Under the pieces are notes generated by a model. It worked only from the letters and a program-made list of their open reading frames with translations, did not search any database and was not told the origin of the DNA. A program made the translations under genes and the position numbers. Positions 1-64,000 of a DNA stretch of 64,000 nucleotides are shown here, one piece after another (the stretch's first letter is position 1; each line of letters starts with the position of its first letter). Origin of the DNA: Caldilineaceae bacterium SB0661_bin_34 (GTDB taxonomy: Bacteria; Chloroflexota; Anaerolineae; Caldilineales; Caldilineaceae); the NCBI GenBank assembly GCA_009841145.1, contig VXMJ01000043.1, positions 1 through 64,000 of the forward strand. Direction: 5' to 3'.

Positions 1-264
1 CCCTGCGCAACCTCTCACATGTCAAGTAATTCTATTGTAATGGATTGGTATTATATTGATGGCACGCATCATGTTGGCGCACTGAATGCACCATGATAAT
101 GCAAGCGGAAAGTCCCACGAATTGGCAGGCCGGCGGCTGTGGCAGCATCGGCTCCTATCCTTGGTGACGGACATGGCCCAAGCCCTGGACTGGTCGTACT
201 GGCGCCAGTGCCACCACCCTGTGAATTACCACTGCGGTATCGGTGATCTCAGACGCTTTGATGC
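1..264. other. intergenic flank, no gene seen
   Basis: The first ~75 bases are clearly more AT-rich than the rest of the window and may be promoter-like sequence for something to the left. No open frame here has coding character, and no RNA gene is recognised. Confidence 0.4.
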
Positions 265-1080
265 TCATGCACGATGGCTGAAGATCACCGGGTTCAGGTG
301 GGTGGCGACCACCTCCCCCTCGCCGACCCCCGGCAGGAAGTGCTCCGCCTCGTTCACATGGGACGGCCGCACGGACCGCTTGCGGATCCCGTCCTCCATC
401 ATGATGATCGTCATCACACCCCGCATCCGGTCGGTGTTGTTGGGACCTGCCCGGTGAAAAACCCAGCCGCGGTGGAAACTGACGTCGCCCAGTTCGAAGG
501 CGGTCTCCACGACCGGATAGTCCTTGAGGGTGCGCCCGATTCGCTGCTCGCTCTCGTCGCTGATCGACAGGTCGCGGTGTGTGTGGATGTGGTGGCTGCC
601 GCGGCAGAAGGACAGCGGTCCCATCTCGACCGGCGTGTCCTGCAGCGGGATCCAGGCTGTGATGGTGTTGTCGTTGCCCAGAGGCCAGTAGTGCTGGTCC
701 GCATGCCAGGGGGTAAAGCCGCCGCCGGGCTCCTTGAACAGTGCCTGATCGTGGTACATGCGCGTGCCCTCGACCCCCATCAGGTCGGCGGCAATGCGGC
801 CCAGGCGGGGTGCCAGGCACAGGGGCGCGATGCGCTCGTCGCGGCGCCACAGCTGGCCGATCTGCAGAAACGCCTGACCGTAGGTGTTGCGCTCCGCCAG
901 ATCCGGTTGGGAGCGGCCGTACTCCTCCACCACCGCACTGATCAGCGGCGTGAAATAGTCCAGGACCTCATGCGAAAGCACTCCGGGCAGATGGATGAAG
1001 CCGTCCGCCTTGAACCGGTCCTTCTGTTCCGCACCCACGGGGTACTCAGCGACCAACTCCGCCTGAACTGCCGCTCGCAC
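265..1080 (-). CDS. phytanoyl-CoA dioxygenase family protein (PhyH 1)
   Basis: Predicted cytosolic non-haem Fe(II)/2-oxoglutarate-dependent oxygenase of about 271 aa, the usual size for bacterial PhyH proteins. The iron facial triad is visible as H126-A-D128 (in TPWHADQHYW) and a distal His near residue 209 (FHRAGPNN), followed by Arg in NTDRMR, the usual 2-oxoglutarate anchor. I chose the GTG at 1080 because AGGAG lies six bases upstream and the PhyH fold starts right after; the open frame continues upstream, but only as the antisense of the neighbouring ABC gene. It is divergent from the ABC exporter pair. The substrate cannot be read from sequence: bacterial members hydroxylate many small molecules, so a role in phytanate metabolism should not be assumed. 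Confidence 0.85.
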   Translation of the reverse strand: MRAAVQAELVAEYPVGAEQKDRFKADGFIHLPGVLSHEVLDYFTPLISAVVEEYGRSQPDLAERNTYGQAFLQIGQLWRRDERIAPLCLAPRLGRIAADLMGVEGTRMYHDQALFKEPGGGFTPWHADQHYWPLGNDNTITAWIPLQDTPVEMGPLSFCRGSHHIHTHRDLSISDESEQRIGRTLKDYPVVETAFELGDVSFHRGWVFHRAGPNNTDRMRGVMTIIMMEDGIRKRSVRPSHVNEAEHFLPGVGEGEVVATHLNPVIFSHRA

Positions 1081-1220
1081 AGCGAACTCCTGAATTTGTG
1101 AAGACTGATGACAGACTGATTCTATGCCGCGGCCATCCACCGGACGACCAACCGATTCTGGTGTTACAATCGCTACACGGCAATGACAGAACGGAACCGG
1201 TTCGCCGTGTCGGCGAAGCC

Positions 1221-3368
1221 ATGAGCGATTCCCGCAATACTTTCGACGGTGCCAGCCCGAATGGACGGCCACGGCCCGCACAGCCCGATAACGGTGCTCG
1301 CCCACCACAGGTCGGCGTCCCCCGACCGGCTGTAGGCTTCCGACCGGAAGACGCCAACGGTCTCGGTCCCGAATCCGGCGGTCCGCCCCGCGGACGGCGC
1401 GGACCCGGGAGACGTCGCCAGGGTGCCCGCGGCGGAAGACCAAGCCGCGGCGGTCCGGGAGGACCAGGCGGCATGGGAGGTCCTGGCGGTCGGCCGGGCA
1501 TGAACCTGCCGGCCCTCAAACGGGCTCTCGGCTACTCCCTGCACCACAGCCGCTTCATGATGCTGGCCTTGGGCAGCATGCTGGTCGGCACACTGGCCCA
1601 GCTGGCCGTGCCCCAGTTCATCCAAGACATCCTGGACAACGTCACACTGGCTCTGGCCGCCAGCGGCATGGCGGGCCTGGACTCCGCAGGTCTGGACAGC
1701 CTCATGACGGAGAGCGGCTTCACCCTGGAGCAGTTGACCGCCGCCGCCAACAACCCCCTGCAGCCGTTGATCGTCTCCTCGGGCCTAATTCTCTTCTTCT
1801 CAATCGGCCGCGGCGTCTTCGCCTTCCTCCAGGCCTACATGGCCGAGAAGAACGGCCAGTACGCCGCCTATGACTTCCGCAACGAACTGTTCGCCAAGAT
1901 CAGCAGCCTCAGCTTCTCGTACCACGACCGGCAGCGCACCGGCGAGCTGATGGTGCGGGCCACGGACGACGTGGAAAAGGTCCGCCAGTTCATCTCCCAG
2001 GGCCTGCTCATGGCCGGACAGGCCCTGGTCCTGATGGTGGCTTCCCTCTCGATCCTTTTCTACACCAACTGGCGGCTGGCCCTGGTGGTCGTGCCCATCC
2101 TCCCGGTCGCCATGCTGATGTTCATGTTCTTCGGCAGCCGCGTGGGGCCGCTGTTCGCCATGATCCAGCAGCGGCTGTCCCACCTCAATTCAATCCTGCA
2201 AGAGAATGTGGCAGGCCTGCAGGTGGTCAAGTCCTATGTCCGGGAGAAGAGCGAGCAGGCGCGCTTCGGCAAGGTGGCCGAGGAGCACATGCGCAACTCG
2301 ATCCGCGTCTCGCGGTTCATGAGCGTCATGTTCCCCTTCCTCTTTCTGGTGGCCAATCTGGCCATCGTGGCGGTGACCTGGTACGGCGGACGCCTGCTGA
2401 TCTTCGATGAGCTGACCCTCGGCCAGTGGTCGAAGTTCATGCTCTACATCACCTACATCTTCTTCCCCATCGGCCAGTTCGGCTTCATCATCGCCATGGC
2501 CACCCAGGCCTCGGCCTCGGCGGCCCGCGTCTTCGAAATCCTGGACACCGACGTGGAGGTCCGCAACCGCCCCGGCGCGCGGACCCTGGACACCGTGCAG
2601 GGCATGGTGGAGTTCCGCAACGTCACCTTCCGCTATTTCGAAGGCAGCGAACCGGTTCTCAACGACGTCTCCTTCGGTGTCATGCCCGGCGAAACCGTCG
2701 CCATCCTGGGTGCCACCGGCAGCGGCAAGTCCACCATCATCAACCTGCTGCCGCGCTTCTACGACGTGTCGGACGGCGCCATCCTGATCGACGGCATGGA
2801 CATCCGCGACGCCACACTGGACTCCCTGCGCAGCCAGATCGGCATCGTACTCCAGGAGACGGTGCTGTTCAGCGGCACAATCCGCGACAACATCGCCTTC
2901 GGCCGCCCCGAGGCCACGGACATCGAGGTGGAGGCCGTGGCCCGCGATGCCGCCATCCACGACTTCATCGTCAGCCAGCCCAACGGCTACCGGACCGATG
3001 TCGGCGAACGCGGTTCCACCCTGTCCGGCGGCCAGAAGCAGCGCGTGGCCATCGCCCGGGCACTCCTGCTCCAGCCCCGCATCCTGATCCTGGACGACTC
3101 CACCAGCAGCGTCGATCTCCAGACCGAGCAGCGCATCCAGCAGGCCCTTGACCGTCTGATGGAACAGCGCACCAGCTTCGTGATCGCCCAGCGCATCAGC
3201 ACCGTGCGCAACGCCGACCGCATCCTGATCCTGGAAAACGGCCGCCTGGCCGCCACCGGCACGCACGAAACCCTGATGGAATCCAACGAACTCTACGCCG
3301 ATATCTTCTCCAGCCAGTTGGTGGACGACAGCGCCGCCCTGGCAGAGGCGCAGGCGGGATGGGCATGA
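1221..3368 (+). CDS. ABC exporter half-transporter, degenerate-site subunit
   Basis: Membrane-bound ABC exporter half (about 715 aa) with an N-terminal transmembrane domain and a C-terminal nucleotide-binding domain. The first ~95 residues are a low-complexity Pro/Gly/Arg-rich tail ending in GGPGGRPG repeats. Walker A is GATGSGKST (about residues 497-505), the signature is the canonical LSGGQ (about 600), and Walker B reads LILDDSTSSVD, with Asp where the catalytic Glu normally sits. The switch His is Gln (VIAQRIST). This combination is characteristic of the degenerate-site partner in heterodimeric exporters of the TM287/288 and BmrCD type. The start at 1221 leaves the Pro/Gly tail in the protein; an internal Met at about 1500 is the main alternative. 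The second subunit follows 36 bases downstream. Substrate unknown (multidrug or lipid in relatives). Confidence 0.92.
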   Translation: MSDSRNTFDGASPNGRPRPAQPDNGARPPQVGVPRPAVGFRPEDANGLGPESGGPPRGRRGPGRRRQGARGGRPSRGGPGGPGGMGGPGGRPGMNLPALKRALGYSLHHSRFMMLALGSMLVGTLAQLAVPQFIQDILDNVTLALAASGMAGLDSAGLDSLMTESGFTLEQLTAAANNPLQPLIVSSGLILFFSIGRGVFAFLQAYMAEKNGQYAAYDFRNELFAKISSLSFSYHDRQRTGELMVRATDDVEKVRQFISQGLLMAGQALVLMVASLSILFYTNWRLALVVVPILPVAMLMFMFFGSRVGPLFAMIQQRLSHLNSILQENVAGLQVVKSYVREKSEQARFGKVAEEHMRNSIRVSRFMSVMFPFLFLVANLAIVAVTWYGGRLLIFDELTLGQWSKFMLYITYIFFPIGQFGFIIAMATQASASAARVFEILDTDVEVRNRPGARTLDTVQGMVEFRNVTFRYFEGSEPVLNDVSFGVMPGETVAILGATGSGKSTIINLLPRFYDVSDGAILIDGMDIRDATLDSLRSQIGIVLQETVLFSGTIRDNIAFGRPEATDIEVEAVARDAAIHDFIVSQPNGYRTDVGERGSTLSGGQKQRVAIARALLLQPRILILDDSTSSVDLQTEQRIQQALDRLMEQRTSFVIAQRISTVRNADRILILENGRLAATGTHETLMESNELYADIFSSQLVDDSAALAEAQAGWA

Positions 3369-3404
3369 GACGGCCGGTACGCGCCGGCGAAAAGGCGGCT
3401 AGCC

Positions 3405-5312
3405 ATGTTTGACGGCGGCAGGTTCATGATGGACCGGGAGGTATCCCGGGCCCAGTCCGTACCGCAGACTCTCAGGCGGCTGGGCGGCATGTTCGCCCCC
3501 TACTGGCCGTGGATGATCCTGGTGATGGTCCTGGTCCTGATAGTGGCCGGCTCCCAGGTCTACACGGCCGTCCTGTTGGGACAAGCCATTGATTGCTATG
3601 TGAATCCGGCGTTGCTCAGTGGTTCGGGGACCGTGGGCGACGCCGCGGGCGCCAACTGCTGGTTTGAACGAGCCGACACCCAGGGCTGGGGCGTGCCTGC
3701 GCTGCTCGCGGGCCTGACCCGCCTGATGCTCATCACGACCGCCATCTACATTGCCTCGGCCGCCTCGCGCTCCGTGTCCTTCTACATGATGTCTGCGGTG
3801 GGCAACCGCGTGGTGCGCCAAATTAGGGTTTCGCTGTTCAGGCGGATCCATTCGCTCACGCTCGGCTACTTCAACCGCCACGAAGCCGGCGATGTCATGA
3901 GTCGGCTCACCAACGACTTGGACACGCTGCAGCAGAGCATCAACTTCATGATGATTTCGGTGCTGCTGGCGGTGGTTACGGTGGTCTGGATCCTCGTCCA
4001 GATGCTCATCATCAACTACGTCTACGGGTTGATTTCCATGGCCCTGATCCCGGTCATGTACCTAGTGACAAACTGGCTGTCCAGCTTGGCCCGGCGCGAG
4101 TTCCGCAAGGCCCGCCGGGAAATCGGCAACATCAACGCCGACCTGCAGGAGAATATTTCCGGGGTGCGCGAGATGCAGGCCTTCGTACGGGAGGGAGCCT
4201 CGTCGGAGTCCTTCCGGGAGGTGAACGCGGCCAACCGCGACGCCAACATCTCCGCCGTGAGCTACACCTCCGCGCTCAGTCCCACCCTGGAGGCCTTCGG
4301 CTTCCTGGGCCTGACCGTGGCCACACTGGCCGGCGGCATCCTCCTACTCAACGGCGGCACGCTGGGGGGCCAGGCCGTGACCCTCGGCCTGGTCATCACC
4401 TACATCAACCTGGTGCAGCGCCTCAACCAGCCGATCGGCCAAATCGCGGTCATGTGGACCAATGTGCAGAGTGCCATCGCCGGGTCGGAGCGCATCTTCG
4501 AGCTGCTGGACGAGGAACCGGAGATCCAGGATCCGCCCCAGCCCGTGGCCATGGACCGCCTCAAGGGGCGGGTGGAGTTCCACCACGTTAGCTTCCACTA
4601 CAACTCCGACGAGCCCGTGCTGGACCGGGTTTCCCTAATCGCCCGGCCGGGCGAGACCGTCGCGATTGTGGGTCCGACCGGAGCCGGAAAGACCACTATC
4701 CTCAACCTGATTCCCCGTTTCTACGACCCCATTTCCGGTTCCGTCAAGATCGACGGCGTCGATGTCCGGCAGATGCGCCGGTCCGATCTGCGCAGCCATG
4801 TCGGCATGGTGTTGCAGGACACCTTCCTGTTCAACGACACCATCATGAACAACATCCGCTTCAGCCGTGAGGGTGCCACCGACGCGGAGGTGCGCGGCGT
4901 GGCAGAACTGTCCTACGCGGACGAATTCATCCGACGCCTGGAGGACGGCTACGAGACGGTGCTGGGCGAGCGCGGCAGCGGCCTGAGCCAAGGCCAGCGC
5001 CAACTGCTCTCCATCACCCGGGCCATCCTGGCCGATCCCCGCATCCTGATCCTGGACGAGGCCACCTCCTCGGTGGACACCCGCACCGAGTTGCTGATCC
5101 AGGAGGCGCTGGAGGCACTGATGCGCGGACGCACCAGCTTCGTGGTGGCCCACCGGCTCTCCACCATCCGCAACGCGGATCAAGTCCTCATGATGCAGGA
5201 CGGCCGCATCGTGGAACGGGGCACCCACACGGAGCTACTGGCCATGGGCGGTGCCTACCACGCGCTCTACATGAGCCAGTACCAGGCACTGGAGGACGAA
5301 GTTCCGGCCTGA
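3405..5312 (+). CDS. ABC exporter half-transporter, consensus-site subunit
   Basis: Partner of the preceding gene (635 aa), with a transmembrane domain then a nucleotide-binding domain. Walker A is GPTGAGKTT (about 423-431), Walker B is LILDEATSSVD with the catalytic Glu present, and the switch His is present (VVAHRLST). Its signature is LSQGQ instead of LSGGQ. In a heterodimer, the LSQGQ of this subunit faces the Asp-containing Walker B of the first subunit, so one ATP site is degenerate and the other is consensus; this is the known TM287/288 arrangement. A hydrophilic insert between the first two membrane segments (about residues 65-95) holds two cysteines. The start at 3405 is the first ATG; a second in-frame ATG pair follows at 3426. 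Confidence 0.93.
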   Translation: MFDGGRFMMDREVSRAQSVPQTLRRLGGMFAPYWPWMILVMVLVLIVAGSQVYTAVLLGQAIDCYVNPALLSGSGTVGDAAGANCWFERADTQGWGVPALLAGLTRLMLITTAIYIASAASRSVSFYMMSAVGNRVVRQIRVSLFRRIHSLTLGYFNRHEAGDVMSRLTNDLDTLQQSINFMMISVLLAVVTVVWILVQMLIINYVYGLISMALIPVMYLVTNWLSSLARREFRKARREIGNINADLQENISGVREMQAFVREGASSESFREVNAANRDANISAVSYTSALSPTLEAFGFLGLTVATLAGGILLLNGGTLGGQAVTLGLVITYINLVQRLNQPIGQIAVMWTNVQSAIAGSERIFELLDEEPEIQDPPQPVAMDRLKGRVEFHHVSFHYNSDEPVLDRVSLIARPGETVAIVGPTGAGKTTILNLIPRFYDPISGSVKIDGVDVRQMRRSDLRSHVGMVLQDTFLFNDTIMNNIRFSREGATDAEVRGVAELSYADEFIRRLEDGYETVLGERGSGLSQGQRQLLSITRAILADPRILILDEATSSVDTRTELLIQEALEALMRGRTSFVVAHRLSTIRNADQVLMMQDGRIVERGTHTELLAMGGAYHALYMSQYQALEDEVPA

Positions 5313-5392
5313 GTCCAGAACCACAACACTTGCCAGTCTCTTCTCATCAAACCCGCTACCACACGTATCAGCCCATAGGGCCCCGAACACAA

Positions 5393-6484
5393 ATGCGTTA
5401 TCTGGAGACCTTGACCGTCAAGGGTTTCCTCTCAATCCGAAACAAGACGCTTAACCTCGCTCGCCTAAACGTCCTTATCGGCGCAAACGGGGCGGGAAAG
5501 TCAAACCTGTTTCAGGTCTTTCACCTGTTGCAAAACATAGCCGCAGGCAAGTTGCAACTATACATAGGCAAGAAAGGCGGCGCGGACCAGATCTTGCATT
5601 ACGGATCGCGACAGACGACTGCCCTCGAGGTCAACCTGGTTTTCAAGGAAGGATCTCATGTCAACAAATACATGGTGCGGTTGGTGCCTACAGACAGGGA
5701 CACCCTGGTATTCGAAAAGGAGGCCGTAATATTCCAAAACACACAGGAGTTCCAAACCCCCGTCAAACAATCTTTCGGATCGGGCCACGCAGAATCACAA
5801 CTGAATGATGCCAGCCGCGTCATTTCGAAGTGGCTAAGGACCCGCTTGAACAACATACATGTCTATCAGTTCAATGACACCGGCCCAACTTCCCGCATCC
5901 GGAAATCATGCGACATTGAAGACAACCGAACGCTGCACCATGACGGTAGAAACCTGAGCGCTTACCTGTACCTTCTGGAACAGAACTTTCCTTCCAATTT
6001 CAAACGCATCGAGCGCGCTGTGCGTCGCATTGCACCGTTCTTCGACACATTCTGTCTTGGTCCGTCGCGCCTCAACCCCAAAGTGATCCAGCTTGAGTGG
6101 ACGGACATCCACAACGAAACACATTTCGGTGCCTCCGCGCTGCCTGACGGACTGTTGCGTTTCATTTGCCTGGCCACCGTGCTCAATCAACCCCATCTGC
6201 CGGCACTCGTAGTCCTGGACGAACCGGAACTCGGCTTGCATCCAGCCGCCATCACGTACTTGGCCGAGCTGTTGCGAACGCGCGCCCAAGAGTGCCAAAT
6301 CCTGGCTGCAACCCAGTCGGTTACATTGGTGAACCAACTAGAGCCTGACAACGTATGGGTGACCGATAGAGAGGGTGGTGAAAGCACCTTCAAACACCTT
6401 GCGGATGAAAACCTTGATCCGTGGCTGGAAGCCTACGCCATTGGCGACATTTGGGAGAAAAATTTAATTGGTGGACGGCCTTGA
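5393..6484 (+). CDS. AAA/SMC-like ATPase (AAA_21 type), candidate defence ATPase
   Basis: RecF/OLD-like ATPase of about 363 aa. It begins with the typical 'LETLTVKGFLSIRN' strand and has Walker A G-A-N-G-A-G-K36-S-N close to the N-terminus. Near residue 275 comes an ABC-type Walker B with the following histidine (VVLDEPELGLHP), then the ATQS segment. The start at 5393 places the Walker motif at the spacing usual for this family; the open frame extends upstream to 5330 without homology. The stop is three bases before the ATG of the DUF4276 gene, so the two are almost certainly co-translated. Base composition is visibly more AT-rich than the flanking ABC genes, suggesting acquisition. Family members occur in two-gene anti-phage or plasmid-control modules; that function is inferred here. 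Confidence 0.88.
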   Translation: MRYLETLTVKGFLSIRNKTLNLARLNVLIGANGAGKSNLFQVFHLLQNIAAGKLQLYIGKKGGADQILHYGSRQTTALEVNLVFKEGSHVNKYMVRLVPTDRDTLVFEKEAVIFQNTQEFQTPVKQSFGSGHAESQLNDASRVISKWLRTRLNNIHVYQFNDTGPTSRIRKSCDIEDNRTLHHDGRNLSAYLYLLEQNFPSNFKRIERAVRRIAPFFDTFCLGPSRLNPKVIQLEWTDIHNETHFGASALPDGLLRFICLATVLNQPHLPALVVLDEPELGLHPAAITYLAELLRTRAQECQILAATQSVTLVNQLEPDNVWVTDREGGESTFKHLADENLDPWLEAYAIGDIWEKNLIGGRP

Positions 6485-6487
6485 ATT

Positions 6488-7153
6488 ATGAAACGGGTGC
6501 TGATTCTGGTTGAAGGACAGACTGAGGAACAGTTCATCAAGACCGTCCTGGCACCTTACTTGTGGCAATATCAAGTGATCATGATTCCCACCGTCATCAC
6601 CACCAAGCGAGTACTTTCCGGCAGTGACCACAAGGGCGGACTTCTCCGGTTTAGGCACCTGAGGCAGGATTTGCAGCGACTGTTTGGTGATTCGAATGCC
6701 GTGTTGTTTACCACTTTCATCGACTACTACGGCCTCCCTTCCGATTTCCCCGGGATAGTGGCGGTCACTTCTCCGGATCCATACAAGCACGTCGCATATC
6801 TCGAACAAACACTTGGTGAAACTTTCAACAATCACCGATTTCTTCCATTTATCATGCTCCACGAATTCGAGGCGTTTTGCTTTGTTGATCCTTACTTGAC
6901 GGCTACAATCATGGACTCTGTGGAAAAGGCTGCCGACCTGAGTTCAGCTTGCCGCGATGCCTCTGGCCCTGAGAAAATCAACCAAGGTTCAGATTCTCAT
7001 CCCTCACACAAAATTGAGGCTGTGTTTCCTCATTACAACAAAGTCATTGACGGGGTTGACATCGCGGCATCGATCGGATTGGACAAAATACGTTCAGCGT
7101 GTCCTCATTTCAATCGTTGGCTGGATCAAGTCGTTGACCATGCTACAGGTTAA
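6488..7153 (+). CDS. DUF4276 family protein, TOPRIM-like candidate effector
   Basis: 221 aa protein with the hallmarks of DUF4276: an N-terminal strand ending in VEGQTEEQF (acidic E9 in a TOPRIM-like position), an FIDYYGLPSDFPG segment (D79, D86) and LHEFEAF (H125, E128). The acidic residues are arranged as in metal-dependent TOPRIM-type nucleases, so a nuclease effector role is plausible but not proven. It starts three bases after the stop of the AAA ATPase, and the pair resembles ATPase + TOPRIM/RloB-type modules such as AbiL, RloAB or PARIS without being assignable to one of them by eye. The C-terminal part ends normally at TAA with no sign of truncation. Confidence 0.85.
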   Translation: MKRVLILVEGQTEEQFIKTVLAPYLWQYQVIMIPTVITTKRVLSGSDHKGGLLRFRHLRQDLQRLFGDSNAVLFTTFIDYYGLPSDFPGIVAVTSPDPYKHVAYLEQTLGETFNNHRFLPFIMLHEFEAFCFVDPYLTATIMDSVEKAADLSSACRDASGPEKINQGSDSHPSHKIEAVFPHYNKVIDGVDIAASIGLDKIRSACPHFNRWLDQVVDHATG

Positions 7154-7956
7154 TAGCACTTCAGAATCTGGAGTGTGACAGTGGCTGCATGGAAATCGAA
7201 GGCAAAGTTAGTTGTTTGGACACAAGTGCAGGAGAGTGGAGCCGGTAGATTGTACCGGTCTCTGGGCTGCAGGAGCCGAAGTGCCGACAGACCACGGAGA
7301 GGAGTGCCCGACTTCGGTCTGGATGGAACAAGCCGGGACATCGCTCGCTCAATATTGGTTTGGCCCACCGTTGGGGATAGTGACTAGACTGGGAGACTGT
7401 TGTCGTCCTTGGGGTCCATAGTCCGATATTGTGAAGAGACAGCGATTCAACTGACTTGGCAAAGGCGCTGTCGTCCTCCAGCCGCTGCGTCAGATAAGGT
7501 TTGAAGCAGTATCCAGCCGTGGCGCTCTTGGATGCCAGTGCGGCTTCGGTTGGTCCAGGATCGAACGGCCCTGCTTGCGCGCAGTGTCAGCCAAATCCCG
7601 CATGCGGATGACGATGGGCCCGATCTACGTATGGAAGCTATGGGAGACCTTCATCGTCAACTTGGCCTCCCTTGGGGCCGCCACAGCAGAGACATAGCCT
7701 CGACGCTGCACATCCAATGCGTGGTGCCAACCATCCTCAACCACCCCGGACTTGAGTAGCAATGGGTATTCTGCGGGTGAGCCGCATGGCTTGACCGTTG
7801 CGGCGGCCCCGAGCGTTCAATCGGCAGGTTCCGGACCGCCTCCGGAAGGCGGTTGAGTAAAATGACGGGCCACCCGGGTCGGACGCGGGCCTGGTTTCAG
7901 TTCCTCGACACCGACACTGGATGGACCCTGGGCATTCACAGGATAAGGCACATTCT
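7154..7956. other. 800-bp gap without a convincing gene
   Basis: Several short open frames overlap on both strands here, but none shows a recognisable fold, a ribosome site or a consistent reading frame. The stretch between the AAA/DUF4276 cassette and ferritin could be decayed mobile DNA; no terminal repeats were found by eye. The last ~50 bases carry the ferritin leader, with an AGGATAAGG ribosome-binding region. Confidence 0.4.
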
Positions 7957-8433
7957 ATGCAGGACATCGTCAACACCCACATCCACCGGGAGTTGGAATC
8001 CGCCTACCACTACCGGATGCTGTCCGCGCTGGCGGACTTCGAGGATTTCCCCGGGTTTGCCCACTGGTTCGAAGTGCAGCGCCAGGAAGAGGAGGCACAT
8101 GCCCAGAAGCTGATCGACTTCCAGTTGTCGCAGCGGGCCTACATCGAATTTGCGGACCTGATGGTGGAAACGCCGGCGGCACGCCACCCGCGGGATCTGA
8201 TGGGCTCGGCGCTGGCCTACGAGGAGGCCCTGCAGACCTTTATTCACGCACAGGCCCGCAAAGCCGACGAAATCCCCCTGGAACCCTACCGGGAACTGCT
8301 GGACTGGTTCATTGCCGAACAAGTCGAAGAAGTGGAGCAGTGCAAGCGGATCCTGGCGGATATCCGCCGGATCGGCGAGGACTTCACCGGGCTGCTGATC
8401 CTGGACCGCGAATTGGGGGAACGGGCCGCATAA
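7957..8433 (+). CDS. ferritin-like iron storage protein
   Basis: 158 aa all-helical protein with the bacterial non-haem ferritin pattern. The N-terminal helix reads IHRELESAYHYRML, followed by EEEAHAQKLIDF, which supplies the E-x-x-H di-iron ligands, and a later helix contains EQVEEVEQ. It would oxidise Fe(II) and store it as a mineral in the cytoplasm. The start at 7957 (MQDIVNTHIHRE) has AGGATAAGG upstream and fits ferritin N-termini; the open frame reaches back to 7921 without homology. It is convergent with the ferric-iron ABC operon, so uptake and storage genes sit side by side. The protein is slightly shorter than typical Ftn (~165 aa). Confidence 0.9.
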   Translation: MQDIVNTHIHRELESAYHYRMLSALADFEDFPGFAHWFEVQRQEEEAHAQKLIDFQLSQRAYIEFADLMVETPAARHPRDLMGSALAYEEALQTFIHAQARKADEIPLEPYRELLDWFIAEQVEEVEQCKRILADIRRIGEDFTGLLILDRELGERAA

Positions 8434-8522
8434 CGAGTACCGGAATCGTCAGTCGGAGTCCGGAGACCGGCTGTGATCGAGAGGCGGATGTCAGCCCTGC
8501 GCTTGGGCTGTCTGTCGCCGGG

Positions 8523-10232
8523 TCATGTCCCGTTGTTCACCTCGTAAACGGGGAACACGCCGACCGGTCTCACGCTGACGGTCTGCCCCGGCAGGAACGG
8601 CTGAATGGCGTCCCGGCGGACCAACAGCTTCTCACCGTTCTGCAGGCGGATGTTCAACACCTGATCGTGGCCGTAGTACTCCACGTCCAGCACGCGCGCC
8701 ATGACGGACGCCTCGTCCTCCGGATAGGCCACCTGGACCGCTTCGGGTCGCATCATGATCTGCACGGATCCGCTGCGCGCTTCTTGGACAGGGAGTCGGC
8801 CTAACACGCTGTCGACGACAAGCGATCCGTCCGCCGTGCCCGGCAGAAGGTTTACATCGCCGATAAACCGGGCCACCTTCTCGTTGCGGGGCGACCAATA
8901 CAGTTCCTGCGGTGTTCCCACCTGCTGTACCTCGCCCTCCAGGATCAGGGCCAGACGGTCGCACATCGACAGAGCTTCGTCCTGGTCATGGGTCACCAGA
9001 ATGGTCGTAATGCCCGTGTCCTGCAGAATGCGCCGCACTTCCCGCCGCAGATCCTTGCGCAAGGTCGCATCGAGACTGGAGAACGGCTCGTCCAGCAGCA
9101 GGAGATGGGGATTGGGGGCCAGGGACCGGGCCAGCGCGGTGCGCTGCTGCTCGCCGCCCGACAGTTCGGCGGGCCGGCGATTGGCCAGGTGCGTCAACCG
9201 GGTCAGCTCCATCATGTCGCGGGCGCGGCCTGCCGAGTCGGCGCTCCTGCCGTCCAGCCCGAAGCGGATGTTGCCCTCTACCGTCAAGTGGGGAAACAGG
9301 GCGTAGTCCTGAAAGACCATGCCGACGTTGCGGCGCTCGGCAGGCACATGGATCCCGGGGCCGTCCACGACCCGGCCGGCCACGGCAATCGATCCGGATT
9401 CCGGCCGGGACAGGCCGGCGACCATGCGCAGGGTTGTGGTCTTGCCACAGCCGGACGGACCGAGCAGGGCCAGGACCTCCCCCTCCACCACATCCAGCTC
9501 GGCAATCCGGATCAGCGAGGAGCCGTCAAATCCCTTGCGCAGGTTCCTGAGGGACAGAAACCCCGCGCTCGACACACCTTCGGCGCGCGGACCGTGCGCG
9601 GTGGCAATGTCGCGGAGCGAGGTGCTGACGGACCGACCAATCAGGTCCATCCTGGACAACAGCTCAATTCGTTCCCGTACGGTGGACAGTTCCGACGAGT
9701 CCAGGATGGCGCTGAACAAATTGCAGGCATCCGCCAGGCATATGATTGCGATGTCGCGCGGGGCGGGGATTTCATCGCTGAACAGCACCCGGATGACCCG
9801 CAGGCGCACCTCCTCCAGCCATGTTCCGTCCTCCAGCGGGTAACGGCGGGAGAGAGAGATCATCCGCGACAACAGAATCCGGCCCTCGACATCGGACTCG
9901 AGGATGCCGCGTTCGACCAGGCGGTTGACGACCATGCGCCGGATGGTGTGGCCCTGGCGCACGAAATGCCGGATCCAGTATCCGGTGTCATAGGTGTCGG
10001 TGGCCTGCCGAATGTCATCCAAGGCGTAGTCCAGCAACGGGTCACCAATTGGATCCGCATCCGACACGACCAGTTTGTCCGGATCCGTATCGATGCGGCC
10101 TTCCAGCGCCAGATCCATCAACAAGGCCCCGGACAGGACAATGTTCAGCGTGTTAGCCGAAACGCGCGTAGAGACGTCCCCGCGCTCCTCGTCCAGCAGC
10201 AACAACAGAAGCTCTTCCGCAAACCTCAGCAC
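8523..10232 (-). CDS. GPP34 (GOLPH3-like) domain fused to Fe3+ ABC transporter ATPase
   Basis: 569 aa protein in one uninterrupted frame. Residues 1 to ~210 match the bacterial GPP34/GOLPH3 family: LRFAEELLLLLLDEERG at the start, SGALLMDLALEGRI (33-47), DPLLDYALDDI, and a helical C-terminal part with RRYPLEDG. Residues ~225-460 are an FbpC/PotA-type ATPase with Walker A GPSGCGKTT (K264), Q-loop FQDYALFPH, LSGGE (357-361), LLLLDEP (377-383) and switch H415; a TOBE-like tail follows to 569. The GTG start at 10232 has TGGAGG six bases upstream, so the GPP34 domain is translated from a good initiation site. A GTG near residue 220 could give a stand-alone ATPase. It is the last gene of the iron operon, 43 bases after the permease. 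GPP34 proteins bind anionic phospholipids; why one is joined to an importer ATPase is unknown. Confidence 0.88.
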   Translation of the reverse strand: MLRFAEELLLLLLDEERGDVSTRVSANTLNIVLSGALLMDLALEGRIDTDPDKLVVSDADPIGDPLLDYALDDIRQATDTYDTGYWIRHFVRQGHTIRRMVVNRLVERGILESDVEGRILLSRMISLSRRYPLEDGTWLEEVRLRVIRVLFSDEIPAPRDIAIICLADACNLFSAILDSSELSTVRERIELLSRMDLIGRSVSTSLRDIATAHGPRAEGVSSAGFLSLRNLRKGFDGSSLIRIAELDVVEGEVLALLGPSGCGKTTTLRMVAGLSRPESGSIAVAGRVVDGPGIHVPAERRNVGMVFQDYALFPHLTVEGNIRFGLDGRSADSAGRARDMMELTRLTHLANRRPAELSGGEQQRTALARSLAPNPHLLLLDEPFSSLDATLRKDLRREVRRILQDTGITTILVTHDQDEALSMCDRLALILEGEVQQVGTPQELYWSPRNEKVARFIGDVNLLPGTADGSLVVDSVLGRLPVQEARSGSVQIMMRPEAVQVAYPEDEASVMARVLDVEYYGHDQVLNIRLQNGEKLLVRRDAIQPFLPGQTVSVRPVGVFPVYEVNNGT

Positions 10233-10275
10233 GTCGAGCCTCCAACAGATGCGTGCCAGGTCGGAGGGCAGCCCG

Positions 10276-11901
10276 TCACACGTCCTCCCCGGAAAATATC
10301 GCTGCGATTCCCAGGGCGGACACCAGCAGCAGGATCAGGGTCGGCGCCGCGGCTCGTGCATAGAAGGCTTCCTCTGTGGCGGACCAGATGCGGGTGGCCA
10401 GGGTGTTGAAGCCGGTCGGAGCCAGGAGCAGGGTTACGGGCAGTTCCTTCATGGTGGTCAGGAACACCAAGGCGGCGCCGGTCAACAGGCCCCCGCGCGC
10501 CACCGGCGTGGTTACGCGCCCAAGCACACGGATTTCGGAGAGTCCGAGCAGACGACCAGCCTCCTCCATGCGGGGATTGATGCGGGACAACTGTGTGCGC
10601 AGCGGACCGATCGCCAGAGTCGCAAAGCGGACCATATAGCCCAGGATCAACAGGTACACGGTCTGGTACACCCAAGGAGCATGGCGGGCCCCGAAGAAGA
10701 CCAGGCTCAGGGCTACTGCGATACCCGGCATGCCAAAGCCGATGTAGGCGGCCCGCGCGGGCAGGCGGGCCCTCAAGCCCCGGTAGCGTTCCGCAAGATA
10801 GGCAGTAGGCACGGCGAAAACCAGCACGGCCGTGACCGCGGCCAACAGGCTCACCAGCAGGCTGTTGGCCGCAGCCTGCCAGACCGGTTGCAGGGACGAG
10901 CCGGCCGCCAAGCCCTTCGCAAGCCAAACCACCGACACAACAATCGGGTTGCCCATGCCCATAAAGACGGTTCCTCCCAGCAGTAGCCAGGCCGCGTACT
11001 TCCACCGCCCCAACCGCACGGGCGTGACAGCCCGGCTCGTCCCGGCATGGGCACGTGCCATGCGCGCCCGGCCCCTCAGGGCAAATTCCAACCCCATGAG
11101 CACCAAGGTGAGAATCACGAGCACGAGCATGAGCAGGGCGGCGGCGCTGACATCCAGGCTGGACTGCCAGTAGAGATAAATGGCATGGGTGAACGTTGTG
11201 TAGCGAAGCAGGGCGACGGCACCAAAGTCACTCAAGGTATAGAGGCTCACCAGAATGGAACCGGCCGCCAGCGCAGGTCTCAACACGGGCAGCAGAAGGT
11301 TTGCAAACGTTTTCCATCCGCTCTGGCCCAACGTGCGTGCGGCATCCAGCCAGGACTGGTCCAACGACAACATGGCGGAACGCAGGCCCAGGAACAGGTA
11401 CGGGTAGGTGAACAGCGTAATCGCGATCAGGGCTCCCGGATAGCCGTAGAGGGAGGGCAGGCGCTCAACCCCCAGGGGTTCCAACCACTGTTGGAGCAGG
11501 CCGCGCGGACCGTACATGGCAATCAGGACGAAGGCGCCGATGTAGCTGGGCACCACCAAGGGTGTCGCCACCAGAACAGTCCACACCCTACGGCCCGGCA
11601 GGTCGCTGAAGACCACAAGCCAGGCCAGCGGCAGGGACAGCAACCACACACAGGCGTTGACGCCGATCACCAGCATCAGACTTCGACCCAGAATGCGACC
11701 TGTCGAGGCCGACCACAACTCGCGCCAGACCCCGGATTCGACTCCCGTGGCCCGGAACAGCAGATAGCCCATCGGCAAGAGAAGCAGGCTGGCCGCGAAC
11801 ACTGAAAGCAGCACAATGCCGACCGGTGGACGGGACCGGCCGGATCGGATTTGTGGCCGCAGCCACATGGGAACGAAAAGGGATTTGCTCATGTCCGGCA
11901 T
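10276..11901 (-). CDS. Fe3+ ABC transporter permease, two-module FbpB type
   Basis: Inner-membrane permease of about 541 aa made of two fused BPD_transp_1 modules, as in FbpB/SfuB. Both halves show hydrophobic spans and an EAA-type loop: 'SWLDAARTLGQSGWKTF' in the first and 'MEEAGRLLGLSEIRVLGRV' in the second. It would pass ferric iron from the lipoprotein (12064-13122) to the cytoplasm, powered by the ATPase downstream. The start is uncertain: the frame opens at a TTG at 11988 and has further ATGs at 11958, 11901 and 11892. I prefer 11901 because the residues upstream look like unstructured Gly/Ser/Pro sequence without homology. It lies between the binding-protein gene and the ATPase gene, all on the minus strand. 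Confidence 0.9.
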   Translation of the reverse strand: MPDMSKSLFVPMWLRPQIRSGRSRPPVGIVLLSVFAASLLLLPMGYLLFRATGVESGVWRELWSASTGRILGRSLMLVIGVNACVWLLSLPLAWLVVFSDLPGRRVWTVLVATPLVVPSYIGAFVLIAMYGPRGLLQQWLEPLGVERLPSLYGYPGALIAITLFTYPYLFLGLRSAMLSLDQSWLDAARTLGQSGWKTFANLLLPVLRPALAAGSILVSLYTLSDFGAVALLRYTTFTHAIYLYWQSSLDVSAAALLMLVLVILTLVLMGLEFALRGRARMARAHAGTSRAVTPVRLGRWKYAAWLLLGGTVFMGMGNPIVVSVVWLAKGLAAGSSLQPVWQAAANSLLVSLLAAVTAVLVFAVPTAYLAERYRGLRARLPARAAYIGFGMPGIAVALSLVFFGARHAPWVYQTVYLLILGYMVRFATLAIGPLRTQLSRINPRMEEAGRLLGLSEIRVLGRVTTPVARGGLLTGAALVFLTTMKELPVTLLLAPTGFNTLATRIWSATEEAFYARAAAPTLILLLVSALGIAAIFSGEDV

Positions 11902-12063
11902 CCCATCGGGAGCCAAGGCAGGCCGGGCCTGCGACAGGGATCCCGAGCCGCCAGGCATTGGCAGCTCGGGATCCTCACGTTTCTTCAATAACTATAGGTC
12001 GGCAAGTGCCGCAGACGACAAAACAGTGCAGGTGTCGCCGCCTGCGGCAAACCGGGGATCAGG

Positions 12064-13122
12064 CTACTCGAGCGCGCCTATTGCGCGGAGCAGCGCCAGA
12101 GTCCCTTCAAGGTCCTCCAAGTCGCTCAGGTCGATTTCCGGCAGGGCAACCGTATCCAGCGGTACCGCCCCTGAAGGCAGATCCACCTGGCCGCCGGCCA
12201 CCGGGTACTCGTGTGTGGTTGACAGGAAGTAGCCCTGTGCTTCCTGCGACAGCAGATAGCGCACAAACGCCTCGGCCGCCTCGCAGTTGCTGCAGGAATC
12301 GACAATGCCTGCTCCGGCCACGTTCACCATGGAGCCCGGACCGGCCTCGGCAAAGTGGTAGTTGGCGGCCGTGAACTCCGGGTCCTCGGCTAGGAACCGC
12401 AACAGGTAGTAGTGGTTGACCAGACCGACGGAGATTTCGCCGACACCGGTCGCAGCCACAATGGGGGTGTTCTTGGGATAGACCTGCACATCGTTGGCAA
12501 TCATGCCCTCCAGCCAGGCCTTGGCCGCCTCCTCGCCCTCGAGCACGCGCAACGCGGTCACGAAGGCCTGGAAGCTGCCGTTGGTGGGTGCCCAGCCCAC
12601 GCGCCCCCGCCATTGTTCGTCGGTTAAGTCATGGATGTTGGCCGGCAGATCCTCGACGGTCAGTTCATCAGTGTTGTACACCAGCACGCGTGCACGCAGG
12701 CTGGTACCAATCCAGCTGCCGTCCGCGGCCACCCAGGCGGGATCCACCAGGGACTGAACGTCCTCGGGCAAAACCTGCAAGCGTCCGGCCTTGGCCAGCG
12801 CACCCAGTGCACCGGCATCCTGGCCGTAGAAAACATCCGCGGGAGAGTTCGACCCCTCCTCCAGAATGGTGGCCGCCATGGCGGAAGTGCCGCCGTAGCG
12901 GACTTCCACTTTGATACCCGTCTCGGCTGCGAACGACTCGATGACTGGGGCTACAAGGTTTTCGTTCCGTCCCGAATAGACAACCAGGGTCTGACTCTCG
13001 GGGACGGGCATGGTGCAGGCTGCCAAGCCTGCCGTCAGGCACAAGAAAAAGCCGCACAGCAGGCGGCTTGCAATGGTTCCTCGGAGGGAACCACACAGGG
13101 TTTGTGAAAGGTAACCGTTCAT
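12064..13122 (-). CDS. ferric-iron-binding lipoprotein (FbpA/FutA-like)
   Basis: 352 aa extracytoplasmic solute-binding protein. A Sec-type lipoprotein signal precedes the lipobox L-A-A-C (about residue 36), which should be cut and lipidated. The mature part begins TLVVYSGRNENLVAPVIESF, the usual FbpA/FutA opening strand, and contains VYNTDEL, FYGQDAGALGAL and NHYYLLRFL, the last carrying the adjacent tyrosines used by this family to hold Fe3+. The start is the ATG at 13122, immediately before the signal peptide; the ribosome site is weak. It is the first gene of a three-gene iron operon (binding protein, permease, ATPase). A promoter and an inverted repeat lie upstream. Confidence 0.9.
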   Translation of the reverse strand: MNGYLSQTLCGSLRGTIASRLLCGFFLCLTAGLAACTMPVPESQTLVVYSGRNENLVAPVIESFAAETGIKVEVRYGGTSAMAATILEEGSNSPADVFYGQDAGALGALAKAGRLQVLPEDVQSLVDPAWVAADGSWIGTSLRARVLVYNTDELTVEDLPANIHDLTDEQWRGRVGWAPTNGSFQAFVTALRVLEGEEAAKAWLEGMIANDVQVYPKNTPIVAATGVGEISVGLVNHYYLLRFLAEDPEFTAANYHFAEAGPGSMVNVAGAGIVDSCSNCEAAEAFVRYLLSQEAQGYFLSTTHEYPVAGGQVDLPSGAVPLDTVALPEIDLSDLEDLEGTLALLRAIGALE

Positions 13123-13508
13123 TGTGATGGGATTGAAACAGATGGTTTCTTTGTAGGTTTGTTGTTTTGGACGGGTCCACTGCACGACCCGTTCGGGATG
13201 TATAACGCAGGGATTGTCGGGAGTCAACACAGGGATTCGCGCCTGTGCCCGGCATTGGCAAATTCCGGGCCGCCGGGTACGGACGGGCGAGGGGCCGGAG
13301 GTTGTCCGTGGATTGGATTCAGGGAAACCACACCACTTCGGCCGGAGGTCCCCGCTCCATCGGACCAACCAGTGAAGGCAACGCTTCCGAGCCGCCGCAA
13401 AGCCTGTCAATCCAGCGTGGAAGTCCAAGGACCGCCGACAGACCCGACTACAATCCATGGGTTGCCCACGCTTCCGTTGAACCTTTCACAGAGTGTCGGC
13501 CACAAGCC
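13123..13508. other. divergent intergenic region between iron operon and PD-(D/E)XK gene
   Basis: 386 bases with no gene. The left half carries the iron-operon promoter described separately. The right half is the upstream region of the AAA-ATPase_like gene; its open frame extends back to 13245, but this part has no coding character and no obvious ribosome site. Confidence 0.5.
13171..13227 (-). promoter_or_regulatory. promoter and inverted repeat of the iron operon
   Basis: On the minus strand TTGACT (13222-13227) and TATACA (13199-13204) are separated by exactly 17 bases, close to the sigma-70 consensus. Transcription would start near 13192. There a 7-bp perfect inverted repeat begins: ACGGGTC at 13171-13177 and GACCCGT at 13186-13192, eight bases apart. 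It could be a repressor operator covering +1 or a hairpin at the very 5' end of the mRNA. It does not look like an AT-rich Fur box. Confidence 0.55.
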
Positions 13509-15305
13509 ATGACCGAACCCTACTTCCAATCCAGGGTTGACTCGGGCCGTCAGCATGCCGCCTCTGCACCCGTGCTGATGCCCGGCATCTCGGTGTACGC
13601 GGACCTGCGCAGGGAGAACTACACCTACGTCGACAAGACCCACGAACTAAAGCTCCTGCTGGACAGCGGCAAGTATCTGTTCCTGGCACGGCCGCGGCGC
13701 TTTGGCAAGACCCTGATGCTCTCGACCATCGAGTGCATGTACCAAGGACACCTGCCGCGATTGCGGCATCCCGACGGCGACTTGGTCCGCCCGGACCCCA
13801 AAATGCCGGACGAGTTCCTCTTCACCGGCACGGCTTGGGAAGCAGAGTTCAGTAAGCAACCTCGGTATCCGGTGGTGCGGCTGGACTGCAGCGGGGTCCG
13901 CGGGGACTCGCCGGAGCAGATGAGACAGTCCCTTCGAGGTCAGGTGGCCAGGCAAGGTCTCGCCTGGTATGGAAGAGGCTACGAACCCGGAATCAGCATG
14001 GAGGCTCTGCGGAATCCGCGAAGTTGTCAGGATGAACCCGCGGAGATGCTTGTACAGCTGTTGTCGTCACTCCAGCGCCAGATCGGAAATCCGGCTGTGT
14101 TGGTCGACGAGTACGACACACCACTGCTGAAGCTGTTGGGACGCAGTCCGGCCGAAGTTGAACCATACTTCGAACTGTTCCGGGAGTTTTTTCGACTGTT
14201 TAAGGAATGGGAGCCGGATTTGCACAAGGTGCTCATCACCGGCATCACGCGCCGGGCCTACGGGGAAATGTTCTCGGCGCTCAACAACCTGCGGGACTGT
14301 ACCTGGAAAGCACAATTCGGGGCCGTCTGCGGCTTCACCGAGAGCGACCTGGATCAATTTCCGTTGGCGGACTGCATCAAAGCGGCCGCAGACGGTCTGG
14401 GTCAATCAAAAGGCCAACTTCGGGGCTCCCTGCGCGACAACTACAACGGCTACCGGTTCGACCCGGACGGCGTTGGACCGGCCGTCTACAACCCCTGGTC
14501 CCTGTGCAATACCCTGGCCGACCTGTTGGATTCACAGGAACGAGCCCGGATCCAACGCCGGGGTTTTCCGGCCCACTGGTCTGATTCCGGCGTGTCCAAG
14601 GTCCTGGTGGACGCGTTGCGCCGGCAACCGGCCGAAGTCAACTCAACCCCGTTTGGCGACCTCAAAGAACTGGAAGGCGACTTTTACGGCAACAAAACCG
14701 ACAGCCTCAAGTCGCTGATGCTGCAGAGCGGCTACCTGACCCACCATCCGGAACGGAACGGCCAGCCGGCGCGCCTGGGCTGGCCCAACCGCGAGGTTGC
14801 GCGGACGGTGTTGCGGGACTTGGCGCGGGTCCACACCGGGGAGAAGCTGCCGGGCATCGAACGATTGCGGCACTGTCTGGAGACCGGCGACTTTGTAGAT
14901 CTGCCCGACATCCTGCTGGACTGCCTGTACGCCTTTCCCTACAACATCATGGAAGACGAGTACGCCTACCATGCCGCGTTGCACGGCATCTTCCTGGGCA
15001 TGAACGCAACGCCCTGTTCGGAGCGGGAACTGTCAGGGCGATACGATCTGGCAACCATCTACAAGGGGCGGGCCTGTGTCTTCGAACTGAAGTACAACGG
15101 AATCCTCAGTGAGGCACAGGAGCAGGCGGATCGCAGGCAGTACGGGCGCAGCCTGCTGGTGGAGCTGGAACGAGCACAGGACGCAACTTGCATCGCCCTC
15201 AACATCACCAAGACGTACGATGGGGAGATACAGATTGAAGGTTCGCAGCGGTCCGTGAGGGACACAGATGCCACTTGGACGCCTCTGAACTCCGACGAAC
15301 CGTAA
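13509..15305 (+). CDS. AAA-ATPase_like / PD-(D/E)XK nuclease family protein
   Basis: 598 aa protein of the AAA-ATPase_like (PF09820) plus PDDEXK_9 family. The opening 'MPGISVYADLRRENYTYVDKT' and the P-loop-like RPRRFGKT (61-68) are characteristic. The middle holds the Walker-B-like VLVDEYDTPLL. The C-terminal nuclease core shows D513 (RYDLATIYKG) followed by E526-L-K528 (CVFELKY). The function of this abundant family is not established; nuclease activity and a role in genome conflict or as a mobile selfish gene are proposed. I chose the ATG at 13509, although an ATG at 13578 directly before the conserved PGISVYADLR block is also possible. No partner gene is apparent. Confidence 0.88.
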   Translation: MTEPYFQSRVDSGRQHAASAPVLMPGISVYADLRRENYTYVDKTHELKLLLDSGKYLFLARPRRFGKTLMLSTIECMYQGHLPRLRHPDGDLVRPDPKMPDEFLFTGTAWEAEFSKQPRYPVVRLDCSGVRGDSPEQMRQSLRGQVARQGLAWYGRGYEPGISMEALRNPRSCQDEPAEMLVQLLSSLQRQIGNPAVLVDEYDTPLLKLLGRSPAEVEPYFELFREFFRLFKEWEPDLHKVLITGITRRAYGEMFSALNNLRDCTWKAQFGAVCGFTESDLDQFPLADCIKAAADGLGQSKGQLRGSLRDNYNGYRFDPDGVGPAVYNPWSLCNTLADLLDSQERARIQRRGFPAHWSDSGVSKVLVDALRRQPAEVNSTPFGDLKELEGDFYGNKTDSLKSLMLQSGYLTHHPERNGQPARLGWPNREVARTVLRDLARVHTGEKLPGIERLRHCLETGDFVDLPDILLDCLYAFPYNIMEDEYAYHAALHGIFLGMNATPCSERELSGRYDLATIYKGRACVFELKYNGILSEAQEQADRRQYGRSLLVELERAQDATCIALNITKTYDGEIQIEGSQRSVRDTDATWTPLNSDEP

Positions 15306-15485
15306 ACTCCCGCCACAGTGTTGGGATTCCCACATGGTGCGTTTCGCCATGTTCCTCGCCGCCAGTACTGTGAGCGGTTATTCCAACGCTATGAAGGTTC
15401 GTTGCACTACCAGGACTGTACGCGCCGGCAGACGACCGGGTTGTGCCGTCAATGGACGCACTGTCGAACACCGGAGAAGCTCGCG

Positions 15486-17246
15486 ATGACGTACAGCGAC
15501 AAGGAAATCCGTCGCCGCCGGCAACTGGGCGAGGACAGCGGTTGGGAATTCAAGGAGGTCGTCTTTGCCGGCAATCGCCCCACGGGGCCGAGCCGCGACA
15601 CCTGGGCGGACGAAATCGCCGCGTTCGCCAACGCGCGGGGCGGGGTGCTGCTGTGCGGGGTCACGGACGACGGCGATGTCCAGACAATGTCCCGCGCTCA
15701 GATGGACGAACTGGAACGACTGATAGTCGAAGTGTGTTCGGACTCCATCCAGCCGCCTGTCCGGGTGGACATCTTTCGCCAGGATGCCGCCGAGGGCCAA
15801 GCCATCCTTGTAGTCGAGGTGCCTGAGGGTCACGCCCAGCATGACAGTCCCGGAGGAAGTTTCGTCAGGGTCGGCAGTGCCAAGCGGAGAATGACCAGCG
15901 AGGAACGGTTGCGTCTGGCTCAGAGGCGGGGTCAGGCCAGATTCCTGTGGTTTGACAAGCAACCCGTGGACGGGACGGGTTTCGGCACTCTCGATGAGGC
16001 TCTCTGGAAGCCCTTGCTCAGTGCGGAGGGAGCGGTTGACCCGGAACTGGCCCTGGAGAAAATGGGGCTTCTCACCGAGGACCACAACGGCACCGTCCGG
16101 GCCACGGTTGCCGGGGTCCTGCTGTGCTGTGGCGCATCCGAGGATTGGCTCCCCAACGCCTGCATAACCGCTACCCGTTACAAGGGAGGCGACAGGGCAT
16201 CCGGCCAACTTGACGCGCAGGTCATTGGTGGTCCTCTTGACAAACAGATCAGGGAGGCTTTGGCCTTCACTATGCGGAACATGAGCATCGCGGCCCGGAA
16301 AGGGCCTGCCCGTCAAGACCTGCCCCAGTACAGCGAGAAGGCACTGTTCGAGGCCCTGGTCAATGCCGTCGTCCACCGCGACTACTCCATTCGGGGAAGC
16401 AGAATCAGGCTCTCCATGTTCGAGGACAGATTGGAGCTCTGTTCGCCGGGCGGATTGCCCAACAATCTCACGGTGGACAGCATCGGTGAGCGACAGTCCA
16501 CTCGCAATGAAGTCCTGACCTCCGTATTGGGCAGGATGATCGTCGGCAACATAACAGGCGTTGTCGGCAGACAGTTCTTCATGGAGCGTCGCGGAGACGG
16601 TGTTCCAATCATCCGGCGTGAAACTCAGGAACTATGTGGTTCGCTTCCCGATTTCCGACTGGTGGACGAGGCGGAGTTGTGTCTCACCATTCCAGCGGCT
16701 GTATTGGACTTCACGGAGGCGAACGCCGTCATCTCCGTACGAAGTTCAGGAGAACCGTTGCCCAATGCCAATGTGCTGGTGTTGTTTCCGAACAGGACGT
16801 GGAAACACGGAACCACCGACTCCTTCGGGGAAGTCAGTGTGGAACTGCACTCCATACACCTGCCGATGGTTGTGTTTGCTGCCGCTCCGGGCTTTGCCGC
16901 GGGGCTTGAGACGGGCTGGATTCCCGAGCACAGGCCACTGGCCCTTGAACTGGCTCCGATGCCGGGGGGTGGTTCCGTCATCTTCCCCGAAGCGACCGGG
17001 CACCTTCCAGGCCTGTCCGGGAGGCTGAATCCGATTCGCGACGTCCTTGATCGGACGTATCTCTATGCTTCCAACATCGCTATTGACCACGGCAAACAGC
17101 AACCTGTTCACTTCTCCTTGGGTGAGGATCTGCACCTCACCGATGCCGAAGGAAGGGAGGCGATAGTCCGCGTCGTCAATGTGGTGGGCAGGTCTGCGCT
17201 TTTGGAATACAGCCCCGTAACCGGAGAGGAAAGCGATGACACCTAG
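15486..17246 (+). CDS. AlbA_2/Schlafen-type DNA-binding protein with HATPase_c_4 and a C-terminal beta domain
   Basis: 586 aa protein. Residues ~15-140 are an AlbA_2 (Schlafen AAA_4) domain: ESTEFK-like 'DSGWEFKEVVF', 'DEIAAFANARGGVLLCGVTDDG', and 'GSFVRVGSAKRRMTSEE'. Residues ~285-395 are the HATPase_c_4 region (ALFEALVNAVVHRDYSIRGS, ELCSPGGLPNNLT). This is the standard transcriptional-regulator/RecG-like architecture. Unusually, it continues past ~415 with a segment resembling a carboxypeptidase-regulatory-like fold (SGEPLPNANVLVLFPN, TDSFGEVSVEL) and a further beta-rich tail. GGAG nine bases before the ATG at 15486 supports this start. Such proteins are often called putative DNA-binding regulators; some accompany defence loci. 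Its role is unknown here. Confidence 0.85.
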   Translation: MTYSDKEIRRRRQLGEDSGWEFKEVVFAGNRPTGPSRDTWADEIAAFANARGGVLLCGVTDDGDVQTMSRAQMDELERLIVEVCSDSIQPPVRVDIFRQDAAEGQAILVVEVPEGHAQHDSPGGSFVRVGSAKRRMTSEERLRLAQRRGQARFLWFDKQPVDGTGFGTLDEALWKPLLSAEGAVDPELALEKMGLLTEDHNGTVRATVAGVLLCCGASEDWLPNACITATRYKGGDRASGQLDAQVIGGPLDKQIREALAFTMRNMSIAARKGPARQDLPQYSEKALFEALVNAVVHRDYSIRGSRIRLSMFEDRLELCSPGGLPNNLTVDSIGERQSTRNEVLTSVLGRMIVGNITGVVGRQFFMERRGDGVPIIRRETQELCGSLPDFRLVDEAELCLTIPAAVLDFTEANAVISVRSSGEPLPNANVLVLFPNRTWKHGTTDSFGEVSVELHSIHLPMVVFAAAPGFAAGLETGWIPEHRPLALELAPMPGGGSVIFPEATGHLPGLSGRLNPIRDVLDRTYLYASNIAIDHGKQQPVHFSLGEDLHLTDAEGREAIVRVVNVVGRSALLEYSPVTGEESDDT

Positions 17247-17538
17247 ACAGCATGGCCTGCGAAATGCCCGCCTCCCTACCAGAGTCGAACTGTTGTTTAA
17301 CTCAGGAGTCATATTTATACAGTTGGAGCATTAACTCGACAATTTCCAATATCCACTTGAATTCCTTCCTCCAGTGCCAGGTGAACAAGATCTTCACGTC
17401 CGACGGCCGCAGCCAGGTGCAGAACTGTCCTGTCCAATGCATTCCGGCTTGCGCTGCGACCTTTTAATTCCCCTCCAATCGATCCGATACAATGGACTGC
17501 CCAACTCCAGCCGGATTTGCCAATCGAGGGAAACTCGC

Positions 17539-18447
17539 ATGCACAACCTGCCCTTCAGCCAGACCGGCCGCTGGTACCGAGGCAACCTGCATACACATTC
17601 CACCCGATCGGACGGCCAATTGACTCCTGCCGAGGTCTGTGCCTTATACCGGGAGCAGGGCTATGACTTCATCAGCCTTACCGATCACTTCACGGAGCAA
17701 TACCGGTTCCCCATCACCGACACGGTGCCTTACCGCACCGCCGGGTTTACCACCATCCTGGGCGCGGAGTTGCATGCTCCGGCGACCAGTCTGGGGGATC
17801 CGTGGCATATTCTGGCCGTTGGTTTGCCAGGCGACTTTGCACCGCCGGATGCCGAGGAGACCGGACCCCAACTGGCGGAACGGGCCAAAACCGCTGGCGC
17901 CTACGTGGCGGCCGCCCATCCCGCGTGGTACGACCTGACCGATCAGGATTTGCTCTCGGTGCCCGCCGCCGGAGCCTTGGAAATCGTCAATACCACCTGC
18001 ACCGTACACACCGGCAAAGGGGATAGTACCGGCTACATCGACCGGCTGCTGAGCCAAGGTCACTACTATCAGATCATCGCTACCGACGACGCCCATTTCC
18101 GCCCGACACGCCCCGACTGGTGTTCCAACTGGGTGATGGTGCGCAGCCCCAGCTCGGATCCCACGGCATTGCTCGCGGCACTGCACGCCGGGCACTTCTA
18201 CTCCAGCCAGGGTCCGGAGTTCCTTGAGGTCACGCCGCTGCCAGGCGGCACCGGACTGGCCGTTCGGACATCCCCGGTCCGAACCATTCACCTCACCGGC
18301 CGCGGGGCCTCCAACTCCACCGTTGCCGCCGACAGCGACTTCACCACGGCGGAGTTGGATCTGGAGTCAATCAAGGGACCCTTCGCCCGGCTCACCGCCA
18401 TCGATCACCAGGGGCGCCGCGCTTGGACCAATCCAATCCGCCTCTGA
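17539..18447 (+). CDS. PHP-domain metal-dependent phosphoesterase
   Basis: 302 aa protein with the PHP motifs: NLHTHST (H18-x-H20), SLTDHF (D49-H50), AAAHPAW, and IATDDAHF near residue 190. These residues bind up to three metal ions and hydrolyse phosphoesters; stand-alone members act on nucleotides or sugar phosphates, but the substrate cannot be deduced. The start is the ATG at 17539, with GAGGG eight bases upstream; the frame opens earlier without homology. The last ~80 residues form a beta-rich extension (about 220-302) outside the core. It is convergent with the first sugar-transporter operon. Confidence 0.88.
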   Translation: MHNLPFSQTGRWYRGNLHTHSTRSDGQLTPAEVCALYREQGYDFISLTDHFTEQYRFPITDTVPYRTAGFTTILGAELHAPATSLGDPWHILAVGLPGDFAPPDAEETGPQLAERAKTAGAYVAAAHPAWYDLTDQDLLSVPAAGALEIVNTTCTVHTGKGDSTGYIDRLLSQGHYYQIIATDDAHFRPTRPDWCSNWVMVRSPSSDPTALLAALHAGHFYSSQGPEFLEVTPLPGGTGLAVRTSPVRTIHLTGRGASNSTVAADSDFTTAELDLESIKGPFARLTAIDHQGRRAWTNPIRL

Positions 18448-18557
18448 GAAGCCGGTCGGCGTAGAGCATCGGTGACACTTCCCGCCGGCTCCGGGATGCA
18501 TTCCGCCTTGTGGGAACAATTCCGGCATAGCCGGGTGCTGAAGACCCCGGTGATTTG

Positions 18558-19475
18558 TCAGGAGTGGGTGGCCTGGCGAATATAGAGCCGGGTGTCGGAG
18601 GTGTCCTCCGGTTGTTCATACCCTTTCCAGGCGTAGGGATCGACACCCGCCACCGGAAAGACCCGGCGCATGTCGGCGCGGGCCACGGAACCGCCTTCCT
18701 GGGTTTCCGTCCAAGGCAGCAGGGACTCGCAGCTCAGGTAGTGATTGACCAGCACACGCCGATAGCTGGTCTCCGTACGGTTCCTCAGGGACTGATGAAG
18801 CAGGTACCCGTTGAAAAAGACCACGCCGCCGGCCTTCACTTCCACCGGGATTTGGGGCGACTCGTCGAACCCGTACGCCATGTCGTCATGGGTGTCGAAC
18901 TCGTCCGGATCACCATGCTTTTTGGTGTGGTAGAGGTAACCCCGTTGCTGGGATCCCGGCAGCACCCACATGCAACCGTTGTCCACATGGGCGTCGTCAA
19001 TCGCGATCCAGGCACCAATCAGGGAGCGGTCCCGGGTGGGAATGTAGTTCTCGTCCTGATGCCAGGACTGTCCCGGATAGCCCGGCGGCTTGATGAAGAA
19101 CATGGACTGCATGCACTTGACATTCCCTGACCAGTGGGCCAGATGGGCTCCCGCAATCTGGCTCAACACCCCGCAGATCCGGGGATGCCGGGTGTACTTC
19201 TCCATCACCGGGCTCACGTAGTGCGGCTGGTGAATGGCCAAAATCCGGGAGACCACTTCTTCATCGCTGAGCTCGGCCGGAACGGGCTGGATGGTTTTGT
19301 TGGGATAGCCCCCGCGGGCGACCTTGATGATGTCCTGTTTCAGTTCCTCCAATTCGTCCGGGCTCACCAGATCGGGCACCACCAGATACCCGTGCTCGAC
19401 ATAGAAGGCGACCTGCTCCTCATCCACCTCCCGGGGTACGTCAATGCGCGGGCTTGCATACTGGTCTACGGCCAT
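18558..19475 (-). CDS. phytanoyl-CoA dioxygenase family protein (PhyH 2)
   Basis: 305 aa Fe(II)/2-oxoglutarate oxygenase. The metal triad is H139-Q-D141 (SWHQDENYIP) and H227 (GYLLHQSL), followed by an Arg-rich segment (SYRRVLVNHY) containing the 2-oxoglutarate anchor. The middle has the expected IDDAHVDNGCMWVLPGS block. GGAG ten bases before the ATG at 19475 supports the start. It is the last gene of the carbohydrate ABC operon (23477 down to 18558), 111 bases after the second permease. It may modify the imported compound, but this is inference from position. Confidence 0.9.
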   Translation of the reverse strand: MAVDQYASPRIDVPREVDEEQVAFYVEHGYLVVPDLVSPDELEELKQDIIKVARGGYPNKTIQPVPAELSDEEVVSRILAIHQPHYVSPVMEKYTRHPRICGVLSQIAGAHLAHWSGNVKCMQSMFFIKPPGYPGQSWHQDENYIPTRDRSLIGAWIAIDDAHVDNGCMWVLPGSQQRGYLYHTKKHGDPDEFDTHDDMAYGFDESPQIPVEVKAGGVVFFNGYLLHQSLRNRTETSYRRVLVNHYLSCESLLPWTETQEGGSVARADMRRVFPVAGVDPYAWKGYEQPEDTSDTRLYIRQATHS

Positions 19476-19586
19476 GGAAATGTCTCCTTGGAAATTGGTC
19501 TGATGGCGTTGGTTGTCCGGGTGCCTGCGGTCACACCAACGACAGTGTCGGCTCGTGTGCGCCGGGAACCCCGAGACACGCGCCCT

Positions 19587-20480
19587 TCATGCTTTCAATC
19601 CCGATTCCACCAATCCCTCAACATAGTACTTGCCCAAGGCGAAGAATAGAATGGCCAAGGGGATGGACGCAATTGTGTAACCGGAGAACAATGGCCCCAA
19701 GCCGGCTCCGGCCGTATCCGCCTGCAGCAGGTAGAGACCCACCGAAATGACTCGCTTTGACTTCGAGCTGATGGCGACGAACGGCCATAGGAAGTCGTTC
19801 CAGGCCCCAATGAAATCCAGGACCGCCAGCGTGGCCAGGATGCCGGTGGACATCGGAATCGTGATGTGCCAGATCAGGGCGAAACTGCCGGCCCCGTCAA
19901 TGCGCGCGGCCTCGAAAATTTCCTCGGGCAAGCCGGCGAAGAACGCCCGCAGCAGAAAGATGCCGAAGATGGAACCGTTGACGATCCGGGGCACGATCAA
20001 GGCCCAGTAGGTATCGACCAGGCCGAACTGGGTGTAGACCATGTAGGCGGGTACAAAGGAGAGCACCCACGGCACCAGCAACAGGGCGATGATGGCGTAG
20101 TAGATGTGTTCCCGGAAGGGGAACCGCATGCGCGCGAAGACGTAGGCGGAGACAGTGGAGAGCACAACCATGCCGGCAAAGCCGACCAGGGCGACAAAGA
20201 AGGTGTTCAGGATGTAGCTCCCGATCTGCTCCCAGGCGGCCATGTAATTCAGAATTCGGAGGGGAAAGCTGACGGTCCACCGTTCGTGCAGGTACTGCAG
20301 GGGGTTCTTGAACGACACCACCACCATCAGGTAGACGGGGATGATGGACAGGAACAACATCGCCGCGATCGCCGCATGCACCCCGATCCGGGGACGGCGC
20401 CAGGAACGGGGTCCGGACGCCGGCTGGAGGCGGACTGCCGTGGGTGGTGGTTTAGTGTCCCGAGTCATGGCGATGGACAT
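19587..20480 (-). CDS. carbohydrate ABC transporter permease (MalG type), importer A
   Basis: 297 aa inner-membrane permease of the CUT1/MalG type. After a hydrophilic N-terminus comes the first span at about 35-55, then the periplasmic 'VVVSFKNPLQYL' segment, several more spans, and the EAA loop EAARIDGAGSFALIWHITIP that docks the ATPase. It ends with the usual GLVESGLKA-type tail (compare ...GxKG in relatives). The start at 20480 lies five bases after the stop of the first permease; an in-frame ATG at 20468 is an alternative. Together with genes at 20486-21454 and 21951-23477 it forms an importer with no ATPase gene in the operon. Confidence 0.9.
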   Translation of the reverse strand: MSIAMTRDTKPPPTAVRLQPASGPRSWRRPRIGVHAAIAAMLFLSIIPVYLMVVVSFKNPLQYLHERWTVSFPLRILNYMAAWEQIGSYILNTFFVALVGFAGMVVLSTVSAYVFARMRFPFREHIYYAIIALLLVPWVLSFVPAYMVYTQFGLVDTYWALIVPRIVNGSIFGIFLLRAFFAGLPEEIFEAARIDGAGSFALIWHITIPMSTGILATLAVLDFIGAWNDFLWPFVAISSKSKRVISVGLYLLQADTAGAGLGPLFSGYTIASIPLAILFFALGKYYVEGLVESGLKA

Positions 20481-20485
20481 GGCCC

Positions 20486-21454
20486 CTACTGGTAGTGGGG
20501 CCGCAATGTCTTGTTGATCAGGAAAATCAGGGCCAATCCCAGGATGAACAGCAACAGGCCGATGGCCGACGCGTAGCCAAATTGCCCGGTGTTGAAGGCC
20601 CGGGTGTACATCGTCATGCCGGGCACGCTGGTGACGTACCCGGGTCCGCCCCGGGTCAGCACCAGAATGATCTGGAAGCTTTGGGTCGCGCCCAGCATGG
20701 CCAGGATGACCAGCAGGCGGACCTGGCCCATAACCAGGGGCAGGTCCATGGACACCACGCGGCGCAGCCAGGAACATCCGTCCAGCAGGCAGGAATCGAA
20801 TACGGAAGAGGAGATTTGACTCAGCCCTCCCAGGAAGATCAGGGTTCCGATGGACGCCACCCAAGGGAAGTTGACGGCCATGATGGCGTACAGGGCGGTC
20901 TTGGGGTCCCCCAGCCAATCGCGGGCCAAAATGTCAAGGCCGACGGCTTCCAGGAAATCGTTCAAGGGACCGAGGCCCGGGTCATAGATGTGGCTCCAGA
21001 GCAGCATGGCCACGATCTGGGGCACGAGCATGGGCAACACCACCAGGAACCGGTAGAACTCCTTGGTGGTGGCCGACCGAATGGCGAAGATGAGCTCGGC
21101 CATGACAAACGGCATGCCCACATGGGCGAACAAGGAGTACACCAGGAACCGCGCCACGTTGGCGAATTCGCGGCCGGACTCCGGGTAATGCAGGAGATAG
21201 TGGCTGAAATTCTCCAGCCCCACGAACGCGGCTTCACGAGTGGGACGCCATTCGAAGAAGGCCCGCGAAAGCCCCAACAGGGGAGGGTAGTAATTGAAGA
21301 TCAGCAGCAATACGACGACGGGTGCCAACAAGGCGTACGCCAACCAGGAGCGGCGCACATTGGCCCAGGTTATGGTGTCCCGGCTGTCAGTTTCGAGCCG
21401 CCTATCCTCCGCGGGAGCGGAGAACACGGACTCGGGCAAATCTGCGCGTGCCAT
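20486..21454 (-). CDS. carbohydrate ABC transporter permease (MalF type), importer A
   Basis: 322 aa permease of the CUT1/MalF type, with a first span at about 35-55 (LAYALLAPVVVLLLIFNYYPP) and the 'FEWRPTREAAFVGLENF' periplasmic segment. The ATPase-docking EAA loop is weakened: where relatives read EAAxxDGA, this protein reads DSCLLDGCSWLRRV. The other six permeases of this type in the window keep at least the DAA or EAA core, so this one may couple differently. It lies between the Ig-like small protein gene and the MalG-type permease, all minus strand. Confidence 0.88.
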   Translation of the reverse strand: MARADLPESVFSAPAEDRRLETDSRDTITWANVRRSWLAYALLAPVVVLLLIFNYYPPLLGLSRAFFEWRPTREAAFVGLENFSHYLLHYPESGREFANVARFLVYSLFAHVGMPFVMAELIFAIRSATTKEFYRFLVVLPMLVPQIVAMLLWSHIYDPGLGPLNDFLEAVGLDILARDWLGDPKTALYAIMAVNFPWVASIGTLIFLGGLSQISSSVFDSCLLDGCSWLRRVVSMDLPLVMGQVRLLVILAMLGATQSFQIILVLTRGGPGYVTSVPGMTMYTRAFNTGQFGYASAIGLLLFILGLALIFLINKTLRPHYQ

Positions 21455-21495
21455 TCAGGGAATAGGGTTCGGGTGAGGATCGCCGGTTCGCGGCC

Positions 21496-21924
21496 CTAGG
21501 CATCCGGAGTTGCGAGCGGCACAACCACCAAGTGGCGCTTCCCCACCTCCACCAGCCGACCGACATTGATGTCCATGGCGTAAATCTTGGCCTCGTCGTG
21601 AGGGTCGTACACGCTTGCCGGGTTGGGGGTGTAGACGGTTTGGGCCATCCCCTCCTCGTCCGTGATCACCCAATCGGGGATCACCAGGCCGCTGCCGGTG
21701 TCGATCCACAACTGCACCAGGTCGCCGGCGCGCGGTTGACCGTGTTCCGTGACCCGCAGGGTGATGACGGTGGCACTCTTGCCATCCGCCACCACCCGCG
21801 GCGGATCCAGCCAGGATTCGATGACTACATCGTCCAAGCGGGCCTTGGAAAGAGCCCAGTCGGATCCCGCAACCACCAGCAGGGCCGCCAGCGATCCCGC
21901 GACAATCAGCCGCCAGGGAATCAT
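21496..21924 (-). CDS. small exported protein with Ig-like (Big_1-type) fold
   Basis: 142 aa protein with an N-terminal signal/anchor span (about residues 6-24, IVAGSLAALLVVAGS). Its single domain reads like an invasin/Big_1 Ig repeat: 'LDPPRVVADGKSATVITLRVTEHGQPRAGDLVQL' followed by 'TDEEGMAQTVYTP'. It is encoded between the solute-binding protein (26 bases upstream) and the first permease (41 bases downstream), a position where importers normally have no extra gene. It is predicted to sit outside the cytoplasmic membrane and might assist the binding protein. I know of no such accessory subunit, so the role is open. Confidence 0.8.
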   Translation of the reverse strand: MIPWRLIVAGSLAALLVVAGSDWALSKARLDDVVIESWLDPPRVVADGKSATVITLRVTEHGQPRAGDLVQLWIDTGSGLVIPDWVITDEEGMAQTVYTPNPASVYDPHDEAKIYAMDINVGRLVEVGKRHLVVVPLATPDA

Positions 21925-21950
21925 GGAGCTGGCCAGCCAGGTTGCGGTTT

Positions 21951-23477
21951 TTACGAATCCTTCAGTTCCTCCAGCGAAGCGGCATACCGATCGGCGCCGT
22001 CGCTGGTTTCCTGATGCTGGCGCGCGAAGAATGTTTCGTCATCGATTTGCCCGCTGGCCCAGGCCACGAACACCTTGCGCAACTCGTTGAAGTGGGTGTT
22101 GTCAAAGTAGAGGGCTTCGCCCCACCACGCGATCTGGTACTGCCACTGGGGCACCTTGAACGAGGCCACCTCGGAGAACAGCGGCCCCAAGGGAGCGTCG
22201 ACAGTGGCCGGGATGCCGTATTGGTTCTCGTTGACCAGGAACGCGTTGTTTTCCGGTTCCGTGATCCACTGGAGCCAGGCCACCGCCTCGGCCATGGAAT
22301 CGTTTTGCTCGACCGCGTCCCGGATGATGGCGGTGTCCGGACCGTTGATGGCGGTCACCAGGTCATAGGGAACCTTGCCGTCGCCAGGGGTAAAGGTTGG
22401 GGGCGTGTTCCCTGCCGGGAAATCGGCGTCGGTGACGTACGGGGGCGGAATCATGGCGCGGTCGAAGGTGATCAGCGGATCGTTCATCTGCCGCGAAAAC
22501 TCCCAGGCACCGGTGGTGCGGATACCGATTTCGCCGTTGCGCCACATGGAATCGAGGTCCGCCGTAGCCCAGCCGTCAACCCATGTGTCGCTCAGCTGCT
22601 TGAATTCCAGCCAGGCGGTCCGGTAATCGTCGGTCAGGGGGCCGATGAGGCCGTCGCGGAAGGCCGGCAACGCTTCTTCGGCTCCGACGAACAGGTCCCC
22701 GTTCGTGTCCATGACCGCACATTCGTCCTGCAGCATGGACACAAGCAGCTGCAGGGCAACCGGCCACACGTTGCCGTCCTGGGCTTCGGGAGGCCACGGC
22801 GACAAACCACTGCCGGCTTCCTTCAGCGCCTGACAGACCTCCTTTTGCTCGGTCCAGGTCGCGGGTGCATCCATCCCGATTTGGTCGAGCCAATCCTGGT
22901 TGTAGGCCAATCCCACTTCCACACCGGGATATGGGTGCTGGACTGGCGCACAATAGGTCTTGCCGTCCCCGAACACCAACGACTGCATCAACGTGGGATA
23001 GAAGGAATCGTTCCAGGAATCATATTGCGGCGCGAATTGATTCTTCTCGGCCAGATGGTCGTCGATAGGGATGGTCCATCCATTCTGAATGGGGATTTCG
23101 TGCAACGGCCGCACCACCTGCGGTGCGTTGCCCGCGGCGATGAGGGGCGTGAACCAGGTGGGCCAAAAGGCATCCCCGGAGACGCCTTCGGGGACCTCGG
23201 GGAACGGTACCCACTCAATCTCCACATGGGGGTAATGTTCCTTGAAAGCCTCGGCCAGAATGCGCGGCGCATTGGTCACGAACGGGTTCTCGGCGGACCG
23301 TTCCGTGTGTTCGGAGGGGGTATAGCAATTGACCCGAAGCAGTTTCGCCTCGACGGTCATGCCGTCCTCCGCCGCAGCCGGCGCCTCTGCCGCCGGGGCA
23401 CAGGCTGCCAGGATCGCCAGACTGCCCGCAGCGCCGGTCATGGTCAGGAATGTTCGTCTTCCAACTGTTTGCTTCAT
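21951..23477 (-). CDS. extracellular solute-binding lipoprotein, importer A
   Basis: 508 aa carbohydrate-type (SBP_bac_1 cluster) binding protein. The signal has a Tat-like twin arginine (GRRTFLTM) followed by a lipobox L-A-A-C, so it is predicted to be exported folded and anchored by lipid. The mature part begins after an Ala/Glu-rich linker. Aromatic residues typical of sugar-binding sites are frequent in the C-terminal half (WLQWITEPENNAF, KVPQWQYQIAWWGEALYF). AAGGAGA eight bases before the ATG at 23477 fixes the start; the frame upstream to 23546 is noncoding. First gene of the operon: binding protein, Ig-like protein, two permeases, PhyH. Confidence 0.92.
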   Translation of the reverse strand: MKQTVGRRTFLTMTGAAGSLAILAACAPAAEAPAAAEDGMTVEAKLLRVNCYTPSEHTERSAENPFVTNAPRILAEAFKEHYPHVEIEWVPFPEVPEGVSGDAFWPTWFTPLIAAGNAPQVVRPLHEIPIQNGWTIPIDDHLAEKNQFAPQYDSWNDSFYPTLMQSLVFGDGKTYCAPVQHPYPGVEVGLAYNQDWLDQIGMDAPATWTEQKEVCQALKEAGSGLSPWPPEAQDGNVWPVALQLLVSMLQDECAVMDTNGDLFVGAEEALPAFRDGLIGPLTDDYRTAWLEFKQLSDTWVDGWATADLDSMWRNGEIGIRTTGAWEFSRQMNDPLITFDRAMIPPPYVTDADFPAGNTPPTFTPGDGKVPYDLVTAINGPDTAIIRDAVEQNDSMAEAVAWLQWITEPENNAFLVNENQYGIPATVDAPLGPLFSEVASFKVPQWQYQIAWWGEALYFDNTHFNELRKVFVAWASGQIDDETFFARQHQETSDGADRYAASLEELKDS

Positions 23478-23510
23478 CTTGTTCTCCTTTGCCGGGGACC
23501 CCAACTGTAG

Positions 23511-23539
23511 ATGAGACGCTGCGCAGACACGCCTGTCAA
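23511..23539 (-). promoter_or_regulatory. candidate sigma-70 promoter of importer A operon
   Basis: On the minus strand TTGACA (23534-23539) is followed, 17 bases later, by TCTCAT (23511-23516). The predicted start near 23504 leaves a leader of about 27 bases before the ATG at 23477, with the AAGGAGA site inside it. The -35 is perfect and the -10 matches the consensus at four of six positions. Confidence 0.5.
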
Positions 23540-23945
23540 CACCCAAGGCTGCGAGGTGACTTCACGAAATTGCGGCTCAATTTAACCCTCCCCAAAAACG
23601 GCCCCAAATCGACCTACACGGAACCTGTCGCGCCTTGAGGTGCTGCGACCATTGCGCCGGCTGGCACCGGCATGGCACGGTGCCCCGGATGGTGACCGAC
23701 TTCGGAAAAACGGACCTTGACGGTCCATCACCATCGCGGCCAAGTCTGCGGTCGCACAGTGACCGTAGCTGCTACGGACTTGCGTTGTCTTCCTGCCTGC
23801 ACGGCCTGAAGCCGGGCCATGGGGGCGTGGCGGGCCACCCGATGCCTGCCCCTGTTGCGGCAGCCGCGCCTGATAGTGCAACGGGCACCCATCTCCGCCC
23901 CCTGATAGTCTTGGGTCCGGGCTGCGGGGTGGGTGTCTTCATCCT

Positions 23946-24609
23946 GTGGCGGTACGTCCCGCAGGTGGCCGAGTACCTGCCGCATCACAGGTTTTTCCGG
24001 GTTGTAGCATGCGTACAACTTGCCCTCGGAGAGCGACCACTGCAAGGTCAAGGGGCAAGGGCGCAACCAGCTGCGGGCGGTCGAGCAGAAGCACCGGGCC
24101 AAGGACCACACCCACAAGGCCCATGCCATCCAGTGCAACAACCTTGGACACCAACAGCGGCACCGGCGGCAGACCCTGTACCATAAACAGGTGCGCGATC
24201 ACCTCTGCCAGGCCGCCCATACCGTCGTGGGCAAGGGCATCATGGCGGACGCCCTCACTTCGATGTCTCGCCGTTGGCCTTGGTCAATCCAGCCTACACT
24301 GCGCAAATCGACTCCTGGACGGGCCTGTTGCAGGGCACGCGTCGCGGGGACCGGTTTTACTGTCTCGAAGGGGCTGTGCTGGACGCGGACACCAATACCG
24401 CCTGCAACATTCTGGCGAGGCTGTACCACGACGGGATTGGGTTGTACACGCCCTACCGGAGAGGTGAAAGCCCTGCTCGCGGAACGAACCGGGGCAGCGA
24501 AGGGGACTGTCCGCCCCGGACTCGAGTTGCGGGGGCATGCAACAAAGCCCCCATTAACCGAGAGCGGATGCTCCGCGCCGATGCCGAAGGGTGCCGGTTA
24601 ATAGGAACA
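23946..24609 (+). pseudogene. decayed IS200/IS605-type TnpB (copy 1)
   Basis: Remnant of a TnpB RNA-guided nuclease, readable only by switching frames. From about 24020 one frame gives a basic region and 'KGIMADALTS' (RuvC-II-like position). Another frame from 24274 gives 'ALVNPAYTAQIDSWTG' and 'RFYCLEGAVLDADTNTACNIL', the half zinc-ribbon and RuvC-III aspartate segment of TnpB. A third continues with 'VKALLAERT'. Frameshifts therefore inactivate it. The N-terminal third is not recognisable. Homology with copy 2 (45205-45600, minus) runs to about 24609, which I take as the element's right end, 14 bases from the stop of the ABC exporter gene. No TnpA was found. Confidence 0.75.
24521..24609 (+). 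ncRNA. candidate omega-RNA 3' scaffold of TnpB copy 1
   Basis: The stretch after the TnpB-like frame is shared with copy 2. It can form GTTGC/GCAAC (24526-24530 with 24539-24543) and, interleaved, GGGGGC/GCCCCC (24531-24536 with 24547-24552): a pseudoknot or two competing hairpins. In copy 2 the second helix keeps pairing through a G-U pair. TnpB guide RNAs end at the element's right end, so the ~16-20 bases after 24609 would be the guide. It is probably a relic, because the protein is broken. Confidence 0.45.
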
Positions 24610-24622
24610 TTTCCGCCTCCCC

Positions 24623-26542
24623 CTACAGTACCTCCTCGCATTGAGCCACTATCCGACCGTTGGACAGCACAATTCCATCCTCACAACGGCATTCGATGCG
24701 ACCCGCATCGAATTGCTCTGCGTAGAGGTTGGCGTACAGACCATCCCGGGTCAACAGTTCCTGATGGGTGCCCTGTTCAACGATACGCCCCTGATCGACC
24801 CCAAAGATCACATCGGCGGACATGATGGTGGATAGCCGATGTGCGATGGCAATCGTGGTGCATCGATCCATCAGAGGTTCAAGGGCTGCCTGAACGTAAC
24901 GCTCGCTGGCCGTGTCCAAGGCGGAAGTCGCCTCATCCAGAATCAGGATTCGGGGATCATGGAGGATCACGCGGGCAATGGAGAGACGTTGCCGCTCTCC
25001 GCCGGAAAGGCGATAACCGCGTTCGCCCACGACCGTATCGTAGCCATCGGGAAACTGCATGATGCGCTCATGGATAAAGGCAGCCCGAGCGGCTTCTTCC
25101 ATCTCATCCCGGGTGGCATCCGGGTTGCCGTAAAGAAGGTTGTCGCGCAAGCTGGCATGAAACAGATAGCTTTCCTGTGTGACGTAGCCAACCAGGTCGG
25201 CCAAGGATGCCAGCTGAATGTCCCGCACATCGTTGCCATCAATCAGTACGGCCCCTTCCGTTACATCGTACAGACGGGGAATGAGATACGAGATCGTGGT
25301 CTTGCCGGCCCCGCTGGGACCAATGAATGCCGCCAACTGCCCAGGCTCAATCCGGAAGCTCACGTCGTCCAGTGCCCACCGTTGTTCCGAGTCTCGACCC
25401 TGACTGCCGTGGTCCGTTGCCTCGGCCCGAGCCTCATATTCCAATCGCACCCGGTCAAAGGTAATCCGGCCCTTCACGGCATGACGGTCGAGAGGCAAGG
25501 CGCCAGGCGCATCCACGATCTCGGGCTTGATGTCCAGATAGCCAAATATGCGCTCGAACAAGGCCAACGACGACTGCAGCTCGACGGATACCTGAAGCAG
25601 ACTGCCTATGGGGAAAAACAGACGCGACTGCAGCGTGGTAAAGGCCACGATGGTGCCCGACGTGATGCCCGAGGGAGCATCGCCCCTGAGGAGATAACCC
25701 GCTATCACATAGACCAGAACAGGGGCAAGCGAGAAGAAAATTTGCATCACGGTGAAAAAGGCCTGCCCCGTCATCTGGCGACGAATGGTCAGGTCGGCCA
25801 GACGCTGGTTCTGTCGGTGAAAGCGTTCAATCTCCTGGTCCTGGCGTCCAAAGAGCTTGGCGAGCATGATGCCGGAGATGGACAGCGTTTCCTGGGTGAT
25901 GGCCGTCATGTCCGCCGCCGTCTGCTGGGCCTCCGCCGAGACCGCCCGCCGCCGTGCCCCAACCGTCTTCGAAAGCAGGGCAAAGACGGGCACGGTTGCG
26001 ATGGACACCAACGCAATTTCCCAGGACAGGATGAACATGGCCACCAGGGTGCTGATAAAGACGACACTGTTGGACAGGACATTGGACACCGTGCTGGTGA
26101 CCACGTTTTGGATGCTGCCTACATCATTGGCCACGCGCGACTGGATTTCACCGGTGCGGGTGTTCGTGAAAAAGCTGAGAGGCAGCATCTGGAGATGTGT
26201 ATAGAGCCTGTCCCGCAGATCCCGCATGACCTGCTGGCCTATCCGATTGGTAAAGAGAGTCTGCACAACACCCAGACCGCCGTTCAGCACCGTAATGCCC
26301 GCCATGATGCTGGCGACAAGCCAAAGCAATGAGAGATTGGGCTCCCCTTCGGGTGGGAAAAGCGCCGAGTCGAACACAAACCGAATTAGTACGGGATTCA
26401 CCACCCCCAGCCCGGCGGTAATCAGGATCAGGATGCCGACAAGGCCGACTCTGACCCAGTAAGGCTGGAATGTTCCGGCAATACGATGTACCAGGCCCTG
26501 TCTGGTGGCGACATCCTCAGGTCGTTGGTTGTTGTCATTCAT
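24623..26542 (-). CDS. MsbA-like ABC exporter (transmembrane + ATPase)
   Basis: 639 aa half-transporter expected to act as a homodimer in the cytoplasmic membrane. The transmembrane domain covers about residues 20-320. The ATPase domain has Walker A GPSGAGKTT, signature LSGGE, Walker B LILDEATSALD with its catalytic Glu, and switch His (IAHRLST), so both sites should be consensus, unlike the 1221-5312 pair. A charged insert (about 380-400, EARAEATDHGSQGRDSE) lies at the start of the ATPase domain. The last ~20 residues (ECRCEDGIVLSNGRIVAQ) extend past the usual end. The 3' end lies 14 bases from the TnpB relic. Exported substrate unknown (lipid or drug). Confidence 0.92.
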   Translation of the reverse strand: MNDNNQRPEDVATRQGLVHRIAGTFQPYWVRVGLVGILILITAGLGVVNPVLIRFVFDSALFPPEGEPNLSLLWLVASIMAGITVLNGGLGVVQTLFTNRIGQQVMRDLRDRLYTHLQMLPLSFFTNTRTGEIQSRVANDVGSIQNVVTSTVSNVLSNSVVFISTLVAMFILSWEIALVSIATVPVFALLSKTVGARRRAVSAEAQQTAADMTAITQETLSISGIMLAKLFGRQDQEIERFHRQNQRLADLTIRRQMTGQAFFTVMQIFFSLAPVLVYVIAGYLLRGDAPSGITSGTIVAFTTLQSRLFFPIGSLLQVSVELQSSLALFERIFGYLDIKPEIVDAPGALPLDRHAVKGRITFDRVRLEYEARAEATDHGSQGRDSEQRWALDDVSFRIEPGQLAAFIGPSGAGKTTISYLIPRLYDVTEGAVLIDGNDVRDIQLASLADLVGYVTQESYLFHASLRDNLLYGNPDATRDEMEEAARAAFIHERIMQFPDGYDTVVGERGYRLSGGERQRLSIARVILHDPRILILDEATSALDTASERYVQAALEPLMDRCTTIAIAHRLSTIMSADVIFGVDQGRIVEQGTHQELLTRDGLYANLYAEQFDAGRIECRCEDGIVLSNGRIVAQCEEVL

Positions 26543-26756
26543 ACTTGGTTTTCCCGAAACCTGCAGTGTTCCAAGCTGGATTGCAAGGGGCCTCCGGATG
26601 GTTCAGGCCAATCTCGGCCAAGAAGGCATCCATTGAGGCGCATGGTGTCCGTTGAACCAACCCGTCGCCTTTTTGACAGCTTCCAACGTCCCGGGCAAAG
26701 CGTGGTGACAATGTTGTGACCGCTCTGACCCAACAACACGGGTGATGCCCTACCTC

Positions 26757-26785
26757 TTGAAATATGGTAGCAGTAATGCTATCAT
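26757..26785 (+). promoter_or_regulatory. HicAB promoter with embedded operator
   Basis: TTGAAA (26757-26762) and TATCAT (26780-26785) are 17 bases apart, a strong sigma-70 promoter. Between them and covering the -10 is an imperfect palindrome at 26764-26785: ATGGTAGCA, four bases (GTAA), TGCTATCAT, with a single mismatch in nine pairs and a perfect TAGCA/TGCTA core. The GTG of hicA (26793) lies seven bases after the -10, so the transcript may be leaderless. HicB-type antitoxins bind such sites to repress their own operon. Confidence 0.7.
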
Positions 26786-26792
26786 TTCCCTG

Positions 26793-27024
26793 GTGGACAA
26801 AGTACTGGCGAAAATCAGACGGAACCCGAGGAACGTCCGGTTTGGCGACCTCCGCAAGGTCTGCGACCACTACTTTGGGCAGCCTAGGGCGAAAGGCAGC
26901 CACTTGTTCTACAAGGTGCCTTGGCAAGAGGAGCCGCTGGTCAATATCCAGCCAGTGAGAGGGCATGGCCAAGCCCTGTCAGGTACGACAGGTGCTCAAG
27001 GCGATCGACAACTTGGAGGAGTGA
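26793..27024 (+). pseudogene. hicA: HicA-like toxin, frameshifted near the 3' end
   Basis: Toxin-like gene of about 76 codons: VDKVLAKIRRNPRNVRF, then KVCDHYFGQPRAKGSHLFYK (the conserved GSH of HicA mRNA interferases) and VNIQP. After VNIQP the frame leaves the family. Removing one G from the GGG at 26961-26963 restores the expected tail (GMAKPCQVRQVLKAIDNLEE) and a TGA at 27022-27024, six bases before hicB. As written the frame instead runs on to 27044. The start is a GTG right behind the promoter; the in-frame ATG at 26745 lies upstream of the promoter and is unlikely. The lesion could be genuine or an assembly error. Confidence 0.75.
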
Positions 27025-27030
27025 ATTGCG

Positions 27031-27363
27031 ATGAACGGACATGACCGTTATACCTATCGCGTCATCTGGTCCAATGAAGATGAGATGTACGTGGGCCTGT
27101 GTGCGGAGTTCGGGTTGCTCAGCCACTTGGACGACACGCCTGAAGGGGCCTTTGCAGGCATCAGGGATGTGGTGGCGTTCGCTGTGAACAGCTTGCAGGA
27201 GGATGGCGAGCCGATTCCGGAGCCGCTATCCACACGACGATTCAGCGGTACCCTCACCCTCCGTGTTCCCCCCGAGACCCATCGTGCCCTGGCGATGGAT
27301 GCAGCCGAAGCAGGCGTCAGCATGAACCGCTTGGCCGCAGAACGGTTGGCACTCCGTCGTTGA
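27031..27363 (+). CDS. hicB: HicB-like antitoxin
   Basis: 110 aa protein with a HicB fold at the N-terminus (YTYRVIWSNEDEMYVGLCAEF, then AFAGIRDVVAF). The C-terminal ribbon-helix-helix-like segment (about 75-110, GTLTLRVPPETHRALAMDAAEAGVSMNRL, given here as motif only) would bind the operator at 26764-26785. It would neutralise HicA and repress the operon. GGAGG inside the end of hicA serves as ribosome site; the ATG at 27031 follows six bases after the restored hicA stop. The antitoxin reads intact while the toxin does not, as expected when a toxin has been disarmed. Confidence 0.85.
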   Translation: MNGHDRYTYRVIWSNEDEMYVGLCAEFGLLSHLDDTPEGAFAGIRDVVAFAVNSLQEDGEPIPEPLSTRRFSGTLTLRVPPETHRALAMDAAEAGVSMNRLAAERLALRR

Positions 27364-27572
27364 GAATTTTGTGGTCCCACTCCTGCTACAGTGGTGCTTG
27401 TTGCAGGTCACAACGAACTGATGTGAACTCCTCCCGCCTGGAACTGCTCATGGCGTTGTAACGACCTTGTAGCCGCCCTGGTCCAAGAATGCGGATGACG
27501 CAATCCCACCCAGTACGGCTTGCCCTGCCCGGGCAATCCTTCACTGTTCTCGAGTTCCTGGGGATGGATCCG

Positions 27573-28502
27573 CTAGACCGTTAGACCGCTCATGCTCGTC
27601 ACAGGTTCAGGTCCCGGCACTCTCATCTCGTGCAACTGCCGGCAACTGCGCAGTTTGTAGTCCCGCAACTCCTCCAGTCCGTACTCCCGGGCCAAAGTTC
27701 GCGCCGAGACAACAGGATCCAGGCTGCGCAGCACAAACCACTGTTCCCGTTCAAGCCACTGCTCCATTTCGATGGTTTCGCCGTGCTCAGCCAGCAGTTG
27801 ATCCCTCTTCTCGATATTGAAATTCTCGTGATAGATGCCGCGGTCGAGATCCAGTATCGTACGGGTCACATGCAGGCCCTCCGACTTCTCGTAGAGGATT
27901 TCCTCGCCCGTGATGTCGTACACAATGCAGTCGCGCGTGAAAGTGGAAGTCAGGATGTAGTAGTGGTGATTCAGGGCGTGGGCCTGTAATGCGCGCCCCG
28001 CGGAATAGGCACTGGGCCATACGACCAGATCCGCTCCGCCTTCCGCCAACGCCTGCCACACATCGGGAAAGTTCACGTCAAAGCAAATCGCAATGCCCAG
28101 GCGGCCGAAGTCGGTTTCCACAACCTGTGGTACGGAGTCAATGACATCCACCGGTGGGTTGGCATCGAATTCCGACCAGTACGGGTAAACCTTGTCGTAG
28201 ACATACGCAATATTCCCACTACGATCCAGCAACACGGCTGAATTCAGGCGAAAACCGTCCTGTTGCCGATCAATGGGACAGACGATGTAAACGTTGTGCC
28301 GCCGGGCCAGTTCCGCCATGATGGAGACCGTAGGCCCCTCCAGGGTTTCCGGCTGATCCCTGCTCTGATCATTGCAGGTTTCGGGCAGGACTATCAGGTC
28401 GGCGCCCCGTATGCCTTCCTCGTCAACCCGCCTTACGACACGGGCCCATGGATCCTGATGGAATCCCAGACTTACCACCCTCACCTTGCCTGATATCTGC
28501 AT
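27573..28502 (-). CDS. carbon-nitrogen hydrolase (nitrilase superfamily)
   Basis: 309 aa cytosolic amidase/nitrilase-fold enzyme with the Glu-Lys-Cys triad visible: E41 in LIVLPETCND, K104 in VYDKVYPY and C140 in GIAICFDVNFP. It would hydrolyse an amide or carbamoyl C-N bond; the exact substrate is not predictable. Family members of this length include N-carbamoyl and omega-amidase types. After the catalytic core (~260 residues) there is a ~45-residue extension. It is divergent from importer B (28933), with a 430-bp gap that could regulate both. Confidence 0.88.
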   Translation of the reverse strand: MQISGKVRVVSLGFHQDPWARVVRRVDEEGIRGADLIVLPETCNDQSRDQPETLEGPTVSIMAELARRHNVYIVCPIDRQQDGFRLNSAVLLDRSGNIAYVYDKVYPYWSEFDANPPVDVIDSVPQVVETDFGRLGIAICFDVNFPDVWQALAEGGADLVVWPSAYSAGRALQAHALNHHYYILTSTFTRDCIVYDITGEEILYEKSEGLHVTRTILDLDRGIYHENFNIEKRDQLLAEHGETIEMEQWLEREQWFVLRSLDPVVSARTLAREYGLEELRDYKLRSCRQLHEMRVPGPEPVTSMSGLTV

Positions 28503-28932
28503 CTCCCTTTCCCCTGCATCACTTGGTCAAGGCCCCTTGGAATTGTATGGGATCCGCCTCCACCTATGGTTGGGACACTTTTTGAGGCCTGAGCCGGCGT
28601 GGCGGGCCGTTCACCCCGATGCCAGAGGGGACGGGCACTTTTCCACTGACACGTCGATGGGATCCGCCTGCGGGGACCCTGCAGGTTGGCGACGTCTTGA
28701 GACGTCGTCGACAGGGCAACCAATCGCCGGGCATGTTCCGATCGACATTGCGGCGCCTGATATCACGCAGCGAAAAGCGCCTTATGGGACGCAGGGAACC
28801 GGCCCGTCTACAGCGGGTGGATATCCGTGCCAACACAAAAGAATCCGCGCTGCTTTTTGGACGTTTGACGGCTCTCGCGAGAAGTGGCACCATGATTCAT
28901 TCCGTCCGCCTGAAAGGGCAAGGAGATACACC
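28503..28932. promoter_or_regulatory. divergent regulatory region with palindromes
   Basis: No gene. Two perfect palindromes stand out: CGACGTCT-TG-AGACGTCG at 28690-28707, and TCTCGCGAGA at 28873-28882, which lies just after a TTGACG (28865-28870) that could be a -35 element for importer B. Either could be an operator for a LacI-type or other sugar regulator. The frame in front of the importer-B gene is open through this region but has no coding character. The last bases carry AAGGAGA, the ribosome site for 28933. Confidence 0.45.
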
Positions 28933-30258
28933 ATGAACGGCACTGTACGCTTCTCTCGCAGAAGTTTTTTGCGCGCCGCCGCTACATTGTCAGGCGGGGC
29001 CCTGTTGGCAGCCTGCGCCCTGCCGGATACCGGCACCGGCATGGAGGCCGAAACAACGGAACCCGTGGTGCTGGAGGCATTGTGGGTCGCTCAGACGGCA
29101 TTGGTTGAGTATTTCGAAAACTATTCAGCCACGATCTTCAGCCCTCAAAACGACGGCGCGATGGTGGAGTTCACGCTGGCACCCGGCAACGAAATTCCCC
29201 AGAAAATGCTGTCGGGCATCGCGGCCGGAGATCCTGCGGATCTGTTCCGGGTCGTGAACGTCGCGGAATTCACGCAACTGGCTGCCAATGACATCATCCT
29301 GGCACTGGACGATTTGATTGACCGGGACGGGTACCAGGACTACATCGACACCTTCATCCCGGGCACGGTGGAAACCTTCAACTTCAATGGCATCCAATAC
29401 GGCATTCCCTTCGGAGCCCATCCCAGTTCCCAATACCTCTTCTACAACAAGACCGCCTTGAACGACCAGGGCATTGTGCTGGACGACCCCGGCTGGTCCT
29501 GGGCCGATTATGTCGAGGTGGCCAAGACGGTCACGGACCCGGACAACGATGTGTTTGGATCCTGGGTGCGGGCCAACTTCGAAGGCTATATGGTCGGCGT
29601 CCGCTCCATGGGCGGCGACCTGCTCAACGAGGATGGCACGCAGTCCCAGATCAACTCGGACGAAGCCTGGGAGTTCTGGAACCTGGTGTATGCGCTGATC
29701 AACGAACACAAGACGACCGTGCAGCCCACGGACGTGCGGGATTGGAAACCGCCTTTCGCGGAACAGAAAATCATGATGGCCAACGACAACGGCTACCGCG
29801 AATCATTCCTGCGCGAGATGGTCCAGGACTTCGAGTTCGACACCTTCCTAATTCCCAACATGGGCGATGTGCCGCGCGGCGGACTGGTGGGCGACATCTC
29901 CGCCATCACCGCAGCCTCCAGCCACCACGATCTCGCATGGGAATGGGTGAAGGGCACCTTGGCCACGGAAGAGGGCATCAAGCGCGTGCAGAACGCCCGC
30001 TTCATTCCCCTGCCCACGGAAGCGGCCCTGCTCCATGAAGACGCCATGGTCAGCCACCAGTACGAGTTCTACGTGCGGCAGTGGATCAACGAACCGCCGC
30101 TCCCGGCCCCCACGGCGGGCAATGGGCGCACCAGCGATGTCTTCAGCACGCTGCAACGCGGTATGGAAGCGGCCTGGCTGGCCACCGAACCGCTGACGGA
30201 CGTCGTCAACAGCGTGGACAAGGAGATTCAGGACATTCTCGACATGCCACCGGCCTAA
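28933..30258 (+). CDS. extracellular solute-binding lipoprotein, importer B
   Basis: 441 aa SBP_bac_1-type carbohydrate-binding protein. The signal peptide has a Tat-like motif (SRRSFLRAA) and lipobox L-A-A-C at about residue 30. The body shows typical cluster-1 features: a GIPFGAHPSSQYLFYNKTAL segment (hinge strand), 'PGWSWADYVEVAK' and 'EEGIKRVQNARFIPLPTEAAL'. AAGGAGA before the ATG at 28933 fixes the start. First gene of a plus-strand operon: binding protein, two permeases, sulfatase, dehydrogenase. The cargo may be a sulfated sugar, judging by the neighbouring sulfatase (inference). Confidence 0.92.
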   Translation: MNGTVRFSRRSFLRAAATLSGGALLAACALPDTGTGMEAETTEPVVLEALWVAQTALVEYFENYSATIFSPQNDGAMVEFTLAPGNEIPQKMLSGIAAGDPADLFRVVNVAEFTQLAANDIILALDDLIDRDGYQDYIDTFIPGTVETFNFNGIQYGIPFGAHPSSQYLFYNKTALNDQGIVLDDPGWSWADYVEVAKTVTDPDNDVFGSWVRANFEGYMVGVRSMGGDLLNEDGTQSQINSDEAWEFWNLVYALINEHKTTVQPTDVRDWKPPFAEQKIMMANDNGYRESFLREMVQDFEFDTFLIPNMGDVPRGGLVGDISAITAASSHHDLAWEWVKGTLATEEGIKRVQNARFIPLPTEAALLHEDAMVSHQYEFYVRQWINEPPLPAPTAGNGRTSDVFSTLQRGMEAAWLATEPLTDVVNSVDKEIQDILDMPPA

Positions 30259-30304
30259 CCGGGGAGGGCTCCCCCGGTCGAGGAGAAGGTTCCCGGCTCG
30301 GGTA

Positions 30305-30330
30305 CCCCCGGGACCGCAGGGTCCCGGGGG
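30305..30330 (+). promoter_or_regulatory. intercistronic hairpin after binding-protein gene B
   Basis: An 11-bp perfect stem (CCCCCGGGACC at 30305-30315 with GGTCCCGGGGG at 30320-30330) closes a four-base loop. It lies 46 bases after the stop of the binding protein and 61 before the permease, with no T run. In other importers such hairpins protect the upstream mRNA or reduce read-through, so that binding protein outnumbers permease. Confidence 0.65.
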
Positions 30331-30391
30331 CTGGAGCCGCGCGCATCAACCTGCCTGGCCACGGAGAGTCAACGACCGGCGATCGGAGGCC

Positions 30392-31354
30392 ATGTCCCAT
30401 CGCACCATGCACGGCGCACCGACACGGGAATCCTTGACCGCCCGCATCTCCCGCCCTTTCCGGCTGGGAGTACTGGGTTGGTACGAAGCCCGGTGGGGGC
30501 TGTTCTTCATCACCCCTTGGATTCTGGGCTTCCTGCTGTTCCAGTTCGGACCCATGCTGGCCTCCGTCTACTTCTCCTTCACCGACTACAACGTGCTGCG
30601 TCCGGCGCGGTGGGTTGGGCTGGACAACTACCAGTACATGGTCACGACCGATCCCCGGTTCTGGAAAGCCATCCAGGTCACCGTCTACTACGTGGTGCTG
30701 CGGGTGCCGCCGACCATTGTGGGGGCCCTGATCTGTGCCATCATCCTCAATCAGTCAATTCGGGGACGAGTGGTCTACCGCACCCTGTTCTTCATTCCTT
30801 CCATCACCCCGGGCGTGGCCGCCATTTTGGTGTGGACCTGGGTCCTCAACCCCCACTACGGCCTGTTGAACTACACGCTGGACCAGGTCGGGATTGAGGG
30901 ACCGTCCTGGCTGGGCGATCCGGATTGGGCCGTGCCATCGCTCGTCATGCTGGGCGTCTGGGGTTCCATTGGGGGGACCAGTGCCATCATCTTCCTGTCG
31001 GCCCTGCAGGACATCCCGGAATCGCTGGTCGACGCAGCCCGGGTGGATGGCGCCACCTGGCTCCGCGAGCAACTGCACATCACCATCCCCCTGTTGACCC
31101 CCGCCATATTCTTCGTGTTGGTCCTGACCATCATCGGCACGTTCCAGGCCTTCACGGCCGCGTTCGTCAGCACCAACGGCGGGCCTGCCTATGCCACCTA
31201 CTTCCTGGTGCTGCATCTCTATGAACGCGCGTTTCAGAGCTTCCAGATGGGGTACGCGTCGGCCCTGGCCTGGGTGCTGGTGGCGTTTCTGCTTGTGTTC
31301 ACCTATCTGCAGATCCAGGGGTCCAACCGCTGGGTGCACTACGGAGGGGATTGA
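30392..31354 (+). CDS. carbohydrate ABC transporter permease (MalF type), importer B
   Basis: 320 aa permease. The first span follows RWGLFFITPWILGF (about residues 30-50); there are six predicted spans in total, and the ATPase loop is LVDAARVDGATWLREQLHITIP. The ATG at 30392 has GGAGG very close (two bases), so the second ATG at 30407 may be used instead. Located between the intercistronic hairpin and the MalG-type partner, whose start lies 17 bases beyond its stop. Confidence 0.9.
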   Translation: MSHRTMHGAPTRESLTARISRPFRLGVLGWYEARWGLFFITPWILGFLLFQFGPMLASVYFSFTDYNVLRPARWVGLDNYQYMVTTDPRFWKAIQVTVYYVVLRVPPTIVGALICAIILNQSIRGRVVYRTLFFIPSITPGVAAILVWTWVLNPHYGLLNYTLDQVGIEGPSWLGDPDWAVPSLVMLGVWGSIGGTSAIIFLSALQDIPESLVDAARVDGATWLREQLHITIPLLTPAIFFVLVLTIIGTFQAFTAAFVSTNGGPAYATYFLVLHLYERAFQSFQMGYASALAWVLVAFLLVFTYLQIQGSNRWVHYGGD

Positions 31355-31371
31355 ACCTCGATTGCGCAGGT

Positions 31372-32238
31372 ATGTCCTCGTCCCTCCCCGTCGTACGCAG
31401 CGCGCTGCGTACCTTCGCCATCTACGGTGTCTACATCGGGGCATCGATTCTGTTTGTCATACCGTTTGTCTGGGCCCTGTCCGGCTCCCTGAAAAACCCA
31501 TACCAACTCGAGTTGTTTCCGCCGGAGTGGATCCCGGACCCGGTGTTGTGGCGCAACTATGCCGAGATCTGGACCATCGTGCCCCTGGGCCGCTTTATGT
31601 GGAATACCTTCTTCATCGCCGTGCTGTCGCTGGTTGGACAGCTTTTCACAGCCTCAATGGTGGCCTATGGCTTCGCCAAGTTCCGATTTCCCGGACGGGA
31701 TGTGCTGTTTCTGTTGATGCTGTCAACCCTGATGCTGCCTATCCACGTCAGCCTCATTCCTCGCTTCGTGCTGTTCTACAAACTGAAATGGGTGGACACG
31801 TTTCTGCCCCTGATTGTGCCCAACTATTTCGGAGGCAGCGCCTTCGCCATATTTCTGCTGCGGCAGTTCTTTCGCAACCTGCCCAAGGAGATGGACGACG
31901 CGGCGCGCATTGACGGCGCGGGATACTGGCGCATCTTCTTTCAGATTCTGCTGCCCCTGTCCCGTTCCGCGTTGATCGCGCTGACAATCCTCGGCTTTTT
32001 GGCGGACTGGGAGGATTTTCTGCAGCCGCTCATCTACCTGCAGTCCACGGAAAAGCTCACGGTATCCATCGGACTCCGCTTCCTGGCCGTGACCGCCAGT
32101 TCCGACATCTCGGGGGACCCCACCACCCATCTGCTGATGGCCGCCTCCATCGTGTCGTCGTTGCCCCCGATCCTGCTCTATGTCGTGGCGCAGCGGCAAC
32201 TGGTGCAAGGTTTGGTTCTGACGGGATCCAAGGGATGA
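31372..32238 (+). CDS. carbohydrate ABC transporter permease (MalG type), importer B
   Basis: 288 aa permease with the usual long periplasmic segment after the first span (SGSLKNPYQLELFPPEWIPDP) and ATPase loop MDDAARIDGAGYWRIFFQILLP. It ends in ...GSKG, typical for the family. I chose ATG 31372 because the frame before it (to 31351) overlaps the stop of the preceding gene without homology. The sulfatase gene starts 50 bases downstream. Confidence 0.9.
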   Translation: MSSSLPVVRSALRTFAIYGVYIGASILFVIPFVWALSGSLKNPYQLELFPPEWIPDPVLWRNYAEIWTIVPLGRFMWNTFFIAVLSLVGQLFTASMVAYGFAKFRFPGRDVLFLLMLSTLMLPIHVSLIPRFVLFYKLKWVDTFLPLIVPNYFGGSAFAIFLLRQFFRNLPKEMDDAARIDGAGYWRIFFQILLPLSRSALIALTILGFLADWEDFLQPLIYLQSTEKLTVSIGLRFLAVTASSDISGDPTTHLLMAASIVSSLPPILLYVVAQRQLVQGLVLTGSKG

Positions 32239-32287
32239 GGGTGTCCATTCCAGCCCAAGTCCTGATCACCAATGGAACCGCCCATCC

Positions 32288-33760
32288 ATGCCCGGTCCCT
32301 CCCCGTCTCCCGATATTGTCCTGATCCTCACGGATCAGTGGAACCCGCGCATGATGGGCTGCTACGGCGATGCCACGGTGCGCACCCCCCACCTGGACCG
32401 ATTGGCGCGCGCAGGGATGCGCTTCGACAATGCCTATGCCTCCTCTCCGGTGTGCATGCCTGCCCGTTGTTCCCTCGTGAGCGGCCAGTTTCCGCACCGG
32501 CACGGGTTTTGGAACAACTTCACGGGGCTCAAGTTCCCGGCCGACCGGGTGACGCTGTTCCACGCGTTGAGGGAGCAGGGCTACACCACGGCCAAGATCG
32601 GCAAATACCACCTCTTCAATCCGGAAGCGGGCGAAGATCATCGGGACCACGGGGATTACTACGACGCGCTGGGCCTGGACTGGGCCCAGGAGTTGCCCAC
32701 CCCGTACATGGGGCCCTATCTCCGCAACGAGTACACCCGGTTCCTGGCGGAGAGGGGGATGCTCCAACCCTACATCGACGACATTGCCGAGCGGTTCGTC
32801 GGGGGCGACCATCATGTCGTGCGGCCTTCCTGCCTGGACCCCGATGAGCACATCGATGGCTATGTGGCTCGGCAGGCGGAGCGGTACATCAAGGCCTGCA
32901 CCCGGGAACGGCCCATGTTTCTGTGTGTCAGCTTTCCGGGTCCCCACACGCCCTTTGACGCCCCGCGGCCGTACAGCGACATGTACGACCCCGAATCCAT
33001 GACCTTGGCCCCCAACGTACCGGCCACAACCAGCCAAGGCCATGATCACGTCCACATCCGGCGGATGCAGGCCAACTACTTCGGGAAGCTCACACACCTG
33101 GACGATCGCGTCGGCGCGCTGTTGCAGGCACTGGACCGACGGGGCAACCTGGCCAACACGCTGGTTCTGTTCGCCGCCGATCACGGCGAGTATCTGGGCA
33201 GTCACGGACGACACGGCAAGGGCGACTTCCACGAGGAATCCGCGCGCATCCCCCTGTTAATGCACTGGCCGGAGCGGATCCGACCGCACCGGACATGTGC
33301 CGCTCCGGTCAGTTGGCTGGACCTGTACGCCACCGTGCTCCACGCCGCGGGCAGGGACGACCACTCGACCCCAAGCCGGGAGTCCCTGCTTCCCCTGGCC
33401 ACATCGGCCTGCGAGCCGATGCGCGAGGCCGTGTTCTCCGAGATTGGGAACCGCCAAGGTTTCAACTTCATGGTGCGGGTCGGAGACCACAAGTGGTTCC
33501 TCACCAACGGCGTGGAATCCCTGTTTCATCTGTCCTGCGATCCCTACGAGCAGCACAATCTGGCCGAGGAAGCCGGCACCTCCGATCTGCGGCTTGACAT
33601 GCGGGAGCGTCTGCTCCAATTTCTCATGTCCGATCAGCAAAACCACGCAGCGGGCTATCTGCCGTTGTTTCAGCGCATGGGCCTGCAGGTGTCCGGACAG
33701 GTGGATGCCTACGCCTTTCTTCGCAGCCGGTTCAGCCGGATTCACGGCCTGGAGCCTTGA
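32288..33760 (+). CDS. sulfatase (Cys-type, formylglycine-dependent)
   Basis: 490 aa alkaline-phosphatase-superfamily hydrolase. The N-terminal metal motif is LILTDQWNP, and the sulfatase signature C56-M-P-A-R60 followed by LVSGQ carries the Cys that must be converted to formylglycine by a separate maturase. Later motifs include AKIGKYHL, FAADHGEYLG and the C-terminal SLFHLSCDPYEQHNL typical of choline/iduronate-type sulfatases. No signal peptide is seen, so a cytoplasmic enzyme acting on imported sulfated sugars is likely. It is the fourth gene of the importer-B operon. The exact substrate is unknown; phosphonate monoesterase-like activity is an alternative. Confidence 0.92.
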   Translation: MPGPSPSPDIVLILTDQWNPRMMGCYGDATVRTPHLDRLARAGMRFDNAYASSPVCMPARCSLVSGQFPHRHGFWNNFTGLKFPADRVTLFHALREQGYTTAKIGKYHLFNPEAGEDHRDHGDYYDALGLDWAQELPTPYMGPYLRNEYTRFLAERGMLQPYIDDIAERFVGGDHHVVRPSCLDPDEHIDGYVARQAERYIKACTRERPMFLCVSFPGPHTPFDAPRPYSDMYDPESMTLAPNVPATTSQGHDHVHIRRMQANYFGKLTHLDDRVGALLQALDRRGNLANTLVLFAADHGEYLGSHGRHGKGDFHEESARIPLLMHWPERIRPHRTCAAPVSWLDLYATVLHAAGRDDHSTPSRESLLPLATSACEPMREAVFSEIGNRQGFNFMVRVGDHKWFLTNGVESLFHLSCDPYEQHNLAEEAGTSDLRLDMRERLLQFLMSDQQNHAAGYLPLFQRMGLQVSGQVDAYAFLRSRFSRIHGLEP

Positions 33761-33791
33761 CCCGACCTGTTGCCAAGCACGACCAATAGCC

Positions 33792-34823
33792 ATGACACCC
33801 ACGGAAGTTACCAAAATCCAGTTTGCCGGTCCGGGTCGGGTGCAGGTGGTCACGGAGCCAATGGAGTTCGTCCTGGCACCTGACGAAGTGCTGTTGCAAA
33901 CACGGTTCAGTCTTGTGAGCACCGGCACCGAAACCGCCAAGCTGACCGGTCTGCAGGAAGTGACCTATCCCTTCGACACCGGGAACCGCGCGTGCGGGAC
34001 GGTGGTGGCCTGCGGCTCCGATGTCCGGAATATCCGGGTTGGCGACGTCGGGTTCAGCTACACGCCCCACTGGAGCCGTGCCCCGGCCCGACGGCTGTTC
34101 GTCAAGGCTCCCCGGGAAGTGCCGCAGCTTCACGTTCCCTTCGCGGGCATGGCCTCCGTGGGCATGACGGCGCTGCGCGTGGGCCAGGTGGAATTGGGGG
34201 ATCAGGTAGTGGTCGTGGGCCTGGGTCTGGTCGGCATCCTGACCGCCCAGCTGTGTCGGATCGCCGGTGCCCACACCGTGGGGGTGGACATGAAGCCGTC
34301 GCGCCTGCGGTTGGCCAAGGCCTGCAATCTGCCCGATCCCATCGATGCCAACCTCCCCGATGTCAAGGCACGCATTCTGGAGGCGACGGCAGGTCGGGAA
34401 CCGGATGTGGTGATTGAGGCATCGGGCACCCCTGAAGGAGCGATCCAGGCCCTGCAGCTCACAGGATCACAGGGAGAGGGCAACGTGGTCCTTTTGGGTT
34501 CGCCCCGCCGCAGTCTGGACACGGATGTCACGCCTCTGCTCAATCGGGTGCATCTGTGGCGCGGAGGCTCGGTAAATTTGCTGGGGGCCCATGAATGGCG
34601 CTATCCCCTGCACCGGGATCCGTTTCACAAGCATTCGATCGAACGCAACATCGAGGTCGTCTTCCAGCTTATGGCCGAGCAGCGACTGTGCCTCGAACCG
34701 CTCATCTCCCATGTGGCTCCACCGGAGCGCGCACCCGAGGTGTTCGCGGACTTGATCGACCAACCGGACACGATGGTGGCGGCCCTGTTTGATTGGACAG
34801 CGACAGACCATCGCCCCGGGTGA
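33792..34823 (+). CDS. MDR-family (zinc-type) alcohol/sugar dehydrogenase
   Basis: 343 aa medium-chain dehydrogenase. The N-terminal catalytic domain has the 'FSLVSTGTETAKLTG' segment of the bi-domain oxidoreductases/DOIA-dehydrogenase-like branch. The Rossmann domain follows with VVVVGLGLVGILTAQL (G-x-G-x-x-G variant) and a VDMKPSRL acidic end. The four-Cys structural zinc cluster of classical ADHs is absent. The ATG at 33792 is chosen because the coding character starts there; the longer frame is a shadow of the sulfatase. Last gene of importer operon B, 31 bases after the sulfatase. It probably oxidises a sugar or sugar alcohol released from the cargo. Confidence 0.88.
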   Translation: MTPTEVTKIQFAGPGRVQVVTEPMEFVLAPDEVLLQTRFSLVSTGTETAKLTGLQEVTYPFDTGNRACGTVVACGSDVRNIRVGDVGFSYTPHWSRAPARRLFVKAPREVPQLHVPFAGMASVGMTALRVGQVELGDQVVVVGLGLVGILTAQLCRIAGAHTVGVDMKPSRLRLAKACNLPDPIDANLPDVKARILEATAGREPDVVIEASGTPEGAIQALQLTGSQGEGNVVLLGSPRRSLDTDVTPLLNRVHLWRGGSVNLLGAHEWRYPLHRDPFHKHSIERNIEVVFQLMAEQRLCLEPLISHVAPPERAPEVFADLIDQPDTMVAALFDWTATDHRPG

Positions 34824-34968
34824 CGGAGAACGAACTCCCACAGCGGATGCGGGGCGCGATCGAGTCCTGCCGTCGACCATGGATGGTGTCCTTTCCAACC
34901 ACCGCCCTGACTTGGCGCGTAATTTTGTGAATTCCTCGGATCCGGGCCAGCCGGGCCGGAAGGTAGTG

Positions 34969-35835
34969 TCAGCCCTTGAGTCCGCTGAAGGCGATGCCCT
35001 GGACAAAGTAGCGTTGGGCGGCGAAGAACACAATCAGGACGGGGACCGTGACCACCACCGACGCTGCCATCAGCAGATGCCACTGGGTACCGTAGTATCC
35101 CTTGAAATGGGCCAGGCCCAGCGCCAGTGTTTTCTTGGCGGGCGTGTTGATGTAGATCAGCGGTCCCATGAAGTCGTTCCACGTGCCCACGAAGGTGAAG
35201 ATGACCGCCGTGGTCAGCACCGGTTTGGACAGGGGCAGGACGATGCGCCCGTAAATGCCCAGTTCGGAGCAGCCGTCCATCTTGGCGGCTTCGCACAGTT
35301 CGTCGGGAATGGTGCGAAAGAACTGCCGGAAGAGGAAGACGAAGAAGGCGTTCCCGCCGAAGAAGAGCGGGACCAGCAGCGGCCAATAGGTGTCAATCCA
35401 GCCCAGGTAGCGGAAGATGATGAATTGCGGGATCAGCAGCACTATCTGCGGCAGCATGAGTGTCGCCAGGGCGAAACCGAACAGCAGCTCGCGTCCCGGA
35501 AAACGGAACTTGGCGAAGCCATACCCGCAGATGGACGCGCTGCCCACAGTGGCGATCTCGCCCACGACGACCAGGATGAGGGTGTTGCGGAAGAACAGAT
35601 GAAAGGGATGCTCCTGCATCGCGCGCGTGTAGTTCTGCCAATGCAGGGGGTTTGGGATCCACTGGGGCGGGTAGAGCCAGATATGGGCCTCGTCCTTCAG
35701 GGAACTCGTGGTCATCCACAGGAAGGGGGTGGTCAGCATGACGGCACCCAGCACGAGGACGGCATACAGCCAGACGCGGTGGATCCGGGCCTGGCGGCGC
35801 AGGGAGGCGCCTGCGGGCATCGTGCGGGTACCCAT
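34969..35835 (-). CDS. carbohydrate ABC transporter permease (MalG type), importer C
   Basis: 288 aa permease: first span about residues 20-40 (WLYAVLVLGAVMLTTPFLW), segment 'SLKDEAHIWLYPPQWIPNP', ATPase loop LCEAAKMDGCSELGIYGRIVLP, C-terminal GIAFSGLKG. The start at 35835 lies ten bases after the stop of the MalF-type partner. Last gene of the minus-strand operon 38249-34969; it is convergent with the importer-B operon across a 145-bp gap with no clear terminator. Confidence 0.9.
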   Translation of the reverse strand: MGTRTMPAGASLRRQARIHRVWLYAVLVLGAVMLTTPFLWMTTSSLKDEAHIWLYPPQWIPNPLHWQNYTRAMQEHPFHLFFRNTLILVVVGEIATVGSASICGYGFAKFRFPGRELLFGFALATLMLPQIVLLIPQFIIFRYLGWIDTYWPLLVPLFFGGNAFFVFLFRQFFRTIPDELCEAAKMDGCSELGIYGRIVLPLSKPVLTTAVIFTFVGTWNDFMGPLIYINTPAKKTLALGLAHFKGYYGTQWHLLMAASVVVTVPVLIVFFAAQRYFVQGIAFSGLKG

Positions 35836-35845
35836 GGCGGCCCTC

Positions 35846-36769
35846 TCACGAACCCAGGTAGTACACGTCCCGCCCGAAGTAGCGGAAGACCACGAGGGTC
35901 AGGGCCAGAATGATGAAGAACAGCACCCAGGCCATGGCGGAGGCATAACCCATTTTGAGGTACTCGAAGGCGTTGCGGTAGAGGTGCAGCACGTAGAAGA
36001 GGGTGGAGTTGTTGGGGCCGCCGGCAGTGATGAGATACCCGGCGGTGAACACCTGAAACGAGGCGATCATGTTGATCACGAAGTTGAAGAAGATGACCGG
36101 GGTCATTAGGGGAATCGTGATGCGGAACAGCCGGTGTCGCGAACCGGCACCGTCGATCTTGGCCGCCTCGTAGAGTTCCGGCGGAATGCCCTGCAGCCCG
36201 GCCAGGAAGATGATCATGGTGGCGCCGAAGCCCCACAGGGACATTACTATCAGCGCCGACAACGCGATGTCCGGATCCTGCAGCCAGAGGACCTTGGGCA
36301 GGCCCATCGTGCGAAGCAGCCAGTTGATCAGCCCATACTCGGAATTGAGCAGCCAGGACCAGAGCACGGCATTGGCCACGGGCGGCACCAAGGCGGGCAG
36401 GTAGTACAGGACGCGGATGACATACATCGTCCGGGAGCGGCTGAAGTTCAGCAGCAGGGCCGTGGCAAAGGCGACGAGCAGGTTCAGGGGCACTGCGGCC
36501 ACTGTGAAAATCACGGTGACCTTCAGGGACTGTCCGACGAGCCGGTCCCGAAACAGCGAGATGAAGTTGTCAAGACCGACCAAAGTCGGTGGGCGCAGCA
36601 GTGTCCAGTCCGTCAGGCTGATGTACACCGCTGCGAGCATGGGCACAATGAACCAGAGAACCGTGCCGAGCAGGATGGGGGAAACGAAAACGAACCCCCA
36701 CAAGGCCTCCCGCCGATTAAAGGAATGGCCCGGGCCTGCCCGACGCGCTCCGCCGGCCTTGAGCATCAT
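35846..36769 (-). CDS. carbohydrate ABC transporter permease (MalF type), importer C
   Basis: 307 aa permease. After a basic N-terminus (GGARRAGPGHSFNRRE) the first span is FVFVSPILLGTVLWF. The 'LTDWTLLRPPTLVGLDNF' segment and the ATPase loop LYEAAKIDGAGSRHRLFRITIP are typical. It starts 58 bases after the binding-protein gene and its stop nearly abuts the MalG-type gene. No ATPase gene is linked. Confidence 0.9.
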   Translation of the reverse strand: MMLKAGGARRAGPGHSFNRREALWGFVFVSPILLGTVLWFIVPMLAAVYISLTDWTLLRPPTLVGLDNFISLFRDRLVGQSLKVTVIFTVAAVPLNLLVAFATALLLNFSRSRTMYVIRVLYYLPALVPPVANAVLWSWLLNSEYGLINWLLRTMGLPKVLWLQDPDIALSALIVMSLWGFGATMIIFLAGLQGIPPELYEAAKIDGAGSRHRLFRITIPLMTPVIFFNFVINMIASFQVFTAGYLITAGGPNNSTLFYVLHLYRNAFEYLKMGYASAMAWVLFFIILALTLVVFRYFGRDVYYLGS

Positions 36770-36827
36770 GGACCGGCAACGCTGCGAATGCCGTGGGTTC
36801 CGATGGGTGGGCCCGGGCCACCGGGTC

Positions 36828-38249
36828 CTACGACCGGTTGCGCCAGTCTTCGATCACCTGGTTCGCTTCCGCCACTGCCGCGGGCAGGGCATCGACGGCC
36901 TGGGCCTCGCCAATCCAGACGGTGTCCAGGGCACTGGAGACAATGCCGTTGGCTTCCCAGAACCCCGGCCCCATGTACATGGTGTGCCCATACTGGTTGA
37001 CATAGTCGAGGGCAATCATTTCGTAGCCTTCGGGATGGACATCGGCGTTGAGCCAGGAGGCAACCCCCTCCGGCGTGGCCAGGCTGGTGTGGGTCGGCAA
37101 CCACAGTCCGCCTTGGCACATGGTCTTCTGATAGAAGTCGCCGGACAGGAAGGCCACAAACTCCCATGTGGCATCGGGTTGCTTGCCGCCCGCCGCCATG
37201 ACCTGGTTATGGGCCTGGATATCCGTGTACCGGGTTTGCATGTACGGCAGCACACCGGTGCCATAGTTGAACTCCAGGGGCTGGATGCGCAGCAGGTTCC
37301 AGGAACCGTCCGCGATCATGGCCAGCCTGCCGGAACCCAAGGCTTCCAGGTTGTTCATGCCGATCTCGGAGAAGAAGGCGCCGTGCGGGGCCACATGGTG
37401 GACATTGACCAAATCCGCCACCATCTGGACTGCCTGCATGGTTTCGGGGGAATCGAACTGGAAGCGTCCGTCGGGTGCCGGCGCCGTGTACCGCCCGCCA
37501 TTGGAGCCGATGGCCGCGTGCAACGGAATGAACCAAGTGGGCCACTGGACCCCGTGTTGCTCGATGTTGTCGGCGTCGAAACCGGCGTCGTCCGGATGCC
37601 GGCCGTTCGAGTCAAGGGTCAAGGCCTTGGCTACCGTCAAGAACTCATCCCAAGTCCAAGCCTCTTCGGGATTGTTGCTTGGCGGATCGATCCCGGCAGC
37701 TTCAAACACATCCAAATTGGTATACAGATGGGGACAAACCCAGCAGGAACCAAGGCCGTACCATTGGCCTTCCCACGTGCAACGTTTGAGTTCCTCTTCG
37801 TAATGGGTCCAGTATTCGGGATTGCTGAATCCGGCGTGGTCCATGACGTACGGGGTGATGTCCAGCAGAACGCCCTGGATGACCCAGCTGAAGAAATCGC
37901 CCGAACCCGCGTACATCGTATCCGGGGGCGTGCCCGCGGCAATCTGCGTCAACACTTTCTGGCCATAGGCCTGTGGTTCGGTTTGCCAGTCGATGGTGTA
38001 GTGGGGATACGCCTCCCCGAATTCGTCGATGGCAGCCAGAATTGATTCGGTTTCAAAGGGACTCCCGGGCCAGGCTTTGGCGACGATCGTGACAGGCTCT
38101 GCTGCGGGTGCATCCGCCCCATCACCCTCAGCCGCGGCCGGTTGGCCAACTTCCGCTGCGGGTGGGGTGCAGGCTGCCAGCAGCGTCGCACTGCCGATCG
38201 CACCGGACCACATCAAGAACTTTCGTCGGCTTAACTGTCTGGCGTTCAT
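36828..38249 (-). CDS. extracellular solute-binding lipoprotein, importer C
   Basis: 473 aa binding protein with a Tat-like signal (SRRKFLMWS), lipobox L-A-A-C at about residue 29 and an Ala/Glu-rich linker. Aromatics around WTHYEEELKRCTWEGQWYGLGSCW (motif region only) would line a sugar pocket. GCGGAG upstream of the ATG at 38249 supports this start; the longer frame to 38360 runs through the promoter region. First gene of a three-gene operon (binding protein, MalF, MalG) with no catabolic gene attached. Confidence 0.92.
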   Translation of the reverse strand: MNARQLSRRKFLMWSGAIGSATLLAACTPPAAEVGQPAAAEGDGADAPAAEPVTIVAKAWPGSPFETESILAAIDEFGEAYPHYTIDWQTEPQAYGQKVLTQIAAGTPPDTMYAGSGDFFSWVIQGVLLDITPYVMDHAGFSNPEYWTHYEEELKRCTWEGQWYGLGSCWVCPHLYTNLDVFEAAGIDPPSNNPEEAWTWDEFLTVAKALTLDSNGRHPDDAGFDADNIEQHGVQWPTWFIPLHAAIGSNGGRYTAPAPDGRFQFDSPETMQAVQMVADLVNVHHVAPHGAFFSEIGMNNLEALGSGRLAMIADGSWNLLRIQPLEFNYGTGVLPYMQTRYTDIQAHNQVMAAGGKQPDATWEFVAFLSGDFYQKTMCQGGLWLPTHTSLATPEGVASWLNADVHPEGYEMIALDYVNQYGHTMYMGPGFWEANGIVSSALDTVWIGEAQAVDALPAAVAEANQVIEDWRNRS

Positions 38250-38308
38250 GGCGGTACTCCGCTTAAGTGTCCGGGATGGTCCCACCCGCGTCGGCAAGGG
38301 CACGGGTG

Positions 38309-38353
38309 AATCGAATGCATGTCGATTGTACCCCCGCGGCGAATCCCTCTGAA
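38309..38353 (-). promoter_or_regulatory. importer C promoter with overlapping palindrome
   Basis: On the minus strand TTCAGA (38348-38353), 17 bases, then TACAAT (38325-38330) form a plausible sigma-70 promoter. Overlapping the -10 and reaching past +1 is a near-perfect palindrome at 38309-38327: AATCGA, ATGCAT, one extra G, TCGATT. That is where a LacI-type repressor would sit. The leader to the ATG at 38249 would be about 70 bases. Confidence 0.5.
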
Positions 38354-38818
38354 TCAGCACAAACGTGCTCTTTGTGGGCTGGTGAAACAGGTTGTCAGGC
38401 TGGTCCAGCTGTGCACGGAACCGATCTATTCCGGTACCGAATACAGTTGGGAACTTTGGCCATCCCGGTCGGACTTCTGCCAGGGGCTGACGGACTCCGA
38501 ACTCGGTTACGTGGAAACGGTGGGGCAGAAGCCTTCAGGAAGGCGGAAGGCGAGTAGGGTAGGGGATCCAAGTCCGCCCGAAAGGCCTGCAGGGCTGGAA
38601 CTGTCCAGGTGCCGTAATCCCGCCGACTGGATTGTCCCCGGGTGGCGAGTGGGGGCACCGCCCGAAGTTGGTTTGCCAAACGAAAAACTCCGGGCGACGG
38701 CGCATCGCGTATTGGCATACCGAAACATCAAACAAAACAACCGATCCCATCCGGTAAAATTCATAACGTTAATCCTTCTATTACCGACAATATTAAACAA
38801 GTCCCTCAATTTATTCAA

Positions 38819-38847
38819 TTGACAGCAAAGCGCAATACTGCTACGGT
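38819..38847 (+). promoter_or_regulatory. importer D promoter, extended -10 type
   Basis: TTGACA (38819-38824) and TACGGT (38842-38847) are 17 bases apart, and the -10 is preceded by TG at 38839-38840, an extended -10. The region around it is markedly AT-rich. The predicted leader before the ATG at 38894 is about 40 bases and contains GGAGG. A short inverted repeat (CAATT/AATTG, 38807-38821) touches the -35. Confidence 0.6.
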
Positions 38848-38893
38848 TGCTTTAATTCAGGCGGTAAGCTGTTTCAAACCGGAGGCGAACATC

Positions 38894-40204
38894 ATGAAGT
38901 CTTTTCTTTCGCGTCGTAATTTCCTCAAGACCGGCGTCGGCTTGGGCGCGCTCGGAATCCTGGCCGCGTGCGAGATGCCGACGGCCGGAACGGGCGACGG
39001 TGCCGCCGAGTCCGCCGAACTGAGCGTGTGGGTTTGGTGGCCCAGCCCCGTGCCTTCCCTGATCGAGATGGGCGATACCTTCATGGAGGCGCATCCCAAC
39101 GTCACGGTCTCCGTGGAAGCCCCGTCGGACTACTGGACCAAGGTCCAGACATCGATCGCCGGGGGTGCCGGTCCCGATCTGTTCTTCATGAACAATGTCA
39201 ACTACTGGTCCTGGGCGCACCGGGGCGTGCTGTACGACATGACCGAACTGGCAGCCGCCGACGACGCCATGCAGGACAACATCGCCAACTCCTGGCAGGG
39301 AGCCGTCGATTTCTACAACTACAAGGGCCAGCAGTTCGGCATGCCCTACATGTACACGTCCATCGTCCTTTACTACAACGAGGACTACATCGACAGCAAG
39401 GGCTTGGCGCTGCCGGCGGACATCGAAGATGAAATGGACTGGAACCGCTTCCGGGAATATGGGCTGGCCCTGCACGAGCAGGACGGTGACGATGTCACGA
39501 TGTGGGGCCTCTACTCCACGGCCGGCATTGAAACCGGCTGGTTGAACTATGTGCGTGCGAATGGCGGGGACTTCCTGAATGACGACAATTCGGAATGCAT
39601 CATCGATTCTCCCGAATCCATCGAGGCCTGGAACTACTTGGTGAACCTGCGGCGCGAGGACGGCATCTCCCCCAGTCCGGAAGCCCTGCAGGCCGAAAGG
39701 GCCAACAGCCTGTTCCAGACCGGCAGGATTGCCCTGTATCCATCGGGCAACTGGGAAATGTCCTTCCTGAACGAGCAGTTGAAGGACTTCACCTACAACA
39801 TCACCCTGCTGCCGTTCTCTCCTCAGACGGGCGAACGTGGTGGCACCACCAACATCGTCGGGGTCGTCATCAACAACAACACCCCGGCCGAGGATCCGTC
39901 CTGGAACCTGATGACGCACCTGCTGTCCAAGGACTCGCAGGACAAGCTGGCCCGCGCCAACGTGCTGGCTCCGGTACGCCACGACTCGGCGGAGTTGTAC
40001 TACGACCCGGCACTGGGGCCGGCCAACCGCGGGGCCGCTTTCGAGATGCAGGAGTGGACTACGGCCCTGCCCACCCACGACGTGGTCACGTGGGGCGAGA
40101 TGATGCAGCCCACAACCGAGTGGCAAACCGAGATCTTCGAGGGACGCGTGAGCGTGGAGGAAGGGCTCGCCAACATGGCGGAGAGCGTCAACTCCCTGTT
40201 CTGA
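38894..40204 (+). CDS. extracellular solute-binding lipoprotein, importer D
   Basis: 436 aa binding protein. Tat-like signal SRRNFLKTG with lipobox L-A-A-C near residue 26. The mature domain opens with LSVWVWWPSPVPSLIEM and contains GMPYMYTSIVLYYNEDY and 'FQTGRIALYPSGNWEMSF', characteristic of SBP_bac_1 sugar-binding proteins. GGAGG nine bases upstream fixes ATG 38894. First gene of a plus-strand operon with two permeases, followed by a PhyH gene 261 bases beyond. Confidence 0.92.
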   Translation: MKSFLSRRNFLKTGVGLGALGILAACEMPTAGTGDGAAESAELSVWVWWPSPVPSLIEMGDTFMEAHPNVTVSVEAPSDYWTKVQTSIAGGAGPDLFFMNNVNYWSWAHRGVLYDMTELAAADDAMQDNIANSWQGAVDFYNYKGQQFGMPYMYTSIVLYYNEDYIDSKGLALPADIEDEMDWNRFREYGLALHEQDGDDVTMWGLYSTAGIETGWLNYVRANGGDFLNDDNSECIIDSPESIEAWNYLVNLRREDGISPSPEALQAERANSLFQTGRIALYPSGNWEMSFLNEQLKDFTYNITLLPFSPQTGERGGTTNIVGVVINNNTPAEDPSWNLMTHLLSKDSQDKLARANVLAPVRHDSAELYYDPALGPANRGAAFEMQEWTTALPTHDVVTWGEMMQPTTEWQTEIFEGRVSVEEGLANMAESVNSLF

Positions 40205-40238
40205 GCCCCTGTCCCGGTTGTTCGTCATGATGAAACAA

Positions 40239-40287
40239 GGTCGCGGGGAACGCGTGCAGTCGGCTTGGCCGGGCGTTCCCTGCGACC
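40239..40287 (+). promoter_or_regulatory. intercistronic hairpin after binding-protein gene D
   Basis: A 15-bp stem with one G-U pair: arm 40239-40253 (GGTCGCGGGGAACGC) pairs with 40273-40287 (GCGTTCCCTGCGACC) around a 19-base loop. It stands between the binding protein (stop at 40204) and the first permease (40422), with no T run. Same location as the hairpin in operon B, but unrelated in sequence. Confidence 0.65.
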
Positions 40288-40421
40288 ACAGGCAGCATGG
40301 GCCTGTTTGCCTGTCAGGCCCGCCTCGGGCTGCTCCGGTGGCACCCGGGTAGACGAACCGGGAATCGGACGGTTCACTGCCCCTGGGCGATGAGGCCCGT
40401 ACTGCCCAAAACCTGACGCGT

Positions 40422-41330
40422 ATGCACAAGGGCAAGTTGTGGCGTCGAATCCGGCCGCATGCGGCCGGGTGGCTGTGCGCCTCTCCCTGGATCCTGGGCT
40501 TCCTGGTCTTCACGCTGGGCCCCATGATCTGGTCCATTTACTACAGTCTGACGGAGTACCCGTTGATCCGGCCGCCGGTCTGGGTGGGGCTGGACAACTA
40601 TCGATTCATGTTGCAGGAGGACAAGTTCTTCTTCAACTCGTTGCGCGTCACGACTCTGTACGCCATCGTAGCGGTCCCCCTGCACCTGGTAATGGGGTTC
40701 CTGATGGCCTTGATGCTCAACCAGAAGATTCGCTACATCGCCCTGTGGCGCACGGTTTACTTTTTGCCCTCGGTGGTGTCCGGGGTGGCCGTGGCCCTGC
40801 TGTGGCAATGGATCTTCAATTCGGACTTCGGCCTGGCCAATTGGCTGCTCGGTCTGGTGGGCATTGACGGCCCCAGCTGGCTGCTCAGCCCCACCTGGGC
40901 CCTGCCAGCCCTGATCATCATGAGCTTGTGGGGCGTGGGCGGCAGCATGGTCATCTTCATTGCCGGGCTGCAGGGCGTGCCCCAGGCCCTGTACGAGGCG
41001 GCCGAAATCGACGGTTCCAACGCCGTGCAGCGCTTCTGGCACGTCACGGTGCCCATGGTCTCGCCCGTGATCCTGTTCAACCTGATCATCGGGCTGATTG
41101 CGGCGCTGCAGACCTTCACGCAGGCTTTCATCATGACCGCCGGCGGGCCCAAGCAGTCGACCCATTTCTTCATGCTTCACCTGTACAACAATGCGTTTCA
41201 ATGGCTGAAGATGGGCTATGCCTCCGCCTTGGCCTGGGTTCTCTTTGCATACATCCTGATCGCGACCCTCTTTGTCATTCGTTCCTCGTCCCTGTGGGTC
41301 TTCTACGAGGGCGAGATCAAAGGCAGGTAG
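40422..41330 (+). CDS. carbohydrate ABC transporter permease (MalF type), importer D
   Basis: 302 aa permease with basic N-terminus, first span after HAAGWLCASPWILGF, 'LTEYPLIRPPVWVGLDNY' segment and ATPase loop LYEAAEIDGSNAVQRFWHVTVP. The ribosome site is weak; ATG 40422 is the only start before the first span. It is followed six bases later by the MalG-type gene. Sequence organisation mirrors importers B and C, suggesting duplication of a whole cassette. Confidence 0.9.
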   Translation: MHKGKLWRRIRPHAAGWLCASPWILGFLVFTLGPMIWSIYYSLTEYPLIRPPVWVGLDNYRFMLQEDKFFFNSLRVTTLYAIVAVPLHLVMGFLMALMLNQKIRYIALWRTVYFLPSVVSGVAVALLWQWIFNSDFGLANWLLGLVGIDGPSWLLSPTWALPALIIMSLWGVGGSMVIFIAGLQGVPQALYEAAEIDGSNAVQRFWHVTVPMVSPVILFNLIIGLIAALQTFTQAFIMTAGGPKQSTHFFMLHLYNNAFQWLKMGYASALAWVLFAYILIATLFVIRSSSLWVFYEGEIKGR

Positions 41331-41336
41331 CCCGGC

Positions 41337-42233
41337 ATGGCCACAGGGATCGGTACAGCCGTCAGGCATCAGGTGGATTTCAGGATCAGGGCGGGCCGGT
41401 TGTTGGCCCGGACAAGCCTGTACATGGTGTTGTCCCTGGGCGCCTTCCTGTTCCTTGTGCCGTTTGTGTGGATGGTTTCCACGGCGCTGAAGGAGGCCGG
41501 GGATGTCATGAAGTTTCCCCCGGAGTGGATACCGCAGCCGGTACTGTGGGGCAATTTCGTCGAGGCATTCACGCAGGACTACGCTCCGTTCGGCATCTTC
41601 TTCAAGAACACGATCGTAATCACGGCGACGGCCGTATTCGGTCAGTTGCTGTCGGCCAGCCTGGTGGGGTTCAGCTTTGCCCGCCTCCGCTGGTGGGGCC
41701 GGGACTATCTGTTTCTGGTCGTGCTGGCCACCATGATGTTGCCCTACCAGGTGACGCTGGTGCCGGTGTTCGTGCTGATGAAGGTCCTGGGCTGGATAGA
41801 CTCGTTTCTGCCCCTGATTGTTCCCTTCTATCTGGGCGGGGGGGCCTTCTACATCTTCCTGTTTCGCCAATTCATGATGACCATCCCGCTGGAGTTGGAC
41901 GATGCTGCGCGGATCGACGGCTGCGGCACCTTGTGGCTCTACGCCCGCATTATCCTGCCCCTGTCGGGCCCGGCTCTGGCCACCGCGGCCATTTTCTCGT
42001 TCCTGGCGCACTGGAACGATTTCATCGGCCCGCTGATTTACCTAAACAGCGTCTCCAACTACACGCTGTCCCTAGGCCTGCGGATCCTCCAAGGATACGG
42101 CGGCTACGGCATCCAGCGCTGGAACCTCTTGATGGCGGCATCCCTGTTCGTGATGCTGCCGGTGCTGCTGCTCTTCTTCTTTGCGCAGAAGTACTTCATT
42201 CAGGGCATCGTGACCTACGGCGTCAAGGGCTAG
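41337..42233 (+). CDS. carbohydrate ABC transporter permease (MalG type), importer D
   Basis: 298 aa permease: first span SLYMVLSLGAFLFLVPFVW, segment 'TALKEAGDVMKFPPEWIPQP', ATPase loop LDDAARIDGCGTLWLYARIILP and C-terminal GIVTYGVKG. It starts six bases after the MalF-type stop, so translation is coupled. The next gene, PhyH 3, is 261 bases further on and may or may not be in the same transcript. Confidence 0.9.
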   Translation: MATGIGTAVRHQVDFRIRAGRLLARTSLYMVLSLGAFLFLVPFVWMVSTALKEAGDVMKFPPEWIPQPVLWGNFVEAFTQDYAPFGIFFKNTIVITATAVFGQLLSASLVGFSFARLRWWGRDYLFLVVLATMMLPYQVTLVPVFVLMKVLGWIDSFLPLIVPFYLGGGAFYIFLFRQFMMTIPLELDDAARIDGCGTLWLYARIILPLSGPALATAAIFSFLAHWNDFIGPLIYLNSVSNYTLSLGLRILQGYGGYGIQRWNLLMAASLFVMLPVLLLFFFAQKYFIQGIVTYGVKG

Positions 42234-42494
42234 CGCAGGAAACTGAAGGCTGAATGCCGAAACCCCAAGGCCAGAGCCCGTAGTCGGCTTCACGCTCGAA
42301 CCGGGCCGATATCTCCCATGGCTTTGCCCCAACCTCCGCACAGCAGCGATGGTCGGCACGCGAACCGGACATCCCGCCTGGACGGGTTCCACCGCGCGAT
42401 GACAGGCGCGGCGGCGCGGCCCATTATCATTGTGTGTGCAAGGAGCAGCACCGCGGCGCCTTCGATCCATTCTGAACGAGCAAGGAGAACCGGG

Positions 42495-43445
42495 ATGTTG
42501 AGCGAAGCCAGGTATCACCGGGGCATTCCCCTGGAAATGTCGGACGAGACCTTCGGGGACCTCCGGGTGTCAGCAGACATCGCCGAAGACGGCCCGGCAC
42601 TGCGGAAGCGGTTGGCCGAGGACGGCTACCTGTATCTGCCCGGCTATCTGGACCGGGAACTGGTGTTGGAGGCCCGACGCGGGGAGTTACAGCTGTTTCA
42701 CGACTTGGGCTACCTGGACCCGGACCAACCGTTGATGGACGGCGTAGTCAGCGAGCAATACCGGGGCGAGGCCGCCAATCCGTATGGCGAACCCGAACTT
42801 CAGAAATCGACCAAGCGCAATCAGGCATTGCGGAACGTCCTGCACGACGGCCGGATGATTGATTTCTACCGGATGCTTTTCGAGGAAAAGGTACGGGCTT
42901 TCGACTTCATTTGGCATCGGGCCAAGACAGACAGCCAGGAAACAGCCTCCAATCCCCATTGCGACATCGTGTTCATGGGCCGAGGTTCCCATCGCCTCTG
43001 TACCAGTTGGACACCCTTGGGTGATATCCCCATCGAGATGGGTGGCCTAATCGTGCTGGAAGGCTCCAGCCATCTTGACCACGTCAAGTCCACCTACGGC
43101 ACACTGGATGTCGACCGCTACTGCACGAACTACGACGATGCAGCCGAGATTGAAGATGGGAGCAAGGTGTGGCAGGACTGGGTGAAGAACGGGGCCTACA
43201 ACGACAATGCCTTTGAGACCCGGCAGGAACTGGGCGGCCGCTGGCTGACCACGGACTATGAGGCGGGTGATCTGCTGGTATTCAGCATGTTCACCATGCA
43301 TGCCAGCATGGACAACCATACCGACCGATTCCGCCTGTCCACCGATACCCGCTACCAACCCGCATCGGAACCCGTGGACGAAAGGTGGATCGGCGCCGAT
43401 CCCATCGCGCACGGTCCCGACGGGAAGATTGGCCTCATCTGCTGA
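42495..43445 (+). CDS. phytanoyl-CoA dioxygenase family protein (PhyH 3)
   Basis: 316 aa Fe(II)/2-oxoglutarate oxygenase with H155-C-D157 (NPHCDIVFMG) and a distal H269 (FTMHASMDN) followed by RFRLSTDTRY. It carries an N-terminal extension of about 35 residues before the AEDGYLYLPGYL strand. AAGGAG before ATG 42495 sets the start; the upstream frame is noncoding. It lies downstream of importer D, as PhyH 2 does for importer A. Its loop between the metal ligands (about 195-250) is longer than in the other four PhyH proteins here. Confidence 0.9.
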   Translation: MLSEARYHRGIPLEMSDETFGDLRVSADIAEDGPALRKRLAEDGYLYLPGYLDRELVLEARRGELQLFHDLGYLDPDQPLMDGVVSEQYRGEAANPYGEPELQKSTKRNQALRNVLHDGRMIDFYRMLFEEKVRAFDFIWHRAKTDSQETASNPHCDIVFMGRGSHRLCTSWTPLGDIPIEMGGLIVLEGSSHLDHVKSTYGTLDVDRYCTNYDDAAEIEDGSKVWQDWVKNGAYNDNAFETRQELGGRWLTTDYEAGDLLVFSMFTMHASMDNHTDRFRLSTDTRYQPASEPVDERWIGADPIAHGPDGKIGLIC

Positions 43446-43629
43446 ACGAATGAGCCTTCTGTAACTGCGCCGGTCGCGGGCCTCTGGCGTCCCGTGGCCG
43501 GCTCGGGTTCAACTTGGGCTCGGCGAGGTGTTTACGTTACTCCGGCGAGTAGGATCTGCTGGATTTATTTGATGGATGTCTGCGATTCGTCGGGGAATGC
43601 GGACTGCCAACCTCTGGAATGCCCCAAAC

Positions 43630-43956
43630 ATGTCGCAGAGTGAAACTGTTCTCTCCCGGGAAACATTCGAACGTCTCGCCGACGAGTGGTTGCGCGAACG
43701 CCCCCATGGCGTCGACATTGCCCAGATGACGCAACGCCCTGCCTACCAGGACATTATTGATTTGGGAGAACCAGCCGTACCTTGGATCCTGCAACGTTTG
43801 GTCCACAAACCCGACCACTGGTTTGTCGCCCTATCCTCAATCACCGGTGCCAGCCCGGTTCCACCGGCAAGCCGGGGGCGATTGGACGAAATGACTGCCG
43901 TCTGGCTTGAATGGGGACGGCAGCAGGGGCACGGGACGCTTGTCGATGTGGATTGA
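43630..43956 (+). CDS. conserved small protein of unknown function
   Basis: 108 aa from the ATG at 43630 (126 aa if the ATG at 43576 is used). It reads FERLADEWLRERPHG, then AYQDIIDLGEPAVPWILQRL, DHWFVALSSITGASPVPP, and MTAVWLEWGRQQG. I recognise this pattern from small hypothetical proteins of cyanobacteria and Chloroflexota but know no function. It ends 36 bases before the convergent ImmA-type gene. The conserved Trp-rich core and the tidy frame argue that it is real. Confidence 0.65.
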   Translation: MSQSETVLSRETFERLADEWLRERPHGVDIAQMTQRPAYQDIIDLGEPAVPWILQRLVHKPDHWFVALSSITGASPVPPASRGRLDEMTAVWLEWGRQQGHGTLVDVD

Positions 43957-43992
43957 CAAGTTGCGAACCTCGGTGGTCATCCGGTCCATGGT

Positions 43993-45195
43993 CTACACAG
44001 CCTGGAACTGTTGCCGGACCATGCCCGTTCCAACCAGTTGCGATAGGAGCCGGTAGTTGCCGGTTTTGTACCTTATCCGGCCGGCAACGATGGCGGGGTG
44101 GATGCCGAGCGAGTTCGCGAAATAGATCACTTTCAGGGGAGTCGGTTCCTCCCAAAGAGTGCTTCTGTCCCAATCAACGCTCGGGATGAGTGCTTCCTGT
44201 GCCCACTCGTCGGCCTTGGCTTCGCGCGCATCGTCACTTGGGAGTTCCAAGTCGTCGACAAAGGCTTCGGAACTGCCGTCAAGGTGGCAGCCTAGGTGCG
44301 CCAGTTCGTGCAGGAGACTGAACCAGAAGTTGTCGATGCGGTCGTAGCGAAGGGTGAGACCAATGACGGGCGGCCTGCCTGGCAGCCAGAAGGCTGCGCC
44401 ATCCAGATGCGTTCTGGGAAGATGATGCTCCACCCGCAGGGCAATCCCGTGGTCGGCCAGGTAGTTCCGCGCGCGAAGCGGTCCATCTTCCGACGGGCTC
44501 AGTCGCGCCACTTCCGTCAGAAAGTCGGGGGTGATGATCCCATGCTTGTATGAAACACCGGGAGGATCGTCGTTCGCGGAGGCAAGCACCTGCCAGCACC
44601 AGGCTCTCAGGGCGTAGGGGTCCGTCTTGGCGTTGATGCGCCGAAGGTTGTTCTTGCGGTAGAGCGGAACCGCGGCGTGAGCATCGGGTCCGCCGGCGCG
44701 TTCGAGGAGGCTCGCCACCAACTCGGTCGCGTGCTTCTTCAAGTCGGGAAGGTCGGGGATCCATGCACGCTTTGCCATCTCCTTCAGGGGGAAGCGCTCA
44801 GCAGCGAGCTCGGCGAGCGACCCATCGTCCTTCGGCACCTGCTTTTGCAGGAGCACGTCGGCGGGAATGCCCAGATGTTCGTGCAGGGCACGCGCCATGG
44901 ACATCGTGATCGAACGCTTTCCCGAGAGCACCTCGGAGACCTTGGCGCGACTGCCGATATAGGGAATTAGGTCAGCCCGGCTCAAGTCCTGCTGGTCCAT
45001 GAAGAACTCTATGGCATCGATCGGATCGGGATCACCGACGGGAAAGTGCCTGTCCTCATAGGCATCGATGAGATCGGCGAGTACATCCAGCTCGTCCTCT
45101 TCAGGTGTCCCCGCGAGTGCATCCATTAGTTCGGCGGCTCGAGCCAGGGCGGCTTCGTAGTCGGCCTCGGTGCGGATGGGACTGACGTTGACCAT
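43993..45195 (-). CDS. XRE-HTH + ImmA/IrrE Zn-peptidase (HigA-like antitoxin)
   Basis: 400 aa protein. The N-terminal ~70 residues resemble the HigA2-type leader (YEAALARAAELMDAL, ...DLIDAYEDRHFPV). An XRE helix-turn-helix follows (MDQQDLSRADLIPYIGSRAKVSEVLSGKR region). The C-terminal half is an ImmA/IrrE metallopeptidase with H296-E-L-A-H300. Such proteins act as antitoxins/transcription factors, usually with a HigB-type toxin gene just upstream. Here that position is taken by the TnpB remnant, whose end is ten bases before the ATG at 45195, so the partner appears lost. The likely ribosome site (AGG ~10 bases upstream) borders the element. Confidence 0.88.
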   Translation of the reverse strand: MVNVSPIRTEADYEAALARAAELMDALAGTPEEDELDVLADLIDAYEDRHFPVGDPDPIDAIEFFMDQQDLSRADLIPYIGSRAKVSEVLSGKRSITMSMARALHEHLGIPADVLLQKQVPKDDGSLAELAAERFPLKEMAKRAWIPDLPDLKKHATELVASLLERAGGPDAHAAVPLYRKNNLRRINAKTDPYALRAWCWQVLASANDDPPGVSYKHGIITPDFLTEVARLSPSEDGPLRARNYLADHGIALRVEHHLPRTHLDGAAFWLPGRPPVIGLTLRYDRIDNFWFSLLHELAHLGCHLDGSSEAFVDDLELPSDDAREAKADEWAQEALIPSVDWDRSTLWEEPTPLKVIYFANSLGIHPAIVAGRIRYKTGNYRLLSQLVGTGMVRQQFQAV

Positions 45196-45204
45196 GACTA
45201 AACC

Positions 45205-45292
45205 TGTTCCATTAATCGGCACACTTCGGCACCGACGCTGGTGATTCGCTCTCGGTTGATGGGAGCTCCGTTGCACGCCCCCGCAACTCGAG
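45205..45292 (-). ncRNA. candidate omega-RNA 3' scaffold of TnpB copy 2
   Basis: Same sequence block as in copy 1. GTTGC/GCAAC (45283-45287 with 45270-45274) is identical, and the second helix is GGGGGC/GCTCCC (45277-45282 with 45261-45266), where a C-to-T change is absorbed as a G-U pair. Retention of both helices supports an RNA role in the parent element. The would-be guide covers the start codon of the ImmA-type gene. Confidence 0.45.
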
Positions 45293-45600
45293 TCCGGGTG
45301 GAGCAGTCCCCACCGACGGCCTGGTTCGTTCCGCGAGCAGGGCACGCACCTCCCTGTAGGGTGTGTACAACATTATCTCCTCGTCGTACAGCCTCGCCAG
45401 AATGTTGCAGGCGGCATTGACGTCCGCGTCCAGCACAACCCCGTCGCAACAGCAAAACCGGTCCCAGCGACAACGGCCCTGCAACAGGCCCGTGCGGGAG
45501 TCGATTTGCGATGTGTAGGCCGGATTGACCAATGCCGGCGCAGAACCTCTGCGCCGAGATATCGAGGTTAGGGTGTCCGCCATCACGCCCTTGACCCAGC
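45205..45600 (-). pseudogene. truncated IS200/IS605-type TnpB remnant (copy 2)
   Basis: C-terminal relic of the same TnpB family as 23946-24609. It reads 'VKGVMADTLTSISRR', 'PALVNPAYTSQIDSRTGLLQG' and 'VVLDADVNAACNILARLY' (the RuvC-III aspartate segment), then 'REVRALLAERT'. Here one frame covers the whole relic, but the N-terminal two thirds are missing. Homology with copy 1 breaks off near 45600 on one side and at 45205 on the other. It cannot encode a nuclease. Confidence 0.75.
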
Positions 45601-45677
45601 CGTTCAGGCGCAGGAGGAACAGAAGGACCAGGAAAGTTGCGCAGTCGCAGCGCGCGCCCCAGTGGCCGTTGCGGCCA

Positions 45678-46844
45678 TCAGAATCGCGGGGGTATCGGAT
45701 TCCAACCGAGTTCCGCGCGCCAGTCGGGCCCAATGTCCGAAAAACGGTGCAGCCCGAAGGCGCCAATGTCAATGTTTGTCTCGCCGTAGAGCACCAGGTC
45801 GCTTACCGCCTTGCCGGTGGCGGGTGCGATGCCAAACCCATGGGCCGACGCCGTTACAACCACGTAGTTGCTCGGGCATTCCAGGATGTCAATGATCGGC
45901 ATCATGTCCGGAACCTGCTCCACCACACCGGCCCAACTTCGGATGACCGGGGTGTCCGCCTGGCACGGAAGCAGCTCGGCCAGCCGCCTGGCGATATTCC
46001 GAATGAGCGGAGTGTTGGGTTTGTCAGGGTCGGTGGCCAGGTGGACGTCGGCCCATTCGTGGGTGCCTCCGCCAAAGAGTAGATTGCCGCTGGCGGCCTG
46101 CCGCCCGTAGAGTCCGTTCCCCACAAGGGCGATGTCGAAGAGCGGCGGCACCGGGGCGGTCGCCAGTATTTCCACCCGTGCCGGTGCAACGGGAACGTGC
46201 ACGCCCACCAGTTGCGTCATCAGCGCGGTCTGGGGTCCGGCGGCGCCGACCACCATGTCGGCGGCGATGGCGCCGGCGGACGTCTCCACCGACGTGACCC
46301 TGCTGCCGTCGACCTGGATGCCCGTGACAACCGTGTTCTGAAAGAGCCTGCCGCCCAAGTCCTGAAACGCCCATGCAAATGCCTGGACCGTCAGCTGGGA
46401 GTTGGCGTGACCGCCGTTGGCGAAAAAGAGCCCGCCAAGTATCCGGTCGGTGATTCCGGGAATCATGTCCCGTATCTGCGACGGGTCGACCATGTCCGCG
46501 CGCAGGCCGTGACGCAACGCCGCGTCCCGCTCCGAGAACAGGTCGTCCATATCCTTCTCCGTCACGGCGACCTGGAGCCTGCCCTGCTGCGTGAACTCGG
46601 TGGGATAGCCCAACTCCTCATCCAGCGTGGCCCATAGCTTGATGGCTTCCACGGCCATCGGTATCATCGCCGGCTCGTCGGTCCGCTCGCTGATCATCCC
46701 GCCGTTGCGCCCGGAGGCCTCGCCCCCGACGATCCCCTTGTCAACGACTACGACATCCCGACCAGCCCTGGCCAGGAAATAGGCTGCCGTCAGGCCTGAA
46801 ACGCCAGCCCCAATAATGACGACGTCTGCGCTGACCACGGACAT
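45678..46844 (-). CDS. FAD-dependent oxidoreductase (DAO family, HcnC/OoxB-like beta subunit)
   Basis: 388 aa flavoprotein with the N-terminal dinucleotide fold VVIIGAGVSGLTAAYFLA and acidic VVVDKG, GGEASGRNGG (FAD contact), and a C-terminal ATG-like 'TASAHGFGIAPATGKAVSDL' flavin-closing motif. It is the DAO-family subunit of membrane-associated two- or three-subunit amino-acid/opine dehydrogenases. The start at 46844 has GGAAG eight bases upstream; the frame extends to 46886 through the intergenic gap. The adjacent gene (46879-48411) encodes the matching alpha subunit. It probably oxidises a secondary amine or D-amino acid. Confidence 0.87.
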   Translation of the reverse strand: MSVVSADVVIIGAGVSGLTAAYFLARAGRDVVVVDKGIVGGEASGRNGGMISERTDEPAMIPMAVEAIKLWATLDEELGYPTEFTQQGRLQVAVTEKDMDDLFSERDAALRHGLRADMVDPSQIRDMIPGITDRILGGLFFANGGHANSQLTVQAFAWAFQDLGGRLFQNTVVTGIQVDGSRVTSVETSAGAIAADMVVGAAGPQTALMTQLVGVHVPVAPARVEILATAPVPPLFDIALVGNGLYGRQAASGNLLFGGGTHEWADVHLATDPDKPNTPLIRNIARRLAELLPCQADTPVIRSWAGVVEQVPDMMPIIDILECPSNYVVVTASAHGFGIAPATGKAVSDLVLYGETNIDIGAFGLHRFSDIGPDWRAELGWNPIPPRF

Positions 46845-46878
46845 TGGGTCACTTCCACGATGGGGCATCGTCGCCCAT

Positions 46879-48411
46879 TTACCCAAGCACCTGCCTCGGT
46901 GGACTAAACCACTTGGGCCAGTCCCTGCGCACCTGCTCCGCCTCTTCGCGGGGCCACAGGACCTTCAGTGGTAGCGGCCGCACAGGCGGCCGGTAGGACA
47001 TGATGGGCACGTCGGCTACGTCGCGACCGGTTTCGGCGGCTAGCATCATCGACACCTGCTCTCGGCACAGCCGGCCCTGGCAATAACCCATGCCGACCCT
47101 TGTCAGGCGCTTGACCTGATCTGAGTCTGCAGGAGAGTCCTTCGCAAGCGTCCTGAGATTCCGGCGGCTCTGGCGCTCCGCCTTCCACTTCAGACGGCGC
47201 GGCGGATGAAGGTCATTGAGTTCGGCGCAAGTTACTTCCTCGCACGGGCACACGAAGATGTCCGGCCCGCCGGCCGTCACGAGCGACTGAAGCCAACTCG
47301 CCCAATTCGAGTTCACTTCGTTCGATGCCGAGTCGACCGCTTCTGCCTGCAGGTCGGCTCTCCGGGCCAGCGCCTCGTCCTTGCCGATGGCGCCGAGCGA
47401 CTCGGCAGCGGCAAGCCCGGCCAGGCGCCCCTGGTTTCGTGCGATCTCGCTGTCAAGGACCATGCCTTCGTGGAAGCCGGCGACATCCCCCGCGACGAAC
47501 ACCGTTTCGACGCTGGTTCGCATCCAGTCATCGCGGTCCGGCACGTACCCGCCAAGCCCGGACTCGAAGCGAAGGTCGCATCCGAGGAGACTGAGCAGCT
47601 CCACGTTCGGAACCAGACCGATGGCGAGGCACACGGTGTCCGCGGCGATGACTTTCTCGGTGCCGGCAACCGGCTCGCTGTTGTTGTCAATCTCGACCAG
47701 CACCACGGACTCGATATCGCCGAATCTGCCTACCGCCTCCCTGACGGTGTGCGACATGTATAGCTTCACGCCCTCTCTTTGCAACGCCGTGCGAAGGGCC
47801 ACGTCGCCGCGCACGGAGTTGGACACGTCCACGATTGCAGCTACCTCGATACCCCTGTCCAGCGCCATCCTGGCGGTGCTCAGGCCAAGGTTGCCGGCGC
47901 CCATGACCACCATGCGCCGCGAGGCGGACGCCTCGTATCGATTCATGAGACAGAAGGCGCCGTTGGCTCCTACGGCACCCGCCAGATTCCACCCTGAGAA
48001 GGCGATGCCCAAGTCCCGGGCGCCGGTGGCCAGGATGAGCCGGTCGTACTTGATCATCCACGACCGCTCGTCGTTGGCCAGACCGAGCTGCGGGCCATCG
48101 AGCATCCTGCTGGAATCGGAATTCCGAAAGGCGCCCCAGACACAGGTCCCCAACTGTACGTCAACACCGGCAGCTTTGGCCTCTGTCACGGCTTCGCTCG
48201 CCGCGGCCACCCGCTCCAGCATCAACGCCCTATCCCGCAGATCGCCCGAGAACCGCTGGCCGAAGAATTGAGGAACATTCAGCCCGGCTATGGCCGCCGG
48301 GACAGGGTTCTCATCGATGAGCGTGACGTGCACTCCGGCCTTGGCCGCTTCTGTGGCGGCAGCCGACCCCGACACGCCCGCCCCCACGACCACCAGCGGT
48401 CTGGACTCCAT
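46879..48411 (-). CDS. FAD/NAD-dependent oxidoreductase with BFD-like [2Fe-2S] domain (HcnB/OoxA-like alpha subunit)
   Basis: 510 aa protein with two dinucleotide folds: LVVVGAGVSGSAAATEA at the N-terminus and MVVMGAGNLGLSTARMA at about residue 167. The ATG motif LILATGARD and the 'TVFVAGDVAG' FAD motif are present. A Cys-rich region resembling the BFD/[2Fe-2S] domain follows near residues 390-470 (CPCEEVTC ... GYCQGRLC). This is the layout of HcnB, opine oxidase subunit A and hydroxyproline dehydrogenase alpha. GGAGG eight bases upstream supports ATG 48411. It lies between the methyltransferase-like gene and the DAO subunit; the small ferredoxin-like third subunit of some complexes is not seen. 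Confidence 0.87.
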   Translation of the reverse strand: MESRPLVVVGAGVSGSAAATEAAKAGVHVTLIDENPVPAAIAGLNVPQFFGQRFSGDLRDRALMLERVAAASEAVTEAKAAGVDVQLGTCVWGAFRNSDSSRMLDGPQLGLANDERSWMIKYDRLILATGARDLGIAFSGWNLAGAVGANGAFCLMNRYEASASRRMVVMGAGNLGLSTARMALDRGIEVAAIVDVSNSVRGDVALRTALQREGVKLYMSHTVREAVGRFGDIESVVLVEIDNNSEPVAGTEKVIAADTVCLAIGLVPNVELLSLLGCDLRFESGLGGYVPDRDDWMRTSVETVFVAGDVAGFHEGMVLDSEIARNQGRLAGLAAAESLGAIGKDEALARRADLQAEAVDSASNEVNSNWASWLQSLVTAGGPDIFVCPCEEVTCAELNDLHPPRRLKWKAERQSRRNLRTLAKDSPADSDQVKRLTRVGMGYCQGRLCREQVSMMLAAETGRDVADVPIMSYRPPVRPLPLKVLWPREEAEQVRRDWPKWFSPPRQVLG

Positions 48412-48473
48412 GTCAAATCCCTCCGCTCAGGCTAGAGCCGGTTCCCCATCGCAAGTCCATGAACATGGACGGA

Positions 48474-49535
48474 CTAGGCGACCTTTCGCGGCGATGTGGT
48501 CCCGGTCGGCAGGGCGCCGCGCAGGGACTTGGTGTATTGGTGGCCGAACCCACAGCATGTGCCAATGACCTGGGCTCCCATATCGACCCAAGTCGCGGCC
48601 TCCCGCGTCAACTCCTCCACGGACTCTTCGTTGCTGACGGTGCTGTCCTGCCAGGTTTCAAGATAGTCTTCTCTGCCGGCATCCGGATAGACGACGACGG
48701 GCCCGGACCACTCGTCGAGCATGACCTGGAGCGCCGCCGTAGTCGCGTCGATCCGGCTGTGGAACACCCCGAGGACGTCGGGACCGACCGAGGCGATTTC
48801 GTTGATGCCTTCGGCCAGGCTCTTGTTGTCGTCGACCGGCCGCCAGGTCTCCGTCCACATCGGCATGCCCAATCCGCCGGTGTAGTGACGTTCGTCACCG
48901 AAATTCATTCTGACCGCCTGCCCGTCTGGTGCCACCGAGGCCGTGAAAGCAACCCAGACCGGGAGTCCGGTGGCCTTCGCCGCTTCAGCGGCTATCGCCC
49001 GGGACTCGTTGTCGGCCCACAAATTCTCGATCAGGAAGAAGTCCACGCCGGACTCGGCCAGGATATCGGCCTGCTCCTCGGCGTATGTCCTCAGTTCCGC
49101 CGTCGAAAGGCTGGCGCCATAGCCGTAGCCGGTACCACCCAGAAGAGTCCGGGTTCTATGGTCGCGGACGGGGGTGCGGCACGAGATTGAGCCGGCGACA
49201 TACACCGGTCTGTTGACAGCTGCCCGGTCTATGGCTTCCAGCGCCGCGTCCACGGCGCGCACGTTGACTTCCCTTACCAGTTCGCTGTACCCGGAGGCCT
49301 CCAGCGCGGGGCGCAGCGTGTTGAATGTGTTGGTGGTGATGATGTCGGCACCTGCCTTAATGTAACGCTCGTGCATCTGCCGCACCGTTGCCGGGTGCGT
49401 GTAGCTGCCCGGGCCGCACCAAGAGGCCGGGTGCATCGGCACGCCCATGGCCTGAAGCTCCGTTCCGATGGCGCCATCAAGGATGATTACTTCACCTTTG
49501 TCTATGCGGCACTTCAAACCCTCATAGTTGGCCAT
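48474..49535 (-). CDS. homocysteine S-methyltransferase-like protein
   Basis: 353 aa TIM-barrel protein of the BHMT/MmuM family: ILDGAIGTELQAMG, ADIITTNTFNT and the C-terminal zinc motif G-T-C327-C328-G. The third zinc ligand normally comes from G-I-N-C; at that place the protein reads G-V-F-H259, so the Cys is replaced by His (or the site is altered). It would transfer a methyl group from a donor such as S-methylmethionine, betaine or another onium compound, if active on homocysteine. GGAGAAT upstream supports ATG 49535. First gene of the operon with the two FAD subunits, pointing to catabolism of a methylated amine or amino acid. Confidence 0.85.
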   Translation of the reverse strand: MANYEGLKCRIDKGEVIILDGAIGTELQAMGVPMHPASWCGPGSYTHPATVRQMHERYIKAGADIITTNTFNTLRPALEASGYSELVREVNVRAVDAALEAIDRAAVNRPVYVAGSISCRTPVRDHRTRTLLGGTGYGYGASLSTAELRTYAEEQADILAESGVDFFLIENLWADNESRAIAAEAAKATGLPVWVAFTASVAPDGQAVRMNFGDERHYTGGLGMPMWTETWRPVDDNKSLAEGINEIASVGPDVLGVFHSRIDATTAALQVMLDEWSGPVVVYPDAGREDYLETWQDSTVSNEESVEELTREAATWVDMGAQVIGTCCGFGHQYTKSLRGALPTGTTSPRKVA

Positions 49536-50144
49536 GACCAGATTCTCCGTTGTGACTCACGCTGGCAGGCAGCATCTTCCCATTTCAGACTATTCGGACG
49601 GCGACAGTTCATGGCAGCCCAGGGTTCGACCCGACTCTGATCTAACCTGCCAGTGGCCTCCGAGTTGGACTTGACGCGTTCAATGTTGGTCGTGCGGGGG
49701 ATGACGATTGGATTGAAGTATATATCCCCCGCGAATGCGATTCAGCGTCCCGTGCCGGCCGGCTGCCGTTCCTGTTCCAACGTCCACTGGCAATGAGACG
49801 CTGTTGCGACTGTGGCTTCCGCTTACCGCCCTTCGGCTCAGTTGAATGACGCCGGCGGCAACCGACGGTGGGGACGAGTCTGCGGTGTCCTGTCTTTGGC
49901 CGGTCCTGCCGACGAACGCGGCAGGTTGGGTACCGCTCGAGCTTGCGGGATCAATCAATTGAAGTTTGGTCCGGCCCTAACAGGAAGCGCGCCGGATGCA
50001 CTTCGAGGACGGAAGTAAAGCTTCCCGTACCTCATCGCCGGTTACGGCCTCCCGCACACCACCGATTGGAGAGTATGGGCCGCCGATACCTGCATCGGAC
50101 CCAATCACAATGCGGAAGCGCCCTGAACCGCTTCCTAATCCCAA
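49536..50144. other. 609-bp gap without a convincing gene
   Basis: Short open frames on both strands overlap, but none has a recognisable motif, good start site or stable reading frame. It separates two same-strand operons, so promoter elements for the 49535 operon and a terminator region for uxaC are expected; I could not identify either clearly. Confidence 0.4.
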
Positions 50145-51569
50145 CTATCCGCTTCCCAGCCGGTAGGCGTCCTTCGCCAGTTCGTAGGCGGCCGCGCGCA
50201 TCATCTGGGCAGCATCCTCTTCATCGATGACTTGCCGCACCAGCAGCCCGGCAATCCAGTTGGCGTCAACGCGCCGGGCCAGGTCGTGCCGGATTGGGAT
50301 CGAGGGGTAGGCCCGCGTGTCGTCGTTGAAACCCGCAGTGTTGTAGAGACCGCAGGTCTCCGAAACCAGTTCCCGGAAGCGCATCATGCCGTTCCAGCTG
50401 TCGAAGAACCACCACGGCGGACCCAAACGCATGGCCGGATAGTGGCCCGCCAGCGGTGCCAGTTCCCGCGAGAGGGTTGACTCGTCCAGCATGAAGACAA
50501 TCAGGCGGAAACCCCGCTCGCTGCCGAAGCGGTTAAGCAGCGGCTGCAAGTTGCGCGTGAACTCGGTCGCAATCGGAATGTCGGCACCCATGTCCGGCCC
50601 ATGACGCTCGAAAATCGCCTGGTTGTGGTTGCGCAGGGACCCGGGATGGAGCTGCATAACAAGACCGTCCTCGGTGCTCATACGCGCCATTTCCATCAGC
50701 ATGTGGGCCGTGAAGGCCGGCGCGTCGTCCACGGACCTTCCCTGCCTCAGGGCCCGGTCGAAGATCTGTGCTGCCCCTTGCCGGGACAGGGATTCAACTC
50801 GTGGTACCAGGGCGGCGTGATCCGTGGCGGTGGCGCCCAGATCCTTGAAGAGTGTCCGCTGCTTTTCCAGTGCCTCGATGAAGCTGTCGTAGTCGGTAAT
50901 GTCGATCCCCGACGCAGCGGAGAGATCGTCGATGTGGTCCCGCCAGCCGGGCGTGTCCAAGTTGACCACCTGGTCCGGCCGGAAGGTGGGGATCACGCGG
51001 CCCTGCCAGTCCGAATCCCTCAGAGCCTTGTGGTGCTCCAGGGTGGACTGGGCCGGATCGGTCGTGGCCAGAACCTCGATGTTGAACCGCTCGAACAGCG
51101 CCCGCGGCGAGAACTCGGGCCGCGTCAGGGCATCCTCGAGCTGGTCGTAGATCGTTTGGGCCGAGGCGGAACTCAGCTTCTCCGGCACACCGAAAATCTG
51201 CACCAGTTCCTGGTTGAGCCACATGCCGGTCGGCGTGCCCTGAAACAGGTGGTGGTGGTCCGCGAAGACCTGCCAGATGCGACGGGGATCCTCTTCGACC
51301 GGCCCGCCGTCAACGCGGGGAATGCCCATCGCCTCCATCGGCACGCCCTGGGAGTAGAGCATGCGAAAGACATAGTGGTCCGGAATCACCAACAACTCCG
51401 CGGGATCGGGGAAACGGGCATCCGGATCGGCAAACAGGGCCGGGTCCACATGACCGTGAGGACAGATCAAGGGCAGGTCGGCCACGGTCTCGTAGAGGGC
51501 CAGGGCCGTGGCACGCCGGTCGGGATCAAAGTAGCGGTCGGGCTGCAGTTCAGTCAACGGCAGGGTCAT
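50145..51569 (-). CDS. uxaC: glucuronate isomerase
   Basis: 474 aa, the normal length of UxaC. It interconverts D-glucuronate and D-fructuronate (and galacturonate/tagaturonate), the first step of hexuronate catabolism in the cytoplasm. Diagnostic segments are ICPHGHVDP (metal-binding H38-x-H40), 'PDHYVFRMLYSQGV', 'NIEVLATTDPAQSTLEHHK', and the C-terminal GPPWWFFDSWNGMMRF. The neighbours upstream on the same strand are Gfo/Idh/MocA and a metallo-hydrolase. The downstream uronate enzymes UxuA, UxaA/B are not in this window. Confidence 0.93.
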   Translation of the reverse strand: MTLPLTELQPDRYFDPDRRATALALYETVADLPLICPHGHVDPALFADPDARFPDPAELLVIPDHYVFRMLYSQGVPMEAMGIPRVDGGPVEEDPRRIWQVFADHHHLFQGTPTGMWLNQELVQIFGVPEKLSSASAQTIYDQLEDALTRPEFSPRALFERFNIEVLATTDPAQSTLEHHKALRDSDWQGRVIPTFRPDQVVNLDTPGWRDHIDDLSAASGIDITDYDSFIEALEKQRTLFKDLGATATDHAALVPRVESLSRQGAAQIFDRALRQGRSVDDAPAFTAHMLMEMARMSTEDGLVMQLHPGSLRNHNQAIFERHGPDMGADIPIATEFTRNLQPLLNRFGSERGFRLIVFMLDESTLSRELAPLAGHYPAMRLGPPWWFFDSWNGMMRFRELVSETCGLYNTAGFNDDTRAYPSIPIRHDLARRVDANWIAGLLVRQVIDEEDAAQMMRAAAYELAKDAYRLGSG

Positions 51570-51613
51570 TGGTTGGTTCCGTCGGTTGGCCGGCAGGCCG
51601 GCACGGGTTGAGA

Positions 51614-52933
51614 TCAGAGAGTTACGAGGTCCGCGGTACGCACCGCCCGACCCGTGGCAATCGATTGGTTGGCGGCAATCCCCAGCAGAATCGACGCAGC
51701 CCCGTCAACATGGCTGGCACTGCGATGGAAGGGATCATCGGGGGGATCGGGATGGAAGATCTGCTCCAGCATCACGGGATCACCGCCGCCATGTCCGCCT
51801 TCACCCTCCACCCAGTCAATTTGCCTTGGGATGCCAAACATCGGATAGTGCCGGATTTCCCTTACGGCGAAGTCGGAACGGGCCTGCTCCATCTGTGCCG
51901 TTGTCTCCTCCGCCCCTTGGATGAAGGTGCGGCCGATGGTTTCGCAGACATCCATTTCCACACGGCCCCGGTCCCCGGTGATCGCCACCCGGTAGCCCTC
52001 CCAGGGACAGAAGGCCAGCAGTGAGTAGGTAAGCAGGACGCCGTTGCGGTATCGGGCCGTTACGCTCATGACATCCTCCGCCGAGATCCCGTCCCCAAAG
52101 ACATTCCGGTCGCGGACATAACCGGAGTCTTCCTCGGCATCCATGTAGAGACGCTTCAGACGCTCGTCCTGATCAAGGCGCAGGGCAAAGGGATCGCCTT
52201 CCGCCGCCTCGGTACCCGTATACCGGTCGTAGCTGTAGGCTTCGCCCCTGGCCAGCGCGTTTTCACGGCCATAGAAACCCAGCCGACCCATGGCGTACAC
52301 CTCGTCGGGAAACGAGGCAATCCACCAGTTCACCAGGTCGAAGTGGTGGGTCGCCTTGTGCACCAGCAGGCCGCCCGACTTGTCCTTTTCCCGATGCCAA
52401 CGGCGGAAGTAGTCCGCGCCGTGGCTCGTATCCAGGACCCAGCTGAAATCCACGTGCAGGGGTTTGCCGACCGCGCCGTCCATGACCAGTTCGCGGATCC
52501 GCGTAGCCATGGGGGCGTAGCGGTAGTTGAAGGTAACCCGTAGGTTGCGGCCGGTCCGGTTGATCGCGTCGACAATCGCCTGTGCCTTCTCCGCATCGGT
52601 GGTCATGGGTTTCTCGGAGATGGCGTCACAACCCAACTCCATGGCACGGATGATGTACTGGTGGTGCGTGCTGTCCATGGTGGTCACGACGACCGTATCG
52701 GGCTTGGTCTCCGCCACCATGGCATCGAAACGGTTGTCCGTATAGGCCGGAACGGGCGCGCCGTCCCACCGGTCGGCAATCGCATCGTTGTAGACCTGCA
52801 TGCGCGTGGGGCTCAGGTCGCAGATGCCGACCAACTCGGCATGGTCGCGAAAGGCTCCGTGGATGGCATCCACGTACATCATCCCCCGGCCGCCGGTGCC
52901 GACCAGGGCGTAGCGCGTGCGTCGATCGCTCAT
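51614..52933 (-). CDS. Gfo/Idh/MocA family oxidoreductase
   Basis: 439 aa NAD(P)-dependent oxidoreductase: Rossmann motif [15 protein letters not shown] at the N-terminus, the conserved E-K-P (ISEKPMTTD), then the alpha/beta substrate domain from about residue 130. It is longer than the ~350 aa standard because of an insert (about 240-300) and a C-terminal extension. The likely role is oxidation or epimerisation of a sugar, uronate or inositol. AGGAAAC before the ATG at 52933 acts as ribosome site. It sits 44 bases upstream of uxaC and 67 bases downstream of the metallo-hydrolase gene. Confidence 0.9.
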
Positions 52934-53000
52934 AAAGTTTCCTGTATGAATGGGGATGTCCAGCCGCGCAGGGTTTGGTATGGCTGGACAAACGTGGAAG

Positions 53001-53672
53001 TCAGACAGTCGTGTGCGTTGCCGACAGAATCCACAGCTCCGGTTCGTCCGGGAGAGCCGCGGTCGTCAGGTCGATGCTTGGCCGAGGGAAGTGCCGTACG
53101 CGTTCCGGCGCGTAGCCGACCGCGAATTCCTCCACCTCAAGCATGGACGGGAACTTGCAGCCGGGCAGGGCGTAGTGCATGGGAATGGTGACCTTGGGCC
53201 GGATCTCGGCCAAGGCCGCGTGCAGATCCGCGAGCTCGATTGTGGGCGGTCCGCCAGTCGGCACCATGACCACGTCACAGCCCCGGATCAGGTCCACCTG
53301 CCAAGCCTCGAGGGCATTGCCCACATCGCCGAAGTGCACGATGTCCAGGCCATCGGCCTCAAACCGGTACATCGCGTTGTCCTTGGGCTCCACCTTGTGC
53401 AACAGGCTCTCTTCGGCCGGGATGGGCCGGAACCGAATGCCGCGCCACTCGTTGCCCACGCCCGGCACATGCGTCATGGTCATGACATCGGAGCCAGGGA
53501 ACATGGCGGCGTTGGCATGCGCCGAGTCGTCGTCGGAACTCCGCACCACCAAGTCCGCACCCTCGGTGATGGTGTGGAAACCGGCCTTGATGGGGGTGTA
53601 TGGATCGGTGACGATGCTGAGACCGTCGACCTCCAAGCGAAAACAGGCGTGGGCATACCACTGGATTTTCAT
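53001..53672 (-). CDS. metallo-beta-lactamase-fold hydrolase, UlaG-like
   Basis: 223 aa protein starting [17 protein letters not shown], the usual opening of UlaG/YtkP-like MBL-fold enzymes, with later [11 protein letters not shown] and '[11 protein letters not shown]'. The central H-x-H-x-D-H motif is degenerate: the corresponding place reads SSDDDSAH, so metal binding may be altered or use acidic ligands. TTGGAG six bases before ATG 53672 fixes the start. It begins an operon with the Gfo/Idh/MocA gene and uxaC. Because UlaG acts on ascorbate lactone, a sugar-lactone hydrolase role is plausible but uncertain. Confidence 0.8.
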
Positions 53673-53959
53673 GTTGTTCTCCAACCGATGGTGAAGTAGG
53701 GGCTACGTGCTGCGGGGAACCGTCTCCCTCTGGCTTACCCGTTGATTATAGATTTGATGCCTGTCCTGAACCACGCCGACAAGGATCGGCAGACAGGGTT
53801 TCCCGATGAAGCGAGAGGATGGGGGATGATGGGCCGGCACCGGTGATTTGTGACTGATCCGTCCGGAATACGCCTGTCTGTTTTCGGTTTGGCCAGAAAT
53901 GTTCCCGAACGGCGTCCCGTCGGGATCCACTCGCTAGGATCCATCGCGATGCCTGTCCT

Positions 53960-54230
53960 GCCCCCTGGCCCTGCTGGGCTGCGGGGTGGGTGCCGCCACG
54001 CAGTGGCGGGACGTGCAGACGGTGGCTCCCGGCTTGGCGCCGAACCCCTAGGTGGCCCTACTGCCGCGGGTGGAAGTGGACGAAACCTGGCTGTCCATCG
54101 GGGGTGAAAAGCGCTCGGTGGCCATAGTCCTGGGACCGAAGGGCGAACGGCTGGACCTGCGCCTGAGCAGTCCCAGTCTTGACTGGGGCGGCTGGTTCAA
54201 GGTCCTGGCCCAGCATGGGGTGCGGGGACA
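53960..54230 (+). pseudogene. DDE transposase fragment
   Basis: One frame reads LALLGCGVGAATQWRDVQ, then an in-frame TAG at 54049-54051, then VALLPRVEVDETWLSIGGEKRSVAIVLG. The VDETW strand followed by a beta-hairpin is the first catalytic Asp region of DDE (IS6/IS240- or related-type) transposases. N- and C-terminal parts are missing and the stop inactivates it. No terminal repeats were found. It occupies the gap before the methyltransferase gene. Confidence 0.6.
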
Positions 54231-54281
54231 ATATAGTTCCCCTACGTTTGTATCTTCTCAGGACTACAGAGGGAATTCACC

Positions 54282-55055
54282 ATGTCAAGATTCTTGCCAG
54301 AGTCCCAGTACGATAAGTTCGCCGATTTTTACCTTGAGTTCGTTCACCGGGAAGATCCTGCCCAGAATCCCATCGTGGAGGCTGTTGTCGCAATGCTCGG
54401 TGACGTGACCCGATCAGAAGTCTGCGATTTGGCGTGCGGCGAGGGGTTTCTCTCCAGATTCTTGACTGCCAAAGGAGCGCGCGTCACAGGCATCGATCTA
54501 TCGGCCAAGCTGATCGAGCACGCTCGCCACCTGTCCAATGGTCTGTTAATTGATTACGCTGTCGACGATGCTCAGCGCCTAGCCTCTCTACCCAGTAGCC
54601 TTTTCGATATCGTAGTCTGTAACATGGCTCTGATGGACATACCCGGCCTCAAAGAGACCTATGGGGCCGTCAACCGGATCCTCCGCGACGAGGGAACGTT
54701 CGTCTTCAGTGTTGTGCATCCGTGTTTTGAGACTCCATTCAATGCCGAGAATCCGGCGTTCATCACAGATGAGAACGGGAATTTCGTGGCGAAGCGGGTC
54801 GCGCGGTATGGGGAAGAAGGGAAGTGGTTCTCGGATGGCGACGGGATGTACGGTACGCTTGGTTCCTTTCACAGGAAGCTTTCCACATACTTGAACACCT
54901 TAGTCGGGGCAAGCTTCACAATCGTCGAGATCGTTGAGCCTATGCTCCCTCCAGGGGAGTATGGCTCAATCACGGATCAGTGGGCAAGTATGGTTCCCCG
55001 TTTCCTAATCGTCAAATCGACAAAGGTCGGTTGTAGTTCAGGCTGGGAGAGTTAA
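54282..55055 (+). CDS. class I SAM-dependent methyltransferase
   Basis: 257 aa protein with the SAM-binding motifs in order: motif I CDLACGEGFLSRFL, the acidic end of strand 2 (VTGIDLS), motif II DYAVDDAQRL and motif IV FDIVVCNMALMDI. Resembles Methyltransf_11/25 family members; the substrate is not predictable. Codon use is more AT-rich than that of its neighbours and the gene sits between two transposase fragments, so it was probably brought in with mobile DNA. The ATG at 54282 lies nine bases after GGGA (AGAGGGAATTCACC). Confidence 0.85.
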   Translation: MSRFLPESQYDKFADFYLEFVHREDPAQNPIVEAVVAMLGDVTRSEVCDLACGEGFLSRFLTAKGARVTGIDLSAKLIEHARHLSNGLLIDYAVDDAQRLASLPSSLFDIVVCNMALMDIPGLKETYGAVNRILRDEGTFVFSVVHPCFETPFNAENPAFITDENGNFVAKRVARYGEEGKWFSDGDGMYGTLGSFHRKLSTYLNTLVGASFTIVEIVEPMLPPGEYGSITDQWASMVPRFLIVKSTKVGCSSGWES

Positions 55056-55419
55056 ATTCTGGTTATCCAGGCCCGGGGCAACAAGCTGCACCCATCGCAT
55101 CTCGAAGGGTAAATCAAATTTCCCAATCCCCGAGAAAGCCATCCTTACCCAGCCCAGATCGCGGAAGGTGGAGTGGCGGCCTGACGGGACCTCTGTCTGC
55201 GTCATTTTTGCTGCCCTTACGGTAGTATCCAGCCCCATAAGGGGAGTACTGGGCGTTTTCAGCTCCAAGGATGAATCAGCTCCGTGTGCGCGTAGTGGAA
55301 CACGAAGCCCCGGAGCTACACACGCGAGTTTTGCGCCAGACTTCGTGGGTCTTGAAGTCAAAGCTCCAGCGACTCACGGAGAACTCCCAACTGTGACGAT
55401 AAGCGTTCCGCTACCTTTT

Positions 55420-55690
55420 GACCAGTCCCCTGCCTGGTGCTGGCCCGGACGGCGGTGGCCAGCCAACAAGCCCAACTCAAGCATCGCCAACTCCCGTCTG
55501 CTCTGCCGGCAGGGCTGTATCGTGACCATGGACGCGATGGGATGCCGGAAGTCCCTTGCGCGCCGAATCCGAGACCAGGGTGCGGACTACGTGTCGGGGA
55601 TCAAGTACAACCAGGAGAAGGTCCGCGTGCTGTATGCTCGCTGCAATGCCGCCAAGGATCGGTCCCGCCAGGCGAAGCGGCTAGTGTGCC
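55420..55690 (+). pseudogene. ISAs1-type transposase fragment
   Basis: Fragment reading QGCIVTMDAMGCRKSLARRI and 'DQGADYVSGIKYNQEKV', the DDE-core signature of ISAs1 transposases (relatives read IVTIDALGCQKEIA... DYVLALKxNQ). The part before it (VLARTAVASQQAQ) is in another frame, so it is frameshifted as well as truncated. The frame then runs on without homology toward the Uma2 gene, and no terminal repeats were seen. Confidence 0.7.
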
Positions 55691-55810
55691 GACCGACAAG
55701 GCCATTCTCAAGCAGCGGAAGGACACTGGCCAAGCCGGTCCGGCACGCACAAGGGGCTGGACTAAAATGGTGGCCCAACGGCAAGAGAGTGGCAACGGAG
55801 CAGGTACAAC

Positions 55811-57085
55811 ATGACACCTGCAAGCACGGAACTTCTGGATTCGCCTGCAGTGGCGGATTCCGCAGCCTGCCCGCGGGAAAACGCAGTTCCGAACCCCCAC
55901 GCGCAGACCGCACTGCCCAAAGAACCAAGAACGCCCCCCACGCCCTGGGACTGGCGTGATCCCGCCTTTCCGGGCGAAACGGATTCGGCCACCGCCAACA
56001 ATGCACGGCGCGCACGGGCCGTATGGCGTGTCCTGCACCCCGACGAATGGAAAGCCGAACTCAGAAGCCTGTCCCACTACGACCCTGAGTACCCCTATGA
56101 CGAGGATCACGAGTACTTTCCATACTGGACCACGGATCCCGATTACGGCAAGTCCAACGTCCGAAACCTTATCTACAACATGGAAGGTTTTGTGAGCCCG
56201 GACCTCGAAATCCACAACTCGCTTATCGATCAGATTCGGGAAACTCTGTATACGCCCGCAGGGAAAGACGGCCACCATCGCGTGAAGGGAACCCCCGACT
56301 ACCACTTCCCGGAAGAGCTCGGTCGCGAATGGATGGCGATCACGGGCGCAAGAAAGGCCAAGCCCCTTGTTAAGCCCGATCTGGTGGTGTTCCCGGAAGG
56401 CCGGGACAATCGGAGCCTGAAGGAATCGCGGGTAATTCGAACCGATCCGGAGCACCCGGTGCCGGAAATGGTCATCGAGGTTGTGTCGCCCACCTCCGTG
56501 GTCAGGGACTATGAGGAGAAGGCGTTCCTTTATGAACGCCTCGGCATTCGGGAGTACTTGATTGTTGATCCCGGAGAGCCGCCCACCGAGAACCACTCGG
56601 GATACGATTTCCAAATCGTCCTGCATCGTATGCAGGACGACGGCACCTACGCTCGCGTGCCAGGAGTGGGGCCGGAGGCCAACCGGACGGTACGCAGCGA
56701 AGTGCTTGGGGTTCTGCTGCGACTGACCCAGGCCGATTCAGAGGGGAAGCTTATATTTCAGTGGTACGACGCGGACTTGGACATCTGGCGCGATCACATT
56801 GGCGACGGTCTTCGGGAAAGCGCAGCCCAGGGTGAAGCCAGAGGGGAGGCCCGGGGCGAGGCCAGAGGGGAGGCCAAAGGGCGTTTGGGGATTGTTCTGG
56901 ATCTGCTGGAGCCTGTCTTGCCCAACAAGGCAGCTTATGATGAACTGCAGGAGGTTTGGGCCTCCTCCGGACTGCCGGAGAATGTTGCCGAGATGATTCC
57001 CGCGGTCTTGGCCAATCCCGGACAATGGCGAGAACTGCTTGGGCTTGCAAGCAAAGACGGGAATGAAACCAAGCCCTCCTTGTAG
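55811..57085 (+). CDS. Uma2 family PD-(D/E)XK nuclease-like protein
   Basis: 424 aa, about twice the usual Uma2 length. An N-terminal ~130-residue extension (Pro-rich, then 'LHPDEWKAELRSLSHYDPEYP') precedes the Uma2 core at about 170-290: VKPDLVVFPEG, EMVIEVVSPTS, and 'YERLGIREYLIVDPGE'. These give the D...E-x-V-type nuclease-fold positions. The C-terminus has a GEARGEARGEAKG repeat (about 337-356) followed by a helical region. Uma2 genes are abundant in cyanobacteria and Chloroflexota; their function is unknown. The frame begins within the tail of the ISAs1 relic, so it may rely on foreign upstream sequence. Confidence 0.82.
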   Translation: MTPASTELLDSPAVADSAACPRENAVPNPHAQTALPKEPRTPPTPWDWRDPAFPGETDSATANNARRARAVWRVLHPDEWKAELRSLSHYDPEYPYDEDHEYFPYWTTDPDYGKSNVRNLIYNMEGFVSPDLEIHNSLIDQIRETLYTPAGKDGHHRVKGTPDYHFPEELGREWMAITGARKAKPLVKPDLVVFPEGRDNRSLKESRVIRTDPEHPVPEMVIEVVSPTSVVRDYEEKAFLYERLGIREYLIVDPGEPPTENHSGYDFQIVLHRMQDDGTYARVPGVGPEANRTVRSEVLGVLLRLTQADSEGKLIFQWYDADLDIWRDHIGDGLRESAAQGEARGEARGEARGEAKGRLGIVLDLLEPVLPNKAAYDELQEVWASSGLPENVAEMIPAVLANPGQWRELLGLASKDGNETKPSL

Positions 57086-57104
57086 CCGCCGCGCGCGACG
57101 GCGG
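57086..57104 (+). terminator. possible hairpin after the Uma2 gene
   Basis: CCGCCG (57086-57091) and CGGCGG (57099-57104) can pair around a seven-base loop directly after the TAG. There is no T run, so it may only be a GC-rich coincidence. Confidence 0.25.
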
Positions 57105-57358
57105 GTCCGGTCCACCACCTTCAGCCATGTGAACAGGAGGCAAATCCTCTTCACAGGAAGTTGATGCACAGACCGGGGAGGACCGGGCGCGGCGATCGCT
57201 TTGATTTGTGTGGGCGCTGCACGGCTTCGTCGGAGCTTCTGGTTGGCTGCGATGCCCGTTCCGTTGGGTTGCCACTCCCGCAAACAGCCCTGGACCAGCC
57301 GCTATAGAATCCCTCCCGCATGGCTGGCACAATTCATTCAAAGGTTTCCAGGCAGACC

Positions 57359-58210
57359 ATGGCCACAACACAAGACACCATCCTCGAGGCCTTTCCCGAC
57401 CTGGACCGGGTCAAGCGTTTCTTCCCTTTGGGAGTCGACAATCCGACCACCCTGACCATCGCACAGGTGGAACGCTTCAACCGGGAAGGCTTCCTGTCGC
57501 CCCTCGACGTCTTCTCGGACGCGGAAATCCAGGTCCACCGGGAGTTCTTCGACCGCTGCCTGGCCGAGGCGGCCGCCCGCGGCTGGAACAGCTACTCCAT
57601 CAACGGCTGGCACGCGCGGTTGCGCACCCTGTGGGACCTGGTCCGCGAGCCTCGCATCCTCGACTACGTGCAGGACCTGCTGGGCGAGGACCTCATCTGC
57701 TGGGGCACCCACTACTTCTGCAAGATGCCGGGCGACGGCAAGGCAGTAGCCTGGCACCAGGACGCCTCCTACTGGCCAATTACTCCCAGCAAAACTGTGA
57801 CGGTATGGCTGGCGATCGACGACGCCACCGTCGAGAACGGTGCCATGCAGGTCATTCCGACCACCCACCTGCAGGGACAGATCGCATACAGCGAAAGCGA
57901 TGCTTCGGAAAACAATGTCCTGAACCAGACGGTCCACGGCGTGGAGCGGTTCGGGGTGGAACCGGTCCCGCTGGTCATGCGCGCCGGACAGATGTCCCTC
58001 CATACGGACTGGCTGCTGCACGGGTCGGAACCCAACAACTCTCCGCACCGCCGCTGCGGCCTTACAATGCGCTTCGTTTCGCCGGACGTCGAGGCCAAGA
58101 AGGGATGGAACCGGCAGGGCATCCTGTGCCGGGGCGAGGACCGCTATGGCCACTGGCCCCACGTGCCGCGACCGGCAAGCGACGACATCCCGGACCGGCG
58201 CAGCGCCTGA
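57359..58210 (+). CDS. phytanoyl-CoA dioxygenase family protein (PhyH 4)
   Basis: 283 aa Fe(II)/2-oxoglutarate oxygenase with H133-Q-D135 (AWHQDASYWP) and distal H221 (LLHGSEPNNSPHRR), the Arg pair completing the cosubstrate site. The middle holds WLAIDDATVENGAMQVIPTTH. I prefer ATG 57359 over the ATG at 57320, because the residues between have no homology. It opens a plus-strand row: PhyH 4, DUF1801, PhyH 5, sulfatase, tsaD. Of the five PhyH proteins this one looks closest to the classic marine/sponge-symbiont type by its HxD environment. Confidence 0.9.
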   Translation: MATTQDTILEAFPDLDRVKRFFPLGVDNPTTLTIAQVERFNREGFLSPLDVFSDAEIQVHREFFDRCLAEAAARGWNSYSINGWHARLRTLWDLVREPRILDYVQDLLGEDLICWGTHYFCKMPGDGKAVAWHQDASYWPITPSKTVTVWLAIDDATVENGAMQVIPTTHLQGQIAYSESDASENNVLNQTVHGVERFGVEPVPLVMRAGQMSLHTDWLLHGSEPNNSPHRRCGLTMRFVSPDVEAKKGWNRQGILCRGEDRYGHWPHVPRPASDDIPDRRSA

Positions 58211-58252
58211 GGCGTCGCGGCCGGCCGCATTCCAACCCACGGGGACAGGGAC

Positions 58253-58621
58253 ATGCACATCGAAGCCAGCGACGTGGCCGACTACATCGACAAATGCCCG
58301 CCCAAGCGACAGGATGCCCTGCGGATACTGCGGGACCTGGCCCTGTCCATCGGCGAGGATGTGGCCGAGAACCTGGAATACGGTATGCCAACCTACTGGA
58401 CCGACGGACAGGTCCTATGTGCCTTCGCCTCCCAGAAGCATCATATGAGCCTCTATCTTGACGTCGACCTGCTGGCCAGCCACCGCGCGGCCTTCGGCAA
58501 GCTCAACTGCGGCAAGAGCTGCGTGCGCTTCACCAGCCTCGACAAGGTGCCCTTGGACACGGTTACGGCTATCCTGACGGAAACACGCAACCGACAGGCA
58601 CAGGCCGCCTCCAAGGCCTGA
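58253..58621 (+). CDS. DUF1801 (YdhG-like) family protein
   Basis: 122 aa protein of the DUF1801 fold: VADYIDKCPPKRQDALRILRDLAL, 'VAENLEYGMPTYW' (the conserved ...E.I.YGMP.f... motif), 'HHMSLYLDV' and 'GKSCVRFTSLDKVPLDTV'. Members bind unknown small molecules; some relatives (YdhG) are linked to iron-chelate use. It begins 42 bases after PhyH 4 and ends 70 bases before PhyH 5, so the three are likely co-transcribed. Confidence 0.85.
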   Translation: MHIEASDVADYIDKCPPKRQDALRILRDLALSIGEDVAENLEYGMPTYWTDGQVLCAFASQKHHMSLYLDVDLLASHRAAFGKLNCGKSCVRFTSLDKVPLDTVTAILTETRNRQAQAASKA

Positions 58622-58691
58622 ATGGCCCCCTGTTCGAACCGGTACCGTACCGACGACTTTTCCAACTCCGACCACAAGCAAGGACAACATC

Positions 58692-59555
58692 ATGGTTACC
58701 CAGGAACAGATCGATTTCTTCAGGGACAAGGGCTACCTTCGGTACGGACAGGTCCTCTCACAGGACGAGATCGAGCTGTACCGCGAGCGACTCGACCAGG
58801 TCATCGACGAGGAGAACCGGGGCGGCCGCGACGACGAGCTCGAATTCAAGTACGGCCACCGACGGCCGGGCGAGGCCGAGGAATTCGACCGGCCGATCAC
58901 CCAGTACATCAACATGTGGAAACGGGACGACGCCTACCTGAACCTCCTGCACCATCCCGTGATCACCGGGGTCGCCAAGGCCCTGCTGGGCACCGACCGC
59001 CTGCGCCTGTGGCACGACCAAATCATCTCCAAGCCGCCGCACGACAACGGCCACTTCCACTTCCACCAGGACTTCTACCTGTGGCCGCTCATGGATCCCA
59101 ACATCCTGACCTGCTGGCTGGCCCTGGACGATGTAAATCCCACCAACGGCAGCATGCACGTGGTGCCGTCCAGCCACCGCGATCCGCGCTTCGGCCTGGA
59201 GTCCTACGCCGCCGAAATGGAAGCAATCACGGCGGCCGAAGCCCGGGGCGAAACCACCGAGCCTTCCGACCGGGTCAAGATGCAGGACGAGCCGGCCTCC
59301 ATCGGCCTGTCGGTCGATCTCCCGGCTGGCGGCTGCATGTTCCACCACTGCCTCAACTTCCACGCCACCCCACCCAACGTGACCGAAGGCCAGCGCCGGG
59401 CCCACATCATGATTTTCATGGCGGACGGTGTCCGGGTGAACCTTAATCAGTCGGAGCAGCACCCGTTGATCCCGGGATTCGAGGTTGGACACGGGGAACC
59501 CCTGACCGGCCAGGGATTCCCCGTCTGCGACGCGGAGTTTTACACGGCTTCCTAA
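58692..59555 (+). CDS. phytanoyl-CoA dioxygenase family protein (PhyH 5)
   Basis: 287 aa oxygenase with H125-Q-D127 (HFHFHQDFYLWP) and distal H224 (NFHATPPN) followed by EGQRRAHIM with the Arg anchor. The ligand region differs from that of PhyH 4, so the two adjacent enzymes probably do not share a substrate. CAAGGACAACATC precedes the ATG at 58692. Its second half also has the 'DDVNPTNGSMHVVPSSH' block. It is followed by a sulfatase gene 108 bases downstream. Confidence 0.9.
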   Translation: MVTQEQIDFFRDKGYLRYGQVLSQDEIELYRERLDQVIDEENRGGRDDELEFKYGHRRPGEAEEFDRPITQYINMWKRDDAYLNLLHHPVITGVAKALLGTDRLRLWHDQIISKPPHDNGHFHFHQDFYLWPLMDPNILTCWLALDDVNPTNGSMHVVPSSHRDPRFGLESYAAEMEAITAAEARGETTEPSDRVKMQDEPASIGLSVDLPAGGCMFHHCLNFHATPPNVTEGQRRAHIMIFMADGVRVNLNQSEQHPLIPGFEVGHGEPLTGQGFPVCDAEFYTAS

Positions 59556-59663
59556 ACTCGCACCCCGCGCCGCTCTCGACCTTCACCGGCGCTCCGAACC
59601 AATCGCCTGGTGGCCGTTGCACCAGGCCCGTCCTTGGCCAACCCAACAGGGGAAGTTCTCCGC

Positions 59664-61010
59664 ATGTCCCAGCCCAACGTGATCGTGTTCTTTACCGACC
59701 AGCAGCGCTGGGACACGTCGGGGTTGCACGGCAACCCGTTGGACCTGACGCCCAACTTCGACGCCATGGCCATGGGCGGCACGCACCTGGCACAGACCTC
59801 CACCTGCCAGCCGGTCTGCGGACCGGCCCGGTCCTGCCTCCAAACCGGCCTTTATGCCACCGAAACCGGATGCTGGCGCAACGGCATTCCCTTGTCCGAG
59901 AACGCGCGCACCCTGGCTCACCGCTTCCGGGAAGGCGGCTACGACACCGGCTACATCGGCAAGTGGCACCTGGATGCGGGCTCCCGGGGACCGGTGCCGG
60001 AGGACCGGCGTTTCGGGTACGACTACTGGCTGGCTTCCAACACCTTGGAGTTCACATCGGACGCCTACGACTGCGTCATGTACGACGGCGACGACCAGCC
60101 GGTCAAGATGCCGGGCTACCGCGTCGATGCCCAGACCGACGCCGTCATCCGCTACATCAACGAACACCAGGACAACCCGTTCTTCCTGTTTGTTTCCTAC
60201 ATCGAGCCGCACCACCAGAACCACTTGGATGACTACCCGCCGCCCCACGGCTATCGCGAACGGTATGCCGGCCGCTGGACACCGCCGGATCTGTTGGCAC
60301 TGGGAGGCTCCAGCCAGCAGCACCTGGGTGGCTACTACGGCATGGTGAAGCGCCTGGACGAGGCTCTGGGCCGGCTGCGTGACGCCCTCTTCAGCCTCGA
60401 CATGCTGGACAACACTGTCATCCTCTACACGTCGGACCATGGCTGCCACTTCAAAACCCGCAACGGGGAATACAAGCGCTCCTGTCACGAATCCTCGGTG
60501 CGCATCCCCACCATGCTGACCGGTCCGGGCTTCAGCAACGGCGGCCGGGTGGACGAGCTGGTCAGCCTCGTCGATCTACCGCCGACTCTGCTCACCGCCG
60601 CCGGCCTGCCGGTTCCCACCGCCATGCAAGGCCGGAGCATTCAGCCTCTGCTGACCGGCCGGCGGGAGGGATGGCCCGAGGAGGTCTTCATCCAGATCAG
60701 CGAGGCCCAGGTGGCCCGGGCCATCCGCACCAAGCGCTGGAAGTACTGTGTCGAGGCGCCGGGGAGCAAGGGTGGGGAAGTATCGGGCTCCGACCACTAC
60801 GTTGAGTCCGAACTCTACGACCTCGAGTACGACCCGTACGAGTTGACCAACCTGATTGGACAGGAATCGCACCGCGCCGCGTGCGACGTGCTCAAGGGAC
60901 GCCTCCTGCGACGCATGCAGGAGGCTGGTGAGGAACAGCCCGTTATCGAGAATGCACCTGTCATACAGCGCTTCCAGCGCCGCGTGACCCAGGCCGAAGC
61001 AGAGTCCTGA
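59664..61010 (+). CDS. sulfatase (Cys-type, formylglycine-dependent)
   Basis: 448 aa sulfatase with N-terminal metal motif VIVFFTDQQRWD and signature C52-G-P-A-R56 followed by SCLQTG; the Cys should be matured to formylglycine. Further motifs are TGYIGKWHLDAGS, 'ILYTSDHGCHFKTRNGEYKRS' (metal Asp-His, here as segment) and a C-terminal ELYDLEYDPYELTNL. No signal peptide, so probably cytoplasmic. It is not a duplicate of the 32288 sulfatase: lengths and loops differ. ATG 59664 is chosen because the upstream residues carry no homology. The maturase gene is not in this window. Confidence 0.92.
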   Translation: MSQPNVIVFFTDQQRWDTSGLHGNPLDLTPNFDAMAMGGTHLAQTSTCQPVCGPARSCLQTGLYATETGCWRNGIPLSENARTLAHRFREGGYDTGYIGKWHLDAGSRGPVPEDRRFGYDYWLASNTLEFTSDAYDCVMYDGDDQPVKMPGYRVDAQTDAVIRYINEHQDNPFFLFVSYIEPHHQNHLDDYPPPHGYRERYAGRWTPPDLLALGGSSQQHLGGYYGMVKRLDEALGRLRDALFSLDMLDNTVILYTSDHGCHFKTRNGEYKRSCHESSVRIPTMLTGPGFSNGGRVDELVSLVDLPPTLLTAAGLPVPTAMQGRSIQPLLTGRREGWPEEVFIQISEAQVARAIRTKRWKYCVEAPGSKGGEVSGSDHYVESELYDLEYDPYELTNLIGQESHRAACDVLKGRLLRRMQEAGEEQPVIENAPVIQRFQRRVTQAEAES

Positions 61011-61061
61011 ACCCCGCGCCCGTGCCATGGCACGGGTCGCGTTCCCCGTTGGTGGCTCCGC

Positions 61062-62126
61062 ATGCGCATTCTGGCCATCGAAACCAGTTGCGACGAGACG
61101 GCCGCGGCCGTGGTCGAGGACGGCCAGCGCGTGCTGTCCAGCGAGGTGGCGTCCCAAGTGGAACTGCACGCTAGGTTCGGGGGCATATTCCCGGAACTGG
61201 CAAGCCGACAGCATGTGTTGGCCATCGAGCCGGTCGTGGGACGGGCGCTGGCCGACGCCGACATCGAGGAGCCGGCTGAGTTGGACGCCGTGGCCGTGAC
61301 CTGCGGCCCCGGTTTGGTCGGCAGTCTGATGGTCGGCGTTAATGCGGCCAAGGGTTTCTGTTTGGGTTCGGGCCTGCCCCTGATCGGGGTCAACCACTTG
61401 GTTGGGCACCTCTATAGCCTGTGGCTGGAGACGGACCGGGCCCTGGGCTGCGACTGGCGTGATTTGGCCTTTCCCCACCTCTCCCTAATCGTCTCGGGCG
61501 GCCACACCGAACTGATCCTGATGCACGGCCACGGCTCCTGGGAACGTCTGGGGGGAACCTTGGACGATGCCGCGGGTGAGGCCTTCGACAAGGTGGCGCG
61601 CATCCTGGGTTTGGGGATGCCGGGCGGTCCCGCCATCCAGCAGGCGGCCAGCCTAGGGAATTCAACCGCGCACGACCTGCCCTACCCCCTGCGCCGCGAT
61701 CCGAAGCACGCACTGGACTTCAGTTTCTCCGGTCTCAAGACCGACATGTTGCACCGGTGTCGCCGGGCCGGCCTTGATCCCGACGGGGAAAACAACGGAG
61801 TGCCGCCGGAGGTGGTCAACAACCTGGCCGCCGCCTTCCAGGCCCGCGTGGTGGAGCTGCTGCTGGATCGACTGGAGGCCGCAGCCGTCCGCCATTCCGC
61901 GGCCAGCATCGGCATCTGTGGCGGGGTCAGTGCCAATGCCCTGCTCCGGGAGCAGGCACAGACCCGATTTGCCAGACTTGGGCTGCCCATACGCATCCCG
62001 CCCTTGGCCTGGTGCACCGACAACGCGGCCATGATTGGGGCTGCCGCGTGGTTCAGCCGGCCGGCCCTGTTCGAACCGGGGCACGGACTGGACCTGGATG
62101 TGGCGGCGCGCTTGCCCGTGGCCTGA
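61062..62126 (+). CDS. tsaD: tRNA N6-adenosine threonylcarbamoyltransferase
   Basis: 354 aa TsaD/Gcp/Kae1 protein that transfers the threonylcarbamoyl group to A37 of ANN-decoding tRNAs, with TsaB and TsaE. Visible features: N-terminal ILAIETSCDETAAAVVEDG, the metal-binding H112-x3-H116 (NHLVGHLYS), SGGHTELILM, 'LDDAAGEAFDKVARILGL' and the C-terminal PPLAWCTDNAAMIG. Full-length and intact. It is 51 bases downstream of a sulfatase gene, an unusual neighbour for an essential housekeeping gene, but TsaD loci vary widely. Best marker gene in the window for placing the organism. Confidence 0.95.
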   Translation: MRILAIETSCDETAAAVVEDGQRVLSSEVASQVELHARFGGIFPELASRQHVLAIEPVVGRALADADIEEPAELDAVAVTCGPGLVGSLMVGVNAAKGFCLGSGLPLIGVNHLVGHLYSLWLETDRALGCDWRDLAFPHLSLIVSGGHTELILMHGHGSWERLGGTLDDAAGEAFDKVARILGLGMPGGPAIQQAASLGNSTAHDLPYPLRRDPKHALDFSFSGLKTDMLHRCRRAGLDPDGENNGVPPEVVNNLAAAFQARVVELLLDRLEAAAVRHSAASIGICGGVSANALLREQAQTRFARLGLPIRIPPLAWCTDNAAMIGAAAWFSRPALFEPGHGLDLDVAARLPVA

Positions 62127-62236
62127 CCACCTTAGCTATAGCAGCCAGCGGTACCTGCTCGCGCCGTTGCCGACAAGTCTGGCACGCCCGGCACACGGTC
62201 GCTTGCATGGGCCTTCGGCTTCTCGAGCCACCGGTC

Positions 62237-63109
62237 TCAACCGAACAACTCCTTGAGCTTCCCTACGGATTCCCGGAACCCGTCCGCAAACGTTCCGCCC
62301 AATGGGCAGTAGACGCTCTCCAGGGAAATGGAACCGGCATAGCCACTGGCACGCAGGAACTCCGCCAAACCCGGTAGGGAGGGGCCCATGTCCCCCGTGC
62401 CCAGGGCCCTGCAACTAACCGAGCCCAGCGCGGGACGTACGACTGCATCCTTGATGTGGATATGGCCCAGGCCGCCGTCGGCAAACGCCTCGCAGCCGTC
62501 CGGCCAAGCCCGTTCACCGGCATAAAGGCAGTTGCAGGGATCCCACAGGATTTGCAGTGCCTCCGGGCGGCCCAACTCATCCAGCAGACGGCGGGCCAGG
62601 GCGGCGGAGTTGATCATGCCGCTGTTGCCGGTCTCCAGGACCAGCTGCTGGCCCCGGTCGGAAGCCAGTTGCACGGCTGGTTCCAGCAGCTGCAGCGTCC
62701 TGGTCCAGGCACCCCGCGTTACCACCCATTCCTCGGCTCCGCGATCCCCGAAAAGGATCATTTCCTTGCGGAAGCACATGATGCGGACCAGGGGCACATT
62801 CCAGGCCTTGGCCAAGTCGAGGCAGTGGGACAGTTCGGCCATCTGTTGGCCGTGCGCCGCGTCACCCGGCTCCGTGTCCAGCACCGGCATCCCGCTGAAC
62901 AGATGCCGCGACAGGCAGGAGATCGGGAGACCCAGAGCACGGGCCGCATGCGCCGTGTCGGCATCGACGGGAAAGTCTGCATCGCCGACTTCATGGGACC
63001 CGACGTACTGAAGCTCCGCCGCATTGAGACCGTACTCCGCGGCCACGGCCAGGGCCTGGTCCAAGTCGCGGCTGATGCCGTCGGTAATGACGCCCAAGGA
63101 CATCGACAT
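62237..63109 (-). CDS. sugar phosphate isomerase/epimerase (AP endonuclease 2/xylose-isomerase-like TIM barrel)
   Basis: 290 aa TIM-barrel protein: start MSMSLGVITDGI, then 'AAEYGLNAAELQYVG', VLETGNSGM, 'ILWDPCNCLYAG' and 'GHIHIKDAV', which supply the E, D and H metal ligands of the family. C-terminal 'GSISLESVYCP' gives a final Glu. The likely role is isomerising or epimerising a sugar or inosose. GGAGG nine bases upstream favours ATG 63109; an ATG at 63118 would overlap the preceding gene by eight bases. It follows the dehydrogenase gene directly, so the two are translationally coupled. Confidence 0.87.
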   Translation of the reverse strand: MSMSLGVITDGISRDLDQALAVAAEYGLNAAELQYVGSHEVGDADFPVDADTAHAARALGLPISCLSRHLFSGMPVLDTEPGDAAHGQQMAELSHCLDLAKAWNVPLVRIMCFRKEMILFGDRGAEEWVVTRGAWTRTLQLLEPAVQLASDRGQQLVLETGNSGMINSAALARRLLDELGRPEALQILWDPCNCLYAGERAWPDGCEAFADGGLGHIHIKDAVVRPALGSVSCRALGTGDMGPSLPGLAEFLRASGYAGSISLESVYCPLGGTFADGFRESVGKLKELFG

Positions 63110-63110
63110 C

Positions 63111-63998
63111 TCAGCCATCCTCCACACCGGCTAGGCGTTCCAATACCTTGACCGCAGCCCAGTTGTCCTCGCCTGGGAACGAGTGCAGGGTCGCCTGCAT
63201 GAGCTGCATGGCCGCACCTGTGGCGAACATCGTGACGCCGCTCTCCAAGGCCAGGTCCATCGTGATCGTCAAGTCCTTGTGCATGGTGGCCGCATTGCTG
63301 CCTGTCCCGACGAAACGGCGGCCCTGGACGAGTTCAACCGTGTTGCTGAGCAGGGGGCTGCCCACATGGCTCGCCTCCAGCACCTTCCGCACAACCCGGC
63401 CGTCCACCCCGGCCTGCTCACCCAGGACCAGGGCTTCAAAGATGCCAGCGAACGTGGTGCCAATCACGGCCTGCAGAACCGCCTTGACGGTCTGGCCCTG
63501 TCCGGCCCGGTCCCCCACTTCCATCACATTGCCACCCACAGCCGCGAACACGTCCCGGTGCTCCTCCAGCAAGCCGGGCGGACCGGCCACCATCATGGAG
63601 AGAGTACCGGTGGCGGCTCCCGACTGGCCGCCGCTGACCGGACTGTCCAGCAGGCGCAGGCCCGCGTTCTCGCACAGGGCCGCGGCCTCCTCCACTTCAC
63701 GGGGCTTGATCGTGGCGCTCACCACCACGGTCGAACCGGGTGCCATGGATTCCAACAGTCCGTCCGATCCGTTCAGGATGTCGAGGACCTGGGCTCCGTT
63801 GAGCACCATCAGAAACACGATGTCCACACTGCGTCCCAACTCTGCTACGGAACCGACAGCCATGCCCCCGGATTCGGCGAACAGGCACCGCCGTTCCTCC
63901 CGCAGGTCGAACCCGTACGCGTCAAAACCGGCATCCACCAGGTTGCGGGCCATGCTCAACCCCATATCTCCCAAGCCAATGACTCCGGTGCGCGTCAT
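63111..63998 (-). CDS. NAD(P)-dependent beta-hydroxyacid dehydrogenase (GarR/3-hydroxyisobutyrate type)
   Basis: 295 aa enzyme with N-terminal Rossmann motif GVIGLGDMGLSMARNL, the substrate-binding DSPVSGGQSGAATGTLS segment and catalytic K172 (GQTVKAVLQ). Members oxidise or reduce small beta-hydroxy acids such as tartronate semialdehyde, which arises from glucarate/galactarate breakdown, a fit with the uronate theme. The gene is complete, starting two bases before the end of the window (ATG at 63998). It is the upstream member of a coupled pair with the isomerase. Confidence 0.9.
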   Translation of the reverse strand: MTRTGVIGLGDMGLSMARNLVDAGFDAYGFDLREERRCLFAESGGMAVGSVAELGRSVDIVFLMVLNGAQVLDILNGSDGLLESMAPGSTVVVSATIKPREVEEAAALCENAGLRLLDSPVSGGQSGAATGTLSMMVAGPPGLLEEHRDVFAAVGGNVMEVGDRAGQGQTVKAVLQAVIGTTFAGIFEALVLGEQAGVDGRVVRKVLEASHVGSPLLSNTVELVQGRRFVGTGSNAATMHKDLTITMDLALESGVTMFATGAAMQLMQATLHSFPGEDNWAAVKVLERLAGVEDG

Positions 63999-64000
63999 GC

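What the first reader, a model, noticed from the sequence alone, without database searches (positions are those of the whole stretch)
24521..24609. Two TnpB relics share a pseudoknot-capable 3' end
Seen: the 24521-24609 block recurs on the minus strand at 45205-45292. In each, GTTGC/GCAAC is identical, and the interleaved GGGGGC/GCCCCC becomes GGGGGC/GCTCCC, a pairing-preserving change. Known: TnpB uses an omega-RNA whose scaffold lies at the element's 3' end and often contains a pseudoknot, with the guide just beyond. Inference: this is the scaffold of an extinct local TnpB family. An alternative is two mutually exclusive hairpins; zero linker in one helix order makes a full pseudoknot sterically tight.
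Basis: partly seen in the sequence, partly recalled or inferred. Interest (0 to 1): 0.7.

Follow-up and report, generated by a model that had tools for sequence, protein, structure and literature searches.

The report
Decayed ends of a living IS607 transposon
The two matching blocks are the guide-RNA ends of two dead copies of a mobile element that still has complete copies in the same genome; the RNA very probably folds as a long ordinary hairpin rather than the proposed pseudoknot, and the element tends to land in the ribosome-binding sites of genes.

Summary
Observation confirmed: the block recurs (about 82% identity over 167 bp) with the stated helices and one C-to-T (G-U) change. Interpretation only partly right. 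The blocks are right ends of IS607-type elements (serine recombinase plus TnpB) in a Caldilineales-like genome. The family is not extinct: about 22 full-length copies of this right end sit in the host and 16-17 matches in each of three congeners, many on roughly 500-aa TnpBs with an intact D/E/D triad. Empty sites in the congeners fix the boundary at ...GGAACAG, guide just beyond, with an NGGAG target motif (published IS607 TAM: AGGAG). The TnpB ORF runs through the scaffold; there third codon positions lose their excess variation, pointing to RNA-level constraint. The scaffold is real, but not as the proposed pseudoknot. Across 66 copies GGGGGC/GCCCCC covaries; GTTGC/GCAAC does not. Where the readings differ, 10 copies favour the nested helix CTCGaGTTG/CAACCGAG and 1 the pseudoknot stem. 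The pseudoknot known in TnpB RNAs (apical loop with the bases before the guide) covaries in a second IS607 family of this host and is suggestive here. The two relics decay like their coding sequence. The motif resembles a Shine-Dalgarno: 22% of insertions lie just before start codons (control 4%).

The parts
24020..24603 (+). W1: frameshifted, internally deleted C-terminal relic of an IS607-type TnpB
   Evidence: tblastn with the intact C61 TnpB hits two frames; blastn pieces 24021-24236 and 24229-24609 with about 89 bp missing between them; PF07282 at 24274-24411
24502..24612 (+). W1: omega-RNA scaffold relic (stem A, long nested hairpin, terminal hairpin, element end GGAACAT)
   Evidence: alignment of 21 own-genome copies, 72 copies in 4 genomes, folds
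24521..24562 (+). W1: nested hairpin CTCGaGTTG-c-GGGGGC ...
   Evidence: minimum-energy fold -20.2 kcal/mol; covariation counts
24611..24632 (+). W1: former guide region just after the right end
   Evidence: divergence point of all copies; boundary rule from empty sites; inference for this copy
45215..45604 (-). W2: C-terminal relic (130 aa, open) of an IS607-type TnpB, 88% identical to the intact C61 protein over residues 372-501
   Evidence: tblastn; PF07282 E=6e-9
45204..45314 (-). W2: omega-RNA scaffold relic, all helices intact, ending ...TTAATGGAACAG
45251..45292 (-). W2: nested hairpin with GGGGGC/GCTCCC (one G-U pair)
   Evidence: fold -19.9 kcal/mol
45184..45203 (-). W2: former guide GTTTAGTCATGGTCAACGTC, spanning the start codon of the HTH/IrrE-like gene ending at 43993
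   Evidence: paralogous sites without the element in own contig C37 and congener G002:C119; M78 domain

Best explanation
Both blocks are the decayed right ends of one IS607-type family: serine recombinase TnpA, then a roughly 500-aa TnpB, element about 2.1 kb. In intact copies the tnpB mRNA's 3' end is inferred to be the omega-RNA: stem A, a long hairpin CTCGaGTTG-c-GGGGGC...GCCCCC-at-CAACCGAG, a terminal hairpin, and GGAACAG at the element end, followed by a guide copied from the insertion site. The recombinase joins at an AG dinucleotide after (N)GG; TnpB is inferred to cut empty sites that carry NGGAG plus the guide sequence, so that the element is copied back by repair. Shown here: homology, intact relatives, boundaries, target motif, ORF overlap and helix covariation. 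Inferred: transcription, processing, cleavage and copy-back. The two window copies have lost most of tnpB, and their scaffolds decay at the same rate as the coding sequence, so they are most likely non-functional.
For: 57 TnpB-domain matches and 35 right-end matches in the genome. Intact TnpB ORFs of 498-503 aa ending in the scaffold. Recombinase over the IS607 cut-off (NF033518 E=1e-46); no Y1 transposase. Empty sites in congeners matched through the junction at two loci. Covariation: GGGGGC/GCCCCC 9 double-change cells in 3 pairs (0/1000 shuffles); terminal hairpin 26 cells in 4 pairs (0/1000); stem A 6 cells in 3 pairs (1/1000). Slid controls pair only 42-51% of cells against 94.6%. Third codon positions vary most in the TnpB body (0.174 against 0.087 and 0.072) but not in the tail over the scaffold (0.108 against 0.127 and 0.087). 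Relics: scaffold 79% against CDS 82% (W1), 93% against 93% (W2).
Against: No RNA data. In every copy with an intact tnpB, GTTGC, GCAAC and CAACCGAG are all invariant, so the pseudoknot/nested choice rests mainly on variant and decayed copies, and on the tool's own 21-copy alignment the two structures score alike. One copy (C11, L029) favours the pseudoknot stem, and the minimum-energy fold of C77 (L027) is neither. The third-position comparison covers only 33 codons. The TnpB profile score is just under NCBI's guided_TnpB cut-off and the Zn-finger cysteines look incomplete.
Confidence: 0.85

Rival explanations
1. The block forms the reader's H-type pseudoknot (GTTGC/GCAAC with GGGGGC/GCCCCC) as the functional scaffold.
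For: Both helices pair in all intact copies; on A1 the pseudoknot stem pairs in 100% of cells and the two structures score alike. L029 keeps GCAAT (G-U) while breaking the nested helix.
Against: GTTGC/GCAAC shows no covariation (169/1000 shuffles as good; relatives alone 1000/1000). 10 copies break it more than the nested helix, including groups of copies that share the broken form, so such elements probably still moved. RNAfold (5 of the 6 family-1 copies folded) and RNAalifold choose the nested hairpin. Zero linker is sterically tight.
Confidence: 0.13
2. The block is conserved because it encodes the TnpB C-terminus; RNA structure is incidental.
For: The ORF is open through the scaffold to a TAA 9 nt before the end in intact copies.
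Against: Third positions are not freer than first positions there. Amino acids change (EPP, PSP, TPP) while pairs are kept, e.g. GGGGAC/GTCCCC and GGGGTC/GACCCC. Covariation exceeds shuffles.
Confidence: 0.05
3. The two relic scaffolds are kept as stand-alone guide RNAs used in trans by intact TnpBs of the same genome, for example to regulate the gene at the W2 site.
For: All helices are intact in W2; intact TnpBs with the same scaffold are present.
Against: Scaffold and coding relic decay equally. The nearest paralogous site (C37) differs from the W2 guide at 4 of 20 positions and has GGAAG, not GGAG.
Confidence: 0.07

Closest known systems
ISXfa1 (IS607) TnpB and its reRNA (PMC10711439)
   Same: Serine-recombinase element; RNA at the right end extending past the boundary; fixed right-flanking base(s) counted as scaffold; guide from the insertion site
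   Different: ISXfa1 depletes a GGG motif and IS607 elements join at GG; here the shared dinucleotide is AG and the motif NGGAG. The two scaffolds were not compared by sequence here
IS607 TnpB with RAGATH-18-derived RNA, e.g. ISFba1 (PMC11061315)
   Same: IS607 context; TAM AGGAG (18/22 strains) fits the NGGAG left flanks seen here
   Different: No Rfam match here; their reRNA is independent of the coding sequence, here it lies inside the ORF; about 387 aa against about 500 aa
IS200/IS605 TnpB omega-RNA (ISDra2, AmaTnpB; PMC10278001, PMC11061315)
   Same: Scaffold overlaps the 3' end of tnpB; TnpB processes its own mRNA in AmaTnpB, and by inference here
   Different: No Y1 transposase in this genome; integration chemistry differs
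Second IS607 TnpB family of the same host (L004-L008, L167-L186)
   Same: ORF stop at the element end; scaffold embedded in the ORF; apical loop GGGAAT/GGGACT pairs with the end ATTCCC/AGTCCC
   Different: Unrelated scaffold sequence and right end

Membership tests
IS607 family element | Serine recombinase TnpA with N-terminal MerR-type HTH | tested here: met
   PF00239 and MerR_1 in one 215-aa ORF; NF033518 158.6 bits over cut-off 110; next to TnpB at C61, C41, C40, C13 and others
IS607 family element | No target duplication; exchange over a 2-bp identity | tested here: met
   Empty sites show only a shared AG
IS607 family element | GG core dinucleotide, as in IS607 itself (PMC6188088) | tested here: not met
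   LE ...GGAG/, RE ...AACAG/, target ...GGAG/: the common pair is AG, not GG. GG is a property of IS607 itself and some relatives, so this marks a variant and I file it as IS607-type, not as IS607
TnpB RNA-guided nuclease | RuvC D/E/D triad | tested here: met
   VDKG, CEDL and DADxN present in the 15 intact proteins, except one DAEVN in C16
TnpB RNA-guided nuclease | Curated TnpB profile score | tested here: inconclusive
   NF040570 E=3.5e-24 but 85.8 bits against cut-off 100; PF07282 over cut-off
TnpB omega-RNA | Conserved scaffold ending at the element end, guide just beyond, target motif left of the element | tested here: met
TnpB omega-RNA | Transcribed, bound by TnpB, guides cleavage | not testable with these tools
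   No RNA or biochemical data
TnpB omega-RNA | Pseudoknot between an apical loop and the bases before the guide | tested here: inconclusive
   CTG/CAG in most copies, CGG/CTG in subfamily 2; shuffles 66/1000, loop/end association p=7e-5 but not phylogeny-corrected. Second family: fifth pair A-U to C-G covaries
   GGGGGC/GCCCCC yes, GTTGC/GCAAC no
RAGATH-18 reRNA | Rfam covariance model match | tested here: not met
   No match at gathering score in the window; no RAGATH-18 match up to E=1 on five copies

The most novel reading that the evidence does not exclude
An IS607-type family whose RNA-guided nuclease motif is itself the Shine-Dalgarno sequence: insertions separate a gene from its own GGAG and supply a substitute (TAAAGGAACAG or TAATGGAACAG, just after the tnpB stop), so the element occupies ribosome-binding sites with little damage, and its guide spans the start codon of the gene it sits on.
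Probability: 0.3. Interest if true: 0.6.

Novelty: new member of a known kind. Interest (0 to 1): 0.33.

Why it matters
It corrects a misread structure and gives a natural data set: dozens of copies of one scaffold in four congeners, with empty sites, that tests which helices a TnpB RNA needs. It also shows an IS607-type scaffold lying inside the tnpB ORF, unlike the RAGATH-18 group, and a target motif that coincides with ribosome-binding sites.

Tried and rejected
Rfam scans of the window and of five copies: no related family (the Atu_C4 hit, E=0.16 and far below its gathering score, is taken as chance). Plasmid collection: no match. PDB by sequence: no match to this TnpB. IS605 origin: rejected, no Y1 transposase. 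Guide match elsewhere for W2: only a diverged paralogous site. Empty site of the C6 copy: only one flank matched per congener. First alignment mixed strands and was redone. A looser cut for insertion sites gave little difference, the stricter one did. Structure prediction was not run: profile hits and motifs were sufficient.

Full report
WHAT IS THERE. The block at 24521-24609 (W1) recurs on the minus strand at 45205-45292 (W2), as reported. The match is longer than described: 82% over 167 bp, running upstream through the C-terminal coding region of a TnpB and downstream to GGAACAG, where all copies diverge. The quoted arms and the single C-to-T change are correct. One such change between two copies is weak evidence.

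NOT EXTINCT. The genome (4.34 Mb, 102 contigs) has 57 matches to the TnpB C-terminal domain, and 35 matches to this right end, about 22 of them full length. Many sit on intact ORFs of 498-503 aa. Upstream of several intact copies is a serine recombinase that passes the IS607 cut-off. No Y1 transposase was found. The complete element is about 2.1 kb. Three congeners carry 16 or 17 matches each; none of 37 more distant relatives did. Named hits are Caldilineales/Caldilineaceae metagenome bins, plus one contig binned as Acidobacteria.

BOUNDARY AND GUIDE. Joining the flanks of two copies and searching the congeners found empty sites that match through the junction. For C41: left ...TTGTGGAG, right GAATTTCATGAGT; element LE TATGTTGCTAGCAC, RE ...TAATGGAACAG. 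The only sequence shared by left end, right end and target is AG, the inferred exchange dinucleotide; IS607 itself uses GG (PMC6188088). All left flanks read (N)GGAG or AGAG. [quoted passage not shown] So the scaffold ends at GGAACAG and the guide follows.

SCAFFOLD INSIDE THE ORF. In intact copies the tnpB stop codon lies 9 nt before the element end, so nearly all of the scaffold is coding. In the TnpB body third positions are the most diverse (0.174 against 0.087 and 0.072); over the scaffold they are not (0.108 against 0.127 and 0.087). This points to constraint on the RNA itself, on a small sample. IS607 reRNAs of the RAGATH-18 group are described as independent of the coding sequence (PMC11061315).

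PSEUDOKNOT OR HAIRPIN. GTTG can pair with GCAAC (pseudoknot) or with the CAAC in CAACCGAG (nested). GGGGGC/GCCCCC is common to both readings. On 66 distinct copies that helix has 9 double-change cells in 3 pairs and no shuffle as good; examples are GGGGAC/GTCCCC, GGGGTC/GACCCC, AGGGG/CCCCT and AAGGG/CCCTT. The pseudoknot stem has no covariation (169 of 1000 shuffles as good). Neither does the nested GTTG/CAAC part (95 of 1000), which is nearly invariant. Of 11 copies in which the two readings fare differently, 10 break the pseudoknot stem more and 1 (L029) breaks the nested helix more. Some forms with the pseudoknot stem broken are shared by several copies in different genomes, so such elements probably still moved (inference). 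MFE folds of W1, W2, C61, C41 and C45 are all nested; that of C77 (L027) is neither. RNAalifold also gives the nested hairpin, and offers an enclosing helix GGTG/YACC in place of the outer part of stem A. Caveat: in all copies with intact tnpB both options are invariant, and on the 21-copy alignment the two structures score alike. I put the nested hairpin at about 0.8. Why GCAAC in the loop is so conserved is unexplained.

THE KNOWN PSEUDOKNOT. In ISXfa1 and ISDra2 the pseudoknot joins an apical loop to the bases just before the guide (PMC10711439). A second IS607 family in this genome shows that pattern with covariation: GGGAAT with ATTCCC, GGGACT with AGTCCC. In the family studied here the stem-A loop CTG can pair with the terminal CAG, and CGG with CTG in subfamily 2. 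This is suggestive, not proven.

THE TWO RELICS. W1 is frameshifted, with about 89 bp missing. It predates the split from congener G001, which keeps only the last 30 or so bases at the same place. W2 keeps 130 C-terminal residues at 88% identity. Scaffold and coding identity to C61 are equal within each relic (79 and 82%; 93 and 93%), so nothing suggests the RNA is kept for use. W2 sits 8 nt before the ATG of an HTH/IrrE-like gene; paralogs on C37 and in G002 have an uninterrupted GGAAGG/GGGAGG ribosome site there.

INSERTION SITES. 11 of 50 usable copies lie 5-14 nt before an ATG opening at least 130 codons, against 26 of 621 GGAG sites in the window (4.2%; Fisher p=2.6e-5). The cut was set after seeing the first list; a looser cut (30 copies, ATG or GTG, 80 codons) shows little difference (9 of 30 against 22.5%). 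The motif resembles a Shine-Dalgarno, but removal of insertions inside genes could give the same bias; the control does not exclude this.

VERDICT. Real, well explained: relics of a living IS607-type TnpB family, a new member of a known kind, with a misread fold. The ORF-embedded scaffold, the AG core and the ribosome-site preference are points of moderate interest.

Noticed in passing
G000, loci L004-L008 and L167-L186: A second, multi-copy IS607-type TnpB family in the same genome whose apical loop and right-end bases covary (GGGAAT/ATTCCC, GGGACT/AGTCCC); its ORF also ends at the element end.
   Followed up: partly
L033-L038 (G000 C86, C81, C4, C101, C51, C34): Subfamily 2 shares stem A, CTCG/CGAG and GAGAGCGAA but has a different inner hairpin (GCGGCnnnnGCCGC), terminal hairpin CCCCAAACC/GGTTTGGGG and end GGAACTG.
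   Followed up: partly
window 45184-45203 and upstream; L164: W2 interrupts the ribosome site of an antitoxin-like HTH/IrrE gene. At the paralogous site on C37 the preceding ORF end resembles a HigB-type toxin (recalled, not tested); at W2 a TnpB relic stands in its place.
   Followed up: partly
L046 (G000:C16), TnpB RuvC-III motif: One otherwise intact TnpB has DAEVN where the others have DADxN, possibly a change of the third catalytic residue.
   Followed up: no
L213 (JAGWAJ010000097.1): An 85%-identical TnpB lies on a contig binned as Acidobacteria: transfer or misbinning.
   Followed up: no
loop column between GGGGGC and GCCCCC, all copies: GCAAC in the hairpin loop is conserved in all intact copies although the nested fold leaves it unpaired; a contact with GTTGT about 70 nt upstream is conceivable.
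   Followed up: no
G000 C37, C88, C62, C72, C94, C86, C25, C2 ends: Many contigs of the assembly break inside these elements, so copy numbers are lower bounds.
   Followed up: no
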